NCBI RefSeq assembly: GCF_009882945.1
Contig: NZ_WTUY01000004.1
Location: 549,341-613,340, forward strand
Source: Alcanivorax sp. DP30
GTDB taxonomy: Bacteria; Pseudomonadota; Gammaproteobacteria; Pseudomonadales; Alcanivoracaceae
DNA: 64,000 nucleotides
Direction: 5' to 3'
The notes under the pieces were generated by a model. It was given only the letters and a program-made list of their open reading frames with translations, had not been told where the DNA came from and searched no databases. The position numbers and the translations under genes are program-made. Of the stretch, positions 1 to 64,000 are shown piece after piece (positions within the stretch are counted from its first letter, which is position 1; each line of letters begins with the position of its first letter).

Positions 1-1126
1 CACTGCGCACATTCAGGTACGGCTGCTCTGCCACACCCATGTACTGCACAGACTCATCGCGGAATTGGCGGTAGGAATCGTAAACCTTGCGGGCGTCCTT
101 GTTGTCTGCCACCAGCGCTTCGATCACCTCGTCACTGGCGTCCTTGAGGGCCTTGAGCACATCATCCGGGAGACGGCGCAGTTTGGTACCGTGCTTGTTG
201 ACCAGCTCATTGAGCGCCGCGTTGTTGCGGGCGGTGTATTCGTCGAGCATGTCCTGGTTTTCAGACTGGGCTGCATAGCGGATGATCGCCTGCAGGTCCG
301 CCGGCAGACTGTCCCATACCTGCTTGTTGATGGTCAGTTCCAGGGTAGGGCCCGGCTCCTGCCAGCCCGGGTAGTAGTAGTACTCAGCCACACGGTGCAA
401 ACCAAACGTCAGGTCGTTGTAGGGCCCCACCCAGTCCGCGGCATCAATGGCACCGGTTTGCAGCGAGGTGAACACTTCCGCGCCGGGCAGCTGCACCGGG
501 GTAGCGCCCACCTTGGCCAGCACTTCCCCGGCCAGACCAGGCATGCGCATCTTGAGCCCTTTCAGGTCCTCGACACTGTTGATTTCCTTGTTGAACCAAC
601 CCGCCATCTGGGTGCCAGTGTTGCCACAGGCAAAGGGCTTCAGGTTGAACTGGGCGTACAGTTCATCCCACAACTCCTGGCCACCACCATGATGTAACCA
701 GCCATTCATTTCCTGGGCGGTCAAACCGAAAGGCACGGCGGTAAAGAACGGGGTCGCCGGGTGCTTGCCCTTCCAGTAATACGCGGCACCATGGCCCATC
801 TCCGCACTGCCCTGACGTACCGCATCGAACACTTCAAAGGCTGGCACCAGTTCCTTGGCGCCGTACACCTTGATCTTGATGCGGCCGGCGGACATTTCTT
901 CCACCCGCTTGGCGAAGCGGTTGGCACCGGCACCCAGACCGGGGTAATTCTTCGGCCAGGTAGTCACCATCTTCCATTCGTAGGTCTGCGGTACCGGTTT
1001 CTTCTTTTCCGGCTCCCCGGCGGCAACCTGGCCATCGGCCGGCGGGCAGTCTTTCTGTTCGCAGCCGGCCAGAGCCATGCCACCCAACCCCAATCCCAGG
1101 GCAGAAACAAATTTACGACGGTCCAA
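1..1126 (-). CDS. TRAP transporter solute-binding lipoprotein, DctP family (3' end cut by window edge)
   Basis: Periplasmic substrate-binding component of a tripartite ATP-independent transporter, which delivers organic acids or related ligands to DctQM membrane subunits not seen here. Translation from a TTG at 1126 gives MDRRKFVSALGLG, then a lipobox ending LAGC: a twin-arginine-like lipoprotein signal. GGAGG lies just upstream of this TTG. The mature part has the DctP landmarks: an early TWPKNYPG stretch, a central FTSLQTGAIDAADWVGPYND block and a C-terminal stretch rich in DxxR..YDSYRQFRD. About 375 codons are visible, near full length for the family, so only a few C-terminal residues are probably missing. 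The substrate cannot be read from the sequence. The family call is firm. Confidence 0.88.
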   Translation of the reverse strand, partial: MDRRKFVSALGLGLGGMALAGCEQKDCPPADGQVAAGEPEKKKPVPQTYEWKMVTTWPKNYPGLGAGANRFAKRVEEMSAGRIKIKVYGAKELVPAFEVFDAVRQGSAEMGHGAAYYWKGKHPATPFFTAVPFGLTAQEMNGWLHHGGGQELWDELYAQFNLKPFACGNTGTQMAGWFNKEINSVEDLKGLKMRMPGLAGEVLAKVGATPVQLPGAEVFTSLQTGAIDAADWVGPYNDLTFGLHRVAEYYYYPGWQEPGPTLELTINKQVWDSLPADLQAIIRYAAQSENQDMLDEYTARNNAALNELVNKHGTKLRRLPDDVLKALKDASDEVIEALVADNKDARKVYDSYRQFRDESVQYMGVAEQPYLNVRS

Positions 1127-1183
1127 GAGCTATCCTCCGTGGTTGGGCAGCAGTGCTCGGCCACCCTGTAGTTCTTTTCTGGC

Positions 1184-1258
1184 GGGTCGGACGTCAAACC
1201 CGCAGCTACGCATGTTGTTGTGTCAGCGTCAGACATTCGTCGTCCGACGTCAGACTTT
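1184..1258. repeat. Heptad-type repeats (GTCGGAC/GTCAGAC class)
   Basis: The uvrD-TRAP spacer has GGGTCGGACGTC at 1184-1195. At 1226-1254 it has an opposed run with 7-bp register whose units are GTCAGAC, ATTCGTC, GTCCGAC and GTCAGAC. The same GTCGGAC unit recurs in three perfect tandem copies upstream of parB. Confidence 0.5.
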
Positions 1259-1260
1259 CT

Positions 1261-3423
1261 TCAAATCACCTCAAGACGCGCGTACTGGCTGACCAGCCAT
1301 TTGGTGCCGGCGCCATCGAAATTGATCTGCAGCCGCGCATTGGGGCCCTGGCCCTCGAAGTGCAGCACGGTGCCTTCCCCGAATTTGGGATGCAGCACCC
1401 GGGCACCCAGCACGATGCCATTGGATTCGGTCTCACGGATTGGCGTGCTGCCGCCACCCATGGGGCGGCTGAAGCCGGCCCGGGCACGGATCTCTTCCAT
1501 GGCGTCGGCGGGAATCTCGCGCAGAAAACGACTGGGCGGATTGTAGTTCTCGTTGCCATAAAGGCGACGACTTTCCGCATGGGTCAGGTACAGCTCGCGC
1601 ATGGCGCGGGTCAGCCCCACGTAGCAGAGGCGACGCTCCTCGGCGAGACCACTGGGGTCCTCACTGGATCGTTGATGCGGGAACAGTCCCTCTTCCATGC
1701 CACAGATGAATACCACCGGGAACTCCAACCCCTTGGCGGAGTGCAGGGTCATCATCTGTACAGCATCTTCATGGGCCTCAGCCTGTCCCTCACCGGATTC
1801 CAGCGCTGCGTGGTCAAGGAAGGCCGTAAGGGAATCCATTTCCGAGTCTTCGTCTTCCTCACCAAATTCCCGGGTGGCGGATACCAGTTCGCGCAGGTTT
1901 TCCAGCCGCTGCTGGCCCTTCTCACCTTTTTCCTTGCCGTGGAAAGCGACCAGGCCGCTGGCCTCAATCACATGCTCGGCGGTCTCACCCAGGTTCAGGC
2001 CATCGCATTGCTGTGCCAGCTGCTCCACCAGATTGACGAACACCGCCAGGGCATTGGTGGCTCGTGAGGTCAGTAATTGCTCACCGATGATGGCCTGGGC
2101 GGCATCCCACAATGAAACACCACGGTGGCGTGCCACCTCGCGCAGGGTTTCCAGGGTCTTGTTGCCGATGCCACGGGTCGGAGTGTTCACTACCCGCTCA
2201 AACGCGGCATCCGAATGGCGGCTGCTGATCAGGCGCAGGTAGGCCAGGGCATTCTTGATTTCCAGTCGCTCGAAAAAGCGCTGCCCCCCATAGATACGGT
2301 AGGGAATAGCCGCCTGCAGGAAGGCTTCTTCCAGCACCCGGGACTGGGCGTTGGAACGGTACAGCACCGCCATTTCCCGGCGCGCGGTGCCTTCCTGAAA
2401 CAGCTTGTCCACCCGCCCGGCAATAAAGCGGGCTTCATCCACCTCGTTGAAGCCGGCGTACAGACGAATCGGGTCGCCGTCGCCGCCCTCGGTCCACAAC
2501 TCCTTGCCGAGGCGATCGCTATTGTTGTCGATCACCGCATTGGCGGCCTTGAGGATTGTGCCGGTGGAGCGGTAGTTCTGCTCCAGGCGAATGGTGCGGG
2601 TATCCGGGAAATCGCGGCTGAACTTGTGGATGTTCTCGATCTTGGCGCCGCGCCAGCCATAGATGGACTGGTCGTCATCGCCGACGATGGTCACGGCGTT
2701 GTCATCACAGGCCAGCAAGCGCAGCCAGGCATACTGGATGCTGTTGGTGTCCTGGAACTCGTCCACCAGGATATGGCGGAAGCGGCGCTGGTAATGGCCA
2801 CGCAGACTGTCATTGTCGCGAAACAGTTCCAGCACCCGCAGCAGCATCTCGTTGAAGTCCACCAGGCCGCCGCGCTCGCAGGCTTCTTCGTAGCCTGCGT
2901 AGATCTTCTGCATGGTCTGGGCGAACAGGTCACCATTGGCGTCCATGTGTTTGGCGCGCAGCCCTTCGTCTTTCTGGCTGTTGATAAACCAGGTGGCCTG
3001 GCGAGCCGGCCAGCGCTGGTCATCCAGCCCCAGCTCCTTGATCACCCGCTTGATCAGCCGCAGCTGGTCGTCGGAATCGATAATCTCGAATCCCTGCGGC
3101 AGCCCGGCCTCCTGCCAGTGAGAGCGGAGCAAACGGTGGGCAATACTGTGGAAAGTCCCCACCCACATGCCTTCTGAAGACATATCCAGCAGCTGCTCGA
3201 TACGGCCACGCATTTCAGCGGCGGCCTTGTTGGTAAAGGTCACCGCCAGAATGCCAAAGGGCGAGGCCTGCTCGGTGGCAATTTGCCAGGCAATGCGGTG
3301 CACCAGCACCCGGGTCTTGCCCGATCCGGCGCCGGCCAGTACCAGCAAATGGCGGTCATCGGCCGCCACCGCATCGCGCTGGGCCGGGTTCAAACCATCA
3401 ATAAGGGAAGTCACGTCATCCAT
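1261..3423 (-). CDS. uvrD: DNA helicase II UvrD (superfamily 1A 3'-5' helicase)
   Basis: ATP-driven 3'-5' helicase that unwinds DNA in nucleotide excision and methyl-directed mismatch repair in the cytoplasm. The ATG at 3423 gives [19 protein letters not shown], the classic UvrD N-terminus, and 720 residues, the E. coli UvrD length. The frame stays open further upstream to 3654, but that part does not look like UvrD. Visible motifs: Walker A GAGSGKT at residues 31-37, Q-motif LNPAQ, Walker B-like VDEFQDTN near residue 220, [12 protein letters not shown] (motif III), [15 protein letters not shown] (motif V) and [10 protein letters not shown] (motif VI). The C-terminal [19 protein letters not shown] tail matches the UvrD/PcrA Tudor-like end. 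It is transcribed divergently from the GGDEF/EAL gene. No LexA-type box was seen upstream by eye. Confidence 0.95.
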
Positions 3424-3585
3424 GGCGCGGGAGTTTACCAGAATGTGGGCCCGGGGAGACGATCGATGCGCTCGACCCATACGCTTCATCCATTGTGTTC
3501 GATAAAGGCTGTTCCCCTCCCCCGTCCCGGTGGGTACACTGAGAAACAAAAACACTCGGCCACAAGGCCAGAGGATAAAAACAAG

Positions 3586-6465
3586 GTGTCTTTGCAGTCT
3601 CCGAACAACCGTACCTCTGCCCCCTTCAAGGGCATATTGACTGAACAGTGCCAACTGCTGTTTAGCGGCATCCTTGTGCTATTTATTCTCGAAACCGCCA
3701 GTGCGGTAGTGCTGGCATCCTTTTACTGGAACAGCCCGGTACCCCAGTCCCTGATGGTTGGATGGCTGGCATTGTTCAGCCTGGTTCAAGTGATCAGGGT
3801 TCCGCTGCTACTGATGGCCCGCCAGAAACTGATCCGGGATGAAATCAACGCCAGCTGCCGAACGGCACTGTCTGCGCTGGCCCTGAGCACCCCGCTACTG
3901 ATCGGCATGGCCGGTTACCTGTTCAACCCGGCGGAGCTGCTGTTCCGCCCGGATATGCTCAGCATTCAGCTGCTTTGCGCAAGCATGGGGCTGGGCCTTG
4001 CCACTCTGGCCCTGGCGGCCTACAGCAGCCATTTTCCCACGGTATTTCTCTATCTCATCATGTTGCTGGGGCCCATTATGGTCCGGCTTTCGCAAACCCA
4101 GGCCGAGAGCGAACTGTCACTGCTGGTCATGATGATGGTGCTCGGGCTGTTTTTCCTGCTGGCCGCCCGCCGCATTCATAACACCGGCCACCAGGCCATG
4201 ATGCTGCAAGCCAGCAACCGTTCCCTGATTGATTACCTGAACCGGGCGCGCAGCGATGCCGAATCCCTGAACGAGAAGCTGGCCCAGGAAATCTACGAAC
4301 GAAAAGAAGCCCGTCAGCGCTTGCAGGAAACCAACGAACGGCTGGAAACCATGGTGGCCGAACGTACCAAGGCCCTGGAGGAATCCAACCAGGCCCTGGG
4401 CGCCACCGGCGAACGTCTGGAGCTGGCACTGGAAGCCAGCAACATCGGCCTGTGGGACTGGATGCTGGATACCGGCCGCAACTATCACACCAATTTTGAC
4501 CGTCTTCTGGGTTACGACAGTGCCTACTTCAAGAACTTCTTCGGCGACCTGGAAACCCTGGTTCATCCCGACGACCTGACCCGGGTACGCCGGGCCATGG
4601 TGTCCCACTTCAAGGGCGAGAGCGACCGCTACCATGCGGTCTACCGGCTGCGCCATGCTGACGGTAACTGGCGCTGGATCGAGGACGATGGCCGCGTGGT
4701 GCGCTGGTCAGAAAAGGGCCGCGCCACCCGCATGATTGGCACCCGCCGGGATATCACGGAAGACCGCCAGGCCCAGGAGCAGCAGCGGCTGGCCGCCACC
4801 GTGTTTGAAAATGCCCCGGAAGGCATCTTCATTCTTGATCACCGCTTCCGTTTCCTGGCCGTCAACGCCCGTTTCGAGCAGATCACCGGCTATTCCGAGT
4901 CCATGGTGCTGGCCAAGCAGGTGCTGGAACATGAAGAAACCCACCCCAACCGCGAAACCTACGTCGAAATCACCAACGCCCTGAAAGAAAGCGGTTTCTG
5001 GGAAGGGGAAATCAATGAAAAGCGCCGTAATGGTGAGTCGTTCCCCGAATGGCTTCAGATCAGTGCGGTACGCGATGAGCAAAAGCGGGTGATTCGTTAC
5101 GTGGGCATGATCTCGGATCTGACCACCCGCAAGGAAACCGAACAGCAACTGCAGTTCCTGTCCAACTACGATCGACTCACCGGCCTGGCCAACCGCTCCC
5201 AGTTCCGCGAGCACCTGCACAAGTCGCTCACCCTGGCGCGTCTGAACCGGGAAAAAGTGGCGTTGCTGATGATCGATCTGGACCGCTTCAAGCCCATCAA
5301 CGAATCCCTGGGCCACGAAATTGGCGACCGCCTGCTCAAGGCCGCCGCCGAACGGCTCAGCCACTTTGCCGGTGAGGAAGAACACCTGGCCCGGGTGGGT
5401 GGCGACGAGTTCACCCTGCTGGTGGAGAAGTACACCAACGAAGGCGCCATCAGCCAGCTGTGCCAGAAACTGGTCAACGCCATGAAAAAGCCGTTCCATA
5501 TCGACGGCCACGAGCTGCTGCTGGGGGCCAGTATCGGTATCAGCGTGTTCCCGGACAGCGCCAAGGAAGCGCAGAGCATGATCAACCAGTCCGACATGGC
5601 GGTGTATCAGGCCAAGCGCAGCGGCGGCAATAATTTCCAGTTCTACCGCAGTAACATGCGCGTGGCTTCGGTGGAACAGTTGGCACTGGAAACCAGCCTG
5701 CGAAAGGCCATCTTCAAGAACGAGTTTGTGGTCTATTACCAGCCCAAGATGGAGCTGGCCAACAACCGCATTACCTCGGTGGAAGCCCTGGTACGCTGGC
5801 AGCACCCCACCATGGGCCTGATCCCACCGTCCGAATTTATTCCGCTGGCCGAGGAAACCGGCCTGATCTCCGCCATTGGCGAGCTGGTGCTGGAGCGCTC
5901 CTGTCGCCACGCTCACAAGTGGTACAAGCAAGGGCTGGGAGACATCACCGTGTCCGTCAACCTGTCTGCCCACCAGTTCCGCAAGGGCAATGTGGCAGAG
6001 ATCGTCGACCGGGTACTGTCCAGCACCGAGCTGCCGCCGCAACTACTGGAACTGGAGCTCACCGAAAGCCTGATCATGGAAGACATGGAGCAGAACATCG
6101 AAATGCTTCAGCAACTGCGCAAGCGCGGTATCGAGCTGGCACTGGATGACTTCGGCACCGGTTATTCCTCGCTGAGCTATCTCAAACGCTTCCCGGTGGA
6201 CACCCTGAAGATCGACCGCTCCTTCATCATGGACCTGGACAAGAGCCCCGACGATGCCGCCATCACCCGCGCCATCATCGACATGGCCCACAGCCTGCAG
6301 ATGAACGTGGTGGCCGAGGGTGTCGAAACCGAAGAGCACCTCGCCATCCTCCGCGACATGTCCTGCGACACCATCCAGGGCTTCCTGATCAGCAAACCGG
6401 TCCCGGAAGAAGAGCTGGTCGAGTTGCTGCATACGCAGGCGTACAGAAGGGCAATTGATAGTTAA
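3586..6465 (+). CDS. Membrane PAS-PAS-GGDEF-EAL protein (cyclic-di-GMP synthase/phosphodiesterase)
   Basis: Bifunctional-type c-di-GMP signalling protein of about 959 residues. The N-terminal 200 residues hold about six hydrophobic membrane segments, followed by a coiled-coil linker rich in [19 protein letters not shown]. Two PAS/PAC units follow (about 280-400 and 405-525), then GGDEF (GGDEF at residues 605-609, intact) and EAL (E733-A-L, with [17 protein letters not shown] and LKIDRSF loops intact). Both catalytic signatures are conserved, so net direction cannot be predicted. The start is a GTG at 3586 with GAGG 11 bases upstream. The frame is open to 3283, but that part would overlap uvrD antisense. 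A TTG at 3592 is a weaker alternative. The gene ends inside the left arm of a heptad repeat element. Confidence 0.88.
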
Positions 6466-6624
6466 TAATGAATAATTAATAACTCACGGGGCCGCCTTGG
6501 CTGGCCCTCCAATGCAAGAGGCCGCGCCCACAGTTCAGGCGCAGCCTCTTGCATTGGAAAATCAAACAACACGCATTCGCGCCGTTATTAATTATTCACT
6601 ATTAATTATTAATTATTAATTAAG
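6461..6624. repeat. AT-rich heptad inverted-repeat element with central hairpin
   Basis: The left arm (6461-6483) and right arm (6584-6624) are built of 7-bp units such as TTAATAA/TTATTAA. The first 21 bases of the two arms are reverse complements with one mismatch. A GC-rich hairpin at 6509-6557 sits between them. The left arm supplies the TAA stop of the upstream gene and the right arm supplies the TAA stop of the convergent gene at 6616-7599. The same right-arm sequence type recurs at 44931-44962. Confidence 0.8.
6509..6557. terminator. Bidirectional hairpin between convergent genes
   Basis: A perfect 14-bp stem (CCAATGCAAGAGGC pairing with GCCTCTTGCATTGG) is extended inward by GCGCC/GGCGC after one mismatch, around a short loop. 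There is no strong T-tract, but the position between two convergent stop codons suits a shared transcription stop or RNA-stabilising structure. Confidence 0.6.
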
Positions 6625-7599
6625 CAGTTCCAGCGTCTCCTCCGCCTCAAAGAACCCCGAAAGGTGCCTGCGCAGCCACTCTTCCAGCAGTCCTTCCTGA
6701 CGCAGTTTTTCGATGATCGGGGGGCCGAAGCGACGGGCATCGTCCAGCATCAGGGCGCGGGTCACGCCCAGCTCCTGCAGCAGGTCCACCAGGCTGGTGT
6801 CGCCGTACTTCTCGAAAAAGGCATTCACCCCGGATTCCAGCAGGCTGTTGAAGTAGTCCGTATGACGCAGCTCGCGCCAGTACTCGAAGCCGATTACGAA
6901 CAATTCCTGGATATCCTCGCTGCTGAGCAAGTCGCGCAGCTCTGCCACCGGGCGCTGGGCAAAATCCTGCCACCCCACCAGAACCAGCTCCCGCAATTCA
7001 TCCAGGTTCTCGTCCCGGTACAACCAGGGATCACTGAGCAGCTGTTCGGTGCGGCGCAGCAGCCATTCCTGCATGCGGGTATCCAGGCTGTTCACCCAGC
7101 GCTCCGGCAAACGGCGACTGAACTGCTCCCGCAGTGCCACGGGCATACCCTGATGCAACAGGGTCTTGAGACCCATCTGCGCGCCCCCAGCCAGCAGCGC
7201 CAGCAGCACCGGATTCCGACCCAACCAGGCCATGCCCTGACGGGAAAGGGGAATTTCCAGCACCTTGTCCAGCAACGCCATGATCACATCTTCGTCGACC
7301 ACATCGGCAATCAGGCGCTCACTGTCCACCGCCTGCTCATAGAACTCCTCGACCATGTCGCCCACCAGTTCAGGGATGGCCCCGCTGATATCCATCTCAC
7401 TGGCATATTTGTGCGCGGTTTCCTGAATCTGCTGTGCAGAGACCCAGTCGTTCAAGGTGTACCCCGATGCCTTCTCCAACAGGAAGTCCAGTTCTGCCTC
7501 AAGAAAACCATCCAGCTGGGCTGGCGCCAAGCGCGCCAGCAGGTAGTCCACCAGGCCATCCAGCAGGCGGTTCGCTGTATCGCGGGGAGTTGTCGTCAT
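6616..7599 (-). CDS. Conserved-looking helical protein of unknown function
   Basis: A 327-residue protein that I do not recognise. It is acidic, rich in Leu and Glu, and predicted almost wholly helical, with no signal peptide. One mildly hydrophobic stretch (NPVLLALLAGGAQMGL, about 150-165) might be a buried helix rather than a membrane span. No catalytic motif is evident. The start is the ATG at 7599, with AGGA 9 bases upstream. It is divergent from the PF10118 hydrolase gene at 7688, so the 88-base gap must carry both promoters. Its stop codon lies inside the heptad repeat arm. Base use matches the core genes, so it does not look foreign. Confidence 0.7.
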   Translation of the reverse strand: MTTTPRDTANRLLDGLVDYLLARLAPAQLDGFLEAELDFLLEKASGYTLNDWVSAQQIQETAHKYASEMDISGAIPELVGDMVEEFYEQAVDSERLIADVVDEDVIMALLDKVLEIPLSRQGMAWLGRNPVLLALLAGGAQMGLKTLLHQGMPVALREQFSRRLPERWVNSLDTRMQEWLLRRTEQLLSDPWLYRDENLDELRELVLVGWQDFAQRPVAELRDLLSSEDIQELFVIGFEYWRELRHTDYFNSLLESGVNAFFEKYGDTSLVDLLQELGVTRALMLDDARRFGPPIIEKLRQEGLLEEWLRRHLSGFFEAEETLELLN

Positions 7600-7687
7600 T
7601 TGTGTCAGTCCTGAGTGAAAAAGTCCTTGATGCGGGCCTTTGCCATTGTATCATTGGTTGATGTAACAGTTATGGAGGTACGCAATT

Positions 7688-8530
7688 ATGGCGGTCTCAA
7701 TTCTGCCCATTCGTCGCAATCTGAAGTTCAACCTGAACCCGGCCAAGGCGCTTACCTGGCATCAGGACGGGCTCAATGTCAGCCAGTTCCTGAACACCAT
7801 GAGCCTGTTTTTCCCGGTGGGTGAACGCTTCTTTATCGACAGCGTACGCAAATACCGTGACCAGATCACGGATCCTGAACTGCAAAAGGCAGTGACCGCC
7901 TTTATTGGACAGGAAGCCATGCACGGTCGTGAGCACGACGAATATAACAACTTCGTCGCCGACGCGGGCGTCCCGTTGCATGCCCAGGAAGCGGTGGTCG
8001 AAAAACTGCTCAAGACCGTCCAGGACTATACCCCGGATGCCTTCCAGCTGGCTGCTACGGTAGCACTGGAACACCTGACCGCCATCCTCGGCGGCGGCCT
8101 GCTGGACCTGCCCGAAATCATGGAAGGCTCCGACGAAGGCTACAAGGCTATCTGGAACTGGCACGCTCTGGAAGAAACCGAACACAAGGCGGTGGCCTTT
8201 GACGTCTACACCACCGTCATCGGCGACGACAGCAATGTGGGCGCCTATGCCCTGCGCACCACCTCACTGGTGGCGGCCACCGGCATCTTCTTCGCCCTTA
8301 TGATTCCGTTCTATGTTCACAACGTGCGCATCCGCGGCGGCCTGTTTGACCTGAAAGGCTGGCGAGCCGTGGCCAAACACACCTGGGGCAGGAAAGGCAT
8401 CTTCCGAAACATCACCAAGCCCTGGTTCGACTGGTTCAAACCCGGCTTCCACCCCTGGGACCATGACAACCGCGAACAGCTGGAGAACTTTGAAGCCCTG
8501 CTTGGCGACCTCCTCCGCGACGCGGCATAA
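7688..8530 (+). CDS. PF10118-type predicted metal-dependent hydrolase
   Basis: A 280-residue cytosolic or membrane-associated protein of the family usually annotated as metal-dependent hydrolase. Biochemistry is largely unknown, and members are common in fatty-acid- and alkane-using proteobacteria. Visible metal-ligand-like motifs on helices are QEAMHGREH (75-83), LEHL (about 127-130) and EETEHKAVAFDVY (162-174), a pattern resembling ferritin-like di-iron carboxylate proteins. One hydrophobic segment (about 192-215) may be a membrane helix. GGAGG precedes the ATG by about 9 bases. A strong terminator follows, so it is probably monocistronic. The family call is good; its reaction is not known. 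Confidence 0.82.
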   Translation: MAVSILPIRRNLKFNLNPAKALTWHQDGLNVSQFLNTMSLFFPVGERFFIDSVRKYRDQITDPELQKAVTAFIGQEAMHGREHDEYNNFVADAGVPLHAQEAVVEKLLKTVQDYTPDAFQLAATVALEHLTAILGGGLLDLPEIMEGSDEGYKAIWNWHALEETEHKAVAFDVYTTVIGDDSNVGAYALRTTSLVAATGIFFALMIPFYVHNVRIRGGLFDLKGWRAVAKHTWGRKGIFRNITKPWFDWFKPGFHPWDHDNREQLENFEALLGDLLRDAA

Positions 8531-8572
8531 GCGTTCAACATCACCTAGCTCTCCCTTTTCTATGGTGATTCT

Positions 8573-8602
8573 GGGCCGGCACTTTGTGCCGGCCCTTTTT
8601 TT
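8573..8602 (+). terminator. Rho-independent terminator of the PF10118 gene
   Basis: A perfect 10-bp stem, GGGCCGGCAC pairing with GTGCCGGCCC around a TTT loop, runs straight into seven T residues. A second small palindrome (GTTGAACGT/ACGTTCAAC, 8603-8623) follows, and an outer GTTCAACA/TGTTGAAC pair frames the whole. Confidence 0.92.
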
Positions 8603-8670
8603 GTTGAACGTTTTACGTTCAACATTGAAAAGGGGCCTGAAGACAGGCGGTTTGTGTTACGGGCCGCGTG

Positions 8671-10962
8671 TCAGCCACCATCCTGGCTGGCCACCACGCG
8701 ATCGTCCGTGAGACGGATATTCCCCGCCGGTGCCTGCCCTTCCCGGTCTTCGCCGAAGTACAACGTGGTATGCGGGAACGGAATCTCGATGCCGGCCTTG
8801 TCAAAGTAGATTTTCACCAGCCGGTTGAAGGCGCGGCCCACTGCCCACTGATTACCCGGGGTGGTCTTGATCACCACCCGGATATTCACCGAGCTGTCGG
8901 CCAGAGCCGTTACCCCGGCCACGGTCATGGGCGCCAGGATGTTGTCCCTGTGATCGCCTTCCTTGAGGGCCTCGAAGGCCGCTTCCAGCTGAACGATGGC
9001 ATCGTCGATGTTCTCCCGGTAGGCGATACCGTATTCACCCACGTGGTTGCCGTAATCACGGGTGAAGTTGGACACCGCGTCAACGGAAGAGAAAGGCACA
9101 ATATGGTAGGTGCCATACAGGTCCCGCAACGCCACCGAACGAATCCCGACCCGTTCCACGGTGCCGGAGTTGCCGCCGACGGACACGAAGTCCCCGGTAT
9201 TCATGGCATTCTCCACCTGGATGAAGACCCCGGTAATCACATCCTGGACCAGCTTCTGGGCCCCAAAACCAATGGCCAGACCCAATACACCTGCCCCGGC
9301 AATCAACGGCCCGATATCCACGCCCACCTCGGACAGCACGATCATCACCGTCATGATGATGATGGCAATGGCGAGCGTGGTATGGAACAGCCCCAGCAGG
9401 GTTTCCCCCCGTGCCGCCTGGGCCGCCGTGCTGTTTTCGTCCGGACTGAACTTGTGCTCCACCAGGCTGGCCAGCCCCACCCACACCGCAGCAGACACGG
9501 CCAGAATAATGAGAATATCCAGCAAGGCAGAAACCGTCTGGCTACCGGCCGGCGTGGCGTACCAGGAAGACAAGTCATAGAGCCTCCAGGCATCCAGCGA
9601 GACCACTGCCACCAGCACCAATATCAGGGTACGGATCACTTTCAGGGCCGTGGGGACGTAAGTATTCAACCGTGCCTGTAACCGCGGCATGCTGGCATTC
9701 AGTCGCTCGGGCAGCTGGATTTGCTGGCCAATAAGCTGGCCCAGAGCCACCGACACCAGCAGACCCGTCCCCACGTAAATCAGCGTTTCCAGGGTAGCCA
9801 CTGCCACATAAGGTAAAGCGGTTTCCGGGTTCAAGACGGTGACCGCAAACACCACCACCGCATAGCCCAGGGCCAGCCAGTGCCAGGTGCGCGACAACAG
9901 AAGCAGCAGCAGCCGGATGGGTCCGTAAGCCTGGTTGGCTCGGGTTTCAAGAGCCGTTCGCAAGCTGGCTCGACTGCGCATTATCACCCCCGCTGCATAG
10001 AGCAACGCCACAATCATGATTAGCGTACCGGCACCACTGCCAAGGGCTGGCGACATGTTGTAGTTCAGCACGGGAACCAGCACCAACATACCGTAGCCGA
10101 TCAGGCCCGCCTCCCGGGCCAGGAAACGGTTACAGTAACGGGCCTGCTGGGCCGACACCGGCAAGAGTCTCAAGCCTTCGAACCGTGAGGAAAAGAACAT
10201 CCGCATGGCCGCCTTTGCCAGCTCGACGATCAGGAAAGCATTAAGGAAAAGCGCAAGGCGTGTGGCATCCGCGCCCAGTTGCTCAGTGAGCAGGGGGGCC
10301 AGAAAAGTACCCGCCAAATAGGCGACCACCACCACGGCCACATCGAGCAAGGCGGCGGCTGCCACTGCCACAGCGGTTCGCAGGATAGCCAGCTTCCGAG
10401 ATCCGGCCAGCGCCCAGCGACTGAGCCCCCCGAATGCAGACCCGACAAGCGCCCGCAGGCTCCAGAAGACCGCAAAGGTCACAACAATCAGGATGGCGAT
10501 GTTAATCAGGGCTGCCGTGACAGCCTTGATATCGAAGGGAGTGGTTGTCATGGCTTGGTCTGGCGCTCCACCGTCTTCGCCAAACCATCCGGAGACCAGG
10601 CCAGCCACGGCCGCGAATTGCCGGCCCAGATCCCCCGCAAGGTTACCCGTGGCCGACGCCATACGACGCGCCAGAGAAACCTGTTGCGCAGTCTGACCGC
10701 TGGGCGCCCCCTCGGCGATTTCCGCCGCAGGGACCTCACCGGCAACACCCAGCGGCTCCGGCCCTGCAGCCCCCTCAAGTCCACGCAATTGATCGATAAG
10801 AATCTGACGGCGGGCATCATCTTCAAGCGAGTCCGCAAGATCACCGTATTGGGCTGCAGAGGGTGAGGTCGGTTCTGCATAAACCGAACCGGTCCACAGG
10901 ACGGACAATATCAATGGAAACAGCACAATCAGTGTGCGGAGAAAAACGGGCAAAACGCGCAC
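8671..10962 (-). CDS. Large MscS-family mechanosensitive ion channel
   Basis: Inner-membrane channel of about 763 residues that would open on membrane tension to release solutes during hypo-osmotic shock. The start chosen is GTG at 10962 because AGGAG (10969-10973) sits six bases before it. It gives a clean signal peptide (VLPVFLRTLIVLFPLILS, cleavage after VYA). The frame is open to an ATG at 11013. A periplasmic helical region is followed by about ten hydrophobic segments. Near residues 540-660 lies the MscS core: GAGVLGLAIGFGAQKLVQD (pore helix TM3), then a beta domain with NTGDFVSVGG and VERVGIRS. Length and layout resemble the multi-TM MscM/YbiO-like channels rather than the short MscS. 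It is convergent with the PF10118 gene. Confidence 0.87.
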   Translation of the reverse strand: MRVLPVFLRTLIVLFPLILSVLWTGSVYAEPTSPSAAQYGDLADSLEDDARRQILIDQLRGLEGAAGPEPLGVAGEVPAAEIAEGAPSGQTAQQVSLARRMASATGNLAGDLGRQFAAVAGLVSGWFGEDGGAPDQAMTTTPFDIKAVTAALINIAILIVVTFAVFWSLRALVGSAFGGLSRWALAGSRKLAILRTAVAVAAAALLDVAVVVVAYLAGTFLAPLLTEQLGADATRLALFLNAFLIVELAKAAMRMFFSSRFEGLRLLPVSAQQARYCNRFLAREAGLIGYGMLVLVPVLNYNMSPALGSGAGTLIMIVALLYAAGVIMRSRASLRTALETRANQAYGPIRLLLLLLSRTWHWLALGYAVVVFAVTVLNPETALPYVAVATLETLIYVGTGLLVSVALGQLIGQQIQLPERLNASMPRLQARLNTYVPTALKVIRTLILVLVAVVSLDAWRLYDLSSWYATPAGSQTVSALLDILIILAVSAAVWVGLASLVEHKFSPDENSTAAQAARGETLLGLFHTTLAIAIIIMTVMIVLSEVGVDIGPLIAGAGVLGLAIGFGAQKLVQDVITGVFIQVENAMNTGDFVSVGGNSGTVERVGIRSVALRDLYGTYHIVPFSSVDAVSNFTRDYGNHVGEYGIAYRENIDDAIVQLEAAFEALKEGDHRDNILAPMTVAGVTALADSSVNIRVVIKTTPGNQWAVGRAFNRLVKIYFDKAGIEIPFPHTTLYFGEDREGQAPAGNIRLTDDRVVASQDGG

Positions 10963-11140
10963 AAACAACTCCTTACCCCAGTTGGCGCCCGGGAAATGAT
11001 TTATGAAAGTCATTCAGGTGCCACCGTAACAATCCCCCAACGTCCCGTTGTGAAAATCACGCGAAACCTCTGTGGCCGCTTTGTAAACGTCACTTGGCCG
11101 AAAAGGAGGCCAGGCATGTTTTCAGGGGCAGTGTCGGATA

Positions 11141-11168
11141 TTGACTGTTACATTGCTCAATGTAATTA
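11141..11168 (+). promoter_or_regulatory. Promoter with perfect operator palindrome before the M24-like gene
   Basis: TTGACT (11141-11146) and TAATTA (11163-11168), separated by 16 bases, make a sigma-70-type promoter. The spacer and the first part of the -10 are covered by TTACATTGCTCAATGTAA (11148-11165). This is a perfect 8-bp dyad with a 2-bp centre, placed where a repressor such as a TetR-family dimer would block RNA polymerase. The regulator is not identifiable from this window. Confidence 0.65.
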
Positions 11169-11201
11169 TCAGGCTCATTCCAAAAACAACCCGGAGGCGT
11201 C

Positions 11202-11879
11202 ATGACCGCATTCTGGACCCCGGACCAGCAGGCGCTGGCTCCGTACCTGGAGGCCAAAGGCCTCGCCGAGAAATGCCTGCAGATCATCGCCGCAGCCCTG
11301 CAGCCGGGCATGACGGAGGCGGATTGCCAGCTTTTGATTCGCGACTGGCTGCGCGCCCACCGTGTGTTTGATCCGGCCCGTCCGCCCCGGGTGCGTTTCT
11401 CCGGTCGGCCCAGCCGTCGTCGCTTTGGCCTGAACAGACCCGGGAAGCACCGTTTTCGCCCCGGCATGAGCTATATACTCCAGTGCGATGCGGTACTGAA
11501 CGGCTATGCCGCCAAGGCGTCCCTGTGTGGCCCCGAGGATCACTCGCAGCTGGCAGCCCTGGTGCAGCAGCTGGACGCCTGGCGTCAGGCACTGCCCGCC
11601 GCGCTGGCCCGCGGCGAGACGCCCCAGCAAATGGCAGAGCAGTATCCGGCCATTCGCCAGCACTACCGCCTTGCCCCGCTTACCGGCAACCTGCCCGAGG
11701 GCAATCGCATTGGCGAAGGGCCACTGATTCCCGGTCTGTGGCAATGGCAGTTCAGCCTCAGCGAAGCAGGTCATGGCGTGGCCGGCTGTGAATTTCTGGT
11801 TGTGGACGATCTGGGCCCCCGCTGGCTCAGCGACGGCGCCGAGGCGCTGGTCGTTGATACCCCAACCCTCACCCAATAA
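11202..11879 (+). CDS. M24-like (aminopeptidase P fold) protein, probably non-catalytic
   Basis: A 225-residue cytosolic protein. The opening (LAEKCLQIIAAALQPGMTEADCQLLIRDWL) resembles the start of the pita-bread domain of methionine aminopeptidase/prolidase proteins. The DAVLNGYAAK segment corresponds to the first metal-binding strand (family pattern D-x10-D before the GY motif). The second aspartate is replaced by lysine, and later His/Glu ligands are not recognisable. It is therefore probably a structural or binding relative, not a peptidase. GGAGG lies four bases before the ATG. It is 21 bases upstream of the hydrolase-SDR fusion, so the two are likely co-transcribed from the promoter at 11141. 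The family assignment is tentative. Confidence 0.6.
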   Translation: MTAFWTPDQQALAPYLEAKGLAEKCLQIIAAALQPGMTEADCQLLIRDWLRAHRVFDPARPPRVRFSGRPSRRRFGLNRPGKHRFRPGMSYILQCDAVLNGYAAKASLCGPEDHSQLAALVQQLDAWRQALPAALARGETPQQMAEQYPAIRQHYRLAPLTGNLPEGNRIGEGPLIPGLWQWQFSLSEAGHGVAGCEFLVVDDLGPRWLSDGAEALVVDTPTLTQ

Positions 11880-11900
11880 CAGAGAACAACGAGGCCCGGC

Positions 11901-13643
11901 ATGGTGCAATGGCGTGACAGCAAGGTAACCCGCAACGGCGTGGATCTGGCAGTACGGACTTGGAGCGAAGACAAGAGCCCCACCGTGGTGCTGGTGCATG
12001 GCTACCCGGATGCCAACCATGTCTGGGAAAAAGTGGCCGAGCGGCTCAGCCAGCATTTCAAGGTCGTGGCTTACGATGTCCGGGGTGCCGGCCTGTCTTC
12101 CGTGCCCAAAGGCCGTTCCGCGTACAAGCTGCGGGAATTGCGCGATGACCTGCACGCCGTCATGGATGCCGTCTGCCCCGACGAGAAAGTCCACCTGGTG
12201 GCCCATGACTGGGGTTCCATCCAGACCTGGGAATCGGTGACCGACCCCGGCGCCGAACAGCGTATTGCCTCTTACACCACCCTGTCCGGCCCCTGCCTGG
12301 ATCATGTGGGCCAGTGGATGAAGGCCAATCTCAAGAGCAACCCGGCCGCCGTGCTCAACCAGCTATCCCACTCCTGGTACATCATGGCCTTCCAGCTGCC
12401 GGTTCTGGCCCCCACCCTGTGGAAAGCCGGGCTGGCCAAGGCGTGGCCCAACGTCCTCAAACGCACCGAGAAGCTGGAGAGTGAATCCAGCCCCACTCAA
12501 CTTAAGGATGGCGTCCACGGCATCGAGTTGTACCGGGCCAACATGCTGCCCTGCCTGCTCAAGCCCCGTGAACGCCATACCCGGGTTCCCGTGCAGCTGA
12601 TCGTGGCCCGCGACGACAACTACGTGCGCCCGACCATGCTTGAAGACCTGCCCAAGTGGACCGACCGCCTGTGGCGCCGGGAGCTGGATTGTGGCCACTG
12701 GGGGCCCTTGCTGCAGCACCCGGATGTCACCGCCCGCTGGGTGCGTGAATTCATCCAGCACATTGAAGGCGCCCCCGCCAGCGGCCCGCTGAAGCGCAGC
12801 GAAGTAACTGCTAACTCACCGTCTGGCCCCGATGCAGGCAAGGTCGTGCTGGTCACCGGGGCAGGCTCCGGCATTGGCCGGGAAACCGCCCTGGCGTTTG
12901 GCCGCCGTGGTGCTCTGGTAGTGTGTACCGACATCAACACCGATGCCGCTGCCCGTACCGCCAGCACCATTGTGGCAGAAGGCGGCGACGCCCTGAGCCG
13001 CAAATGCGACGTGAGCAATACCCGCTCCATGGAAACCCTCGCCGCCTGGGTAGAGAAAGAGCTGGGCGCTCCGGACATCGTTATCAATAACGCCGGCATC
13101 GGTCTGTCCGGCTCCCTGCTGGATACCAGCGTCAAGGACTGGCAGCAGGTGCTGGGTGTGAACCTGTGGGGCGTCATTCATGGCTCGCGGCTGTTCGCCC
13201 GGCAAATGGTGGATCAGGCAAAAGCCGGCCATATCGTTAATGTGGCCTCTGCCGCCGCCTTCCTGCCATCGCGCATGCTGCCGGCCTATGCCACCAGCAA
13301 AAGCGCCGTGCTGATGTTCAGTGAATGTCTGCGCGCCGAACTGGCGGATCAAGGTATCGGCGTCAGCGCCATCTGCCCCGGCATCATCAACACCGGCATT
13401 ACCGGCAGCACCCGTTTTGTCGGCGTGGACAACGAAGAACAGCAACGTCGCCGCGAGCATGCCAGCCATCTCTATCAGCGCCGTGCCTTCACCCCGGACC
13501 GGGTGGCCGCAGCCATTGTCGATGCAGTAGAAAGCAACCGCGCCGTGGTTCCGGTCAGTCCAGAAGCCTGGGGCATGCAGTGGCTCGGCCGCCTGACCCC
13601 CAGCCTGGCGCGCAATCTGGCCCAGGTGGAAATCACGCCCTAG
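11901..13643 (+). CDS. Alpha/beta hydrolase fused to short-chain dehydrogenase (EphD-like)
   Basis: A 580-residue two-domain enzyme. Residues 1-300 are an epoxide-hydrolase/dehalogenase-type alpha/beta hydrolase: oxyanion motif HGYPD, nucleophile elbow AHDWGS with Asp103, and a late His in DCGHWGP. Residues 313-575 are an SDR: VTGAGSGIG nucleotide loop, NNAG, then a catalytic Ser in NVASAAAF and Tyr463-x3-Lys467. The domain order is that of mycobacterial EphD. An Asp nucleophile suggests hydrolysis of an epoxide or C-X bond, with the SDR oxidising the alcohol product; that coupling is inference. GAGG precedes the ATG at 11901. It is downstream of the M24-like gene in an apparent operon. The true substrate is unknown, perhaps a long-chain lipid. 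Confidence 0.85.
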   Translation: MVQWRDSKVTRNGVDLAVRTWSEDKSPTVVLVHGYPDANHVWEKVAERLSQHFKVVAYDVRGAGLSSVPKGRSAYKLRELRDDLHAVMDAVCPDEKVHLVAHDWGSIQTWESVTDPGAEQRIASYTTLSGPCLDHVGQWMKANLKSNPAAVLNQLSHSWYIMAFQLPVLAPTLWKAGLAKAWPNVLKRTEKLESESSPTQLKDGVHGIELYRANMLPCLLKPRERHTRVPVQLIVARDDNYVRPTMLEDLPKWTDRLWRRELDCGHWGPLLQHPDVTARWVREFIQHIEGAPASGPLKRSEVTANSPSGPDAGKVVLVTGAGSGIGRETALAFGRRGALVVCTDINTDAAARTASTIVAEGGDALSRKCDVSNTRSMETLAAWVEKELGAPDIVINNAGIGLSGSLLDTSVKDWQQVLGVNLWGVIHGSRLFARQMVDQAKAGHIVNVASAAAFLPSRMLPAYATSKSAVLMFSECLRAELADQGIGVSAICPGIINTGITGSTRFVGVDNEEQQRRREHASHLYQRRAFTPDRVAAAIVDAVESNRAVVPVSPEAWGMQWLGRLTPSLARNLAQVEITP

Positions 13644-13996
13644 CAGAGACGCAACACGCAGCACGCGCTGAAACCCTGCAGCCGCCCGGGCTGTGGGAGC
13701 GTGCCTGCACGCGATAGAGACTTGATCAGGCCCCCATCGCTTGCAGGCAAGCTCCCACAGCGGGGGTTAACAGATGCCATGTTTTTGACCTTCACACCTC
13801 GCACCTGGAAACTCGCCTCCCCCCACACATCCACGAAGTAACTGAAGAAAAGTGGAATATCGCGGTCGCACCCACAGGCCCGCAGCGCGGACATCCGGGG
13901 TGAGCCCCGACCTTCCCCGCGTTGTTGCGTGATGCATGTTGCGTGTTGCCTCTCACGTTCTAGCGCCTGTGCAAAAACCGGGCTATCATCGCAACC
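13644..13996. repeat. Intergenic spacer: heptad arms around a REP pair
   Basis: Left heptad arm 13644-13670 (units like CACGCAG, CACGCGC) and right heptad arm 13918-13955 (units like TGCGTGA, TGCGTGT) are roughly inverted. Between them lies a REP-type pair at 13691-13760: CTGTGGGAGCGTGCCTGCAC, and the inverted ATCGCTTGCAGGCAAGCTCC. The rest of this 353-base gap has no gene that I can support. The MerR promoter should lie in 13956-13996. Confidence 0.65.
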
Positions 13997-14842
13997 ATGA
14001 AATCCAGTGACCGTAACCCTGCAGCCATCCTGCGCAGCCTGAAGAAATATACCCAGCCTGACGCAGAGGAAGCCCCGGCCGAAGCCGGCAATCACAAGGA
14101 ATACACCATTGACGAACTGGCCCGCGAGGGGAGTTCGACAGTGCGTAACGTGCGCGCCTATCAGGACCGCGGCATTTTGCCGTCGCCGGAAAAGCGCGGC
14201 CGCACCGGTATCTATACCGACGTGCATCTGGCGCGCCTGAAGATCATCGGCGCCCTGCTGGAAAGGGGGTATACCCTCAATAATATCCGCGATCTGCTCA
14301 GCGCCTGGGAACAGGGCCGGGAACTCAACGATATTCTCGGCCTGGAAGTGGCCGTCACCAGCTGGCAAACCCCCAGCGTTCCGTCTTACCTGGACTACCA
14401 GGATCTGCTCAACGACTTTGGCGAAGACATCACCCCGGATGTAATGACCAAGGCCGTGAAACTGGGCTATATCATTCCCGAAGGCATGCGCCTGCGCATC
14501 CCTTATCCGCGTATCTACAACGCCGGAAAAGAGCTCAGCGAAGCTGGCGTGCCGCTGGATGCGGTCCTCACCCACGTGACCCTGGTCCGTGAAGAAGTGG
14601 ACAAGCTGGCCGAGCGTTTCATCGGCATGATCATTCACCACCTGGTGGACGAGAAATACGGTGACGAAGCCTTGCCAGAAGGGGAAGACGTGCCCAAGCT
14701 GGCCGATTTCATCACCCGCATCCGCCCTCTGGCCGATGCCGTGGTCAGCGACGAGCTGGGCCGGGTGCTGGAAAAGAGCATCAACAAGATCCTCGTTGAC
14801 CGCCTGGCCAACGTGCTGGCGCATATCGAGAAGAACGGCTGA
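13997..14842 (+). CDS. MerR-family transcriptional regulator
   Basis: A 281-residue DNA-binding regulator. After a 32-residue polar leader comes the winged-helix MerR head YTIDELAREGSSTVRNVRAYQDRGILPSPEKRGRTGIYTDVHLARL (about 34-80), followed by the dimer helix ERGYTLNNIRDLLSAWEQG. The C-terminal 170 residues are helical and lack the clustered Cys or His of metal sensors. The effector is therefore probably an organic molecule or another protein. It lies alone between repeat-rich spacers. It is downstream of, and same-strand as, the hydrolase-SDR fusion, but 350 bases away. Its targets cannot be deduced. The family is clear, the function is not. Confidence 0.85.
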   Translation: MKSSDRNPAAILRSLKKYTQPDAEEAPAEAGNHKEYTIDELAREGSSTVRNVRAYQDRGILPSPEKRGRTGIYTDVHLARLKIIGALLERGYTLNNIRDLLSAWEQGRELNDILGLEVAVTSWQTPSVPSYLDYQDLLNDFGEDITPDVMTKAVKLGYIIPEGMRLRIPYPRIYNAGKELSEAGVPLDAVLTHVTLVREEVDKLAERFIGMIIHHLVDEKYGDEALPEGEDVPKLADFITRIRPLADAVVSDELGRVLEKSINKILVDRLANVLAHIEKNG

Positions 14843-15237
14843 GAAGACAGCTACGAGCCTTGAGCTTCGAGCTACGAGTCGCGGGCCAGGTTTTCCTGTC
14901 CTGCACCTCTCTGCCCACACCATTACCGGGGCGCGCCGGGCACGGCGTTTCAAAACCCACCGTCCTGATCCGCGTTGCAGCTTGAAGCTTGTAGCTTGCC
15001 GCACATTCCCATAATCGCGGGCACATCACACTTCCCCACCTGACGCCCTCCCTCGCGACTCATAGCTCGCAGCTCATGGCTCATGGCTCATGGCTCATGG
15101 CTCATCACTATTTTGCGGTTGGTAGTCTTTTCTTGCTGTTTTGTTGCCCGCTCTCCACAAACCCTATCCAGCGCGCCACTCTTGGGACGATCGTGCTTTT
15201 TTGCATCACAACAACAAGATCCCGAGGAGAGAGCACC
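14843..15237. repeat. Intergenic spacer: heptad inverted-repeat element plus CATGGCT tandem repeat
   Basis: Left heptad arm 14849-14884 (GCTACGA, GCCTTGA, GCTTCGA, GCTACGA) and right arm 14970-15001 (GCTTGAA, GCTTGTA, GCTTGCC) face each other, with a GC-rich core between. A second heptad run at 15050-15105 includes four perfect tandem copies of CATGGCT (15075-15102). The remainder carries the leader of the acylase gene, ending in an AGGAG ribosome site. No other gene is seen. Confidence 0.72.
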
Positions 15238-18200
15238 ATGATACCTGCTCGCATTATCTGTGCCCTGCTTGCCGCCAGCTGTCTGGCTGCTTGTGGCGGT
15301 GGAAGTTCAAGCAACAATCCCGCCCCGGTCGCCAACACCCCCACCCCCAACCAGCCCGAGACGCCTGTCACGCCGACAGGGCCGGAAGAACGCCCATCCG
15401 GGCTGACAACGCCCTTTGCCGACTACGGCACCGTGCTCAATATCCTGCCCCCCGGTCAGGATGACATTGGCGGGATCAGCAGTCTGACCACAGATATCCC
15501 CGGTCTCGGCGATCTGGTCAGCACCCTGTTCGATGATCTGGTGGCCGAGACCGGGCTGGTGCCGGCACTGAGCAAGGAACCCCATTTCGATGACCAGCTG
15601 GGGCTTTATGATGCCCTGGTACGCAGCGAACCCGGCCTGACCGACGACCAGTTGCTGGACTATTTCAAGGCCGCGCCGCTGGTCAGCGCCGAGGCCGGCA
15701 ACTGGCAGAGCGAACAGACCATCGAAGCCGCCAGCTACCAGGTGGATATCAAGCGCGACAGCTTCGGCGTGCCGCATATCTTCGGCGACACTCGTCGGGA
15801 TGCGCTGTTCGGGGCAGGCTATGTGACCGCGGCTGACCGGCTCTTCCTGCTGGATGTGCTGCGCCGTGCCGGGCGTGGTGAACTGTCCCGTTTCCTTGGC
15901 CCCGCCGATTTTTCCTTTGATGAAGACATCGCCGTGAACGCTCCCTACCGTGAGGCCGACCGCACCGCCATGATTGGCAAGACCATCGCCCGCTTCGGTG
16001 ACGATGGCGCCCAGGTCTTCGATGACGCCACCGACTATGTGGCCGGGCTGAATCAGTACGTGGCGGACGCCCGCAGCGGTCTGCTGGAAGTGCCCGTGGA
16101 ATACGTGGCGCTTGGCGTTCAACTGGAGCCCTTCGTGATTGAGGATGTGGTGGCCATCGCCACCCTGATCCAGGGTATCTTCGCCGGCGGCGGCGGCGAT
16201 GAGCACAAGAACGTGCTGCTGCTTCAGGCCCTGCAGGATCAGACCGGCAGCGCCGAAGCCGCCTGCGCCCTGTGGCAGGATCTGCGCCACGGCAATGATC
16301 CGGAATCCTCCGTCACCACCACCGATTCCTTTGCCACCCAGTCGCCGCCCACCCTGCCGGATCTGTGTCCACTCAGCGGCCAGCTGGCCGGCCAGTTTCC
16401 CGGTGCCGTAATGTTCGATGCCGGCTCCTTCCAGAGCTACCAGCCGCTCAGCCACGAACCCTGTGGCCGCCCCGGCCAGCCGGAGTGCCCGGAACCACTG
16501 GGCAACATACCGGCCCTGCCCGGCACCGGTGTGGTTGGTGGCCTGCTGGACACCGTGGGCGATCTGCTTGGCGGGATCCTGTCCCTGTCCTTTCTGGACG
16601 GCGGGGGCGCCGATCTGAACCAGCAATGGGCGCATCTGGGCCGGCAACTGGAAACCCTGTTCGGCGACGAGGCAGCACTCAGCGACGAGCAACGGCAGGC
16701 CACCCTGCAACGGGTAGCCGCCATCCAGACCGGCATCACCGGGCTGCGCGAGGGCTTTCCCTCCACCATGTCCAACGCCCTGCTGCTCAACGCCGAACAT
16801 TCTGCCAGCGGCCAGCCGCTGGCCGTGTTCGGCCCGCAAACCAGCTACTTCGTCCCGCAATTGCTGTTGGAAATGGCCATTCATGGTGGTGATATTCATA
16901 CCCGTGGCATGACCTTTACCGGCCTGCCCTATGTGGTCATCGGCCGCGGCCCGGACTTCGCCTGGAGCGCCACGTCCGGCAGTTCCGACCTTACCGACGT
17001 GCGCGTGGTGCAGCGCTGCCAGCCGGCAGACGCACCTGACCATGGCGAAGGCGGCTACCAGGTCAATGGCCAGTGCCAGCCCTTCGACGTGATCGATGAA
17101 CAGTGGGTTGCTCGCTGGAACCTGGCGTCGTCCACCGATCCGCAGGCCATCGGCCAGAATGAGGCTGTCACCCGCCGGGTGATTCGCACCGCGGAATACG
17201 GCCCGGTGATCGGTTTTGCCACCGTGGGCGGCATGCCGGTGGCGGTAACCCGCCAGCGCAGTACTTACAACGCCGAGCTGGATACCGCCCTGCCGTTCCT
17301 GCAGGCCACCCGTAACGATGTGCACGATGTGCAGAGCTTCTACGACACCTTCTACAACACCACCGGCAGCTTTAACTGGTTCTACATCGACGACCGCGAC
17401 ATCGCCTATTTCCACTCCGGCGACTATCCCCAGCGCGCCGCCGGCATACACCCGGAATTGCCCAGCTGGGGCAATGGCCAATACGACTGGAACGGCTTCC
17501 TGCCGCAACAGGCCCATCCCCAGGCCAGCAACCCCGAGCGTGGCTACCTGGCCAGCTGGAACAACCGGCCGGCCCGTGACTGGTGGGCTGCCGACGCCCA
17601 CGCCCCCTATGGTTCCGCCCATCGCAACGACATTCTTGATGTGCGTCTGCAACAGCTGGTGGAAGAGGGCAGCGTCACTCGGGCACGCATGGTGGAAGCC
17701 ATGGGCGATGCCGCCACCGTGGATCTTCGCGGGCAGGAAATCCTTCCCCCTGCGCTGGCCCTGCTGGAAACGGCGCCCGTCACCGGCGACCAGGACAGCG
17801 CTATCCGCCTGATGCACGACTGGGTGGCCAACGGTGCCATGCGCCGTGACCGGGACGGCAACGGTAATTACGATGAGGAAGCAGCAGTCGCCCTGATGGA
17901 TGCCTGGTATCCGCTGATGATCGATACCCTGCTGCCACAGATCACCGCTGTGGAAGACGTGGATGGCCAGAACCTGTCGTTGATGGGCCGCGACAACAAA
18001 CCCGGTGCCGGTGGCTCCGCCTACAACAATGGCTACTACGGCTATCTGGAGCGGGTGCTGGAACAGGCCCTGGGCACCAGCGCCAGCCCCTACCAGGCAT
18101 TGCGCTGTGCGGACACCGATAACAGCAGCGCCTGCCGGGATGCTCTGGCAGACAGCCTCAACCAGGCCATCGAGCAACTGGGCGGCATCGCCGCCATGGA

Positions 18201-18330
18201 CAGCTGGAACGTGGACGAAAGCCAGGACCAGATCCAGCATCGCGCCATCGGCCTGGCCACCGTCCCCGCCATCCACTGGCAGAACCGCCCCACCTTCCAG
18301 CAGGTGGTGGAGTTCACCGGGCATCGGTAA
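15238..18330 (+). CDS. Penicillin/acyl-homoserine-lactone acylase-type lipoprotein (Ntn hydrolase, peptidase S45)
   Basis: A 1030-residue exported amidase. The ATG at 15238 has AGGAG nearby and gives MIPARIICALLAASCLAAC, a lipobox, then a Gly/Ser/Pro-rich tether. The frame is open upstream to 15076 but lacks such a signal. The alpha-chain signature IKRDSFGVPHIFGDTRRDALFGAGY and AADRLFLLDVLRRAGRGELS are visible. The expected autocleavage and N-terminal nucleophile of the beta chain is Ser512, in PSTMSNALLLNAE. A downstream FAWSATSGSSDLTD region and RNDILDVRLQQL fit the family. Members cleave penicillins, acyl-homoserine lactones or other amides. The substrate cannot be told, and a Gly/Asp-rich insertion (about 370-460) makes it longer than the ~750-850 usual. 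It is probably anchored in the outer membrane or periplasm. Confidence 0.87.
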   Translation: MIPARIICALLAASCLAACGGGSSSNNPAPVANTPTPNQPETPVTPTGPEERPSGLTTPFADYGTVLNILPPGQDDIGGISSLTTDIPGLGDLVSTLFDDLVAETGLVPALSKEPHFDDQLGLYDALVRSEPGLTDDQLLDYFKAAPLVSAEAGNWQSEQTIEAASYQVDIKRDSFGVPHIFGDTRRDALFGAGYVTAADRLFLLDVLRRAGRGELSRFLGPADFSFDEDIAVNAPYREADRTAMIGKTIARFGDDGAQVFDDATDYVAGLNQYVADARSGLLEVPVEYVALGVQLEPFVIEDVVAIATLIQGIFAGGGGDEHKNVLLLQALQDQTGSAEAACALWQDLRHGNDPESSVTTTDSFATQSPPTLPDLCPLSGQLAGQFPGAVMFDAGSFQSYQPLSHEPCGRPGQPECPEPLGNIPALPGTGVVGGLLDTVGDLLGGILSLSFLDGGGADLNQQWAHLGRQLETLFGDEAALSDEQRQATLQRVAAIQTGITGLREGFPSTMSNALLLNAEHSASGQPLAVFGPQTSYFVPQLLLEMAIHGGDIHTRGMTFTGLPYVVIGRGPDFAWSATSGSSDLTDVRVVQRCQPADAPDHGEGGYQVNGQCQPFDVIDEQWVARWNLASSTDPQAIGQNEAVTRRVIRTAEYGPVIGFATVGGMPVAVTRQRSTYNAELDTALPFLQATRNDVHDVQSFYDTFYNTTGSFNWFYIDDRDIAYFHSGDYPQRAAGIHPELPSWGNGQYDWNGFLPQQAHPQASNPERGYLASWNNRPARDWWAADAHAPYGSAHRNDILDVRLQQLVEEGSVTRARMVEAMGDAATVDLRGQEILPPALALLETAPVTGDQDSAIRLMHDWVANGAMRRDRDGNGNYDEEAAVALMDAWYPLMIDTLLPQITAVEDVDGQNLSLMGRDNKPGAGGSAYNNGYYGYLERVLEQALGTSASPYQALRCADTDNSSACRDALADSLNQAIEQLGGIAAMDSWNVDESQDQIQHRAIGLATVPAIHWQNRPTFQQVVEFTGHR

Positions 18331-18334
18331 AGGG

Positions 18335-18490
18335 GCAGCTGCAAGCCACAAGCTTCAAGCTGCAAGGCGCGGGACAGGGTTCAGATGTTTTAACCTATGT
18401 GCCCGCGCCTTACCGCCAAGCGCGGGCACAGCATTGGAAACACTTACAACTTCAACCGCGTTGTAGCTTGAGGCTTGAAGCTTGTATCTC
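18335..18490. repeat. Heptad inverted-repeat element with central hairpin (AAGCTTG class)
   Basis: The left arm 18335-18372 has 7-bp units CAAGCCA, CAAGCTT, CAAGCTG, CAAGGCG. The right arm 18457-18490 has GTAGCTT, GAGGCTT, GAAGCTT, GTATCTC in inverse orientation. A perfect stem GTGCCCGCGC / GCGCGGGCAC (18399-18408 and 18420-18429) stands in the middle. The same element type is at 62317-62464 and, more diverged, at 14849-15001. The central hairpin could also stop transcription of the acylase gene. Confidence 0.78.
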
Positions 18491-18594
18491 ATTACCCCCA
18501 TTTATCCCCCTCAATGCGTCACATGCATTTGTCTAATCCCCCCATCAGCGTTAGCGTTCCCCTTCTATAAAAACGATTTCCGGGAGAGCAACGC

Positions 18595-19575
18595 ATGCGC
18601 GCGATTTTGTGCAAGGAACTGGGCACCGCCGACAAACTGGTGATTGAGGACATCGCCTCCCCCGAGCCGGGCAAGGGGCAGGTAAAGGTGAAAGTGAAGG
18701 CCGCAGGCCTGAACTTCCCGGACACCCTGATCATTGAGGGCAAATACCAGATCAAGCCGGAGCTGCCATTTTCCCCAGGCGGAGAAATGGCCGGGGAAGT
18801 CATCGCCGTAGGCGAAGGCGTGAAGCGCTACCAGCCTGGCCAGCGGGTCATGGGTCTGACCGGTTACGGCGCCTTTGCCGAGGAAGTGCTGGTACCGGAA
18901 AACCAGCTGATCCCGGTACCGGATGGCATGGATGACAACACCGCTGCGGCCTTCACCATGGTCTACGGCACCAGCTATCACGCTCTTAAACAACGCGCCA
19001 ACATTCAACCCGGAGAAACCCTGCTGGTGCTGGGCGCCAGTGGCGGCGTGGGTCTGGCGGCCGTGGAACTGGGCAAGGCCATGGGTGCCACCGTGATCGC
19101 CTGCGCCAGCAGCGCCGAGAAACTGGCCGTGGCCAAGGAAGCCGGTGCCGACGACCTGATCAACTACGCCGAAGAAGACCTCAAGGACGCGCTCAAGCAA
19201 CGCTACCCGAAAGGCGTGGACGTGATCTACGACCCGGTGGGCGACAAGTTCACCGAAGCAGCCCTGCGCAACATGGCCTGGAACGGCCGCCTGCTGATCG
19301 TCGGCTTCGCCGCCGGCGACATCCCCAAAATTCCGGCCAACCTGGCGCTGCTCAAGGGCTGTTCCATCGTCGGCGTATTCTGGGGCGCCTTCACCCAGCA
19401 GGAACCCATGGTGAACATGCAGAACATCATGGAACTGTTCCAGCTGTTCGGTCAGGGCAAGATCAAGCCGCGCATCAGCCAGGTGTTCAAGTTCGAGGAC
19501 TACGAACAGGCTTTGGCCGCGCTGACCTCCCGCACCGCGAAAGGCAAGGTGGTGCTGGAAGTGTCTGGCAATTAA
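18595..19575 (+). CDS. Zinc-free NADPH:quinone oxidoreductase (medium-chain dehydrogenase family)
   Basis: A 326-residue cytosolic oxidoreductase that would reduce quinones or 2-enoyl compounds with NADPH. The N-terminal GroES-like domain contains AAGLNFPDTLIIEGKYQ and FSPGGEMAGEV, typical of the quinone-reductase branch, and has no zinc-binding Cys cluster. The Rossmann motif is GASGGVGLAAVELG near residues 146-160, followed by SSAEKLAVAKEAGADDLINY. GGAGAG-like spacing precedes the ATG at 18595. Its only near neighbours are repeat elements on both sides, so it is probably monocistronic. It could be annotated as an alkene/acyl reductase, but family resemblance favours QOR2-type quinone reductase. 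Confidence 0.88.
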   Translation: MRAILCKELGTADKLVIEDIASPEPGKGQVKVKVKAAGLNFPDTLIIEGKYQIKPELPFSPGGEMAGEVIAVGEGVKRYQPGQRVMGLTGYGAFAEEVLVPENQLIPVPDGMDDNTAAAFTMVYGTSYHALKQRANIQPGETLLVLGASGGVGLAAVELGKAMGATVIACASSAEKLAVAKEAGADDLINYAEEDLKDALKQRYPKGVDVIYDPVGDKFTEAALRNMAWNGRLLIVGFAAGDIPKIPANLALLKGCSIVGVFWGAFTQQEPMVNMQNIMELFQLFGQGKIKPRISQVFKFEDYEQALAALTSRTAKGKVVLEVSGN

Positions 19576-19599
19576 GGCACCAGCCTCGAAAACCGATAC

Positions 19600-19694
19600 T
19601 GTAGGAGCCTGCCTGCAGGCGATCATTCGCTTGCTGGCAAGCTCCTACAGCTAACCAATACCACGCCCCTGTGGGAGCGGCCTGCACGCGAAAG
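19600..19694. repeat. REP-type palindromes (one pair and one single)
   Basis: 19600-19650 is an inverted pair: TGTAGGAGCCTGCCTGCAGG, then GCTTGCTGGCAAGCTCCTAC. A single copy, TGTGGGAGCGGCCTGCACGC, follows at 19670-19694. The GGAG/CTCC head plus GC-rich palindrome is the usual REP design of Pseudomonas-type genomes, spread by RAYT transposases; no RAYT gene is in this window. Confidence 0.75.
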
Positions 19695-19787
19695 GCGCGC
19701 AAGGAAAACTCCATTCACCACAGAGTCTTCGTATGCTCGACGGAAAACCTGCTCTCCCCAGGCAGACCTAACACGCCGCCAGTGTGC

Positions 19788-20234
19788 CTAGCGAGCACAT
19801 CCGCTCTGGTCGATGATCGTCCCCGGCGCACCGGTCTGAAATTTTTCACGAAGGTCGTCGGGCACCGGCGTTTTCTCAAACGGCTCGGCGGTCATCATCA
19901 CATACACCGCTTCCGATGTAGCGATTGATCGCCCCTCATCCGCATGATGAATATCCGCTTGCAGGGTGAACGAGGTATTGCCCAGTTTCTTCACTGAAAC
20001 AAATACATTCAACACATCATCGAAGCGCGCGGAAGATTGCCACTCTATGGTCAGCTTTACGGCCTGATTATCCAGCTCTCTCGCCTGAAGTTGTTTATAG
20101 TCGCATCCCAGGGCTCGCATGAATTCCTTAATGGCGATGTCAATGTAATCCGCGTAACGGGCATTGAACACCACTTGCTGGCCATCGCATTCGTTATAGC
20201 GAACCCGAAACCGGAAGCAGAACGGTTGGGGCAT
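19788..20234 (-). CDS. Acyl-CoA thioesterase, 4-hydroxybenzoyl-CoA thioesterase family (copy 1)
   Basis: A 148-residue hotdog-fold enzyme that would hydrolyse acyl-CoA thioesters in the cytosol. FRFRVRYNECDGQQVVFNARY carries the family's active-site Asp (ECD) and the start of the long hotdog helix; SSARFDDVLNVFVSV and SEAVYVMMT are later core strands. The ATG at 20234 aligns with the paralogue's start and has GGAG six bases upstream. A TTG four codons earlier is less likely. It is about 65% identical by eye to the neighbour at 20522-20965, so it is one half of a tandem duplication. The substrate is unknown; short- or medium-chain acyl-CoA is plausible. Confidence 0.85.
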   Translation of the reverse strand: MPQPFCFRFRVRYNECDGQQVVFNARYADYIDIAIKEFMRALGCDYKQLQARELDNQAVKLTIEWQSSARFDDVLNVFVSVKKLGNTSFTLQADIHHADEGRSIATSEAVYVMMTAEPFEKTPVPDDLREKFQTGAPGTIIDQSGCAR

Positions 20235-20349
20235 AACATTCTCCAAAACATTTGTACGAAGCCACCTGAAAAATGCGCAAATCGAATAACGATGCTCGCA
20301 AGGGAAGAGGCAGGTTGTCGCGGGTGGCGGACCATCGGGAACCGGGAAC

Positions 20350-20515
20350 CGTCATGGTTATCACCGTCCCTCTTCAATAAAGGGCAACCACTGCCCGCGA
20401 TTTCAGACGCCGCATAGTAGCCCATTTTGGTATTCAGATGTAGCGAACGCAGATCGATATTGAAGTCCTCAAGACACGCGCAGCGATGCAGGACGGAACA
20501 GCAAGAGGTCCGGGT
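20350..20515 (-). pseudogene. Relic of phospholipase D C-terminus between the two thioesterases
   Basis: Reading leftward, one frame gives FNIDLRSLHLNTKMGYYAAS, closely matching FNMDPRSLHLNTEMGYYVVS of the intact phospholipase D at 21109-22497. After a frame slip the next frame reads QWLPFIEEGR and stops, matching the intact QVAEFIEEG. A short LH..CxLED piece upstream matches the second HKD motif with about eight residues lost. It begins straight after the end of thioesterase copy 2. Thus the duplicated unit was the phospholipase tail plus thioesterase, and the phospholipase part has since decayed. Confidence 0.8.
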
Positions 20516-20521
20516 CTTACG

Positions 20522-20965
20522 TTACCGGCGCCCACTCTGATCAATCACCTCTGCCGGCGCACCGGTCTGCAACTTTTGCCGCAACCAGTCTGGCACCGGG
20601 GTTTTCGCAAAGGGTTCCGTGGTCATCATCACGTACACCGCTTCAGACTTTGCAATTGCTCTGTTTTCATCTGCATGTCGAATATCGGCCTGCAGCGTGA
20701 AGGAGGTGTTTCCGATATGAATGGCTGAGACAAACACGTCCAGCACATCATCAAACCGCGCTGACGATTGCCATTCCGTGGTCAGCTTGACCACCTGATT
20801 ATCCAGCCCCTGCGCAAGAATGCTGTTGTAGTCACAGCCCAGCGCACGAAAAAATTCCGTCATGGCGATATCCACGTAATCGCCATAGCGTGCATTGAAC
20901 ACCACTTGCTGGGCATCACATTCGTTATAGCGAACCCGAAATCGAAAACAGAATGCTGCTGTCAT
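20522..20965 (-). CDS. Acyl-CoA thioesterase, 4-hydroxybenzoyl-CoA thioesterase family (copy 2)
   Basis: A 147-residue hotdog thioesterase, paralogue of the gene at 19788-20234. It has the same FRFRVRYNECDAQQVVFNARY active-site block (catalytic Asp in ECD), SSARFDDVLDVFVSA and SEAVYVMMTTEPFAKTPVP. The ATG at 20965 is preceded by AAGGA nine bases upstream. It lies about 140 bases downstream of the intact phospholipase D, the same position that copy 1 holds relative to the phospholipase relic. Both copies keep full length and catalytic residues, so both may be active. Differences cluster around residues 35-50 and 78-84, which could alter acyl specificity (inference). Confidence 0.86.
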   Translation of the reverse strand: MTAAFCFRFRVRYNECDAQQVVFNARYGDYVDIAMTEFFRALGCDYNSILAQGLDNQVVKLTTEWQSSARFDDVLDVFVSAIHIGNTSFTLQADIRHADENRAIAKSEAVYVMMTTEPFAKTPVPDWLRQKLQTGAPAEVIDQSGRR

Positions 20966-21021
20966 TAGAAGTTTATCCTTGTCCGCAGGCGCTCATAATT
21001 CATGAGCAAAAAGAAAGTTCA

Positions 21022-21102
21022 GGATTCGAGTTGCGAAATATTTTAATGGTCAGCCGTCGGATTTTGACTTTCGAAACTCGCGTCACAAAACTCGAAACCG
21101 TT
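21022..21102. repeat. TTCGAAACTCG-type inverted heptad repeats
   Basis: ATTCGAGTTGCGAAAT (left) faces TTTCGAAACTCGCGTCACAA and a further AACTCGAAACCG (right, 14-bp spacing, twice seven). The same sequence class is found at 63401-63498. The right arm runs up to seven bases from the stop of the phospholipase D gene. Confidence 0.5.
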
Positions 21103-21108
21103 TCTTTT

Positions 21109-22497
21109 CTAAAAAAATCGAGCAATGGGAAGACGAGAAAGAAACGCGGCCAGCAAGCGACGGAGCATGCTCGCACGGGGTTCGTTCTTGAGCAGTACGG
21201 GCACTCCCTCCTCGTCCACGCCACCCCAGCGCAGCCAGTTTTTTTCCAGTTCCAGTCGATAACTGTTTACCGGTGACAATCCTTCTTCAATAAATTCCGC
21301 CACCTGTTTTCCCAGTGATTCTGATACCACGTAATACCCCATCTCCGTATTGAGATGCAGCGAGCGCGGATCCATATTGAACGAACCAATAAAGATTTCC
21401 CGCCGATCCAGCACCATGGCCTTGGTGTGCAGGCTGGCCAGTGACCGGCCGCGCAGAAGGCGAAACTGGCGCTTCATGGTGCGGGCATGGGGCTGCAGTT
21501 CATGCAGCTCCACGCCCCCTTTAATCAAAGCCTGTCGATACGGTGCATAGCCTGCATGTGCTGCAATGATATCGTTAGTCGCCAAACTGTTGGTCAGCAC
21601 TGCGGCACGGCCGCCGCGTTGTTTCAGCCGGGAAAGTGCCGCAACAAAATCATCACCGGGGATAAAATAGCTGGCTTCAAGCAGTAACTCACGATGGTCC
21701 TCCCGATCAAGGAGCTGCGCCAACTGATCCCCCATCATCGACAGTTTTTCGCCTGCGGCTTTTTCCGGACTATCGAACAACAATACTGCAGGGGCCTGTT
21801 CACACAAGGCCTCCTGCTTCGCCAGATAATTCAGAAAAAAATTTTCATCCTGAGGAAATATATACGGATAGTTTTTTAATGTTCGCCGCCATTGCGATAG
21901 CCATCGCCAGGCACGCTCCGCTCGCTCGGGTCGATAGCGACGCAGGGTTTTCAGCGGCATGGCAAGATCACTGTGCCAATAGACATCAAACGCATCGCGG
22001 GTATCTGCCGCAATTGGCCCACTGGCAAACCAGTCCAGGTCCCGAAAGTTGCTGGCCGGATTCACCCCAAAATAGTGATCGGAAATATTCCTCCCACCTA
22101 CCAGACAACGCTCGCCATCAGCAATCCAGGCCTTGTTGTGCATGCGGTGATTGAGCAGCGGCGCGTGATAAAGCCATTGATGGAAATGCTTGAATCGGCC
22201 ATGGAAAGGATTGAAAAGGCGTACGTCGATATTGGGATGGGCATCCAGGGCCGCCCACTTTACGTCTCGCCCCAGCTGGTTGGCATGATCCAGCAACATG
22301 CGCACCTTCACGCCGCGTCGCGCCGCTTCCAGCACCCGATAGATCAGCAGCTTGCCGGTGGTATCGTCATCCCAGATGTAATACTGCACATCGAGAGTAC
22401 GGGTGGCGAGTCGTGCCAGGGTGACCCGAAGGGTAAACGCCTGATCGCTGTCCGCCACCAGGGACAGGGAAGAAAGCGGCGCAGTCAGGGGTTCCAC
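21109..22497 (-). CDS. Phospholipase D superfamily protein (ClsC/cardiolipin-synthase-like)
   Basis: A 462-residue phosphatidyltransferase or phosphodiesterase with two HKD half-sites: HNKAWIADGERCLVGGRNI (about 140-158) and HTKAMVLDRREIFIGSFNMD (about 363-382). DVQYYIWDDDTTG near the N-terminus and LRYRPE-type spacing resemble E. coli ClsC/YmdC, which makes cardiolipin together with a partner. There is no clear signal peptide; the enzyme probably acts at the inner membrane. The start is GTG at 22497, with GGAGG close upstream. It is followed by thioesterase copy 2, and a decayed duplicate of its C-terminus lies between the thioesterases. The exact lipid substrate is not predictable. Confidence 0.85.
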   Translation of the reverse strand: MEPLTAPLSSLSLVADSDQAFTLRVTLARLATRTLDVQYYIWDDDTTGKLLIYRVLEAARRGVKVRMLLDHANQLGRDVKWAALDAHPNIDVRLFNPFHGRFKHFHQWLYHAPLLNHRMHNKAWIADGERCLVGGRNISDHYFGVNPASNFRDLDWFASGPIAADTRDAFDVYWHSDLAMPLKTLRRYRPERAERAWRWLSQWRRTLKNYPYIFPQDENFFLNYLAKQEALCEQAPAVLLFDSPEKAAGEKLSMMGDQLAQLLDREDHRELLLEASYFIPGDDFVAALSRLKQRGGRAAVLTNSLATNDIIAAHAGYAPYRQALIKGGVELHELQPHARTMKRQFRLLRGRSLASLHTKAMVLDRREIFIGSFNMDPRSLHLNTEMGYYVVSESLGKQVAEFIEEGLSPVNSYRLELEKNWLRWGGVDEEGVPVLLKNEPRASMLRRLLAAFLSRLPIARFF

Positions 22498-22596
22498 AGC
22501 CCCTCCGGAACACGATACATGGCAGACAATTAACCTTGGCAGACTTTAACATCCCACCATGCAGTAAAGCGGGGTCCGGCTCAAGGGATCTAAAGG

Positions 22597-23475
22597 TCAA
22601 TCCATGGCGACGGTGTTGTTGTCCGCAAACCCGGGCCTGATTCGCAGAAAGCTGGCAAAGCGCGGCAGACCGTTGGTGGTCAGCCCATAGTATTTGTAGG
22701 TAACCCGACTGCCCACCGGCGGTGGATTGGCGCGCTCTTCATCACTGAAACCGCTGCCCAGTTTGAAGCGGCGGCCATCCGGGGTTTTCACCACCAGCGC
22801 CCCCAGCATACCCTGATATTTTCCCTTGCCTTCCCGGTGCGCCACCACCCAGGCTTCGGCATCTTCCCAGGTCTTCACCTTGAGCAGGGCCTGACTACGG
22901 CCATCATGATACAGACTCTCGCCATGGTGCAGCATCAGCCCTTCACCGCCCCGGGCGGTCACTTTGTCAAGCTGGTGCATCAGTGCCACATGACTGGTGG
23001 CAGGCTGTTGCTCGATCATGGAAAGCGTATAGGAAGAACTGTCTTGCACCAGTTGCTTCATGGCGTCAATGCGCTCACTGAAAGGCGCCTGGCTGGCGGG
23101 CAAATCAAAGATCATGAAGCGGATCTTGCGCCATTCCGCCATGTCCGGTTCAAGCCGCCGCACCGCCGCAGACACTGCGGAAAACGTGCCTCTTCCCATC
23201 CACAGTTCGCCGTCCAGTGGCTGCGGGGGAAACCCGCGGGTGAACCAGTCCGGCGCCGCGATGCGGTAGCCGCCTCGACTGTACAGAGCGTGGCCATCCC
23301 AGCGGGCACGCACCCCGTCCAGTTTTTCACTAACCCAGTAACCCTCCAGCGACATGCCCTGACGGTAGTTGTCCGCCAGTTGAAGATCCGCCGGGCCGGC
23401 CACTGTGGTAGCTGCCAGCGAAACCATCACCAGCAACATCAGCAGGCGATAGCTGAAACGATAGAGTAAAGACAC
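22597..23475 (-). CDS. Exported ATP-dependent DNA ligase (Lig E type)
   Basis: A 292-residue minimal DNA ligase. The adenylation motif SEKLDGVRARWDG contains the lysine that is AMP-modified. DGELWMGRG, FMIFDLP, GGEGLMLH and LLKVKTW correspond to nucleotidyltransferase motifs III-V, and a C-terminal OB-fold has GFSDEERANPPPVGSRVTYKYYG. The GTG at 23475 has AGGGAGG six bases before it. It yields a hydrophobic export signal (LLYRFSYRLLMLLVMVSLAATTVAG), so the ligase would act in the periplasm. An upstream TTG frame extension lacks this quality. Lig E enzymes have been linked to sealing of DNA outside the cytoplasm or during uptake; this role is not proven. The neighbouring lipid enzyme may be coincidental. 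Confidence 0.87.
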   Translation of the reverse strand: MSLLYRFSYRLLMLLVMVSLAATTVAGPADLQLADNYRQGMSLEGYWVSEKLDGVRARWDGHALYSRGGYRIAAPDWFTRGFPPQPLDGELWMGRGTFSAVSAAVRRLEPDMAEWRKIRFMIFDLPASQAPFSERIDAMKQLVQDSSSYTLSMIEQQPATSHVALMHQLDKVTARGGEGLMLHHGESLYHDGRSQALLKVKTWEDAEAWVVAHREGKGKYQGMLGALVVKTPDGRRFKLGSGFSDEERANPPPVGSRVTYKYYGLTTNGLPRFASFLRIRPGFADNNTVAMD

Positions 23476-23577
23476 GGCGCACCTCCCTGGCGCTGTCAGC
23501 AAAGCACGGACTCTGACAGAACCAGAAGCGATCGCCTGTAGGCAGGCTGGGGCGTTTTTTGTAGGAAAATGGCCCCG

Positions 23578-24924
23578 TCACGCCGACGCTTTCAGCCTGG
23601 GGCGATTAAGGACAATGGCCACCATGCCTGCGATAGCCAGCAACCAGCAGTAGTGAATGCTGCCGATCAACGCCAGCGGTGAGATTTTGGCGATGGAACA
23701 CGCCAGCAGCACCTGGGCACCGTAGGGGATCAGCCCCTGCACCACACAGGAAAAGATATCCAGCACACTGGCAGAACGGCGCAGATCCACGCCATGATCG
23801 TTGGCAATATCCCGGGCCATTTCACCGGTGAGCACAATGGCCACGGTGTTATTGGCCACAAAGATATTGGCGAACACCACCAGCAGTGCAATGCCCACTT
23901 CCCCGGCCCGTTGCAACGGCAACTTGAGCCAGCGGGTCAAGCCATGAATCCGTTCGATCACCCAGCGAGTCCCGCCCTGGTCGGTCATCAACTGGGACAA
24001 CCCACCGATCAACATGGACAACAGCATGATTTCGAACATGCCCTCGAAGCCCGTGTAGATGGCCCCGTTCATACTGGCAAGTGTGTATTCCGGCATCATC
24101 ACCATGCCGGTAACCCCGGCGGTAACAATGCCCACGATCAGTACCGCCAGCACGTTCAGGCCACAGAGCGCCAACCCGAACACCAGCAGGTAGGGCACCA
24201 CCAGCGCAAACCGGAAGGGCTCCGCTTCCACTTGGTGCTCACCGCCGCCCAGCACGATCAGCAACAGCACCGTCAGCGCCGCCGCCGGCACGGCAATCCA
24301 GATGTTGACGCGGAACTTGTCCTTCAACGACACGCCCTGGCTGCGAGTGGACGCAATGGTGGTATCGGAAATCATCGACAGGTTGTCGCCAAACATGGCG
24401 CCGCCCACCACGGCACCCAGTGCCAGCGGCATGGACAGTTCCGTTGCCCCGGCAAAACCGGCGGCAATGGGAGCCGTGGCCGCAATGGTGCCCATGGAAG
24501 TGCCCATGGCCGTGGCGATAAAGGCAGAAATCAGGAACAGGGCGGGCAATACCCATTCGGCAGGGATGATGGTCAGCCCCAGCTGCACGGTGGCGTCCAC
24601 ACTGCCGATACTGTCACTGACACTGGCAAAGGCCCCGGCGAGCAGGAACACCAGACACATGAGCAGCAGATTGGGGTGACCAATACCCGTCAGCAGCCGG
24701 TCCACACTGGCGTTGATCCGCTGGCCGGCCACCCGCGCCATCAGCATGGACAACACAATGGCCACCATGGCCACCACCGGCGCCTTGATCTGGTAGAACG
24801 CGAAGTCGGTACCGGTGGAGGTGTAGTAAAGCCCGCTACCGAGAAACACCACCAGAAAAAACAGCAGCGGAATCAGTGGCCAGGCCCGTGGAGAAGGCGC
24901 CGCTGGCGTCATGGGTTCTGTCAT
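23578..24924 (-). CDS. Na+/H+ antiporter, NhaC family
   Basis: A 448-residue inner-membrane protein with about 11-12 hydrophobic segments that would exchange Na+ for H+ (or malate/lactate pairs in some relatives). SVSDSIGSVDATVQLGL, SAFIATAMGTSMGTIAATAP and GAVVGGAMFGDNLSMISDTT (the DNLS motif) are hallmarks of the NhaC branch. Later segments such as FVANNTVAIVLTGEMARDIA and a final LALIGSIHYCWLLAIAG fit. The ATG at 24924 is chosen; its ribosome site (GGGGCC) is weak. It is probably monocistronic, transcribed away from the long palindromic spacer. In a marine organism, sodium export is the natural role. Confidence 0.88.
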   Translation of the reverse strand: MTEPMTPAAPSPRAWPLIPLLFFLVVFLGSGLYYTSTGTDFAFYQIKAPVVAMVAIVLSMLMARVAGQRINASVDRLLTGIGHPNLLLMCLVFLLAGAFASVSDSIGSVDATVQLGLTIIPAEWVLPALFLISAFIATAMGTSMGTIAATAPIAAGFAGATELSMPLALGAVVGGAMFGDNLSMISDTTIASTRSQGVSLKDKFRVNIWIAVPAAALTVLLLIVLGGGEHQVEAEPFRFALVVPYLLVFGLALCGLNVLAVLIVGIVTAGVTGMVMMPEYTLASMNGAIYTGFEGMFEIMLLSMLIGGLSQLMTDQGGTRWVIERIHGLTRWLKLPLQRAGEVGIALLVVFANIFVANNTVAIVLTGEMARDIANDHGVDLRRSASVLDIFSCVVQGLIPYGAQVLLACSIAKISPLALIGSIHYCWLLAIAGMVAIVLNRPRLKASA

Positions 24925-25361
24925 GGAAGGCCCCGATCAATCAATGATCGGCCCAGTGTAGAGATTTCGTCAGCACGTCGGTAGCAGCGTCTCTCTTCCT
25001 GTAGGAGTTCCCTTCCAGGGGACGAACAGCGATAGATCGGCGCCAATCCACCGTAGGCGCTATGGATTTCGCTTGCAGGCAAGCTCCCACATCTCAATCA
25101 CAAGGCGTCCGCAAGAAAGGAAGGTTTTCTGTGGGAGCGTGCCTGCACGCGAAAGCACTGAGGCGCGCCGCTTGAGGCGCGAACCGCGGGCAAACGCGGG
25201 ATCGAGCAGGGCGATCAGGGACGGCAAAGCCCGACAGGTTTCAAAAAGATGGCTGCCGTGACTCTCTGTCGCCTCGCTGCGCTCGGTTCGTCCCCTGGAA
25301 GGGAACTCCTACAGCGACTTCGGCCTGGGTGTTCGCAGCTCGAAGCGCGTTGCTCGCCTTT
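24925..25361. repeat. Intergenic spacer: nested 29-bp inverted repeat with inner REP pair
   Basis: Outer arms 24999-25027 and 25286-25314 are perfect 29-bp reverse complements (CTGTAGGAGTTCCCTTCCAG at the left start). Inside lies a REP pair: TTCGCTTGCAGGCAAGCTCC (25068-25091) against TGTGGGAGCGTGCCTGCACG (25130-25155). The stretch leading into the right inner REP (CCGCAAGAAAGGAAGG) is shared with the REP at 28790. No gene is supportable in this 437-base gap. It must hold the promoter of the leftward NhaC gene near 24930-25000. Confidence 0.75.
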
Positions 25362-28300
25362 TCAGAACGTATCCACAAACGGTCGACCACCGTGCCGACC
25401 GGTCTTGAACCCTGACGCATTCAACCCGCGCAGCAACCACTGGCGGCTTTCCCCGGGATCAATCACCGCATCGATCTCCAGGAAGCTGGCCATGTTCAGG
25501 GCCTTGCCCTGCTGGTAGGCCTTGGCCACCAGCTTGTCGAACAGGCGCTGCTGTTTCTCCGGGGTCGGCTGGGCCGCCAACTCCTTGGCAAACCCCAATC
25601 GCACCGCCCCTTCCAGCCCCATGGCGCCGAACTCGGCGCTGGGCCAGGCGGCGGTGAACAACGGCGAATGAAAGCTGCCCGCCGCCATGGCCTGGGCGCC
25701 CAGCCCATAGCCCTTGCGAAGCACCAGAGTAAAGAACGGCACGGTAAGGCTGGCGGCGGTGACGAACATGCGCGACACATGGCGCACCGTGCCCTGCTTT
25801 TCTGCTTCCGGCCCGACCATGAAACCGGGGGTGTCGCACAGGGATACCATGGGTAACCCGAAGGCTTCGCACAGCTGCATAAAGCGCGCCGCCTTGTCGC
25901 CGCCCACTGCGTCAATGGCACCCCCCAGGTGCTGGGGATCGTTGGCGATCAGGCCGAACGGCTTGCCTTCGATGCGAACCAGCGCGGTGATCATGCCGGG
26001 GGAAAACGCCCGCCGCAGTTCCAGCACCGAACCGGTATCGGCCAGCGTCTCGATGACCCGACGCATGTCATACACGCGGGTGCGTTTTTCCGGAATGCGG
26101 TGACGCAGCTCGCGCTGGTCCGCCGCCTGCCAGTCCGCCACCGAGCCCTGGAAATAGGACAGGTACTGTTTGGCCACGGTCACCGCCTCGGCTTCATCGC
26201 GGACTCGCACATCCACCACCCCGTTGGCCGCCTGCACACTGACCGGCCCCACCTCTTCCGGGGTAAAGCGCCCCAGGCCACCGCCTTCGATCATGGCCGG
26301 CCCGGCCATACCAATGGAGGCATCTTCGGTGGCGATGATCACATCGCAGCAGCCCAACAGGGCGGCGTTACCGGCAAAGCAGCGACCCGAACCGATACCC
26401 ACCAGTGGCACCTGACCAGACAGCGCCGCCATGGCTGCAAAGGTATGGCAATCCAGTCCGGCCACGCCGACAAAATCCGTATCCCCCGGGCGCCCGCCGC
26501 CGCCCTCGGCAAACAGCACCAGTGGCATCTTCCACTGACCGGCCAGCTGCAACAGGCGATCGGTCTTCTTGTGATTCATCATTCCCTGGGTACCGGCAAA
26601 CACGGTGTAGTCGTAACTCATGGCCATCACCCGCGCGGCCTGCTCGCCCACCTGATCCGCGTTGACCGTGCCGGTGCCGCCAATCAACCCGTCCGCCGGA
26701 CTCATGGCCTGCAGTTCCTCGGCACTGCGACGGCGGCGCTGGGCCGCCAGGGCCATGGCGCCATATTCCTGGAAGCTGCCCGCATCGAGCAGATGGTCGA
26801 GATTTTCCCGGGCAGTTCGCTTGCCCTTGCGGTGGCGCTTTGCCACCGCCTGGGGACGGCCTTCATCGCTGATGGCCTGATGGCGATCCAGCACCTCCGC
26901 CAGATCCTTGCGGATATGATCCAGATCCACGCTTTCTTCCGTGGCGATGGCATCGCCTTCCACTTCACCGGGTTCCACAAACAGCAGCGGCGTAGCGTCG
27001 TTCAGGGCATCCCCCTCTGCGGCGGCCAGGCTATGCACCCGACCGGACGTGGCAGCGCGCACCTCGAATTCCATCTTCATGGCTTCCAGCACCGCCACCA
27101 CCTGACCCACCTGCACGGTGTCACCCTGTTGCACCAGCAGGGACACCAACACTCCGGTGGTGGGGCTGAGCAAGGCATCGCAGCCTGTCGGCGTCGCCAC
27201 GGTTTCCATGGCTAGAGCCGAGGCAACCGCAGGCAATGCCGCAGAGGCCTCGGGCAGGGCCGCCAGCAACTCGGCAAGATGGCTTTCCACATAGCGCGTG
27301 GTTATCGCATTGGCCTGCACCGCGTCACTGGCCAGCAAGGCCTGCAGCAGCGGCAGATTGTTTTGCACACCGTCAATGCGGGTTTGTTTCAGCGCCCGGC
27401 GGGCCCGCTGCAATACTGACCCGTAATCCGAACCGGTGACGATCAGCTTGGCCAGCAGGGAATCGTAGGCCGGGCTCACCGGGTACCCGGCGTAGCCATA
27501 ACCGTCCACGCGGATGCCCGGGCCACTGGCCGGCTCATAGGCGGTGAGGGTGCCTGCCGCCGGCGCGGTACTACCATCGGCCGTGAGGGTTTCCAGGTTG
27601 AGGCGCAGCTGAACTGCCATGCCCTCACAGGCCGGGGCGGTTTCCAGATTCAGGTCCGTCAGGCTGGCCCCCGCCGCCAGATGAATCTGCGTCTGCACCA
27701 GATCCACCCCGGTGACCTGCTCGGTGACGGTATGCTCCACCTGCACCCGCGGGTTGGCCTCCATGAAATAGAAGCGGTCCTGGTCTGGCTCCACCAGAAA
27801 TTCGAAGGTGCCAATGCCGAGATACTTCACCTCGGCGGCCAGGGTCAGGGCACTGTGGATGATGCGATCACGCAGGGACGCATCCAGGCCCGGGGCCGGG
27901 GCAAACTCCACCAGCTTCTGGTGGCGGCGCTGCAGGGTGCAGTCCCGCTCCCACAAATGGCTCACCGCCCCGCTGCCGTCGCCCAATACCTGCACTTCAA
28001 TATGTCGGGCAGACTCGACCAGTTGCTCCACGTAAACGGCATCGTTACCAAAGGCAGCCCTGGCTTCCGACTGACAACGGGCATAGGCCGCCTCAAGCGT
28101 TGCCGGGTCAGTCACCGCTCGCATACCACGCCCGCCGCCACCACTGAGCGCCTTGATCATCACCCCGCTGCCCTGCAGCGACGCCATGAACGCTTTCGCC
28201 GCTTCCAGCGACACCGCCTGCGCCGTGCCCTGCACCAGCGGCACCTGGCAGCGGGCGGCCAGTGCCCGGGCCGCCACCTTGTCGCCAAACAGGCGCAATG

Positions 28301-28631
28301 TCTCTGCCCCCGGCCCGATCAGGGTAATGCCCGCCTCAGCACACTGCTCAGCAAAGTCCGCATTCTCGGCCAGAAAGCCATAACCGGGATGAATCGCCTC
28401 GCAACCCTGCTCCCTGGCAATGGCAATCAACTGCACCCCATCCAGGTAGGCCGGCACACCCCGCCCCGGCAACGCCACCGCTTCATCCACCTGACGGGCG
28501 TGCAGTGAGGCCGCATCGTCCTGGGCATACACACCCACGGAACGCACCCCCAGATCCGCGCAGGCAGAGGCAATACGAATGGCAATCTCGCCACGGTTGG
28601 CGATGAGGATGGCAGTAAACGAAACAGACAC
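25362..28631 (-). CDS. Single-chain biotin-dependent acyl-CoA carboxylase (BC-BCCP-CT fusion)
   Basis: A 1089-residue enzyme that carboxylates an acyl-CoA at the expense of ATP and bicarbonate. Domain order: biotin carboxylase 5-450 (ILIANRGEIAIR, KALSGGGGRGM, FMEANPRVQVEHTVTE), a linker, a biotin carrier domain with EAMKMEF (biotinylated Lys519), then both carboxyltransferase halves 580-1080 (NADQVGEQAARVMAMSYDYTVFAGTQG; SLCDTPGFMVGP). This layout is that of the single-chain long-chain acyl-CoA carboxylases described from mycobacteria, rather than separate AccABCD. The GTG at 28631 has GGAG six bases before it; the frame is open to 28718. The substrate chain length cannot be read. It stands alone between REP-rich spacers. 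Confidence 0.9.
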   Translation of the reverse strand: MSVSFTAILIANRGEIAIRIASACADLGVRSVGVYAQDDAASLHARQVDEAVALPGRGVPAYLDGVQLIAIAREQGCEAIHPGYGFLAENADFAEQCAEAGITLIGPGAETLRLFGDKVAARALAARCQVPLVQGTAQAVSLEAAKAFMASLQGSGVMIKALSGGGGRGMRAVTDPATLEAAYARCQSEARAAFGNDAVYVEQLVESARHIEVQVLGDGSGAVSHLWERDCTLQRRHQKLVEFAPAPGLDASLRDRIIHSALTLAAEVKYLGIGTFEFLVEPDQDRFYFMEANPRVQVEHTVTEQVTGVDLVQTQIHLAAGASLTDLNLETAPACEGMAVQLRLNLETLTADGSTAPAAGTLTAYEPASGPGIRVDGYGYAGYPVSPAYDSLLAKLIVTGSDYGSVLQRARRALKQTRIDGVQNNLPLLQALLASDAVQANAITTRYVESHLAELLAALPEASAALPAVASALAMETVATPTGCDALLSPTTGVLVSLLVQQGDTVQVGQVVAVLEAMKMEFEVRAATSGRVHSLAAAEGDALNDATPLLFVEPGEVEGDAIATEESVDLDHIRKDLAEVLDRHQAISDEGRPQAVAKRHRKGKRTARENLDHLLDAGSFQEYGAMALAAQRRRRSAEELQAMSPADGLIGGTGTVNADQVGEQAARVMAMSYDYTVFAGTQGMMNHKKTDRLLQLAGQWKMPLVLFAEGGGGRPGDTDFVGVAGLDCHTFAAMAALSGQVPLVGIGSGRCFAGNAALLGCCDVIIATEDASIGMAGPAMIEGGGLGRFTPEEVGPVSVQAANGVVDVRVRDEAEAVTVAKQYLSYFQGSVADWQAADQRELRHRIPEKRTRVYDMRRVIETLADTGSVLELRRAFSPGMITALVRIEGKPFGLIANDPQHLGGAIDAVGGDKAARFMQLCEAFGLPMVSLCDTPGFMVGPEAEKQGTVRHVSRMFVTAASLTVPFFTLVLRKGYGLGAQAMAAGSFHSPLFTAAWPSAEFGAMGLEGAVRLGFAKELAAQPTPEKQQRLFDKLVAKAYQQGKALNMASFLEIDAVIDPGESRQWLLRGLNASGFKTGRHGGRPFVDTF

Positions 28632-28789
28632 GGCGAACTCCAGGCGGTGAAACGCGAAGACCACAGTGTAGCCAGCTGGCAGGGGGGATGACATTGATTG
28701 GCATGCATGGGCCGCCATGCATCCGGTTAATCGGGCTTCGTGACCTTACTGCCCTGCACCGCCGGCAGCCGCAAGAAAGGAAGGATTTC

Positions 28790-28852
28790 TGTGGGAGCGT
28801 GCCTGCACGGGAAACCGGCGGTGGGAAATTCGCGTGCAGGCAAGCTCCCACA
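28790..28852. repeat. REP-type palindrome pair
   Basis: TGTGGGAGCGTGCCTGCACG, followed by its inverted partner CGTGCAGGCAAGCTCCCACA. About 45 bases including the CCGCAAGAAAGGAAGG lead-in at 28769 are nearly identical to 25107-25155, so these two loci share more than the REP core. Confidence 0.75.
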
Positions 28853-28893
28853 ACCCTTGTCTATTCTCGCGGCAGGCCTCTGCCATCACCCGC

Positions 28894-30378
28894 CTAGCCC
28901 ACAAACGACTCCGGGCTGTAACCACAATGAAAACCAAACGGCACATGGTTCTTCAGCGGCACCACGGCCACTTCTTCCAGATTGCGGGCATCGAAGATCA
29001 CCACTTCGCTGCTGTGGTCGCGGGCATCATAGACCATGCTCACCAGCCAGCCTTCCTGATTTTCATCTTGCTCACGGGGCGGCACATGCATGGCTTCAGA
29101 GGTATAACGGCCTTCACCCAGTGCGTGCGCTTTCACCTTGCCGGTTTGCAGATCAATCCGTTCCACGCCATCGAAGAAAGTAGAATTGCCACTCATCATG
29201 CAGGCGGCATACATCACCGAGGTGGGCTGGGTAGTGTAGCGTTGATCCCACTGGGGAAACTCGCCGCCCAGGGCCTCCTTGTATTCGTTGGCCTCCATCG
29301 TGCCACTGTGGAGATCCAGGCGGTAACGCATGAATCGCCCGGCAGCGGTATCGCCATTGCTGTGGAGCACATTGCGCAACTGCTCATTCACCGAAAAATC
29401 CTCGTAGCGGGTCAGATCCACTTCGATCTTTCCGTCGTCGGTTTCCCAGGCATTGGAGAAGTGAATCGCCACAAAGGGATCGTCAACGGTGAACACCTTT
29501 TCCACCTGAAAATCTGCTGTGCGCACCACATAGATTTTCATGCCCAGCTCCGGGCGCCAGGCAATGGCCTGATCGAACGGAATCAGTCCCGCCAGCCAGG
29601 GGACCGGTGACGTCATGGCAATGGGGGACTGGAAGAAGATCATGTAGTTTTCGGTAAGCGCGAAGTCGTGGCAGAAGCTGAGGAAATCCACCTCAAAAAA
29701 ACCCTTCTCCACCAGTTGCCCGGACGGGGCGATCTTGTAGAGATCAATGGCGCCCTTGCCAGTGAGCATGCCCTTTGGATTGAACGACGGGCGAATACCG
29801 AAGTTGTAGCAGACACCGGTGCGCGGATTGACCTTGCCATGGGCACTGAAGGCATTGAACTTGCCCAGCTTGCCCTCGTAGTCGTACTCGCCAATAGTCT
29901 CCAGGGTGGCCGGGTCGAGCTGCCACGGGCGACCGCCTTCCCACAACGCCAGCAGCTTGCCGCCGTGATAGATCAGGTTGGTGTTGGCACAGTTGGCCGG
30001 CAGGCGGCCGATGTTCTTGCGGATGCCACCGGGGGCGTTGTGGCCAAAGCTGCGTTTGACGATTTTGTTGGCTTTGGTTTCCGCCAGATACTTGGGCGTG
30101 CGCACATAACGATTGCGGTATACCACCCCGTCACCCCTGAACGACACAGCGTGCAGCATGCCGTCGCCATCAAACCAGTGACCAAACTCCTGACCACCGA
30201 TCTTGTTACGCCCCGGACCAATCCGGAAAAAGGTTCCGCTAACGGCATCCGGGATAGTGCCCTTCACTGCGTTGAGAGGAACAACGTAATCCAGCTCCTC
30301 ATTCAGCGCGTCAAAACCACCGTGATGCGTCACCGGCTCACCGGGAGACGTCCGCAGCGTACTCTCTTCTGCCGCCAT
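28894..30378 (-). CDS. Carotenoid cleavage oxygenase family protein
   Basis: A 494-residue non-haem iron dioxygenase of the RPE65/CCD/lignostilbene dioxygenase family, which splits a conjugated C=C bond into two carbonyls. The four iron-binding histidines are recognisable in AFSAHGKVN, FCHDFALTEN, IHFSNAWETDDG and FGFHCGYSPE. The early GTFFRIGPGRNKIGGQEFGHWFDGDGMLHAV block is the family's N-terminal signature. The ATG at 30378 is used. No carotenoid synthesis genes are nearby, so the substrate could be a stilbene-type aromatic or an imported carotenoid (inference). It is separated from the CPBP gene by 250 bases in which I see nothing definite. Family confidence is high. Confidence 0.9.
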   Translation of the reverse strand: MAAEESTLRTSPGEPVTHHGGFDALNEELDYVVPLNAVKGTIPDAVSGTFFRIGPGRNKIGGQEFGHWFDGDGMLHAVSFRGDGVVYRNRYVRTPKYLAETKANKIVKRSFGHNAPGGIRKNIGRLPANCANTNLIYHGGKLLALWEGGRPWQLDPATLETIGEYDYEGKLGKFNAFSAHGKVNPRTGVCYNFGIRPSFNPKGMLTGKGAIDLYKIAPSGQLVEKGFFEVDFLSFCHDFALTENYMIFFQSPIAMTSPVPWLAGLIPFDQAIAWRPELGMKIYVVRTADFQVEKVFTVDDPFVAIHFSNAWETDDGKIEVDLTRYEDFSVNEQLRNVLHSNGDTAAGRFMRYRLDLHSGTMEANEYKEALGGEFPQWDQRYTTQPTSVMYAACMMSGNSTFFDGVERIDLQTGKVKAHALGEGRYTSEAMHVPPREQDENQEGWLVSMVYDARDHSSEVVIFDARNLEEVAVVPLKNHVPFGFHCGYSPESFVG

Positions 30379-30626
30379 GGGATAACCCCTGCATTGTTCT
30401 TGTCAGAGCTTCCTTTCTAAGCCTTGACGGGATGGTGTGCAAGGAGGGTTAAACAGCTAACTGTTTGCTGTTTCATGCTGTGCAGGCATGGCTAAAGTGG
30501 CCAGCTGGACGCAGCAATCGCCCCTCAGGAAGTTACGCTGTCAGCACGCCCAAAATCACCGCTTGCGCCTTTACCCCTCACCCACCTTCAGGTCCATGAA
30601 GCGGTACGCGCTCTGCCATTGCATAT

Positions 30627-31391
30627 TCAGGCCACAGGTTGAGCCGCCGCACCGATCAGCACGACCCCGAAAATCACCCAGTCGTTGATGATGTGCGCGC
30701 CGGTGGAGACCCACAGGTTTTTGGTTTTTATGTACGCCAGCGACAACACCAGGCGGGCGCTGCCGATGACCACCAGACACTGCAGCAGGTTCCAGTTGTA
30801 GGACGGCAGGTGAACCAGACCAAACAGCAGGGAAGACAACAGCCACGCCATGATCACCGCCTTGATACGGGACAGGCCAAGGCGATCATGGGCCAGATGC
30901 AGCACGGCGAGGAAAGGCAGCACGGTCAATACTTCCTCACCAAACAACTGCGGAAGGGTGTGCAGGAAAAACCATTTCCGGCCGCTGGCATCCATGTCTG
31001 CCAGACCATGTACGGCGGCGTTGACCTCGGCACCAAACACCGTCATCACCAGCGCACCCAGCGCCACCGTGATCACCAGATTCAGGATCGCAAAGCCCAG
31101 CATCCAGCCCACATCGGCCCCGCGCACCCGGCGAAACAGACAGCGCCAGTGACGGCCCGCTACCAGACGCAGGGCCAGCAGGGGCAGCACCGGAAACAAC
31201 AGGGCGCGAATCAGCACGCCAGCATCGCTGGTCAACACCGGCACATTGACGGTGAGGCAGGCAAAGCCCAGCGCCACGGCCGCCAGCACCACCAGCCATT
31301 GCCCGCCAGACAGGGTCACCGGCTGGCCGTCATAAAACGGGAAATCGTCATTCGGCCTTTCCAGCCAGTCTATGCGGCCTTGTTCACTCAT
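30627..31391 (-). CDS. CPBP-family intramembrane metalloprotease
   Basis: A 254-residue polytopic membrane protein. Three CAAX-protease/bacteriocin-processing (CPBP, Abi) motifs are present in order: LFGEEVLTVLPF (the EE pair), LLFGLVHLPSYNW (F-x3-H) and TGAHIINDW (H-x3-N/D). About seven hydrophobic segments surround them. Bacterial members cleave peptides within the membrane or act in self-immunity; the substrate here is unknown. The ATG at 31391 is used, 91 bases downstream of the M13 peptidase stop on the same strand, so co-transcription is possible. The usual EExxxR arginine is not obvious: EEVLTVLP has Val/Leu where Arg is common. Activity is therefore not certain. Confidence 0.82.
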   Translation of the reverse strand: MSEQGRIDWLERPNDDFPFYDGQPVTLSGGQWLVVLAAVALGFACLTVNVPVLTSDAGVLIRALLFPVLPLLALRLVAGRHWRCLFRRVRGADVGWMLGFAILNLVITVALGALVMTVFGAEVNAAVHGLADMDASGRKWFFLHTLPQLFGEEVLTVLPFLAVLHLAHDRLGLSRIKAVIMAWLLSSLLFGLVHLPSYNWNLLQCLVVIGSARLVLSLAYIKTKNLWVSTGAHIINDWVIFGVVLIGAAAQPVA

Positions 31392-31482
31392 TGCCTGTTA
31401 TCCATGACGGTGATTCGTTCCCGCACACATGCGTGTTTGGCACGGGTATCGTCGAGCTGCCAGCGTTCAGCCATCGTCGCGC

Positions 31483-33582
31483 TTACCACGTGGTAATCCG
31501 TTCTTCCTTTGGCAGATACAGCGCCGCCTCCGGCCCTACCTCAAAGGCGTCATACCAGGCATCCATGTTTCTCACCGTGCCATTGGCGCGGTAGCGGCTG
31601 GGGCTGTGCGGGTCTCGCAGCAACAGTTCACGGGCATAATCATCGGTACGCTTGCCGCGCCACATCTGTGCCCAGGCCAGGAAGAAACGCTGCTCGGCGG
31701 TGAAACCATCGATCTCCGGCGCACCGTCCGGATAGTGATCGCTGATGTATTTCTGCACGGCATGGTAGGCCACCGACACGCCACCCAGGTCGGCGATGTT
31801 TTCGCCCAGCGTCAGCCTGCCGTTCACATGCGCCCCGGGCAGCGGTTCGTAGCGGTCATATTGGGCGGCCAGCCGGTCGGCCCGTTGTGTGAATTCCTTG
31901 CGTGATGCCTCGGTCCACCAGTCGCGCAGGCGGCCAGTGCCATCATACTGGCTGCCCTGATCATCAAAGCCGTGGCTGGTTTCGTGGCCGATCACGCCAA
32001 GAATGGCGCCGAAGTTCACGGCGAAGTCTGCGGCCGGATCAAAGAACGGCGGTTGCAGGATCGCCGCCAGGAACACAATTTTGTTTTCTGCCGGGCTGTA
32101 GTAGGCATTGATCTCCTGCGGGTTATTTCCCCATTCCCAGTCACGCACGGGCTCGTCCAGCTTGGCGAGGGCGTCATGCATTGCCCAGCGTTGCACCTGT
32201 TCGATGTTCCCCAGCAGATCATCCGCTTTCAGATCCAGCGCGCTGTAATCGTGCCAGCGGGACGGATAACCGATTTCTGCATTGAGCATGGACAGCTTCT
32301 TCAGCGCCTCACTGCGGGTGGCCTCATCCATCCAGCCCAGGCTCTCGATACGTTCACCGAACGCCTCTCTGAGATAACCGATATAGGTCATCAGGGTCTG
32401 GCGATATTCCGGCGGAAAATGGCGAGCCACATACTCCTGGCCAACCACCTCGCCCAACACGCCATTGAGCAAGGTGATGGCATTCTCGTCCCGGGAACGT
32501 TGCGCCTTCAGCCCCTGAAGGCGAGCACCATGGAAGGCAAAGTGACGATCCTGCCACTCGCGCCCCATCATTTCCGCAGCGCCATCCAGCAGGTGGAATG
32601 CCATGTAGGCCTGCAACACGGCAACCGGTGTCTGTTCGAACAACACGGCGGTTTCTTTCAGGGCGGTGTCGGTATTGGCAACGATGGTGGTATCGCTTGA
32701 GAGGCCCGCCCCCATGCTGTTCAGCATGCCCAGCCAATCCAGACCGGGAGCATAATCGGCCAGCGCCGAGAGGGTCATGTAGTGAGCCATACGCACCGGA
32801 TCACGGGTGTCGGCGTTGCTCCAGTGGGCCTTGGCCAGCGTCGTCTCCAGCTCGAGAATGGCCGGGGCCTGGCTCACCAGATCATCCCGCCCGGCCAGGG
32901 TGAACAAGTCGGCCATGTAGGCGGCATAGGCCGCACGGTGATCAGGATAAGGCGCCTCTTCCATCAGGTAATACTCTCGGGATGGCAGCCCCAATCCGCC
33001 CTGATGCAGTATCAGAATGTAGCGGGACGGGTCACGGGTATCGATATTGACACCCAGGTCCACCAGCCCGGTATAGCCTGGCTGCTGCATTAACCCAGTC
33101 AGCGCCTGGTGATTGTCGGCAGCAAAAATCGCTGCCAACTTTGTTTCGATCGGCTGAATGCCCAAGGCATCCAGTTTGTCCACGTCCATATAACTGGCAT
33201 ACAGGGCCGCGATCATTGCCTGGTTGTGGCTCTGCGGATTCGCCGTGGCATCGGCGATGATCTCGCGGATATCCGCTTCCGCTTTCAGGCTCAGTTCGAT
33301 AAAGGAATCAATCCGCGGCACCCCCGGCGGGAAGTCGGCCGTGTTCAGCCAGCCTTCATTCACATAGGCAAAGAAGTCATCGCCGGGCTTCACCGTGGTG
33401 GACAGATATTGTGTTTCTACGCCCCAGTCGCCCAGCGCAGCTTGCTGGGCTGTCAGCGGCACAGTGGACGTGGTGCCAGACTCCTCGCCCTCCTGCTTGT
33501 CACAACCACTCAGTGACAAGACCGCCAGGGCCAGTAATGTCGTTCCAAACTTTTTTATGCTGTTGTACCGGTATGCCGTCAT
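31483..33582 (-). CDS. M13 (neprilysin-type) zinc metallopeptidase lipoprotein
   Basis: A 699-residue exported oligopeptidase. The ATG at 33582 has GGAGAG close upstream and gives a signal peptide ending in the lipobox LSGC. A Met 17 codons earlier is not needed. The zinc site is HETSH (His533, Glu534, His537) followed by FDDQGSQYDG, and the third ligand Glu is in ENIADLGGV. The substrate-binding NAYYSPAENKIVFLAAILQPPF block is typical of family M13. It probably hydrolyses peptides in the periplasm. It is divergent from the SDR gene at 33690 across 107 bases, which must carry both promoters, and lies upstream of the CPBP protease gene. Confidence 0.92.
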   Translation of the reverse strand: MTAYRYNSIKKFGTTLLALAVLSLSGCDKQEGEESGTTSTVPLTAQQAALGDWGVETQYLSTTVKPGDDFFAYVNEGWLNTADFPPGVPRIDSFIELSLKAEADIREIIADATANPQSHNQAMIAALYASYMDVDKLDALGIQPIETKLAAIFAADNHQALTGLMQQPGYTGLVDLGVNIDTRDPSRYILILHQGGLGLPSREYYLMEEAPYPDHRAAYAAYMADLFTLAGRDDLVSQAPAILELETTLAKAHWSNADTRDPVRMAHYMTLSALADYAPGLDWLGMLNSMGAGLSSDTTIVANTDTALKETAVLFEQTPVAVLQAYMAFHLLDGAAEMMGREWQDRHFAFHGARLQGLKAQRSRDENAITLLNGVLGEVVGQEYVARHFPPEYRQTLMTYIGYLREAFGERIESLGWMDEATRSEALKKLSMLNAEIGYPSRWHDYSALDLKADDLLGNIEQVQRWAMHDALAKLDEPVRDWEWGNNPQEINAYYSPAENKIVFLAAILQPPFFDPAADFAVNFGAILGVIGHETSHGFDDQGSQYDGTGRLRDWWTEASRKEFTQRADRLAAQYDRYEPLPGAHVNGRLTLGENIADLGGVSVAYHAVQKYISDHYPDGAPEIDGFTAEQRFFLAWAQMWRGKRTDDYARELLLRDPHSPSRYRANGTVRNMDAWYDAFEVGPEAALYLPKEERITTW

Positions 33583-33689
33583 GCCCCTCTCCCTGTGAGC
33601 CATAAGCTTGCCATGCTTCCCTTTGATTTGCATATTCGAAAGGGATTTAACAGGGCGCAGCCCAACCCCGACCCTCAGAGACGCCGAAC

Positions 33690-34490
33690 ATGGATCTGCA
33701 ACTCAACAACAAAACCGCCCTGGTCAGCGGTGCCCATCGCGGCACCGGTAACGTCATCGCCACCACTCTGGCAAAAGAAGGCGCCACGGTGGCCCTGCAT
33801 GCCTTCACCCCGGAGCAAGCCGATGCGGCCATGGCCGCCATCACCGATCCGAACCTGAACATCATCCCGGTGGTCGGCAACATTCTCACCGATGACGGCG
33901 CGCAGCAGGTCATGGATCAGCTGGCACAGCATGGTCTCGGTATCGATATCCTGGTGAACAATTATGGCACCGCCATGATGGGCAAATGGGACACCCTCAC
34001 CACCGAGCAATGGATCGAGGCCAGCAACGTGAACCTGCTCACCGCCGTGCGACTGATCCAGCACTGCACCCCGCACATGAAGGACCAACAATGGGGCCGC
34101 ATCATCAACCTCAGCACCATGGGCGATCACCAGCCCAACGCCATCATGCCGCATTACTATGCCGCCAAGGGTGCGCTCGCCAATGCCGCCGTCAGTCTCG
34201 CCAAAGCATTGAGCCATACCGGCATTACCGTCAACACGGTTTCCCCGGGCCTGATCAAGACCGCTGAAATAGAGCAGGCCTATCTGCGCCGGGCAGAGAA
34301 AAAAGGCTGGCCAACGGACTGGGCGTCTCTGGAAAAGCGCATTGTGGAGCATGACTTCCCCAACCCGGCCGGCAGGCTTGCGACGCGTGAGGAAGTGGCA
34401 GATCTGGTGGTTTTTCTGGCTAGCCCGAAAGCCGGGTTTATCAATGGGCAGAATATTCGGGTGGATGGAGGGGCGGTCAGGTATGTGTAA
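33690..34490 (+). CDS. Short-chain dehydrogenase/reductase
   Basis: A 266-residue NAD(P)-dependent oxidoreductase with a Rossmann fold. The nucleotide loop is GAHRGTGNV (a variant of TGxxxGxG with His-Arg), followed by NNYGTAMMGKW (a variant NNAG), catalytic Ser in INLSTMGDHQ and Tyr-x3-Lys in HYYAAKGAL. TVSPGLIKTAEIEQAYLRRAEKKGW is a longer-than-usual specificity loop. The C-terminal FINGQNIRVDGGAVRYV is standard for classical SDRs. The ribosome site before the ATG at 33690 is weak. The substrate is unknown; a fatty or cyclic alcohol/ketone would suit the organism. Confidence 0.85.
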   Translation: MDLQLNNKTALVSGAHRGTGNVIATTLAKEGATVALHAFTPEQADAAMAAITDPNLNIIPVVGNILTDDGAQQVMDQLAQHGLGIDILVNNYGTAMMGKWDTLTTEQWIEASNVNLLTAVRLIQHCTPHMKDQQWGRIINLSTMGDHQPNAIMPHYYAAKGALANAAVSLAKALSHTGITVNTVSPGLIKTAEIEQAYLRRAEKKGWPTDWASLEKRIVEHDFPNPAGRLATREEVADLVVFLASPKAGFINGQNIRVDGGAVRYV

Positions 34491-34794
34491 GGCGATGAGT
34501 AATAATGAAAGGGTTGGCGAATCACCCGTTTCCCGCTGAAACGAGCGCCGCTTTGCATCGATCACAATATAAGCCAATATAAAGCGTGGCCCTGATTGCC
34601 CACTCAGGCATAACACACTGAATTGATGAGCAGAACTTTGCTCCTCTTGTTACTGCAATAGCCCGGCACAGGCGAAGTAGCGTTAATATCGCCGGGCCAT
34701 AAGCCATTCCCTGTTGGCATCTGGTGAGGGAAACGCAAGCAAGACACCGATAGACACGTAAAAGGATTGCTCGCCTATCTCATTGGAGGGACTC
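34491..34794. other. Intergenic leader with a GC dyad, no gene
   Basis: The 304 bases between the SDR and the sensor kinase contain a GCCCGGC/GCCGGGC dyad (34661-34667 and 34691-34697) with a 23-base loop and no T-tract. They also hold AATATAA direct repeats near 34568-34581. The kinase promoter should be here. I see no protein-coding or RNA gene that I can name. Confidence 0.4.
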
Positions 34795-36909
34795 TTGAGA
34801 TTGCAGAACAGGCTTCAGGGGGTGCAGTGGTTTCTGTTTAGCGCAACGGTCACTGCTTTGGCGCTGGCAGCAGCGGCTTATTTTGTCGAGCGGCAGACCC
34901 TGCTTGCGCACCAGATCAATGCCGAGACCCACGTTCACGAGCGTCTGTCCATTGTTCAGGCACGCCTCGAAGGCTTGCTCAACGAAAGTATCCAGCTCAC
35001 CTACGGACTGGTGTCCGTCATCTCCGCCAATCCAGACCTGACCCAGGCCGAGTTCGAACGGGCCGCCCACCCGCTATTCCAGGGCCGCTCTCTTCTACGC
35101 AATATTGGCGCGGCCCCCGACATGGTCATCCGTTATATGTATCCGGTGGAGGGAAACGAAGAGGCCATTGGGCTCGACTATAGAAAGCTGCCCCAACAAC
35201 GCGATGCCGCTCTGCGCGCCAGAGACACCGGCGAAATGGTACTGGCCGGTCCCCTCAATCTGGTCCAGGGCGGGCGCGGTCTGGTGGCGCGCATTCCTGT
35301 CTTTATTGGCCAGAAAGGGTCGTCACATTTCTGGGGACTGCTATCTGTGGTGCTTGATGCTGACCGGCTATTTGAGGGAAGCGGCCTCGTCGATCCATCG
35401 CTACCTATCAGCGTCGCACTGCGGGGCAAGGACGGCACCGGCAGCAAGGGCGAAGTATTCTTTGGTGACCCGAATCTGTTCCGGGAAAAATCTGTCACGC
35501 TGCCAGTGACACTTGCCCACGGCAACTGGCAGCTGGCCGCTCAGCCCATCGGCGGCTGGGAAGCCAAAGACAATACTGTCGCGGTCATCTGGGTTGGCTT
35601 TGTGGCTGCACTACTGCTTTGCGTGGGCCCCATGCTGCTGTTGGCCTACTACGCTCACCAGCGCAAAAAATCCGAACTTCAGGTTGCCGCCTACTATAGC
35701 GAACTGGAAGCACAGGTGAAGGCGCGCACCGCCGAACTGTCTGCCGCCAAGGAAGACGCAGAAGCGGCCAACGTGGCCAAGAGTGCCTTTCTCGGCAAAA
35801 TGAGTCATGAACTCAGAACGCCCCTGCAAACTATTCTCAGCGTGGAACAGCTTCTCCGTTCTGATCCACTCACTAACGAACAGCAAACCCTGCTCGATAC
35901 CCAGCACATCGCCAGCGAGCATCTGTTCAGCGTCATTGCCGATCTGATCGACCTGTCCAAGATCGAAGCCGACAAGCTTGAACTTGAGCACCAACACGTG
36001 GACGTGAAGGAAATTCTTTCCGAGGTAATACGCCTTGTGGAAACCCAGGCAGGTGAAAAGGGATTAGTTGTACGCGCCGAGTCCGACAGCCTGCCCACCA
36101 ACATGCTGGGTGATGCCGGACGCCTGCGTCAGATTCTGCTCAATTATGCTGGCAATGCCGTCAAGTTCACCAATGCCGGAGAAATCCACATTCGCACCTG
36201 GGTCGATTGGCAGGATGCCGACAATGTCATGCTGCGGTTCGAAGTCTCCGATACCGGGGTCGGAATACCCGAAGAGGATTTGCGACGCCTCTTTTCACCC
36301 TTTGAACAGGCAACCAATCTCACTGGCACCGCCCGCTTCGGGGCTGGCCTCGGATTGGCCATCAACAAGTCTCTCGCTCAGCTTATGGGCGGGGAAGCCG
36401 GTGCCGAGAGCGAGCCCGGCAAAGGCAGCACCTTCTGGTTCACCGCTTGCCTGCAGCTGGATGCCACAGCCAGCAAGGTGGTCAAATCAACCAAACGCGA
36501 AGAAGCGCTCAAGAATCTGCGCGCTGCCCATAAGGGGAAGCGGGTGCTGGTTGCGGAGGATACGCTGGAAATCCAGATGATCCTGCGCAAGATCCTCGGG
36601 CAAGCCGGTCTTGAGGTGACCGTAGTCAATGATGGTCGCGAAGCCATTGAACGGTTTACACAGGAATCGTTCGACCTTGTCCTCATGGACATGCAGATGC
36701 CCAACGTAGATGGCCTTACCGCTACCCGTGAAATTCGATCCATGCCAGCAGGCAAAAAGCCTCCAATCCTTGCTATCACCGGCAACGCCTTCGACGCTGA
36801 CCGGTCTCGCTGTCTCGCGGCGGGCATGAATGATGTACTGGTCAAACCGGTCCGCTTGGAGAGGTTGTGTGAAGCGGTCGCGTACTGGTTGTCTGAAGCC
36901 TCAGCCTGA
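34795..36909 (+). CDS. Hybrid sensor histidine kinase (CHASE-HisKA-HATPase-REC)
   Basis: A 704-residue inner-membrane sensor. TM1 (about 12-32) and TM2 (about 265-288) enclose a periplasmic CHASE domain (FQGRSLLRNIGAAPDMVIRY, LDYRKLPQQRDAALRAR). A coiled coil leads to HisKA with the phospho-acceptor His338 in SHELRTP. Next comes the ATPase with N (LNYAGNAVKFTN), G1 (SDTGVGIP) and G2 (GAGLGLAINK) boxes, and a receiver with Asp632 in LVLMDMQMPNVDG and a conserved VKP lysine. TTG at 34795 is chosen as start because GGAGGG ends five bases before it; another TTG is at 34801. No cognate response regulator gene is adjacent, so its phosphate probably passes to a distant Hpt protein. The signal is unknown. 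Confidence 0.85.
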   Translation: MRLQNRLQGVQWFLFSATVTALALAAAAYFVERQTLLAHQINAETHVHERLSIVQARLEGLLNESIQLTYGLVSVISANPDLTQAEFERAAHPLFQGRSLLRNIGAAPDMVIRYMYPVEGNEEAIGLDYRKLPQQRDAALRARDTGEMVLAGPLNLVQGGRGLVARIPVFIGQKGSSHFWGLLSVVLDADRLFEGSGLVDPSLPISVALRGKDGTGSKGEVFFGDPNLFREKSVTLPVTLAHGNWQLAAQPIGGWEAKDNTVAVIWVGFVAALLLCVGPMLLLAYYAHQRKKSELQVAAYYSELEAQVKARTAELSAAKEDAEAANVAKSAFLGKMSHELRTPLQTILSVEQLLRSDPLTNEQQTLLDTQHIASEHLFSVIADLIDLSKIEADKLELEHQHVDVKEILSEVIRLVETQAGEKGLVVRAESDSLPTNMLGDAGRLRQILLNYAGNAVKFTNAGEIHIRTWVDWQDADNVMLRFEVSDTGVGIPEEDLRRLFSPFEQATNLTGTARFGAGLGLAINKSLAQLMGGEAGAESEPGKGSTFWFTACLQLDATASKVVKSTKREEALKNLRAAHKGKRVLVAEDTLEIQMILRKILGQAGLEVTVVNDGREAIERFTQESFDLVLMDMQMPNVDGLTATREIRSMPAGKKPPILAITGNAFDADRSRCLAAGMNDVLVKPVRLERLCEAVAYWLSEASA

Positions 36910-37378
36910 ACGAGCACACCGTTATCCGCCAGGAACGAAGAGTTAGTGTCCGGCACAGAGACGGGGGGCACATTTATGCGCGCCCCCAATCTCCCACTTC
37001 CAACCCTACCTGCAACTTGCTTCCGCATAGCTGTATCCCTGATTAACGGTAATACTTGTTCCGGGGTCCGGAGTCAGGTCTTGTTCCGTGCGCAAGGGCA
37101 CGAGACAAGACCTCATATCCCCTCAACACCTCTACAGCCTTTTAATAGGCATCAATTTCGGAAGCACCAGCGAAGCAGGGACACGCATCAACTTATCATT
37201 TCTTGTCCATCACCCAATATAACGGACGTAAAGAACTCACCTGTATCAAGGACAAACCCCATCTGCGTAAGGCATGCCCCAATTCATGGGCGTCCTCGGT
37301 TACTTCATTCGTGTTCCCGATTATCTGGATTTGAAACAAATCCGATGGTTGGGCATCCAATGCTCAGGAGGTAACACA
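36910..37378. other. Intergenic spacer with AGGTCTTGT hairpin, no gene
   Basis: A hairpin at 37076-37113 pairs AGGTCTTGT with ACAAGACCT and CGTGC with GCACG. This is the same design and near-same sequence as the hairpin inside the small element at 39409-39458. A GATTTGAAACAAATC dyad occurs near 37329. The MsrAB promoter and its AGGAGG ribosome site lie at the right end. No coding region is supportable in these 469 bases. Confidence 0.5.
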
Positions 37379-38440
37379 ATGCGCACACTATTCTTTCTCG
37401 CCGCTCTCACACTGAGCGCCCCCGCACTCGCCGCTGAGGCCTACTTTGCCGGTGGCTGTTTCTGGTGCACGGAATCGGATTTCGAAGCGCTGGAAGGCGT
37501 CAGCGAGGCCATCAGCGGGTTTGCCGGTGGTGACGAGAAGCACCCCAGTTACAAGGATGTGGCCCATGGCCGCACCGGCCATACGGAAACGGTAAAAGTC
37601 ATCTATGACCCGGCCGTGGTGAGCTACGACAACCTGCTCACCTGGTTCTGGCAGCACGTGGACCCCACAGACCCCAATGGTCAGTTTGTGGATCGCGGCC
37701 AGCAATACCGCAGCGCGATTTTCTATCAGACCGAGGCGGAGAAAACCGCAGCACTGGCCTCGCGTAACGCGCTGGAGGAAAGCGGTCGCTTCGACAAACC
37801 GATCGTCACCGAGATTACCGAGCTAAACGCCTTCTACCCGGCGGAAGACTACCATCAGGATTACTACAAAACCCACAGCCTGAAGTACAAGTACTACCGC
37901 TACCGCTCCGGCCGTGACCAGTTTCTTGAGGAGCACTGGGAAAACCCCAGTCAACGGCCCTGGCTCACCGACAAGGTCACCCAGCGCTGGCAGGGCCCGG
38001 ACCAGTTTCAGCGGCCCAGCGATGAGGTACTGAAAACATCCCTGCCCAGGGAGGTCTACCAGGTGACCCGGGAAGACGCCACCGAACGGGCCTTCCAGAA
38101 CGCCTACTTCGACAACAAGGCGGAAGGCATCTATGTGGATGTGATCAGCGGTGAGCCGTTGTTCTCCTCCACCGACAAATATCCATCCGGCACCGGCTGG
38201 CCCAGCTTTACCCGCCCCATCGACAAGGACGCCGTCACCCTGCACGAAGACAACAAACTGTGGGCCACCCGCACGGAAGTGCGAAGCCGTTATGCGGACT
38301 CTCACCTGGGCCATGTCTTCAACGACGGCCCCGAGCCCACCGGCCAGCGCTGGTGCATGAACTCTGCCGCCATGCGGTTTGTGCCAAAAGCGGAGATGGA
38401 GAAACAGGGTTACGGCGCGTATTTATCACGCTTTGAGTGA
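37379..38440 (+). CDS. msrAB: Exported methionine sulfoxide reductase MsrA-MsrB fusion
   Basis: A 353-residue bifunctional enzyme that reduces both stereoisomers of methionine sulfoxide in proteins. The ATG at 37379 follows AGGAGG and begins a signal peptide ([19 protein letters not shown]), so it acts in the periplasm; the frame is open upstream to 37274 without such a signal. MsrA domain 20-180: catalytic Cys in GGCFWCTES, and [21 protein letters not shown]. MsrB domain 215-345: [27 protein letters not shown] and catalytic Cys in RWCMNSAAM. The zinc-binding CxxC pairs of many MsrBs are absent. This A-then-B order in one chain resembles PilB-type proteins without the thioredoxin part. The electron donor is not encoded nearby. 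Confidence 0.93.
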
Positions 38441-38563
38441 TGGACCTGGATCCCTTCTTCACTCGAAACCCAGCACGTTGAAAATCTTAATGGGAGATGG
38501 GAAGCCTTACCCTCACTGACCGTGAAATGTGAGGTCTGACCCCCGTGCCTCTCCGCTAGCGGC

Positions 38564-39298
38564 CTAATTTATATCTCTCGTTCCTTTACACGCTGGATAT
38601 GCCGAGCAGCCCCAAAACTTGCCGCCCCTATTGGTGCCTTTCGCAGCTGTTCTAAGCACCATTTCTTTGCCACACCTGGCACAGATTGGATTATGCATGT
38701 TAGCTTGAATGTTCTTTATATGTTCCTTAGTCCTCGCCTTTGAGCTTAAGTTTGTAGTATTAAGCAAACTTTCGAATTTCTGTATTTCACTATCTGACAG
38801 CACGCCATCCACATGAGATCGGATAAATGATCTCAATTTCCATAATGGAATAACATTATCCGGCATTCGATTTTTAAATTTACTCTTACCTGCAAATACC
38901 ACAACTGAGACTATGTAGCTCTTATCCACTTCAAGAAAACTCTCAAGGGCTTTGACATGCTTGTAGTTTTGGTGAATAGGGTTTTTAAACTTGAATTTTT
39001 TCTTGTAGAGTACCTGCGTCCATTCTTTTTGACGCACCCCCCCAAATATCCAACCAGTCATATTCTTGGTTTCAATCACAAAAATACCACGTGTAGAGAG
39101 AACCACATGATCTATCTGTGTCGTTCCATCTGGAGCAGGCAACACCAAATTGTGGAAAATCTTCTGCTCACCACCAGTTATTGATCCTACGGATAAAGAA
39201 GACCTAACCTTGATCTCACCCAAAGCCCCCTTCACTCCAGGGGATTTGAGTATAGAAATGACAACTACAACTAAGATCAGAACAATCAGCTCAAACAC
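38564..39298 (-). CDS. NERD nuclease-related domain protein with topoisomerase-type zinc finger
   Basis: A 244-residue protein. An N-terminal membrane anchor (MFELIVLILVVVVISIL) is followed by a NERD domain (about 25-140): GEIKVRSSL, TTQIDHVVLSTRGIFVIETKN, with the Asp/Glu/Lys pattern of restriction-endonuclease-like folds. The C-terminus (about 200-244) is a CxxC...C zinc ribbon of the topoisomerase I type: ICARCGKEM...GGKFWGCSAYPACKGT. NERD proteins are suspected to process DNA and often accompany defence or mobile regions. The start is GTG at 39298 with GGAG nine bases upstream. Base composition is clearly AT-richer than the left flank. It is separated from the M48-like gene by a repeat element, so membership in the same operon is uncertain. 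Confidence 0.82.
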   Translation of the reverse strand: MFELIVLILVVVVISILKSPGVKGALGEIKVRSSLSVGSITGGEQKIFHNLVLPAPDGTTQIDHVVLSTRGIFVIETKNMTGWIFGGVRQKEWTQVLYKKKFKFKNPIHQNYKHVKALESFLEVDKSYIVSVVVFAGKSKFKNRMPDNVIPLWKLRSFIRSHVDGVLSDSEIQKFESLLNTTNLSSKARTKEHIKNIQANMHNPICARCGKEMVLRTAAKGTNRGGKFWGCSAYPACKGTRDIN

Positions 39299-39381
39299 TG
39301 CTTTCTTCTCCAGTGATCATCAAGCATACAGCCAATAGAAGCAGAAAGTTACGGCTCAGATTCAGACGCCCTTCCGATTAC

Positions 39382-39415
39382 CGGAACACGAGGGTCAGCG
39401 GAACACGAGGGTCAG
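39382..39415. repeat. 17-bp tandem direct repeat (two copies)
   Basis: CGGAACACGAGGGTCAG occurs twice head to tail (39382-39398 and 39399-39415). The second copy runs into the left terminal repeat of the small element at 39409. Confidence 0.85.
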
Positions 39416-39717
39416 GTCTTGCATCGTGCCTCTTAACGCACGGGGCAAGACCTGACCCCCATAGTCACGCAGCTCTTACTTAAGCAATAAGGTATTGAGA
39501 AAGAAAGAAAAAAGCTGATCCAATAGCAGGGTGTTTATCTCGCCAAAGAACCACACCACTGCCAAGGATCAGCTTGAATGCATGCTAAGCATAACCGTCT
39601 GCGCCAGCAAGCCATCAGGGAACAGGCATCAGCGGCGCTCTGCGTGTCCCCGTGACGCAGTTACGCAGTTACGCAGTGTGCTTCGTGCATTCAGGCGCAC
39701 GATGCAAGACCTGACCC
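39409..39717. mobile_element. Small non-autonomous element with 21-bp perfect terminal inverted repeats
   Basis: The left end (39409-39429) begins GGGTCAGGTCTTGCATCGTG plus one C, and the right end (39697-39717) is its exact 21-base reverse complement. The left end also folds into a local hairpin with 39445-39458. The interior (about 270 bases) has GTGTTTATCTCGCCAAAGAA..., readable as MFISPKNHTTAKDQLECMLS. This might be a transposase remnant, but I cannot identify it. CAAGACCTGACCC-type ends are frequent intergenic repeats in gammaproteobacteria. Related fragments occur at 37076-37113, 38515-38534 and 44707-44718, all near the accessory island. Confidence 0.7.
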
Positions 39718-39754
39718 CGGATCCCGAGTCCCCGGATCCCTCGCGATTATTCGA

Positions 39755-40810
39755 TTACTGATCCAGTATGGCGTCAACATCCTTCTCGGCCGCAGCCATA
39801 AAATCAGCTGCTGAGAATGGCAGCATGCTTAAAACTTCGCTTTGGCACTCAGATTTCTTCGGGCCCGCCAAAGACAGCATGTATTCCGGGGATTCAGATT
39901 GTAATAGTTTAAGCACACGGTCGAGATTACGACCTCCAGCAGCCTCTCTAAACGCCATTTTCATGCCTGGAGTAACCCGTCCGGACTCGGAAAGCCGCTC
40001 CAGAACAGACCAAGTGATAACTCTTGAGCGAAGATCTTTCTTGATTGCTATAAAATGGTGATTTGAGATTTTATCGAGATCTTTCCCGATCTTTATATCC
40101 ACTTCTTGAAGCTTACTTGCTAGACCCGGATCATTCTTAATCGGATCAAACCTGAGAAGAGCCCTTGCACGAGTCGGCATATCAGGGTGCGTCGTGTAAG
40201 TAGCATCTGAATATCGTGATGTGGACTTTGAAAACTGCTGAGCAAATCGTTGGACTGAAAACTGGAGGTGACGAGATGACAGCCCTGAGGCAGTCTTGAT
40301 AATGGCACGCATAGCTGAGTCCACTGACCCTGCCGCCACAAGTCCATACCTATCAGCGGATATCTCTTGATATCTACGACACTCAAAGAACTCAGGACTT
40401 CTCTGTATGGCTTCCGAATACTGCTTAGTGTGGTTCAGGATAAAATGCCCAACCTCATGGCCCAGCACAAAAGCAAGTTCATCGGCTTCCAGAGACTCCA
40501 CTGCCCCGGAAGAAACACAAATAGCAGCGGAGTCCGAGCCGCTACCCAAGCACGCAGCTTGTATTACTGGATCTGAAAAGACAAAGGCTTCCACATTCGC
40601 TCTTGATATTGAGAACACCGAAAGCACATGTCGAATTACATCTTCAACACCTGGAGTGACATGCTCTGAGATCAAAAGCGCATTCCGGTAATATCCCTCC
40701 TTGAAAGCGTCCAAAAGAGTACGTGGCGCTGTACCACTTACAAGATCAGGAATTCTGAGCTCGCGGGAAAAGCGATAGGATTGTACACCTTCGAAACCGT
40801 GCCCAGACAT
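39755..40810 (-). CDS. M48-type zinc metallopeptidase of the Hsp70-like island
   Basis: A predicted soluble protease of about 351 residues. The zinc site is HEVGH (His118-His122) in LAFVLGHEVGHFILNHTKQ, with the third ligand Glu in QEISADRYGLVAAG, as in the M48/Ste24-HtpX group. A preceding SGAVESLEADE block is also typical. Unlike HtpX it has no membrane helices. The C-terminal 150 residues are helical and unassigned. The start is uncertain: ATG at 40810 lies four bases after the upstream stop and fits translational coupling, while ATG at 40867 would overlap the upstream gene by 53 bases. It is the last of four tightly packed genes, suggesting that clients handled by the chaperone module are degraded. 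Confidence 0.75.
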   Translation of the reverse strand: MSGHGFEGVQSYRFSRELRIPDLVSGTAPRTLLDAFKEGYYRNALLISEHVTPGVEDVIRHVLSVFSISRANVEAFVFSDPVIQAACLGSGSDSAAICVSSGAVESLEADELAFVLGHEVGHFILNHTKQYSEAIQRSPEFFECRRYQEISADRYGLVAAGSVDSAMRAIIKTASGLSSRHLQFSVQRFAQQFSKSTSRYSDATYTTHPDMPTRARALLRFDPIKNDPGLASKLQEVDIKIGKDLDKISNHHFIAIKKDLRSRVITWSVLERLSESGRVTPGMKMAFREAAGGRNLDRVLKLLQSESPEYMLSLAGPKKSECQSEVLSMLPFSAADFMAAAEKDVDAILDQ

Positions 40811-40814
40811 AAGG

Positions 40815-42002
40815 TCAACCGTATTTCCTTCTGAGTTCAGCAATACTATCCAGCATTCGCTGAGCATTATCTCTTTCTGGACCAGAATTCAACGTATTTA
40901 GACGGTTATTCCATTTTGAGAACTCTTTGCGCAAGTGCTTCTTAACCTGATCATTATCCCAGTCTGGGCTTATGCCGAGCATCGACTCAACGCTCGAATC
41001 GGTCGTCGCACTGGCATCAAGAGCAACGATCCTTTGGTCTCTCATAGCGTTTATCTTATCCATATCAAGATCAAGCTTCGTCGCGATATCCCTTATTGTC
41101 TTGATTTCAGCCTGATCTGCCACACCGTCCGCAGCCATGACATCAAAGCAAAGTTCAACCGCTTCGTATTTTGCATTTTTATCAGCTACTTCGTTGAGCT
41201 CATTCACAATTGACGCAAGGGTAAGAGTGCCGGATTTTGCGTCCTCAAAGCCACTTTTGAGGGCTTCATTAAATAGCGACTTAAGCTCAGACTTTCGCTG
41301 CTCTTCAAATGGTGCAATTTTTTTAATGATCCACTCTTTTAGCTTATTGCCCTCCGTCTCATCCAAGCTACCGTCCGCCAGCGCTACCATCACGCCAAGC
41401 TTCAGCGTAAGCGCCCCAGCCTTCTCCCTATGCTCTGCCGCTTCTTCGTAGCCTTTCTCGTCAAAATCCCAGGATAGGTTTAACCTTATTACTTTAAAAA
41501 CGCCGGGAGAGTTTTCATCAATAAAACCATATTGAATTCGTTGAGCAACTCGTTTGTCCATTAGCCGAACCAGAATGGCCAGCTGCCTAGTTCCGGAATA
41601 TGGAGGCGTCATTATTTCAGGAATCACAGCACCGACATTGATGTACTCTGTTATCGCAACACCAGGACCATGGTGACCTACCTCTCTCATATCCTGATAA
41701 ACAACATTTTCAGGCTCCTGAAAGTTATCCAGTGAGCAAATAACAGGCTTTGCAGTATCACTAGTGACATCGAGCACTGATGTCACGAAACATATGTCGG
41801 CCTCATAAGTAAGGGGCAAGATGCCCTTTGCCTCAATAATCTTGAAAAAGCCTTCTTTCTTTTCCTTGTCGACATACGAATCGGTTAGTCTCAGATTGAG
41901 GGGCTGGGGTAGTGGATTTACTACTTCTGAGCCCTTTTTGAAAATTGCACCTATCAGGGCGGGGCCAAAAATCAACAGTAGCAGGAGAATTATAGCTTCC
42001 AT
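40815..42002 (-). CDS. TerB-domain protein with C-terminal degenerate J-like domain
   Basis: A 395-residue protein. An N-terminal membrane anchor (MEAIILLLLLIFGPALIGAIF) leads to a beta-rich middle (30-180). An all-helical TerB-type region follows (about 185-335; LKLGVMVALADGSLDETEGNKL and CFDVMAADGVADQAEIKTI show the paired acidic ADG motif twice). Residues 338-395 (MLGISPDWDNDQVKKHLRKE, then AQRMLDSIAELRRKYG) resemble J-domain helices I-III, but the HPD tripeptide that stimulates Hsp70 is missing (NRL in its place). TerB plus J is the layout of DjlA, so this may be the co-chaperone of the Hsp70 encoded two bases upstream. The J-like call is my reading of pattern, not a search result. Confidence 0.7.
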   Translation of the reverse strand: MEAIILLLLLIFGPALIGAIFKKGSEVVNPLPQPLNLRLTDSYVDKEKKEGFFKIIEAKGILPLTYEADICFVTSVLDVTSDTAKPVICSLDNFQEPENVVYQDMREVGHHGPGVAITEYINVGAVIPEIMTPPYSGTRQLAILVRLMDKRVAQRIQYGFIDENSPGVFKVIRLNLSWDFDEKGYEEAAEHREKAGALTLKLGVMVALADGSLDETEGNKLKEWIIKKIAPFEEQRKSELKSLFNEALKSGFEDAKSGTLTLASIVNELNEVADKNAKYEAVELCFDVMAADGVADQAEIKTIRDIATKLDLDMDKINAMRDQRIVALDASATTDSSVESMLGISPDWDNDQVKKHLRKEFSKWNNRLNTLNSGPERDNAQRMLDSIAELRRKYG

Positions 42003-42004
42003 GA

Positions 42005-43495
42005 TTAATCCACCATAAATTGATCAATTGACGTCTCTTCTTCCTTGCTAGCCATTGAGATATCGACATTTGTCTTTTGTCCTGATGCAACATCTTCATA
42101 GACGCAATGCAGAATCTGGTTGTCATCATAAGAGTAGGTAATTTTGATCTCCTGGCTCTCAGGTCTATTTGGCGGAAGCTTCAAATCTCCTTCCCAAATC
42201 ACCTTCACAAACTGAGGGTCAGTCTCTGGCATAGAGGACTCTGTCAGTTTGCATTGCACATTCGTTTGGCCTTCATAGACCGTGTAGAAAGACTCCGTGA
42301 CCGAGCATGGGATCGTGTTTCCCTTATTGATGATGATTGAATTTGTGAGCGCCTGCTGCCCTCTTTCTTCATCGAATCCAATAGAGATCGTGCCGAAGTA
42401 CTTTGAGGTCTTCTCCGAAACCTTTATACCGCCAACCGACTGCTTTTGGACTTCAGTAAGCACTGCTTGGTCACCTTTGTAGGCTGCATACAAAGCGGCG
42501 CCTAGTGCGACAACTTCATCGACATTTCCGGTTGACATCGGCTCACGGGAAAACACGCTTTTAATACTTGCTTGAATAGCGGGAATTCTCGTACTTCCAC
42601 CTGCTAACAGCACTTCTTTCACTTCAGATGGATCTATCCTCGCTTCTTCAAGGGCCTCCTCGCAAAGCATCTCCGCCTGTGCTATCAGCGACGAAATGCC
42701 TTCCTCAAACTCTTTACGCGTGACCTCGACAACCTCGCGATTTACACCTATCCGCACTGATTCTTTCTTGGATAGAGATTTCTTTTTGTCCTCTGCGTCA
42801 TTGAGTGAAAAGTCCTTGGGGGACAGGTTCTCCCCAGTCTGTGATTTGTACTTTTCAGCAATCAGCTTATAAAGAGATTTATCAAAATCATCACCACCAA
42901 GCCTTGAAACACCAGCTGTCCCCATAACGGTTACATCATGGCCTTCAACCTTAATTATTGAGACATCAAATGTTCCGCCACCAAGATCATATACAGCATA
43001 GATTCCATGAAGGTCGTCTCCCTGCTTGAAAGCATGGTAGAGGGCGGCTGCCGTGGGCTCATTCACGATATACTTTACAGTCAAACCAGCTCTTTTTGCG
43101 GCCTCCATTGTCGCCTCTCGCGCCTCTGTCGAGAAATTTGCAGGGATAGTTATGACAGCCTCATGAATTTCTCCTATCTCATTTCTTGAGTATTCGGCTA
43201 TTTTCTTGAGAACGGCTGCACTGAGATCCGTTGGAGAAAAATCATGTTCTCCAATTGTAAATTTCTGATCTTCTCCCATAACGCGCTTAAAACGTGCCGC
43301 CGCTAGATTTTCATCAATTCCCCAAGCCTTTTTAGCCTCTTCACCAACGTCAATTTTTCCACCCTCAATAGCGACGCAGGACGGAATGATGTTATTTCCA
43401 TCTTCATCACGAATAATTACAGGCCTGCCCGTCTGATCGATATAGGCCGCAGCAGAGAATGTCGTCCCCAGATCAATACCCACAAAATTAGTCAT
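42005..43495 (-). CDS. Hsp70 (DnaK-like) chaperone lacking the lid
   Basis: A 496-residue ATP-dependent chaperone-like protein. The complete nucleotide-binding domain (1-370) has phosphate 1 GIDLGTTFSA, VNEPTAAALYHA, phosphate 2 YDLGGGTFDVSII and adenosine motif LLAGGSTRIPAIQ. The substrate-binding part is reduced: a beta region from about 385 to 480 with NKGNTIPCS, then an acidic tail. The alpha-helical lid and the EEVD-like end of DnaK (about 638 residues) are absent. It overlaps the GrpE-like gene upstream by eight bases and precedes the TerB/J-like gene by two bases, which implies co-translation. It is distinct from housekeeping DnaK, which should be elsewhere. Clients are unknown. Confidence 0.9.
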   Translation of the reverse strand: MTNFVGIDLGTTFSAAAYIDQTGRPVIIRDEDGNNIIPSCVAIEGGKIDVGEEAKKAWGIDENLAAARFKRVMGEDQKFTIGEHDFSPTDLSAAVLKKIAEYSRNEIGEIHEAVITIPANFSTEAREATMEAAKRAGLTVKYIVNEPTAAALYHAFKQGDDLHGIYAVYDLGGGTFDVSIIKVEGHDVTVMGTAGVSRLGGDDFDKSLYKLIAEKYKSQTGENLSPKDFSLNDAEDKKKSLSKKESVRIGVNREVVEVTRKEFEEGISSLIAQAEMLCEEALEEARIDPSEVKEVLLAGGSTRIPAIQASIKSVFSREPMSTGNVDEVVALGAALYAAYKGDQAVLTEVQKQSVGGIKVSEKTSKYFGTISIGFDEERGQQALTNSIIINKGNTIPCSVTESFYTVYEGQTNVQCKLTESSMPETDPQFVKVIWEGDLKLPPNRPESQEIKITYSYDDNQILHCVYEDVASGQKTNVDISMASKEEETSIDQFMVD

Positions 43496-44507
43496 TGTTG
43501 TTCTCCTTTTTATACCGCCCTACTACCACCCTTGCCTTTAGAATAACCAATGAGCTTGAATTTCCGTCTTGACCCAAACGAAACCCAGGGCGCTCAACGC
43601 CGATTATTTTCATATCAAGAGAATGGTCGTCGACGTCTTCAACCTTTGGCCTATCCTCAACGCCCACGGCTGACTTGAAGTTGGCGCCAATTTCAGGAAA
43701 GAACTTTTCTACCCCACAGTCATCCAGCGCATCCTCAAGTAGAAGGCGAATATTCGTTATTTCCGGGGATTCATCCTCAATTCCATCAATGAATAGAGAC
43801 AAGCGAGTAAATCCAACGAGGTTTCTCTTCAGAATTTTTGTGTCGTAGCCATCTTTGAATCTCGCAATTTCCTGATCCTTATCTTCCAATGACTTCTGGA
43901 AAGTCAGCAACGATCGGCCGAGCATTTTTACACCGTCGGTGATCTTTACGGTATTTCTATTAGATGCCTCTCCAAACTTCTGATTCTCTTCATAGAGTTT
44001 CCCGAAGGCTTCAGACAGCCTATTAACGGCCTTTGCTAGCTCCTCGGGCAATAGAACATCCTGGCTTGCGATCAACACCTTACGCCAGCGGTAGAGATAG
44101 AAGGAGACAAGCACAGCACTGAAAGTTGTTACGCTGAGTGAAATTATCGCAATCCATGCCCAATCAGGCAGCGATGACACTGGCTCCCCCTGCCTTTTCA
44201 GCATTGAGCCTTTTAGGCTCTCACGGGCATCGGCGTGGGGTTCAGAGGTCAATGGTGAGACATCTTGTCCTTCTGGTATACCACTATCAGCCGCCAAGGC
44301 GGCTGCTGCCTCCTTATGATTCGGTAAGGCTGGAACACCGTCAGGGGAAAGTCTCTCATCTTCGGTTGGCGGCATGTAGCCCTGCGGCGTGAGCGAGAGC
44401 ACTGCGGACTGAGATTCAGAACCAACGTCTTCCGCGTTGGCGAATGTCGACAAAACGATGGTCGACGAAAGAAACAGGACCCCCGCGAAAATTCGCAGAC
44501 AAGCCAT
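43488..44507 (-). CDS. Membrane-anchored GrpE-like protein
   Basis: A 339-residue protein. The ATG at 44507 has AGGAG five bases upstream and gives a signal peptide ending ANA before ED. Then come a polar Pro/Glu-rich periplasmic stretch (27-113), one membrane helix (WAWIAIISLSVTTFSAVLVS, about 117-137) and a cytoplasmic coiled coil (about 145-225). The final part (226-332) matches the GrpE head pattern: DDCGVEKFFPEIGANFKSAV (compare GVE-x-P-x-G-x2-F-x-P-x2-H-x-A-V), followed by PGFRL and LKARVVV (compare GY-x-L, RPA-x-V-x-V). It is the first gene of the operon and overlaps Hsp70. It would be a nucleotide-exchange factor tethering Hsp70 to the membrane. The GrpE similarity is inferred by eye. 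Confidence 0.7.
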   Translation of the reverse strand: MACLRIFAGVLFLSSTIVLSTFANAEDVGSESQSAVLSLTPQGYMPPTEDERLSPDGVPALPNHKEAAAALAADSGIPEGQDVSPLTSEPHADARESLKGSMLKRQGEPVSSLPDWAWIAIISLSVTTFSAVLVSFYLYRWRKVLIASQDVLLPEELAKAVNRLSEAFGKLYEENQKFGEASNRNTVKITDGVKMLGRSLLTFQKSLEDKDQEIARFKDGYDTKILKRNLVGFTRLSLFIDGIEDESPEITNIRLLLEDALDDCGVEKFFPEIGANFKSAVGVEDRPKVEDVDDHSLDMKIIGVERPGFRLGQDGNSSSLVILKARVVVGRYKKENNND

Positions 44508-44597
44508 AAACACTCCTTGTTTACTCAAAAAGAAGGGCACCAGTTTTGCAACCAAGCAGCCCTTGAGGGCCCACGATGCGGCGACATCTTGGCGTCT

Positions 44598-44626
44598 TTT
44601 TTATCAACCGCAACTATGAAACTCAA
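44598..44626 (-). promoter_or_regulatory. Candidate sigma-70 promoter of the Hsp70-like operon
   Basis: On the leftward strand TTGAGT (44626-44621) and TAAAAA (44603-44598) are separated by exactly 17 bases, about 90 bases before the first start codon. No sigma-32-type heat-shock box (CTTGAA...CCCCAT) is apparent. Plausible but only pattern-based. Confidence 0.4.
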
Positions 44627-44649
44627 GTTTTATGCCAAACCATTAGCTC

Positions 44650-44720
44650 TCAGCCCGCCACCACCAACGGCGCCAAATCGACCTTGTTGATCACCCGCAT
44701 CGGTGTCGCGCCTTGCATCG
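44650..44720 (-). pseudogene. High-GC coding-like remnant at the island edge
   Basis: The leftward frame reads MQGATPMRVINKVDLAPLVV, then AG and a stop, in base use like the core genome and unlike the adjacent island. It may be the stranded tail of a core gene cut by insertion of the island. Too short to name. Confidence 0.3.
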
Positions 44721-44905
44721 TGCACACCCTTCCCGAAGTATCTGATAAAAAGTGAAAGACCAGTATTTATCATTTATCTCCCCTCTTACGCCAGCGAACT
44801 CAGTTCACTCTATATCAATTAATTAGCATTTTCTGTAAGCCATATCTTACAAACCAACCCTCCCATGTCTACCGTGCCCATTGAGATCATTACGCCACCG
44901 CCCAC

Positions 44906-44929
44906 AAAAAAGCCCGGCAACGCCGGGCT
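44906..44929 (-). terminator. Rho-independent terminator of glmS
   Basis: Read leftward, AGCCCGGC pairs with GCCGGGCT around a 3-base loop and is followed by a run of T residues (44911-44906). It lies about 40 bases beyond the glmS stop. Confidence 0.9.
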
Positions 44930-44930
44930 C

Positions 44931-44962
44931 GTTATTAACTATTCACTATTAATTATTAATTG
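44931..44962. repeat. AT-rich heptad array (TTATTAA class)
   Basis: The 7-bp units TTATTAA, CTATTCA, CTATTAA and TTATTAA lie just after the glmS stop. It is nearly identical to the right arm of the element at 6461-6624, but no facing arm is seen here. Confidence 0.65.
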
Positions 44963-44966
44963 CCGT

Positions 44967-46796
44967 TTACTCCACCGTCACCGACTTCGCCAGATTCCGC
45001 GGCTGATCCACATCCGTCCCCCGCAGCACCGCCACATGATAGCTAAGCAACTGCAGCGGCACGGTGTACACGATCGGCGCAATGGTTTCCGGCACGGCGG
45101 GCATGTTCAGCACGTGGATGCCCTCGCCTTCTTTCACATGGGCGTTCTTGTCGGCGAACACGTACAGCTCACCGCCCCGGGCGCGGACTTCCTGGAGGTT
45201 GGATTTGAGTTTTTCCAGCAGTTCGTCGTTGGGCGCCACGGAGACCACCGGCATGTCGCTGTCTACCAGGGCCAGGGGGCCGTGCTTGAGTTCGCCGGCG
45301 GCGTAGGCTTCGGCGTGGATGTAAGAGATTTCCTTGAGCTTGAGGGCGCCTTCCAGGGCCACCGGGAAGTGGACGCCACGGCCGAGGAACAGGGCGTGGT
45401 GTTTTTCCACGAAATGCTCGGCCAGTTTTTCGATGGGCTTGTCCAGGGAGGCCGCTTGCTCGATCAGGTTGGGCAGCTGGCGCAGTTCATCGAGGATGTT
45501 TTCGATTTCGCTGTCGGCCAGACCTTTCTGGCGGCCTAGGGCCAGCACCATCATCAGCAGGCCGGCCAGCTGGGTGGTGAAGGCCTTGGTGGAGGCGACA
45601 CCGATTTCCGGGCCAGCCTTGGTGAGGAATACCAGCTCGGATTCGCGCACGAGGGAGGAGCTGTCCACATTGCAGATGGCCAGACGCCCCACGTAGTTGG
45701 GCGAATTGGTATCACGCAGGGCCGCCAGGGTGTCGGCGGTTTCGCCGCTCTGGGATATGGTCACGAACAGGGTGCCTTCCGGTACCACGTGCCTGCGGTA
45801 GCGGAACTCACTGGCCACTTCCACCTGGCAGGGGATGCCGGCGATATCTTCGAGCCAGTAACGGGCCACCATGCCGGCGTGATAGCTGGTACCGCAGGCA
45901 ACGATCTGTACGGTTTTGACCTTGTCGAAGATGGCCGGGGCTTTTTCGCCGAAGGCATTGATCAATTTGGCCGGGGACTCGATACGGTCTTCCAGGGTTT
46001 TCTGGATGGCGGCTGGCTGCTCGAAGATTTCCTTCTGCATGTAGTGGCGGTATTCGCCTTTCTCGGCATCTTCGTGGGTGCCATCGAATTCATGGGCGTC
46101 GCGCGCCACCGCATGGCCGTCGGCATCGACGATGCGCACGCCTTCAATGGTGATTTCTGCCTGGTCGCCTTCTTCCAGGAAGATAAAGCGGTTGGTGACT
46201 GGCAACAGGGCCAGCTGATCGGAGGCGATGTAGTTTTCATCGATACCCAGACCAATTACCAGCGGGCTGCCGGAGCGCACGGCGATGAGCTTGTGGGGCT
46301 CGGCCTTGTGGATGACACCCAGGGCATAGGCACCATCCAGTTTCTTGACCACTTGCTGGACGGCGGTGAACAGATCCACGCCGGTTTCCAGAATCTGGTG
46401 GAGCAGGTGCACGATGACTTCGGTATCGGTCTGGGAGGTGAAGTCGTAGCCCTGGCTTTGCAGTTCGTCTTTCAGTTCCTGAAAGTTTTCGATGATGCCA
46501 TTGTGCACCAGGGCCAGATCGCTGCCGGACATGTGCGGGTGGGCGTTGGCTTCGGAGGGCTTGCCGTGGGTGGCCCAGCGGGTGTGCGCCACACCGGTGT
46601 AACCGGCGGCCTGGATTTCGCTGACTGCAGCCTCAAGGCCGGCTACCTTGCCCTGTCGACGCACCCGGGTAATGCCGTTGTCGTTGAGCAGGGCCACACC
46701 GGCACTGTCATAACCGCGGTATTCCAGGCGCTTGAGGCCGGTGATGAGGATGTTGCCCACGTTACGCTGGGCAATGGCGCCGACGATTCCACACAT
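44967..46796 (-). CDS. glmS: Glutamine-fructose-6-phosphate aminotransferase (isomerising)
   Basis: First enzyme of amino-sugar synthesis: converts fructose 6-phosphate and glutamine to glucosamine 6-phosphate. 609 residues, the usual length. The N-terminal MCGIVGAI exposes the Cys nucleophile of the glutaminase after Met removal. [18 protein letters not shown] and [11 protein letters not shown] belong to that domain. Two SIS domains follow ([10 protein letters not shown]...[34 protein letters not shown]), and the C-terminus ends NLAKSVTVE as in E. coli. AGGGA precedes the ATG. It is downstream of glmU by 87 bases, the normal partner order. A leader ribozyme is not expected outside Gram-positives and none was seen. 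Confidence 0.98.
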
Positions 46797-46883
46797 GTCT
46801 TTTCCCTAATTTCGCTGGTTGGGCGGGCAACGCGCTGCGCTGCCGGCCCATCGCCATGTCAGCATGGCGGCTACAAAGTGGTT

Positions 46884-48242
46884 TTACTTTTTGCTGGGGC
46901 GTTTCCAGTTGGCCACGTTGCGCTGCTGGCCACGGGCCACGGCCAAGCCGTTGTCATCCACGTCCTTGGTGACGGTACTGCCGGCACCCACGGTGGCATT
47001 TTCGCCGATGGTGACCGGTGCCACCAGCGAAGAATTGGAGCCGATGAAGGCACCGTCTTTCATGATGGTCTGGAACTTGTTTACCCCATCATAGTTACAG
47101 GTAATGGTGCCCGCGCCCACGTTGACGCCCTTGCCGATCTGGCTGTCGCCGATATATGTCAGGTGGTTCACCTTGGAGCCCTCACCCACATAGGACTTCT
47201 TGGTTTCCACAAAGTTGCCGATCTTGGCCTTGTCGGCCAGTTCGGTGCCGGGGCGCAGGCGCGCATAGGGACCGATGGTGCAGTTGTCACCGACCACGGC
47301 GCCATCAATCAGGCTGTTGGCTTCGATAACGGTACCGGCGCCGATGTTGGCATCGCGGATGATGCAGTTGGGGCCGATGGTGACGCCTTCTTCGATGGTC
47401 ACATCCCCTTCCAGGATCACGTTCACGTCGATGATCACATCGCTGGCGATCTGCACGCTACCGCGGATATCCAGCCGGGCCGGATCACGCAGGGTGACGC
47501 CATCGCGCATCAGGGACTCGGCCTGGGCCAGCTGGTAGATACGCTCCAGGCGGGACAGCTGCACGCGGTCGTTGACGCCGTCCACTTCCCAGGCAAATTG
47601 CGGCTGCAGGGTTTCCACGGTGAGGCCGGACTGCACCGCCATGGCGATAACATCAGTGAGGTAGTACTCACCCTGGGCATTGTTGCTGGACAGCTTGGGC
47701 AGGCAATCGGCGAGAAACGCGCGGGTGCAGGCGAGGATGCCGGTGTTGATTTCCTGAATGCCCAGTTCGTTGTCGGTGGCATCTTTCTGTTCAACGATGC
47801 GCTGCACGTTGTTCTGGCCATCACGGACGATACGGCCATAGCCGCTGGGGTCGTCCAGGGTCAGGGTCATCAGGGCCAGGGTCTTGTCATCCACGCATTC
47901 GACGAAGTCGCGCAGGGTCTCGGGGCGGATCAGCGGTACATCACCGTAGAGGACCAGTACGATGTCTTCCTTCACGGCAGGCATGGCCTGGGCAACGGCA
48001 TGGCCGGTACCGAGCTGTTCGGCCTGCTCGGCCCACTGCAGGTTATTGGCAGAGACGGTGGCTTTGACCTGATCGCCGCCATGGCCGTATACCACCACGG
48101 TGTTATCCGCATTCAGGCTGCTGGCTGCATCAACCACATGCTGGACCATGGCCTTGCCGGCCACGGCGTGAAGTACCTTCGGCAGCGCACTTTTCATGCG
48201 CGTACCTTTACCGGCTGCAAGCACCACTACCGCTAGACTCAT
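46884..48242 (-). CDS. glmU: Bifunctional GlcNAc-1-P uridyltransferase / glucosamine-1-P acetyltransferase
   Basis: Makes UDP-GlcNAc for peptidoglycan and lipopolysaccharide by acetylating glucosamine 1-phosphate and then transferring UMP. 452 residues. The N-terminal pyrophosphorylase has LAAGKGTRMKSALPKVLH and LVLYGDVPLI. The C-terminal half is a left-handed beta helix of hexapeptide repeats (VIIDVNVILEGDVTIEEGVT and so on) with the acetyl-CoA-site signature YDGVNKFQTIMKDGAFIGSN. The ATG is at 48242, 142 bases downstream of the atpC stop. A terminator lies in that gap, so glmU probably has its own promoter besides read-through. The glmU-glmS pairing is the classic one. Confidence 0.98.
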   Translation of the reverse strand: MSLAVVVLAAGKGTRMKSALPKVLHAVAGKAMVQHVVDAASSLNADNTVVVYGHGGDQVKATVSANNLQWAEQAEQLGTGHAVAQAMPAVKEDIVLVLYGDVPLIRPETLRDFVECVDDKTLALMTLTLDDPSGYGRIVRDGQNNVQRIVEQKDATDNELGIQEINTGILACTRAFLADCLPKLSSNNAQGEYYLTDVIAMAVQSGLTVETLQPQFAWEVDGVNDRVQLSRLERIYQLAQAESLMRDGVTLRDPARLDIRGSVQIASDVIIDVNVILEGDVTIEEGVTIGPNCIIRDANIGAGTVIEANSLIDGAVVGDNCTIGPYARLRPGTELADKAKIGNFVETKKSYVGEGSKVNHLTYIGDSQIGKGVNVGAGTITCNYDGVNKFQTIMKDGAFIGSNSSLVAPVTIGENATVGAGSTVTKDVDDNGLAVARGQQRNVANWKRPSKK

Positions 48243-48329
48243 ACCCTGTCCTTATCGTTTCACTGCGTTGCCCGGATCCTGTCCTGGTCCGTTTATGGCC
48301 CCGCCTTTGACTGTATCCCAAACACAAAC

Positions 48330-48354
48330 AAAAAAGGGTAGCACTTGGCTACCC
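48330..48354 (-). terminator. Rho-independent terminator of the atp operon
   Basis: Read leftward, GGGTAGC pairs with GCTACCC around a 5-base loop and is followed by six T residues (48335-48330). It is 30 bases after the atpC stop. Confidence 0.9.
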
Positions 48355-48384
48355 CCTTCTGTGTTGAAGAATTGCAAAAAGTGC

Positions 48385-48807
48385 TTACCGCCCTTTCTTC
48401 TTCAACTGTTGAATTGCACGCAACTGGGCAACAGCCTCGGCCAGTGTAGCGGCGGCGCGGGAGTAATCCATTTCGGAGCTCTTCCCTTCCAGCGCTTCTT
48501 TGGCGCGCTGTTTCGCCTGCTCGGCAGCGGCTTCGTCCATGTTGTCGGCACGTTCTGCCGTATCCGCCAGTACGGTGACCAGCTTCGGCTGCACTTCCAG
48601 GAAGCCGCCGGATACGTAGAACACTTCTTCTTCACCATTCTGCTTCTTCACCCGTACCGGGCCCGGCTTGAGCCGGGTCAGGAGCGGGGCGTGGCCAGGC
48701 ATGATACCGAGGTCACCTTCCACACCGGAAGCTACCACGATTTCAACCAGGCCGGAGAACAGCTGGCGTTCTGCACTTACAATGTCGCAATGCACGGTCA
48801 TCGCCAT
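48385..48807 (-). CDS. atpC: ATP synthase F1 subunit epsilon
   Basis: The central-stalk epsilon subunit couples rotor and catalytic head and can inhibit ATP hydrolysis. 140 residues. The N-terminal beta sandwich reads [20 protein letters not shown], then [19 protein letters not shown] and [20 protein letters not shown], which are family signatures. The C-terminal two helices ([32 protein letters not shown]) form the inhibitory hairpin. It is the last gene of the operon, 21 bases after atpD, and is followed by a strong terminator. The first Met-Ala-Met leaves two ATG choices two codons apart. Confidence 0.97.
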
Positions 48808-48828
48808 TTGCTTGTCTCCCGGTGGAGG

Positions 48829-50223
<1,395 letters not shown>

Positions 50224-50268
50224 TTAACTTGCGTTTTTGCCGCGTGTTTTTCACTGTCTGCTGACAGA

Positions 50269-51129
50269 TCAGACCGCAGCAGCACCACCAACGATTTCGG
50301 AGATTTCCTGCGTAATTGCAGCCTGGCGTGCCTTGTTGTACACCAACTGCAGATCACGAATGATGTCACCGGCGTTATCGCTGGCCGCTTTCATCGCGAT
50401 CATACGCGCTGCCTGCTCACAGGCATTGTTTTCAACCACACCCTGATACACCTGAGACTCAATGAACCGCACCAGCAGTTCGTCGAGGAGCTCTTTCGGG
50501 GCAGGCTCGTAAATGTAGTCCCAGTGACGCTTCATCGCTTCATCTTCTGACGCTTCAAGCGGCAGCAGCTGAATATTTGTGGGCGCCTGGGTCATGGTGT
50601 TCACGAATTCGTTGTACACGATGTACAGACGGTCGATCTCACCATTGTCATAAGCATTCAGCATTACCTTGATGGAACCGATCAGGTCGTTCAGGTGCGG
50701 GGTATCCCCCAGACCGTTGACCGTGGCTTCCACATTGCCGCCTACGCTTTTGAAGAAGGAAACACCTTTGCTGCCCACTACGCAGTACTGGGCCTTGGCG
50801 CCTTTTTCTTCCCACGCTTTCGCGCTGGTAACGACATTCTTGAGCAGGTTCACGTTGAGACCACCGCAGAGACCCCGGTCGGAGGTCACTACGATGTAGC
50901 CAACGTTCTTTACTTCCCGCTCTTGCAGGTAGCTGTGCCGGTATTCCAGATCAGCATTGGCCAGATGGGCAACCACCTGACGCATGCGGCTGGCGTACGG
51001 CTTGCTAGCCGCCATACGCTCTTGTGCCTTACGCATCTTGGAAGCTGCCACCATTTCCATCGCACGAGTAATCTTTTTCGTGCTCTGGACGCTGGCAATC
51101 TTGCCTTTGATCTCTTTACCGCTGGCCAT
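50269..51129 (-). CDS. atpG: ATP synthase F1 subunit gamma
   Basis: Rotor shaft whose coiled coil turns inside the alpha3beta3 ring. 286 residues, standard length. The N-terminal helix [36 protein letters not shown] is a family fingerprint, as are [14 protein letters not shown] and the C-terminal helix [32 protein letters not shown]. The order atpA-atpG-atpD is normal, with short gaps. No unusual insertions. Confidence 0.98.
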
Positions 51130-51152
51130 AGGAAGTACCTTTTATCAGCGAA

Positions 51153-52697
51153 TTACCAGGTCTGGGTGGCTTTGAACTGATCGAGAGATTCCTTGATCTC
51201 GCCCTCGATGTCGCCGTTGTAGTCACCCTTCTCGTTGATCTTGTCCATCAACGCTTTCTTTTCGCTGTTCATGTAGTCCAGCATGGCCGTTTCGAAGGGA
51301 CCGATTTTCTCGATCTCGATACCTTTCAGGTAACCTTCGTTGGCGGCGTACAGAACAACACCCATGTCAGCAACGCTCATCGGGCTGTACTGCTTCTGCT
51401 TCATCAGCTCGGTCACGGCCTGACCATGCTCCAGCTGCTCGCGAGTAGAATCGTCGAGGTCTGAAGCGAACTGGGCGAATGCCGCCAGTTCACGGTACTG
51501 GGCCAGTGCCAGACGGATACCACCGCCGAGCTTCTTGATGATCTTGGTCTGGGCTGCACCACCTACACGGGATACAGACACACCGGCGTTCATGGCCGGA
51601 CGGATGCCGGAGTTGAACAGGTCGGTTTCCAGGAAGATCTGACCATCGGTGATGGAGATCACGTTGGTCGGTACGAAGGCGGAAACGTCACCACCCTGGG
51701 TTTCAATGATCGGCAGTGCGGTCAGGGAACCGGTCTTGCCTTTCACTTCACCGTTGGTGAACTGCTCAACGTATTCTTCGTTGACCTTGGCGGCGCGCTC
51801 CAGCAGACGGGAGTGCAGGTAGAACACGTCACCAGGATAAGCTTCACGGCCCGGCGGACGACGCAGCAGCAGGGAAATCTGACGATATGCCCAGGCTTGC
51901 TTGGTCAGGTCATCGTATACGATCAGGGCGTCTTCACCGCGGTCGCGGAAGTACTCGCCCATGGCGCAGCCGGCAAACGGTGCCAGGAACTGCATGGAAG
52001 CCGGGTCGGATGCGGAAGCGGCAACGATGATGGTGTGATCCATTGCACCGTGCTCTTCCAGCTTGCGTACCACGTTGGCGATGGTGGACTGCTTCTGGCC
52101 AACCGCAACGTAGATACACTTAACGCCGGTACCCTTCTGGGCAATGATGGCATCGACAGCAACGGCAGTCTTACCAATCTGACGGTCACCAATGATCAGC
52201 TCACGCTGACCACGGCCGATCGGCACCATGGAGTCGATCGCCTTGTAGCCAGTTTGAACCGGCTCGTTAACTTCCTTACGCCAGATAACCCCAGGCGCTA
52301 CCTTTTCTACGGCGTCGGTAATGGCGGCGTTAACCGGACCTTTACCGTCGATGGGAGTACCCAGGGCGTCAACGACACGACCCAGCAGCTCCGGACCTAC
52401 CGGAACTTCCAGGATGCGGCCAGTACAACGTACCTTCTGACCTTCGGCCAGACCCAGGTAGTCGCCCAGTACCACGGCGCCAACGGAATCCTGCTCAAGG
52501 TTAAGGGCCATGCCATAGATGCCGCCCTCAAACTCGATCATCTCACCGAACATTACATCGGCAAGACCGTGAATACGCACAATACCGTCAGATACGGAAA
52601 CCACCGTACCTTCGTTACGTGCTTCGGTGGAGGTATCAAGTTTCGCGATGCGCGACTTGATAATCTCGCTGATTTCGGACGGGTTGAGTTGCTGCAT
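51153..52697 (-). CDS. atpA: ATP synthase F1 subunit alpha
   Basis: Non-catalytic nucleotide-binding subunit of the F1 head. 514 residues. It begins [20 protein letters not shown], the typical stator-contact N-terminus. P-loop [10 protein letters not shown], the [14 protein letters not shown] helix, [20 protein letters not shown] and [20 protein letters not shown] (arginine finger) are all intact. It follows atpH by 16 bases. Nothing unusual. Confidence 0.99.
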
Positions 52698-52713
52698 CTC
52701 TAATCCCTCAAAC

Positions 52714-53250
52714 TCAAGAGTTCAGTTGCTCTGCCAGACGGTTCAGTCTGCCACGCACACTGCCATCAATTACGGTATCGCCGGCTCGCACCAGCACGCC
52801 TCCAATCAGGGACTGGTCCACAGACGTGGTGACATTCACGTCGGTGCCAAGGCGTTTTTTCAAAGCGGCTACCAGCTTTTCGGTAACAGCGTCGTCCATC
52901 TCGAATGCGGAGACCAGCTCCACATCGGTGAACTGCTGTTCCGCAGCAAGAAGCTCATGGAACAGTTGCAGGATGATCGGCAACAGCGGCAGACGCTTGT
53001 TCTGCGCCAGCTGCGCAACGAAGTTGCGCCCGCTTTCGTCGAGTTCTTCACCGCAGACTTCTGCAAAGGCAGAAACCTTGGCGGCGTCATCCAGTTCCGG
53101 CTGGTCAAGGTAAGCACGCATGCTGGCATCACCTGCCACTGCTGCTGCCAGGCCCAGCATCTTTTCCCACTTGTCCAGGGCGCCTTGTTCCTTTGCAAAA
53201 ACAAAGGCGGCCTTGGCGTAGGGGCGTGCGATGGTGGTCAGTTCAGCCAT
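52714..53250 (-). CDS. atpH: ATP synthase F1 subunit delta
   Basis: Peripheral-stalk protein that fixes the F1 head to subunit b. 178 residues. The N-terminal six-helix bundle starts [25 protein letters not shown], the family signature. The C-terminal part contains the conserved [33 protein letters not shown], which contacts b. It lies 15 bases after atpF and 16 before atpA. Confidence 0.97.
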
Positions 53251-53265
53251 GGGTTACCCGTAGTC

Positions 53266-53736
53266 TCAGAGTTCAGCCGCCAGCTGCTCAAGCATCTGCT
53301 TGTGCGCGTCCTGGTTTACTTCGCCGCCCAGTACCTTTTCGGCACCGCTCAACGCCAGTACGGCAACTTCTTTACGCAGCTGCTCGCGAGCCCGATTAAC
53401 TTCTTGGTCAATCTCAGACTGGGCCTTGGCAACCAGACGCTCACCTTCGGTGCGCGCGGCTTCTTTTGCCTCATCCACAATCTGATTAGCCCGGCGATTG
53501 GCCTGATCAATGATTTCGGCCGCCTTCTCTTTAGCTTCTTTGAGATTGGCGGTCGCCTTTTCCTGCGCCAGTTCCAGATCGCGCTCAGCGCGGTCTGCGG
53601 CACTCAGGCCCTCGGCAATTTTCTGCTTGCGCTCTTCCAGGGCCCGGGAAATGGGCGGCCAGACGAACTTCATGCAGAAGAATACGAACAATGCGAACCA
53701 GATAGCCTGGCCGATGATCGTCATGTTGATGTTCAT
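53266..53736 (-). CDS. atpF: ATP synthase Fo subunit b
   Basis: Membrane-anchored peripheral stalk; two copies form a coiled coil to subunit delta. 156 residues, the length of E. coli b. One N-terminal membrane helix ([29 protein letters not shown], with a polar Asn-rich start) is followed by a highly charged right-handed coiled-coil helix ([28 protein letters not shown]) to the end. No cleavable signal. It is 49 bases after atpE. Confidence 0.97.
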
Positions 53737-53785
53737 GCCATCACCTCAATCGCGTTAGGTAATTTACCGGATCAAACGCGATCGA

Positions 53786-54037
<252 letters not shown>

Positions 54038-54063
54038 TTAATTAAAAACCGGTTTAAAAAATC

Positions 54064-54990
<927 letters not shown>

Positions 54991-55419
54991 TCAGTCGTTT
55001 TGCCCGTCTTGCCCTGCTGTGCGTCCGTCGAGACGCGCCACCTGAATCCAGCCCACGACCTGGGCGATCAGGAAGCCTAACAGCAGAACCATTGCAATCT
55101 TCATTTCCCGCGCTTCAGGGACCTTGGAGAAAGTGAGCCAGAACAGCAACAACATGATTGCGATCTTGCCCATCTCCGCCCTCATTGCGGCGGTGGCCAT
55201 GCGCTTTGGCGCACGGTTACCGGGGTGCATCCATATCTGGAAACCGCCCCAGGCATAAGCGATCAGGCTGATAGTGCCTCCCCAGGCCGCTACCAGGCCG
55301 GAGAAGGTGCCGGCCAGTGCCGTCACCAACAGCGCGAAAACCACAATGGCGGCTAGTTGAGCGCGCATTAACCCCCAGAACAATGTTCTGTGAGGCTGGA
55401 ATTCGTTGCTGGTGGTCAC
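54991..55419 (-). CDS. atpI: ATP synthase subunit I (assembly protein)
   Basis: Small polytopic membrane protein at the head of the atp operon, thought to help c-ring assembly or Mg2+ supply; it is not part of the finished enzyme. About 142 residues with four hydrophobic helices (LAAIVVFALLVTALAG; FSGLVAAWGGTISLIAYAWG; IAIMLLLFWLTF; MVLLLGFLIAQVVGWI). GTG at 55419 is favoured because GAGG sits seven bases upstream; a TTG at 55443 is possible. Operon position immediately before atpB supports the call. Confidence 0.88.
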   Translation of the reverse strand: MTTSNEFQPHRTLFWGLMRAQLAAIVVFALLVTALAGTFSGLVAAWGGTISLIAYAWGGFQIWMHPGNRAPKRMATAAMRAEMGKIAIMLLLFWLTFSKVPEAREMKIAMVLLLGFLIAQVVGWIQVARLDGRTAGQDGQND

Positions 55420-55788
55420 CGTGAAGCCTCTGGGCTGATGCAAGTTGATGCCGCACCAGGCGCAAGGTCTTGGGCACCCTGATCGTTAGCGCGGCGAAGT
55501 ATATGGAGTTGGCACGCAACTCGCAACCATAGAGCGTGGATTGTTGGTCAAAGTTAACCCTGATTGGGAGAGCCGATTACCCCAAGGCTTTTCCCCGCCT
55601 GTACCGAACCAGATTCAGGCCCGGGGAAATATATTTGTTTACCTACGCCCAATCCGTTTTCAGCCGTCAGGCGCCGGGCTTTGCTGCAAGGCGGGAACGC
55701 GCCTGTTGCACGCGAATGGCGAAAATCGCGTGCAGGCACGGTCCCACAGAAGCCAGAGGCGGATTGGGAGGTTCAGCGTCGGGCGTGA
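55420..55788. other. atp operon leader / promoter region with one REP-like palindrome
   Basis: The 369 bases between parB and atpI must hold the main atp promoter, but no convincing -35/-10 pair with normal spacing stands out. TTGACC and TATGGT on the leftward strand are only 14 bases apart. 55707-55750 has a GCACGCGAATGGCGAAAATC palindrome merging with a REP core (GCAGGCACGGTCCCACAG). No gene is seen. Confidence 0.45.
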
Positions 55789-56709
55789 CTACTTGATATG
55801 GGCCAGGATGCCATCCAGCTCATCCAGGTTGTTATAGCTGATCACCAGCTTGCCCTTGCCGCCCTGACCGGACTGCAGTTGCACCGGTGCACCCAGGCGC
55901 TCGGACAGGTCGTTGACCAGGGCCTTCACGTTGGGATCTTCCTTCACTTGGGCAGGCTTGGCAGGTTTGGCCTTTTCGAAATCCCGCACCAGCTCTTCAG
56001 TCTGGCGCACGGACAGCCCCTTCGCGACGACCGTACGGGCCGCTTCAATCTGCTTGTTGCCTTCAAGGGCGAGCAGGGCACGGGCATGGCCCATTTCCAG
56101 GTCACCATGCTCCAGCAGTTTTTTGACGTCTGATTCCAGGCTCATCAGGCGCAGCAGGTTGGTCACCATGGCACGGGATTTACCCACCGCATCCGCCACC
56201 TGCTGGTGAGTAAGACCGAATTCTTCTTTCAGGCGGCCCAGCGCGATGGCCTCTTCCATGGGGTTGAGGTTTTCCCGCTGGATGTTCTCGATCAGGGCCA
56301 TGGCAATGGCCGCTTCATCCGGCACTTCGCGGATCACCGCCGGAATGGTCTCCAGCTCGGCCATCTGGGCGGCACGCCAGCGACGCTCACCGGCGATAAT
56401 CTCGAAGCGCTTTTCACCCAGCGGGCGGACCACGATGGGCTGCATGACGCCCTGGGCACGGATGGATTCGGCCAGTTCTTCCAGCGCATCCGGGGACATG
56501 TCACGACGGGGCTGGTAGCGGCCGCGCTCCATGTATTCCACCGGCAGGTGGCGAAGGTCGCCATCGCGGGGTGGCTGGTTCACTGGATCCGGCTGCCCCT
56601 CGGCCTGCTGGATGCTGACTTCATCCTGCTGCCGTTGCTGGTAGGACTCGTTGCTGCTGAGCAGGGCATCCAGGCCCTTGCTGAGACCGCGCTTACGCTT
56701 TGCCGCCAT
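55789..56709 (-). CDS. parB: Chromosome-partitioning protein ParB
   Basis: CTP-dependent DNA clamp that loads at parS sites near the origin and works with ParA to segregate the chromosome. 306 residues. A basic start (MAAKRKRGLSKGLDALLS) is followed by the CTP-binding/ParB nuclease-like domain with GRYQPRRDM and the ENIQREN and GERRWRAAQMAELETIP motifs. An HTH comes next (FGLTHQQVADAVGKSRAMVTNLLRL), then a C-terminal dimer domain. AGGATTAACC precedes the ATG. It is 94 bases after parA; that gap carries three tandem GTCGGAC units. No 16-bp parS (TGTTTCACGTGAAACA) was found by eye in the window. Confidence 0.97.
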   Translation of the reverse strand: MAAKRKRGLSKGLDALLSSNESYQQRQQDEVSIQQAEGQPDPVNQPPRDGDLRHLPVEYMERGRYQPRRDMSPDALEELAESIRAQGVMQPIVVRPLGEKRFEIIAGERRWRAAQMAELETIPAVIREVPDEAAIAMALIENIQRENLNPMEEAIALGRLKEEFGLTHQQVADAVGKSRAMVTNLLRLMSLESDVKKLLEHGDLEMGHARALLALEGNKQIEAARTVVAKGLSVRQTEELVRDFEKAKPAKPAQVKEDPNVKALVNDLSERLGAPVQLQSGQGGKGKLVISYNNLDELDGILAHIK

Positions 56710-56733
56710 GGTTAATCCTTAAAAACGTCGAGG

Positions 56734-56754
56734 GTCGGACGTCGGACGTCGGAC
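56734..56754. repeat. Perfect tandem heptad GTCGGAC x3 in the parA-parB gap
   Basis: Three exact 7-bp copies (56734-56740, 56741-56747, 56748-56754). A similar but imperfect heptad run of CGGACGC type is at 57620-57652, upstream of parA. Confidence 0.85.
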
Positions 56755-56803
56755 GCTGCGGGCAAAGGCTGCCCGCTGAATAATACGGTACCGGCTGCGG
56801 CGA

Positions 56804-57601
56804 TCACGATGCCGCCGCAGGCTGATTCTTGAGGGCCTGTTCGCGGCGCAGGATCTCGCCGGCCAGGGCCAGGTAGCTTACCGCACCACGGGACTTGGGA
56901 TCATAGGTGATCACCGGCGCGCCGTGGCTGGGCGCTTCCGCCAACCGCACGTTGCGCGGAATGATGGTGCGGTAGACCTTGTCGCCAAAGTGGCTGATCA
57001 GCTGGTTGGAGACATCGTTGGACAGGCTGTTGCGCGGGTCGTACATGGTGCGCAGCAGGCCGCCGATGTGCAGCTTGGGGTTGAGCACCGTGCGGATCTT
57101 CTCGATGGTGTTCATCAGCGCGGTGAGGCCTTCCAGGGCGTAGTACTCGCACTGGATCGGCACAATCACCGAATCCGCCGCCGTCAATGCATTGACGGTG
57201 AGCATGTTCAGGGATGGCGGGCAGTCGATGAGGATGTAGTCGTAGTTGTCGCGAATGCGGGCCAGCGCATTGCGCAGACGGAATTCCCGGGACTTCATCT
57301 CCAGCAGCTGCACTTCGGCGGCGGTGAGATCACCATTGGCGGTAATCAGGTCAAAGCCGCTGTCTTCCGGCGTGGCCACAATGGCCTGCTCGGTGGGGAC
57401 CTCGTCACAGAGGACATCGTAGATGGTGTAGTCGGTGTCGAACTTGTCCACCCCGGAGCCGGTGGTCGCATTGCCCTGGGGGTCAATGTCTACCAGCAGC
57501 ACCTTCTTGCGGGTGGCGGCCAGTGACGCGGCCAGATTCACACTGCTGGTTGTCTTCCCCACGCCGCCCTTCTGGTTCGCTACGGCAAATACGGTGGTCA
57601 C
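56804..57601 (-). CDS. parA: Chromosome-partitioning ATPase ParA
   Basis: Deviant-Walker ATPase that forms a DNA-bound gradient followed by ParB-parS complexes. 265 residues, no N-terminal HTH, so the chromosomal Soj type. Walker A' is KGGVGKTTSSVNLAASLA, followed by VDIDPQGNATTGSGVD (A') and DYILIDCPPSLNMLTVNAL (Walker B). The C-terminal TIIPRNVRLAEAPSHGAPV is diagnostic. GTG start at 57601 with GGAG six bases upstream. It lies between rsmG and parB as in most gammaproteobacteria of this type. Confidence 0.97.
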   Translation of the reverse strand: MTTVFAVANQKGGVGKTTSSVNLAASLAATRKKVLLVDIDPQGNATTGSGVDKFDTDYTIYDVLCDEVPTEQAIVATPEDSGFDLITANGDLTAAEVQLLEMKSREFRLRNALARIRDNYDYILIDCPPSLNMLTVNALTAADSVIVPIQCEYYALEGLTALMNTIEKIRTVLNPKLHIGGLLRTMYDPRNSLSNDVSNQLISHFGDKVYRTIIPRNVRLAEAPSHGAPVITYDPKSRGAVSYLALAGEILRREQALKNQPAAAS

Positions 57602-57727
57602 GGTGTTCTCCTTGATAGTACGCCGGACGCCAGAGGCTGGACGCCGGACGCGATTTGCCCTTGCTCAACGGAAATTCCTTGCAGGCAAGCTCCCACAATC
57701 AATCCGGTGATGCCCGGAACACAGGCA
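57602..57727. repeat. Heptad run and REP core between rsmG and parA
   Basis: 57620-57652 has CGGACGC/GGACGCC units in 7-bp register. 57677-57697 is a single REP half-site (TTGCAGGCAAGCTCCCACA). The parA ribosome site lies at the left end. Confidence 0.55.
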
Positions 57728-58350
57728 TCAGGCCTTGTTCACCACCACCAGGGTTCTCGGCTCATCCAGCCCGGGAACCGTCAGGGTGTGGTGGTGCCCC
57801 TGCCACTGTGCGGGCAAGGTGGCCAGCTCCTCTTCCGTGCTGGCCGCTTTCATGGCCAGCAAACGAGTATTGTCGGTCATTATGGGCGTCATGAGCGCCA
57901 GCATGTCCGACAAGGAGGCAAAGGCACGGCAAATAATTTGTGATGGTGCTTTACGGTACTGTTCCACGCGACCGTGTACAACCTCCACGTTATCCAGCCC
58001 CAGTTCCCGGCGCGCCTGACGCACAAAACGGGTCTTCTTGCCGTTGGAATCGAGCAGGGTGAAGGATTGCTGCGGGCGGGACACGGCCAGAATGATGCCG
58101 GGAATGCCCGCCCCCGTGCCCACATCCAGGGTGTCGCCATCGTCAACGAAGGGCAGTACCGCCAGGGAGTCGAGCAGGTGGCGGGTAACCATTTCCAGCG
58201 GGTCCCGGATGGCGGTGAGGTTGTAGGCCTGGTTCCACTTCACCAGCAGCTCGACGTAGTTGAGCAGCAGACGCTGCTGGTCTTCGTTCAGGGAAACGCC
58301 CAGGGCGTCAATGCCCCGGGACAGGGTGTCAGCCAGAATTGTCGGTGAGG

Positions 58351-58354
<4 letters not shown>
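57728..58354 (-). CDS. rsmG: 16S rRNA (guanine527-N7)-methyltransferase
   Basis: SAM-dependent enzyme that methylates G527 of 16S rRNA; its loss gives low-level streptomycin resistance in other bacteria. 208 residues. [27 protein letters not shown] is the family N-terminal signature, [15 protein letters not shown] the SAM loop, and [21 protein letters not shown] and [13 protein letters not shown] later signatures. Its start codon overlaps the mnmG stop (ATGA), the normal coupling for this pair. Confidence 0.97.
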
Positions 58355-60246
<1,892 letters not shown>

Positions 60247-60611
60247 GGTCAAACACCTTGCAGGCTGGCCTGCTGCTCAAAATATGATCAAAAGGGCGCG
60301 CTAGTATAAAGACAACGCGGCACGCTGCAAGCATTGCGCGACACGCAACACAACCTCTGCCGTAGGAGCGTCGCTGGCGGCGCGATAGCCAAAACCCTGA
60401 AAGGAGTATTTACCACAGAGGGCACAGAGCACACAGAGATTAAAACCTTCTTGGCTCAGTGATCTCTGTGACCTCTGTGGTGAAACTGCGTTTGATCCTG
60501 GCTGGAATCGCGCCGCCAGCGACGCTCCTACGGCAGGGCGTGTAGCATGCAGCTTGTTGCGTGTAAGCTATTCTACTATAGAACCCCAAGCTCACTTAAC
60601 CGGAAACCCCC
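60247..60611. repeat. Triple-nested palindromic spacer between mnmG and antiporter
   Basis: Outermost: heptad arms 60322-60355 (CACGCAA type) and 60538-60572 (TTGCGTG type). Middle: a perfect 28-bp inverted pair beginning GCCGTAGGAGCGTCGCTGGC at 60359-60386 and ending at 60507-60534. Inner: CACAGAG-type heptads 60412-60440 against CTCTGTG-type 60461-60483. The whole could fold into one long cruciform. It separates divergent genes, so both promoters must lie at its edges. No gene is seen. Confidence 0.8.
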
Positions 60612-62312
60612 TTGGATTCTCTCAACCTCTATCTGCTGATCGGCACCGGTCTGATGTTCACCGGCCTGCTGCTGGGCTCGCTGAGCGCCCGGTTCGGGGT
60701 GCCGTCGTTGCTGATTTTTCTGGTGGTGGGGATGCTGGCCGGGGAGGACGGCATCGGTGGCATCGAGTTTGATGACTTCTCCACCGCCTATGTGATCGGC
60801 AATATCGCTCTGGCGGTGATCCTGCTGGACGGCGGTCTGCGCACCCGGCTCAGCACCTTCAAGCTGGGCCTGAAACCGGCCCTGAGCCTGGCCACCCTGG
60901 GCGTGGCCATTTCCGCCGGCCTGGTGGGCGCCTTTGCCACCTGGCTGATGGGGGTGGACTGGCGAGTGGGCCTGTTGCTGGGTGGCATTGTCGGTTCCAC
61001 CGATGCGGCGGCGGTATTCAGTGTCATCAAAGGGGCCGGAGTAAAGCTCAACGAACGGGTGGCCAGCACCCTGGAGATCGAATCCGGCCTCAACGATCCC
61101 ATGGCCATCTTCATTACCCTGATGCTGGTGGGCATGCTGGTGGATCCCGATGCCAAATGGGGCTTCGGCATGCTCAACACCTTGCTGCAACAGTTCGGGC
61201 TGGGCATCCTGTTCGGGCTGGTGCTGGGTGCGGTAATCAGTGAACTGTTGCTTCGGGTGCGCAGCAACGAAGGGCTCCATGCGCTGCTGTTGTGCAGTGG
61301 TGGTGCCATGGTATTTGCGGTGACCAATCTGGCCGGTGGCTCCGGTTTTCTGGCCATCTATCTTACCGGGCTGGTGGCCGGGAATCGCCGTGGCGGCACC
61401 GGTGACAACGTGCTCAAGTCCATGGACTCCATGGCCTGGCTGGCCCAGTCCGGTATGTTCCTGATCCTCGGCTTGCTGGTAACCCCGTCGCGGCTTACCG
61501 AAAACCTTCCCTGGGCGCTGGCCGTGGCTGCCTTCCTGATGTTGTTGGCCCGCCCCATGGCTGTGTGGATCAGCCTGCTGCCCTTCCGCTTCACCGGGCG
61601 CGAGGAAATATTTATCGCCTGGACCGGGCTGCGCGGTGCGGTACCCATTGTCCTGGCCGTGTTCCCGCTATTGGCCGGGGTGGAACAGACCTATCTGCTG
61701 TTTGATATCACCCTGGTGGTGGTGCTGATTTCCCTGATCGGCCAAGGTGCCAGTCTGCGGTTCATGGCGCGACGCCTGAAGGTATCCGTCCCGCCGTCCA
61801 CGGAACCCCGGCAAACCGTCGCCCTGGCGGCCCCGCAGGATCGTTATCTGCTGCAGTTCCAGGTCGAGGACGGCGCCAAGGCCGTGGGCAAGCCCCTGGC
61901 CGATCTCGCCGACAAGGACCTTACCCCGCTCATGCTGTATCGCAACCACTCCGTGCACAGCCTGCGGGATGAGCCGGTGATCGAGGCCAGGGATTTGATT
62001 TCCTGGCTGGCGCCGCTGTCCCAAAAGTCGGCCCTGTCTGATCTTTGTCATCAATTAAGTCCGGATGAAAAGCGCTATTATGGTGACTTCTCGGTACTGG
62101 GGCAGACTCCGGTGGCACAGCTGATCGCCGTCTACGGCGTCGAGTCTCCGCCACCTCTCTGGCAAGGTCTGACCGTGGCAGAACTGTTTACCAAACAGGT
62201 GGGCAAACAGGCCGTGGTCGGTGATACGGTACGCGTCAGCGGCCTGCGTCTGCGCGCCAGGTCCGTGGAAGACGGCAAGGTAACCCTAGCCGGTCTGAAA
62301 CTGCCGGGGTAA
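60612..62312 (+). CDS. nhaP2: K+/H+ (Na+/H+) antiporter, CvrA/NhaP2 type
   Basis: CPA1-family inner-membrane exchanger, 566 residues. Twelve or so membrane helices: PSLLIFLVVGMLAGEDGIGG, GNIALAVILLDGGLRT, GGIVGSTDAAAVFSVIKGAG and ESGLNDPMAIFITLML (with the ND ion-site pair), then TGLRGAVPIVLAVFPL. The cytoplasmic tail has a TrkA-C-like domain (QFQVEDGAKAVGKPLADLAD) and a transporter-associated domain ending DGKVTLAGLKLPG. This layout matches E. coli CvrA/NhaP2, which adjusts cytoplasmic K+ and pH. The start is TTG at 60612, with only a weak GGAAA upstream, so the exact start is less certain. Ion choice is by homology only. Confidence 0.88.
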   Translation: MDSLNLYLLIGTGLMFTGLLLGSLSARFGVPSLLIFLVVGMLAGEDGIGGIEFDDFSTAYVIGNIALAVILLDGGLRTRLSTFKLGLKPALSLATLGVAISAGLVGAFATWLMGVDWRVGLLLGGIVGSTDAAAVFSVIKGAGVKLNERVASTLEIESGLNDPMAIFITLMLVGMLVDPDAKWGFGMLNTLLQQFGLGILFGLVLGAVISELLLRVRSNEGLHALLLCSGGAMVFAVTNLAGGSGFLAIYLTGLVAGNRRGGTGDNVLKSMDSMAWLAQSGMFLILGLLVTPSRLTENLPWALAVAAFLMLLARPMAVWISLLPFRFTGREEIFIAWTGLRGAVPIVLAVFPLLAGVEQTYLLFDITLVVVLISLIGQGASLRFMARRLKVSVPPSTEPRQTVALAAPQDRYLLQFQVEDGAKAVGKPLADLADKDLTPLMLYRNHSVHSLRDEPVIEARDLISWLAPLSQKSALSDLCHQLSPDEKRYYGDFSVLGQTPVAQLIAVYGVESPPPLWQGLTVAELFTKQVGKQAVVGDTVRVSGLRLRARSVEDGKVTLAGLKLPG

Positions 62313-62316
62313 AAAG

Positions 62317-62464
62317 CCGCGGCAAGCGACAAGCTTCAAGCTGCAAGGCGCGGTAAAAGCTCTTTGATTCGGAACCTCTGTGCCCGCGCCCTGAGGTGAA
62401 TCGCGGCGAAAATGTCCAAACACCCTACAAGCTGCCCTCGCGTTGTAGCTTGTAGCTTTAGCTA
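62317..62464. repeat. Heptad inverted-repeat element (AAGCTTG class)
   Basis: Left arm 62317-62354 (GCAAGCG, ACAAGCT, TCAAGCT, GCAAGGC) and right arm 62438-62464 (TTGTAGC units) face each other. The left arm is almost the same as that of the element at 18335-18490 (shared ACAAGCTTCAAGCTGCAAGG), and both cores contain TGTGCCCGCGCC. The element ends about 10 bases before the SDR start. Confidence 0.75.
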
Positions 62465-62474
62465 AGGAATTCAC

Positions 62475-63284
62475 ATGGCCCGTTTCGATAATCACCGCAT
62501 TCTGATCACCGGCGCCGGCGCCGGCATTGGCGCACTGATGGCGGAGGAGTTTGCCAAGCAGGGGGCAGAGGTGATCGTGACTGCCCGCCGCATCACCGCG
62601 GCCCGCGAAGTGGCCGACCGGATCAAGGCCTCCGGCGGCAAGGCCCATGCCTATGTACTGGATGTGAGCAAGATTGCCTCCATTGCCAAATTTCGCGACA
62701 AGCTCCATGACGAGGTCGGCCCGATCACGGCGCTGATCAATAATGCCGGGGTGGTGTTCGGTGGCGAGTTCGAACAAGTGGAGCTGGAACAGCACCTCAA
62801 TACCTTTCGCATCAACAGCGAAGGACTGATGGCCACCACCCATGCCTTCCTCAATGATCTGATCAAGGCGAAACAGGGCTATCTGGTCAACATCGCCAGC
62901 GCTTCTGCCTTTGTGGGCCTGCCCTATGGCAGCACCTATGCCGCCAGCAAATGGGCGGTGGTGGGTTTCTCCGAATCCATCCGCCTGGAGCTGGATGTGC
63001 GCAAAATCAAGAACGTGGATGTGACCACGGTCTGCCCCAGCTATATCTCCACCGGCATGTTCGACGGCGTGAAGACGCCGCTGCTAACCCCCATGCTCAC
63101 TCCGGAGAAGGTGGTGAACAGCATCATCAAGGGCATGCTGAAAAAAGACAGCTTCGTGATCGAACCCCCCATCGCCAAATCCACCGAACTGCTCAAGGCC
63201 GCCCTGCCCCGCAAGATCTGGGACGAAGTGGCCTACCGGATCGGGGTGTCCACGTCCATGTACAGCTGGAAGGGGAAGAAATAG
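62475..63284 (+). CDS. Short-chain dehydrogenase/reductase (acyl-chain type)
   Basis: A 269-residue NAD(P)-dependent oxidoreductase. Nucleotide loop TGAGAGIG, VIVTARR strand, NNAGVVFGG, catalytic Ser in VNIASASAFVGLPYG and Tyr-x3-Lys in YAASKWAV. The C-terminal PLLTPMLTPEKVVNSIIKGM resembles SDRs of the 17-beta-HSD11/fatty-alcohol type, which have a membrane-leaning substrate lid. The start ATG at 62475 is preceded by AAGGAAT nine bases upstream, lying partly in the repeat element. In this context oxidation of a long-chain alcohol or ketone is plausible, but the substrate is not shown by sequence. Confidence 0.87.
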   Translation: MARFDNHRILITGAGAGIGALMAEEFAKQGAEVIVTARRITAAREVADRIKASGGKAHAYVLDVSKIASIAKFRDKLHDEVGPITALINNAGVVFGGEFEQVELEQHLNTFRINSEGLMATTHAFLNDLIKAKQGYLVNIASASAFVGLPYGSTYAASKWAVVGFSESIRLELDVRKIKNVDVTTVCPSYISTGMFDGVKTPLLTPMLTPEKVVNSIIKGMLKKDSFVIEPPIAKSTELLKAALPRKIWDEVAYRIGVSTSMYSWKGKK

Positions 63285-63806
63285 CGGCGAGCAAACCCTT
63301 TCTATGAAGCCGCTGTAGAACGTGCCTTGAGGTGCGATCGGAGCCGCTGTAGGAGCCTGCCCGCAGGCGATCCGAGCTTCGGCGAGGTAAGGATTCCAGA
63401 AGCGAGTTTCGAGTACCGAGTTTCGAAAACCTAAAACCGGTAGCCGGTACAAGGTTTGAGGTTCTGCCTTTCGAAACCCGGTACTCGCAACTCGAACCAG
63501 TTTACCTCGCTTAGGCTCGGATCGCTTGCAGGCAAGCTCCTACAATTGCCCGATTCGCGCCTCAAGCGGCGCTCCTACAGCGGCTTCGTTGCGGTTTTTT
63601 TTGTTTTCCTCTCAGCTCGTGGCTAGCAGCTCGCAGCTCAATCCCCCGTGAATACCCATTCACCCTAACGCCGCGGCCTTTGCGCCTTGGCAGTCAATGC
63701 CTTTGCCCTTGCTTTCCCCAACAATGCGCCCCGTGATCCGCTGTCCGATAAAGACTATTCAAAGGTTCTTTATGACAGCCTGACTGATTCTGACGAGGGA
63801 TTTCCC
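63285..63806. repeat. Repeat-rich spacer: three nested inverted pairs
   Basis: Outer pair about 63311-63340 and 63551-63582 (TGTAG...CCTTGAGG against CCTCAAG...CTACAG, imperfect). Middle REP pair 63347-63390 and 63502-63545 (TGTAGGAGCCTGCCCGCAGG start; about 44 bases, near-perfect, including GATCCGAGC and GCGAGGTAA). Inner heptad arms 63401-63432 (GAGTTTC units) and 63467-63498. A CTCGCAGCTC heptad run is at 63613-63640. The acyl-CoA dehydrogenase promoter should lie in 63650-63790. No gene is seen in the 522 bases. Confidence 0.78.
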
Positions 63807-64000
63807 ATGCCGAATTACAAGGCCCCCGTGCGCGATATGCGCTTTTTGATGAACGAAGTATTTGATTTCGAAAGCCACTACAAGTCGCTGCCCAACGGTG
63901 AAGATGCGACTCCGGACATGGTGGAAGCGATCGTTGGCGAAATGGCCAAGCTGTGTGAGAACACCATCGGCCCGCTGTACCAGAGTGGTGACGAAGAAGG
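63807..64000 (+). CDS. Acyl-CoA dehydrogenase (5' part, cut by window end)
   Basis: The first 64-65 codons only. MPNYKAPVRDMRFLMNEVFD, then HYKSLPNGEDATPDMVEAIV, then FC-less GEMAKLCENTIGPLYQSGDEEG. This opening is characteristic of the long (about 600-residue) acyl-CoA dehydrogenases with an extra N-terminal domain, the group containing DmdC-like and FadE-like fatty-acid beta-oxidation enzymes that transfer electrons to FAD and ETF. GAGGGA lies six bases before the ATG. The catalytic Glu and FAD motifs lie outside the window, so the subgroup cannot be fixed. Confidence 0.85.
   Translation, partial: MPNYKAPVRDMRFLMNEVFDFESHYKSLPNGEDATPDMVEAIVGEMAKLCENTIGPLYQSGDEE

Follow-up and report, generated by a model that had tools for sequence, protein, structure and literature searches.

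A probable tandem duplication in Alcanivorax that retained a YbgC/FadM-type thioesterase and left a decaying phospholipase D tail

The locus lies on the minus strand of the window (the whole 64,000-nucleotide stretch of Alcanivorax sp. DP30 DNA analysed here). Read leftward, it consists of an intact phospholipase D (PLD) family gene, a thioesterase gene (TE2), a PLD relic, and a second thioesterase gene (TE1). The features are listed in Table 1. This gene order and the intact frames of both thioesterases had been described in an earlier note on this DNA and are present as claimed. The TE1 open reading frame as listed starts at TTG 20246. The start is most likely ATG 20234 rather than this TTG, because a GGAG sequence lies six bases upstream of the ATG. 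The sequence TTGGAGA(A/G)TGTTATG is found at the TE1 start in all four genomes with both thioesterases, that of the window included (such genomes are referred to here as carriers).

Table 1. Features of the duplicated locus in the window.
Feature	Position	Strand	Description
PLD-family gene, intact	21109..22497	-	462 aa, GTG start, two HxKxxxxD motifs; relic source
Thioesterase TE2	20522..20965	-	147 aa, YbgC/FadM type; groups with the single-copy genes of relatives
TE2 stop/relic joint	20465..20521	-	
PLD relic	20367..20464	-	FNIDLRSLHLNTKMGYY block at 20414-20464; FIEEG at 20367-20381 in another frame, followed by stops
Thioesterase TE1	19788..20234	-	148 aa from ATG 20234; derived duplicate

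The nearest named relatives of the window, as found by search, are Alcanivorax records. Positions 22597-23502 hold a small ATP-dependent DNA ligase (PRK09125, 383.6 bits, cut-off 200), and the distance between the ligase and the PLD gene differs between relatives. Intergenic palindromes of the type TGTAGGAGC...GCTCCTACA were seen by eye at 19600-19650 and 25000-25150 of the window, and a related palindrome is located ahead of both TE2 and TE1 at the related locus L037. An Rfam scan of the window gave 0 matches.

Both thioesterases are sorted into the YbgC/FadM group by Pfam and NCBIfam. TE1 and TE2 score 77.9 and 74.4 bits, respectively, against TIGR00051 (cut-off 68.7 bits). They differ from the tol-pal YbgC: scores of 57.4 and 57.6 bits are far under the 141.35-bit cut-off of its equivalog model TIGR02799, and none of the four neighbour genes scanned is a tol-pal gene. 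The predicted structure of TE1 has a hot-dog-type fold with a mean pLDDT of 87.2, and its best Foldseek matches are a P. aeruginosa thioesterase (5v10, E 7e-11) and E. coli YbgC (1s5u, E 3e-10). Residues 16-18 of the model are below pLDDT 50, so the model was not relied on close to the active site. Both proteins keep the NECD(A/G)QQVV motif with the presumed catalytic Asp17, which is invariant in 15 aligned rows and aligns with the YbgC Asp; the Asp before the long helix is the residue that we take to be catalytic in YbgC/FadM thioesterases. The pair resembles the acyl-CoA thioesterases of this group (YbgC 1s5u/5t06, P. aeruginosa 5v10) in the fold of the TE1 model, in TIGR00051 score, and in the Asp motif. 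By this likeness, hydrolysis of acyl-CoA esters through the mechanism of the YbgC/FadM group is the most likely activity of TE1 and TE2.

The PLD gene matches PF13091 (E 1e-28 over two stretches) and also PF00614. Two HKD motifs can be read in its translation, a feature it has in common with cardiolipin synthase and the PLD superfamily. It scores 88 bits against the cardiolipin synthase model TIGR04265 (cut-off 290) and is under the curated cut-off of all five NCBIfam models matched. Judged by these matches, the gene is a cardiolipin-synthase-like member of the PLD superfamily to which no exact enzyme can be assigned. Elsewhere in the same genome, G000:C22:962172-963536 holds another PLD paralogue (39% identical).

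TE1 and TE2 are identical at 309 of 401 bases (blastn, E 1e-85), and their proteins share 77% identity over 143 residues (76% in a second alignment). The earlier figure of about 65% identity was too low, with 77% found in both DNA and protein. A 63-base stretch of the relic, which encodes FNIDLRSLHLNTKMGYY, aligns with the intact PLD gene at 76% identity (E 2e-8). The FIEEG part of the relic matches the PLD gene at 14 of 15 bases in a different frame; its E value alone is 0.20, so this match is credible only through its position. When the PLD protein was searched against all six frames of the whole genome, four places matched, and the relic is one of them (E 9.6e-5). When the 275 bases between the thioesterases were shuffled 1000 times with dinucleotides preserved, no shuffle reached the real score (protein, 90 against a shuffle maximum of 50; DNA, 51 against 31). 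The frame change and the stops that follow disable this passenger copy. In the window itself, the duplicated homology is limited to the relic block and TE1. The earlier note had held that the duplication would fail if no match existed outside the short block; the window taken alone is nearly borderline in this respect, with hardly anything beyond FIEEG matching outside the block, and it is the 424-base match at L037, described below, that settles the homology.

The thioesterase was searched for in 46 genomes of the family (17 of the genus and 29 others) with a match threshold of E up to 1e-20, and at least one match was found in 42. Two copies are present in four of the 17 genus genomes, namely that of the window and those of L036, L037 (A. 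jadensis T9), and L038. None of the 29 other genomes has two copies (25 with one match, 4 with none). Gene neighbourhoods were compared at 25 of 64 loci and the window, covering all 17 genus genomes. The order PLD-TE2-spacer-TE1 is the same in the four carriers, and the TE1 frame is intact in each. The duplication is not specific to the window genome and is common to four sampled genomes. The closest relatives of the window lack TE1. A search of approximately 6 kb downstream of the thioesterase in the 13 single-copy genus genomes turned up no remnant of TE1 or PLD; short blastn matches there in L035 and L057 (28-46 bases) also occur elsewhere and resemble dispersed repeats.

L055 contains a transposase-like gene, presumably IS110-like, between the PLD gene and the thioesterase (4439-5455). 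L037 contains two genes (7627-9723 and 9968-11332) between TE1 and the quinone oxidoreductase gene, where the window has approximately 210 bases; we take them to be phosphate acetyltransferase-like and acetate kinase-like genes.

The four relics are each trimmed to a different length. The relic of L037 corresponds to PLD residues 356-462 at 46% identity and continues through the PLD stop and spacer to approximately 40 bases before TE1. Its alignment with the PLD end and spacer extends over 424 bases for L057 (78.5% identity) and over 433 bases for L035 (76%). Because this relic spans the PLD tail and the spacer contiguously, a contiguous segment was copied, made up of PLD tail, spacer, and thioesterase. 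It is disabled by a stop before the end and by indels. The relic of L036 corresponds to PLD residues 346-406, and that of the window to about 373-406. No relic is found in L038 by tblastn; the 51 bases that directly follow its TE2 are 88% identical to the end of the L041 PLD gene. The front half of a second PLD gene was found in none of the four carriers (tblastn, E up to 1e-4). Either the copied stretch started close to the second HKD motif, or its front was lost at an early stage.

Two further observations on the joints were made by eye. In L038 (6425-6470), the 3' end of TE2 goes directly into the PLD-derived sequence GGTCGATAAAGAGCAGG. The 3' end of TE1 in L036, GGTCGATAAGAGCAG, resembles this PLD-derived stretch, a likeness that suggests deletion at microhomology.

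The earlier note had proposed measuring selection on the two genes across relatives. By the Nei-Gojobori method, dN/dS is 0.051-0.113 for TE1 in six ortholog pairs and 0.018-0.119 for TE2 in the same six pairs, and both copies are under purifying selection. Eight alignment columns hold one residue in all four TE1 proteins that never occurs in 17 TE2 proteins. At five of these (TE2 positions 18, 35, 36, 50, and 58), three outgroup rows hold the TE2 residue, which indicates that TE1 changed there. At position 76 the outgroups have D or E, like TE2, and at positions 81 and 132 one outgroup has the TE1 residue. Position 18 directly follows the presumed catalytic Asp17, and positions 35 and 36 are in the long helix of the TE1 model. 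The eight fixed changes may alter the substrate choice of TE1.

Relative-rate tests of TE1 against TE2 were run with three outgroups. The two copies of the window have equal rates, with 10, 10, and 12 changes in TE1 and 11, 11, and 10 in TE2 (p 0.67-0.83). The other three carriers have 12-17 changes in TE1 and 4-10 in TE2, with p values of 0.039-0.32 that are borderline in L036 only. When the TE2 of the window is set against that of L036, the counts are 9-11 and 1-2 (p 0.004-0.035), so the window TE2 itself has moved.

The single promoter-like site in a promoter scan, against 2.3 expected, is on the plus strand, and the minus strand has none. Five terminator-like sites were found, with 3.3 expected, and one of these is on the minus strand inside the relic (20396-20382). 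TE1 and TE2 probably share a transcript that runs through the dead PLD tail. The weak terminator-like site in the relic, if real, argues mildly against such read-through. The dead tail is expected to have no function of its own.

The age and number of events were addressed with trees. All four TE1 sequences fall into a single clade, both in a tree of 30 thioesterase proteins from 26 loci (support 100/99) and in a tree built from the DNA of 21 genes (99/99), and each carrier's TE2 clusters with its relatives' single-copy genes. This topology places the duplication before the window species, and it probably happened once. A recent duplication in the lineage of the window, from its own TE2 and PLD genes, would account for the tandem position, and the window relic, as the sole relic in the tree, does fall beside the PLD genes of the window clade, weakly (76/71) and on 118 columns, which are too few to place it firmly. 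The single TE1 clade makes such an origin very unlikely, as does the constraint of the window TE1 with window-clade TE2 genes, which lowers the log-likelihood by 18.8 and is mildly rejected (p-AU 0.044). The relics point the same way. Constraining three of them with the PLD gene of the window gives p-AU 1e-5, constraining them with window-clade PLD genes gives 0.066, and the window relic is nearer to the PLD gene of L036 (85% over 61 bases) than to its own (76% over 63 bases). Another reading, which takes the relic for a chance or convergent match and TE1 for a distant paralogue that came to lie beside TE2, draws on the shortness of the window relic; it is practically untenable, being refuted by the shuffles and by the contiguous homology to PLD end and spacer that L037 retains.

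A gyrB and rpoB tree of 16 genomes rejects the four carriers as a clade (p-AU 9e-85) and places the window with L033, L034, L055, L056, L039, and L045, all single-copy. This tree is without L041, where only a gyrB paralogue below the cut-off and no rpoB were found, and it has no rpoB from L038 and an incomplete rpoB from L036 and L040. Because the carriers are not a clade, losses of TE1 or transfer within the genus must be invoked. One form of transfer has the duplication arise in the lineage of A. jadensis and its kin, with the relic and TE1 then passing to the window lineage by homologous recombination; this is a real possibility that falls short of being probable. It is consistent with the scattered carriers and with the PLD tree, in which the relic of L037 falls with PLD genes of the jadensis group (93/94) and a position beside those of the window clade is rejected (p-AU 0.003). 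Placements of the same relic outside the Alcanivorax PLD genes (p-AU 0.205) or outside the jadensis group (0.142) are nevertheless not rejected, and the window relic by itself is placed nowhere firmly. Constraining TE1 with jadensis-group TE2 gives p-AU 0.34-0.46, which neither favours nor rejects that grouping. The window TE2 ends in GGGCGCC(G/C)GTAAC, and these last codons are like those of L036 and L037 and unlike those of the single-copy L033, L034, and L055 or of the carrier L038, a short resemblance only. The synonymous differences divide in the same manner. Within L036-L038, pS between TE1 and TE2 is low (0.39-0.46), as transfer would allow, whereas between the window and L036-L038 it is as large for TE1 as for TE2 (0.53-0.55 for each), as vertical descent predicts. 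Under a simple old duplication with equal rates, the within-genome values should exceed the TE1 values between genomes; that they are lower requires rate differences, the lower GC3 of the window, gene conversion, or transfer. The synonymous distances are large, and GC3 of the thioesterase genes is 0.59-0.60 in the window and 0.66-0.71 in the other carriers. Whatever its route, TE1 might also be functionally redundant and on its way to loss, retained by drift, which would fit the lack of a second thioesterase in 13 of the 17 genomes of the genus. The intact frame in all four carriers and the low dN/dS (0.05-0.11) at pS of up to 0.55 make retention by drift unlikely.

With good confidence, the locus can be read as the product of a tandem segmental duplication of an ordinary kind, in which a YbgC/FadM-type thioesterase was copied and retained, together with a decaying passenger pseudogene. 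The copied segment would run from within the PLD gene, close to its second HKD motif, to the 3' end of the neighbouring thioesterase gene. Tandem copying in an ancestor within Alcanivorax would have produced PLD-TE2-(PLD tail)-TE1, after which the PLD tail would have decayed with different trimming in each carrier while both thioesterases stayed constrained. The second thioesterase may have been kept for a differing substrate range or expression. TE1 would be transcribed with or behind TE2, and the dead PLD tail would now serve just as spacer and leader. The patchy presence may reflect repeated loss of TE1 or one homologous-recombination transfer between Alcanivorax lineages. The central claim of the earlier note, that a segment was duplicated, its PLD tail decayed, and both thioesterases were kept, is supported by this comparison with relatives. 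A bolder version, in which TE1 is neofunctionalised and was carried, dead PLD tail included, from one Alcanivorax lineage to another, its eight fixed changes giving a different acyl-CoA substrate for alkane or wax-ester use, is doubtful.

Tandem duplication with a truncated passenger pseudogene is a general evolutionary kind of event. The present case has the same unit, a whole gene with the tail of its neighbour, and the same fate, with the gene kept and the tail decaying. It does not differ in kind; here the decay stages stand side by side in four genomes. No paper joining Alcanivorax, thioesterase, and tandem duplication was found among literature listings and the openings of abstracts.

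This is ordinary biology, and no known principle is changed by it. It is an unusually clear, though ordinary, case of gene duplication, and a small, clean model of the aftermath when a duplication copies a whole gene and a piece of its neighbour, with the scrap at different stages of decay in four genomes and both thioesterases constrained. TE1 and TE2 provide a testable paralogue pair in Alcanivorax, a genus known for oil degradation.
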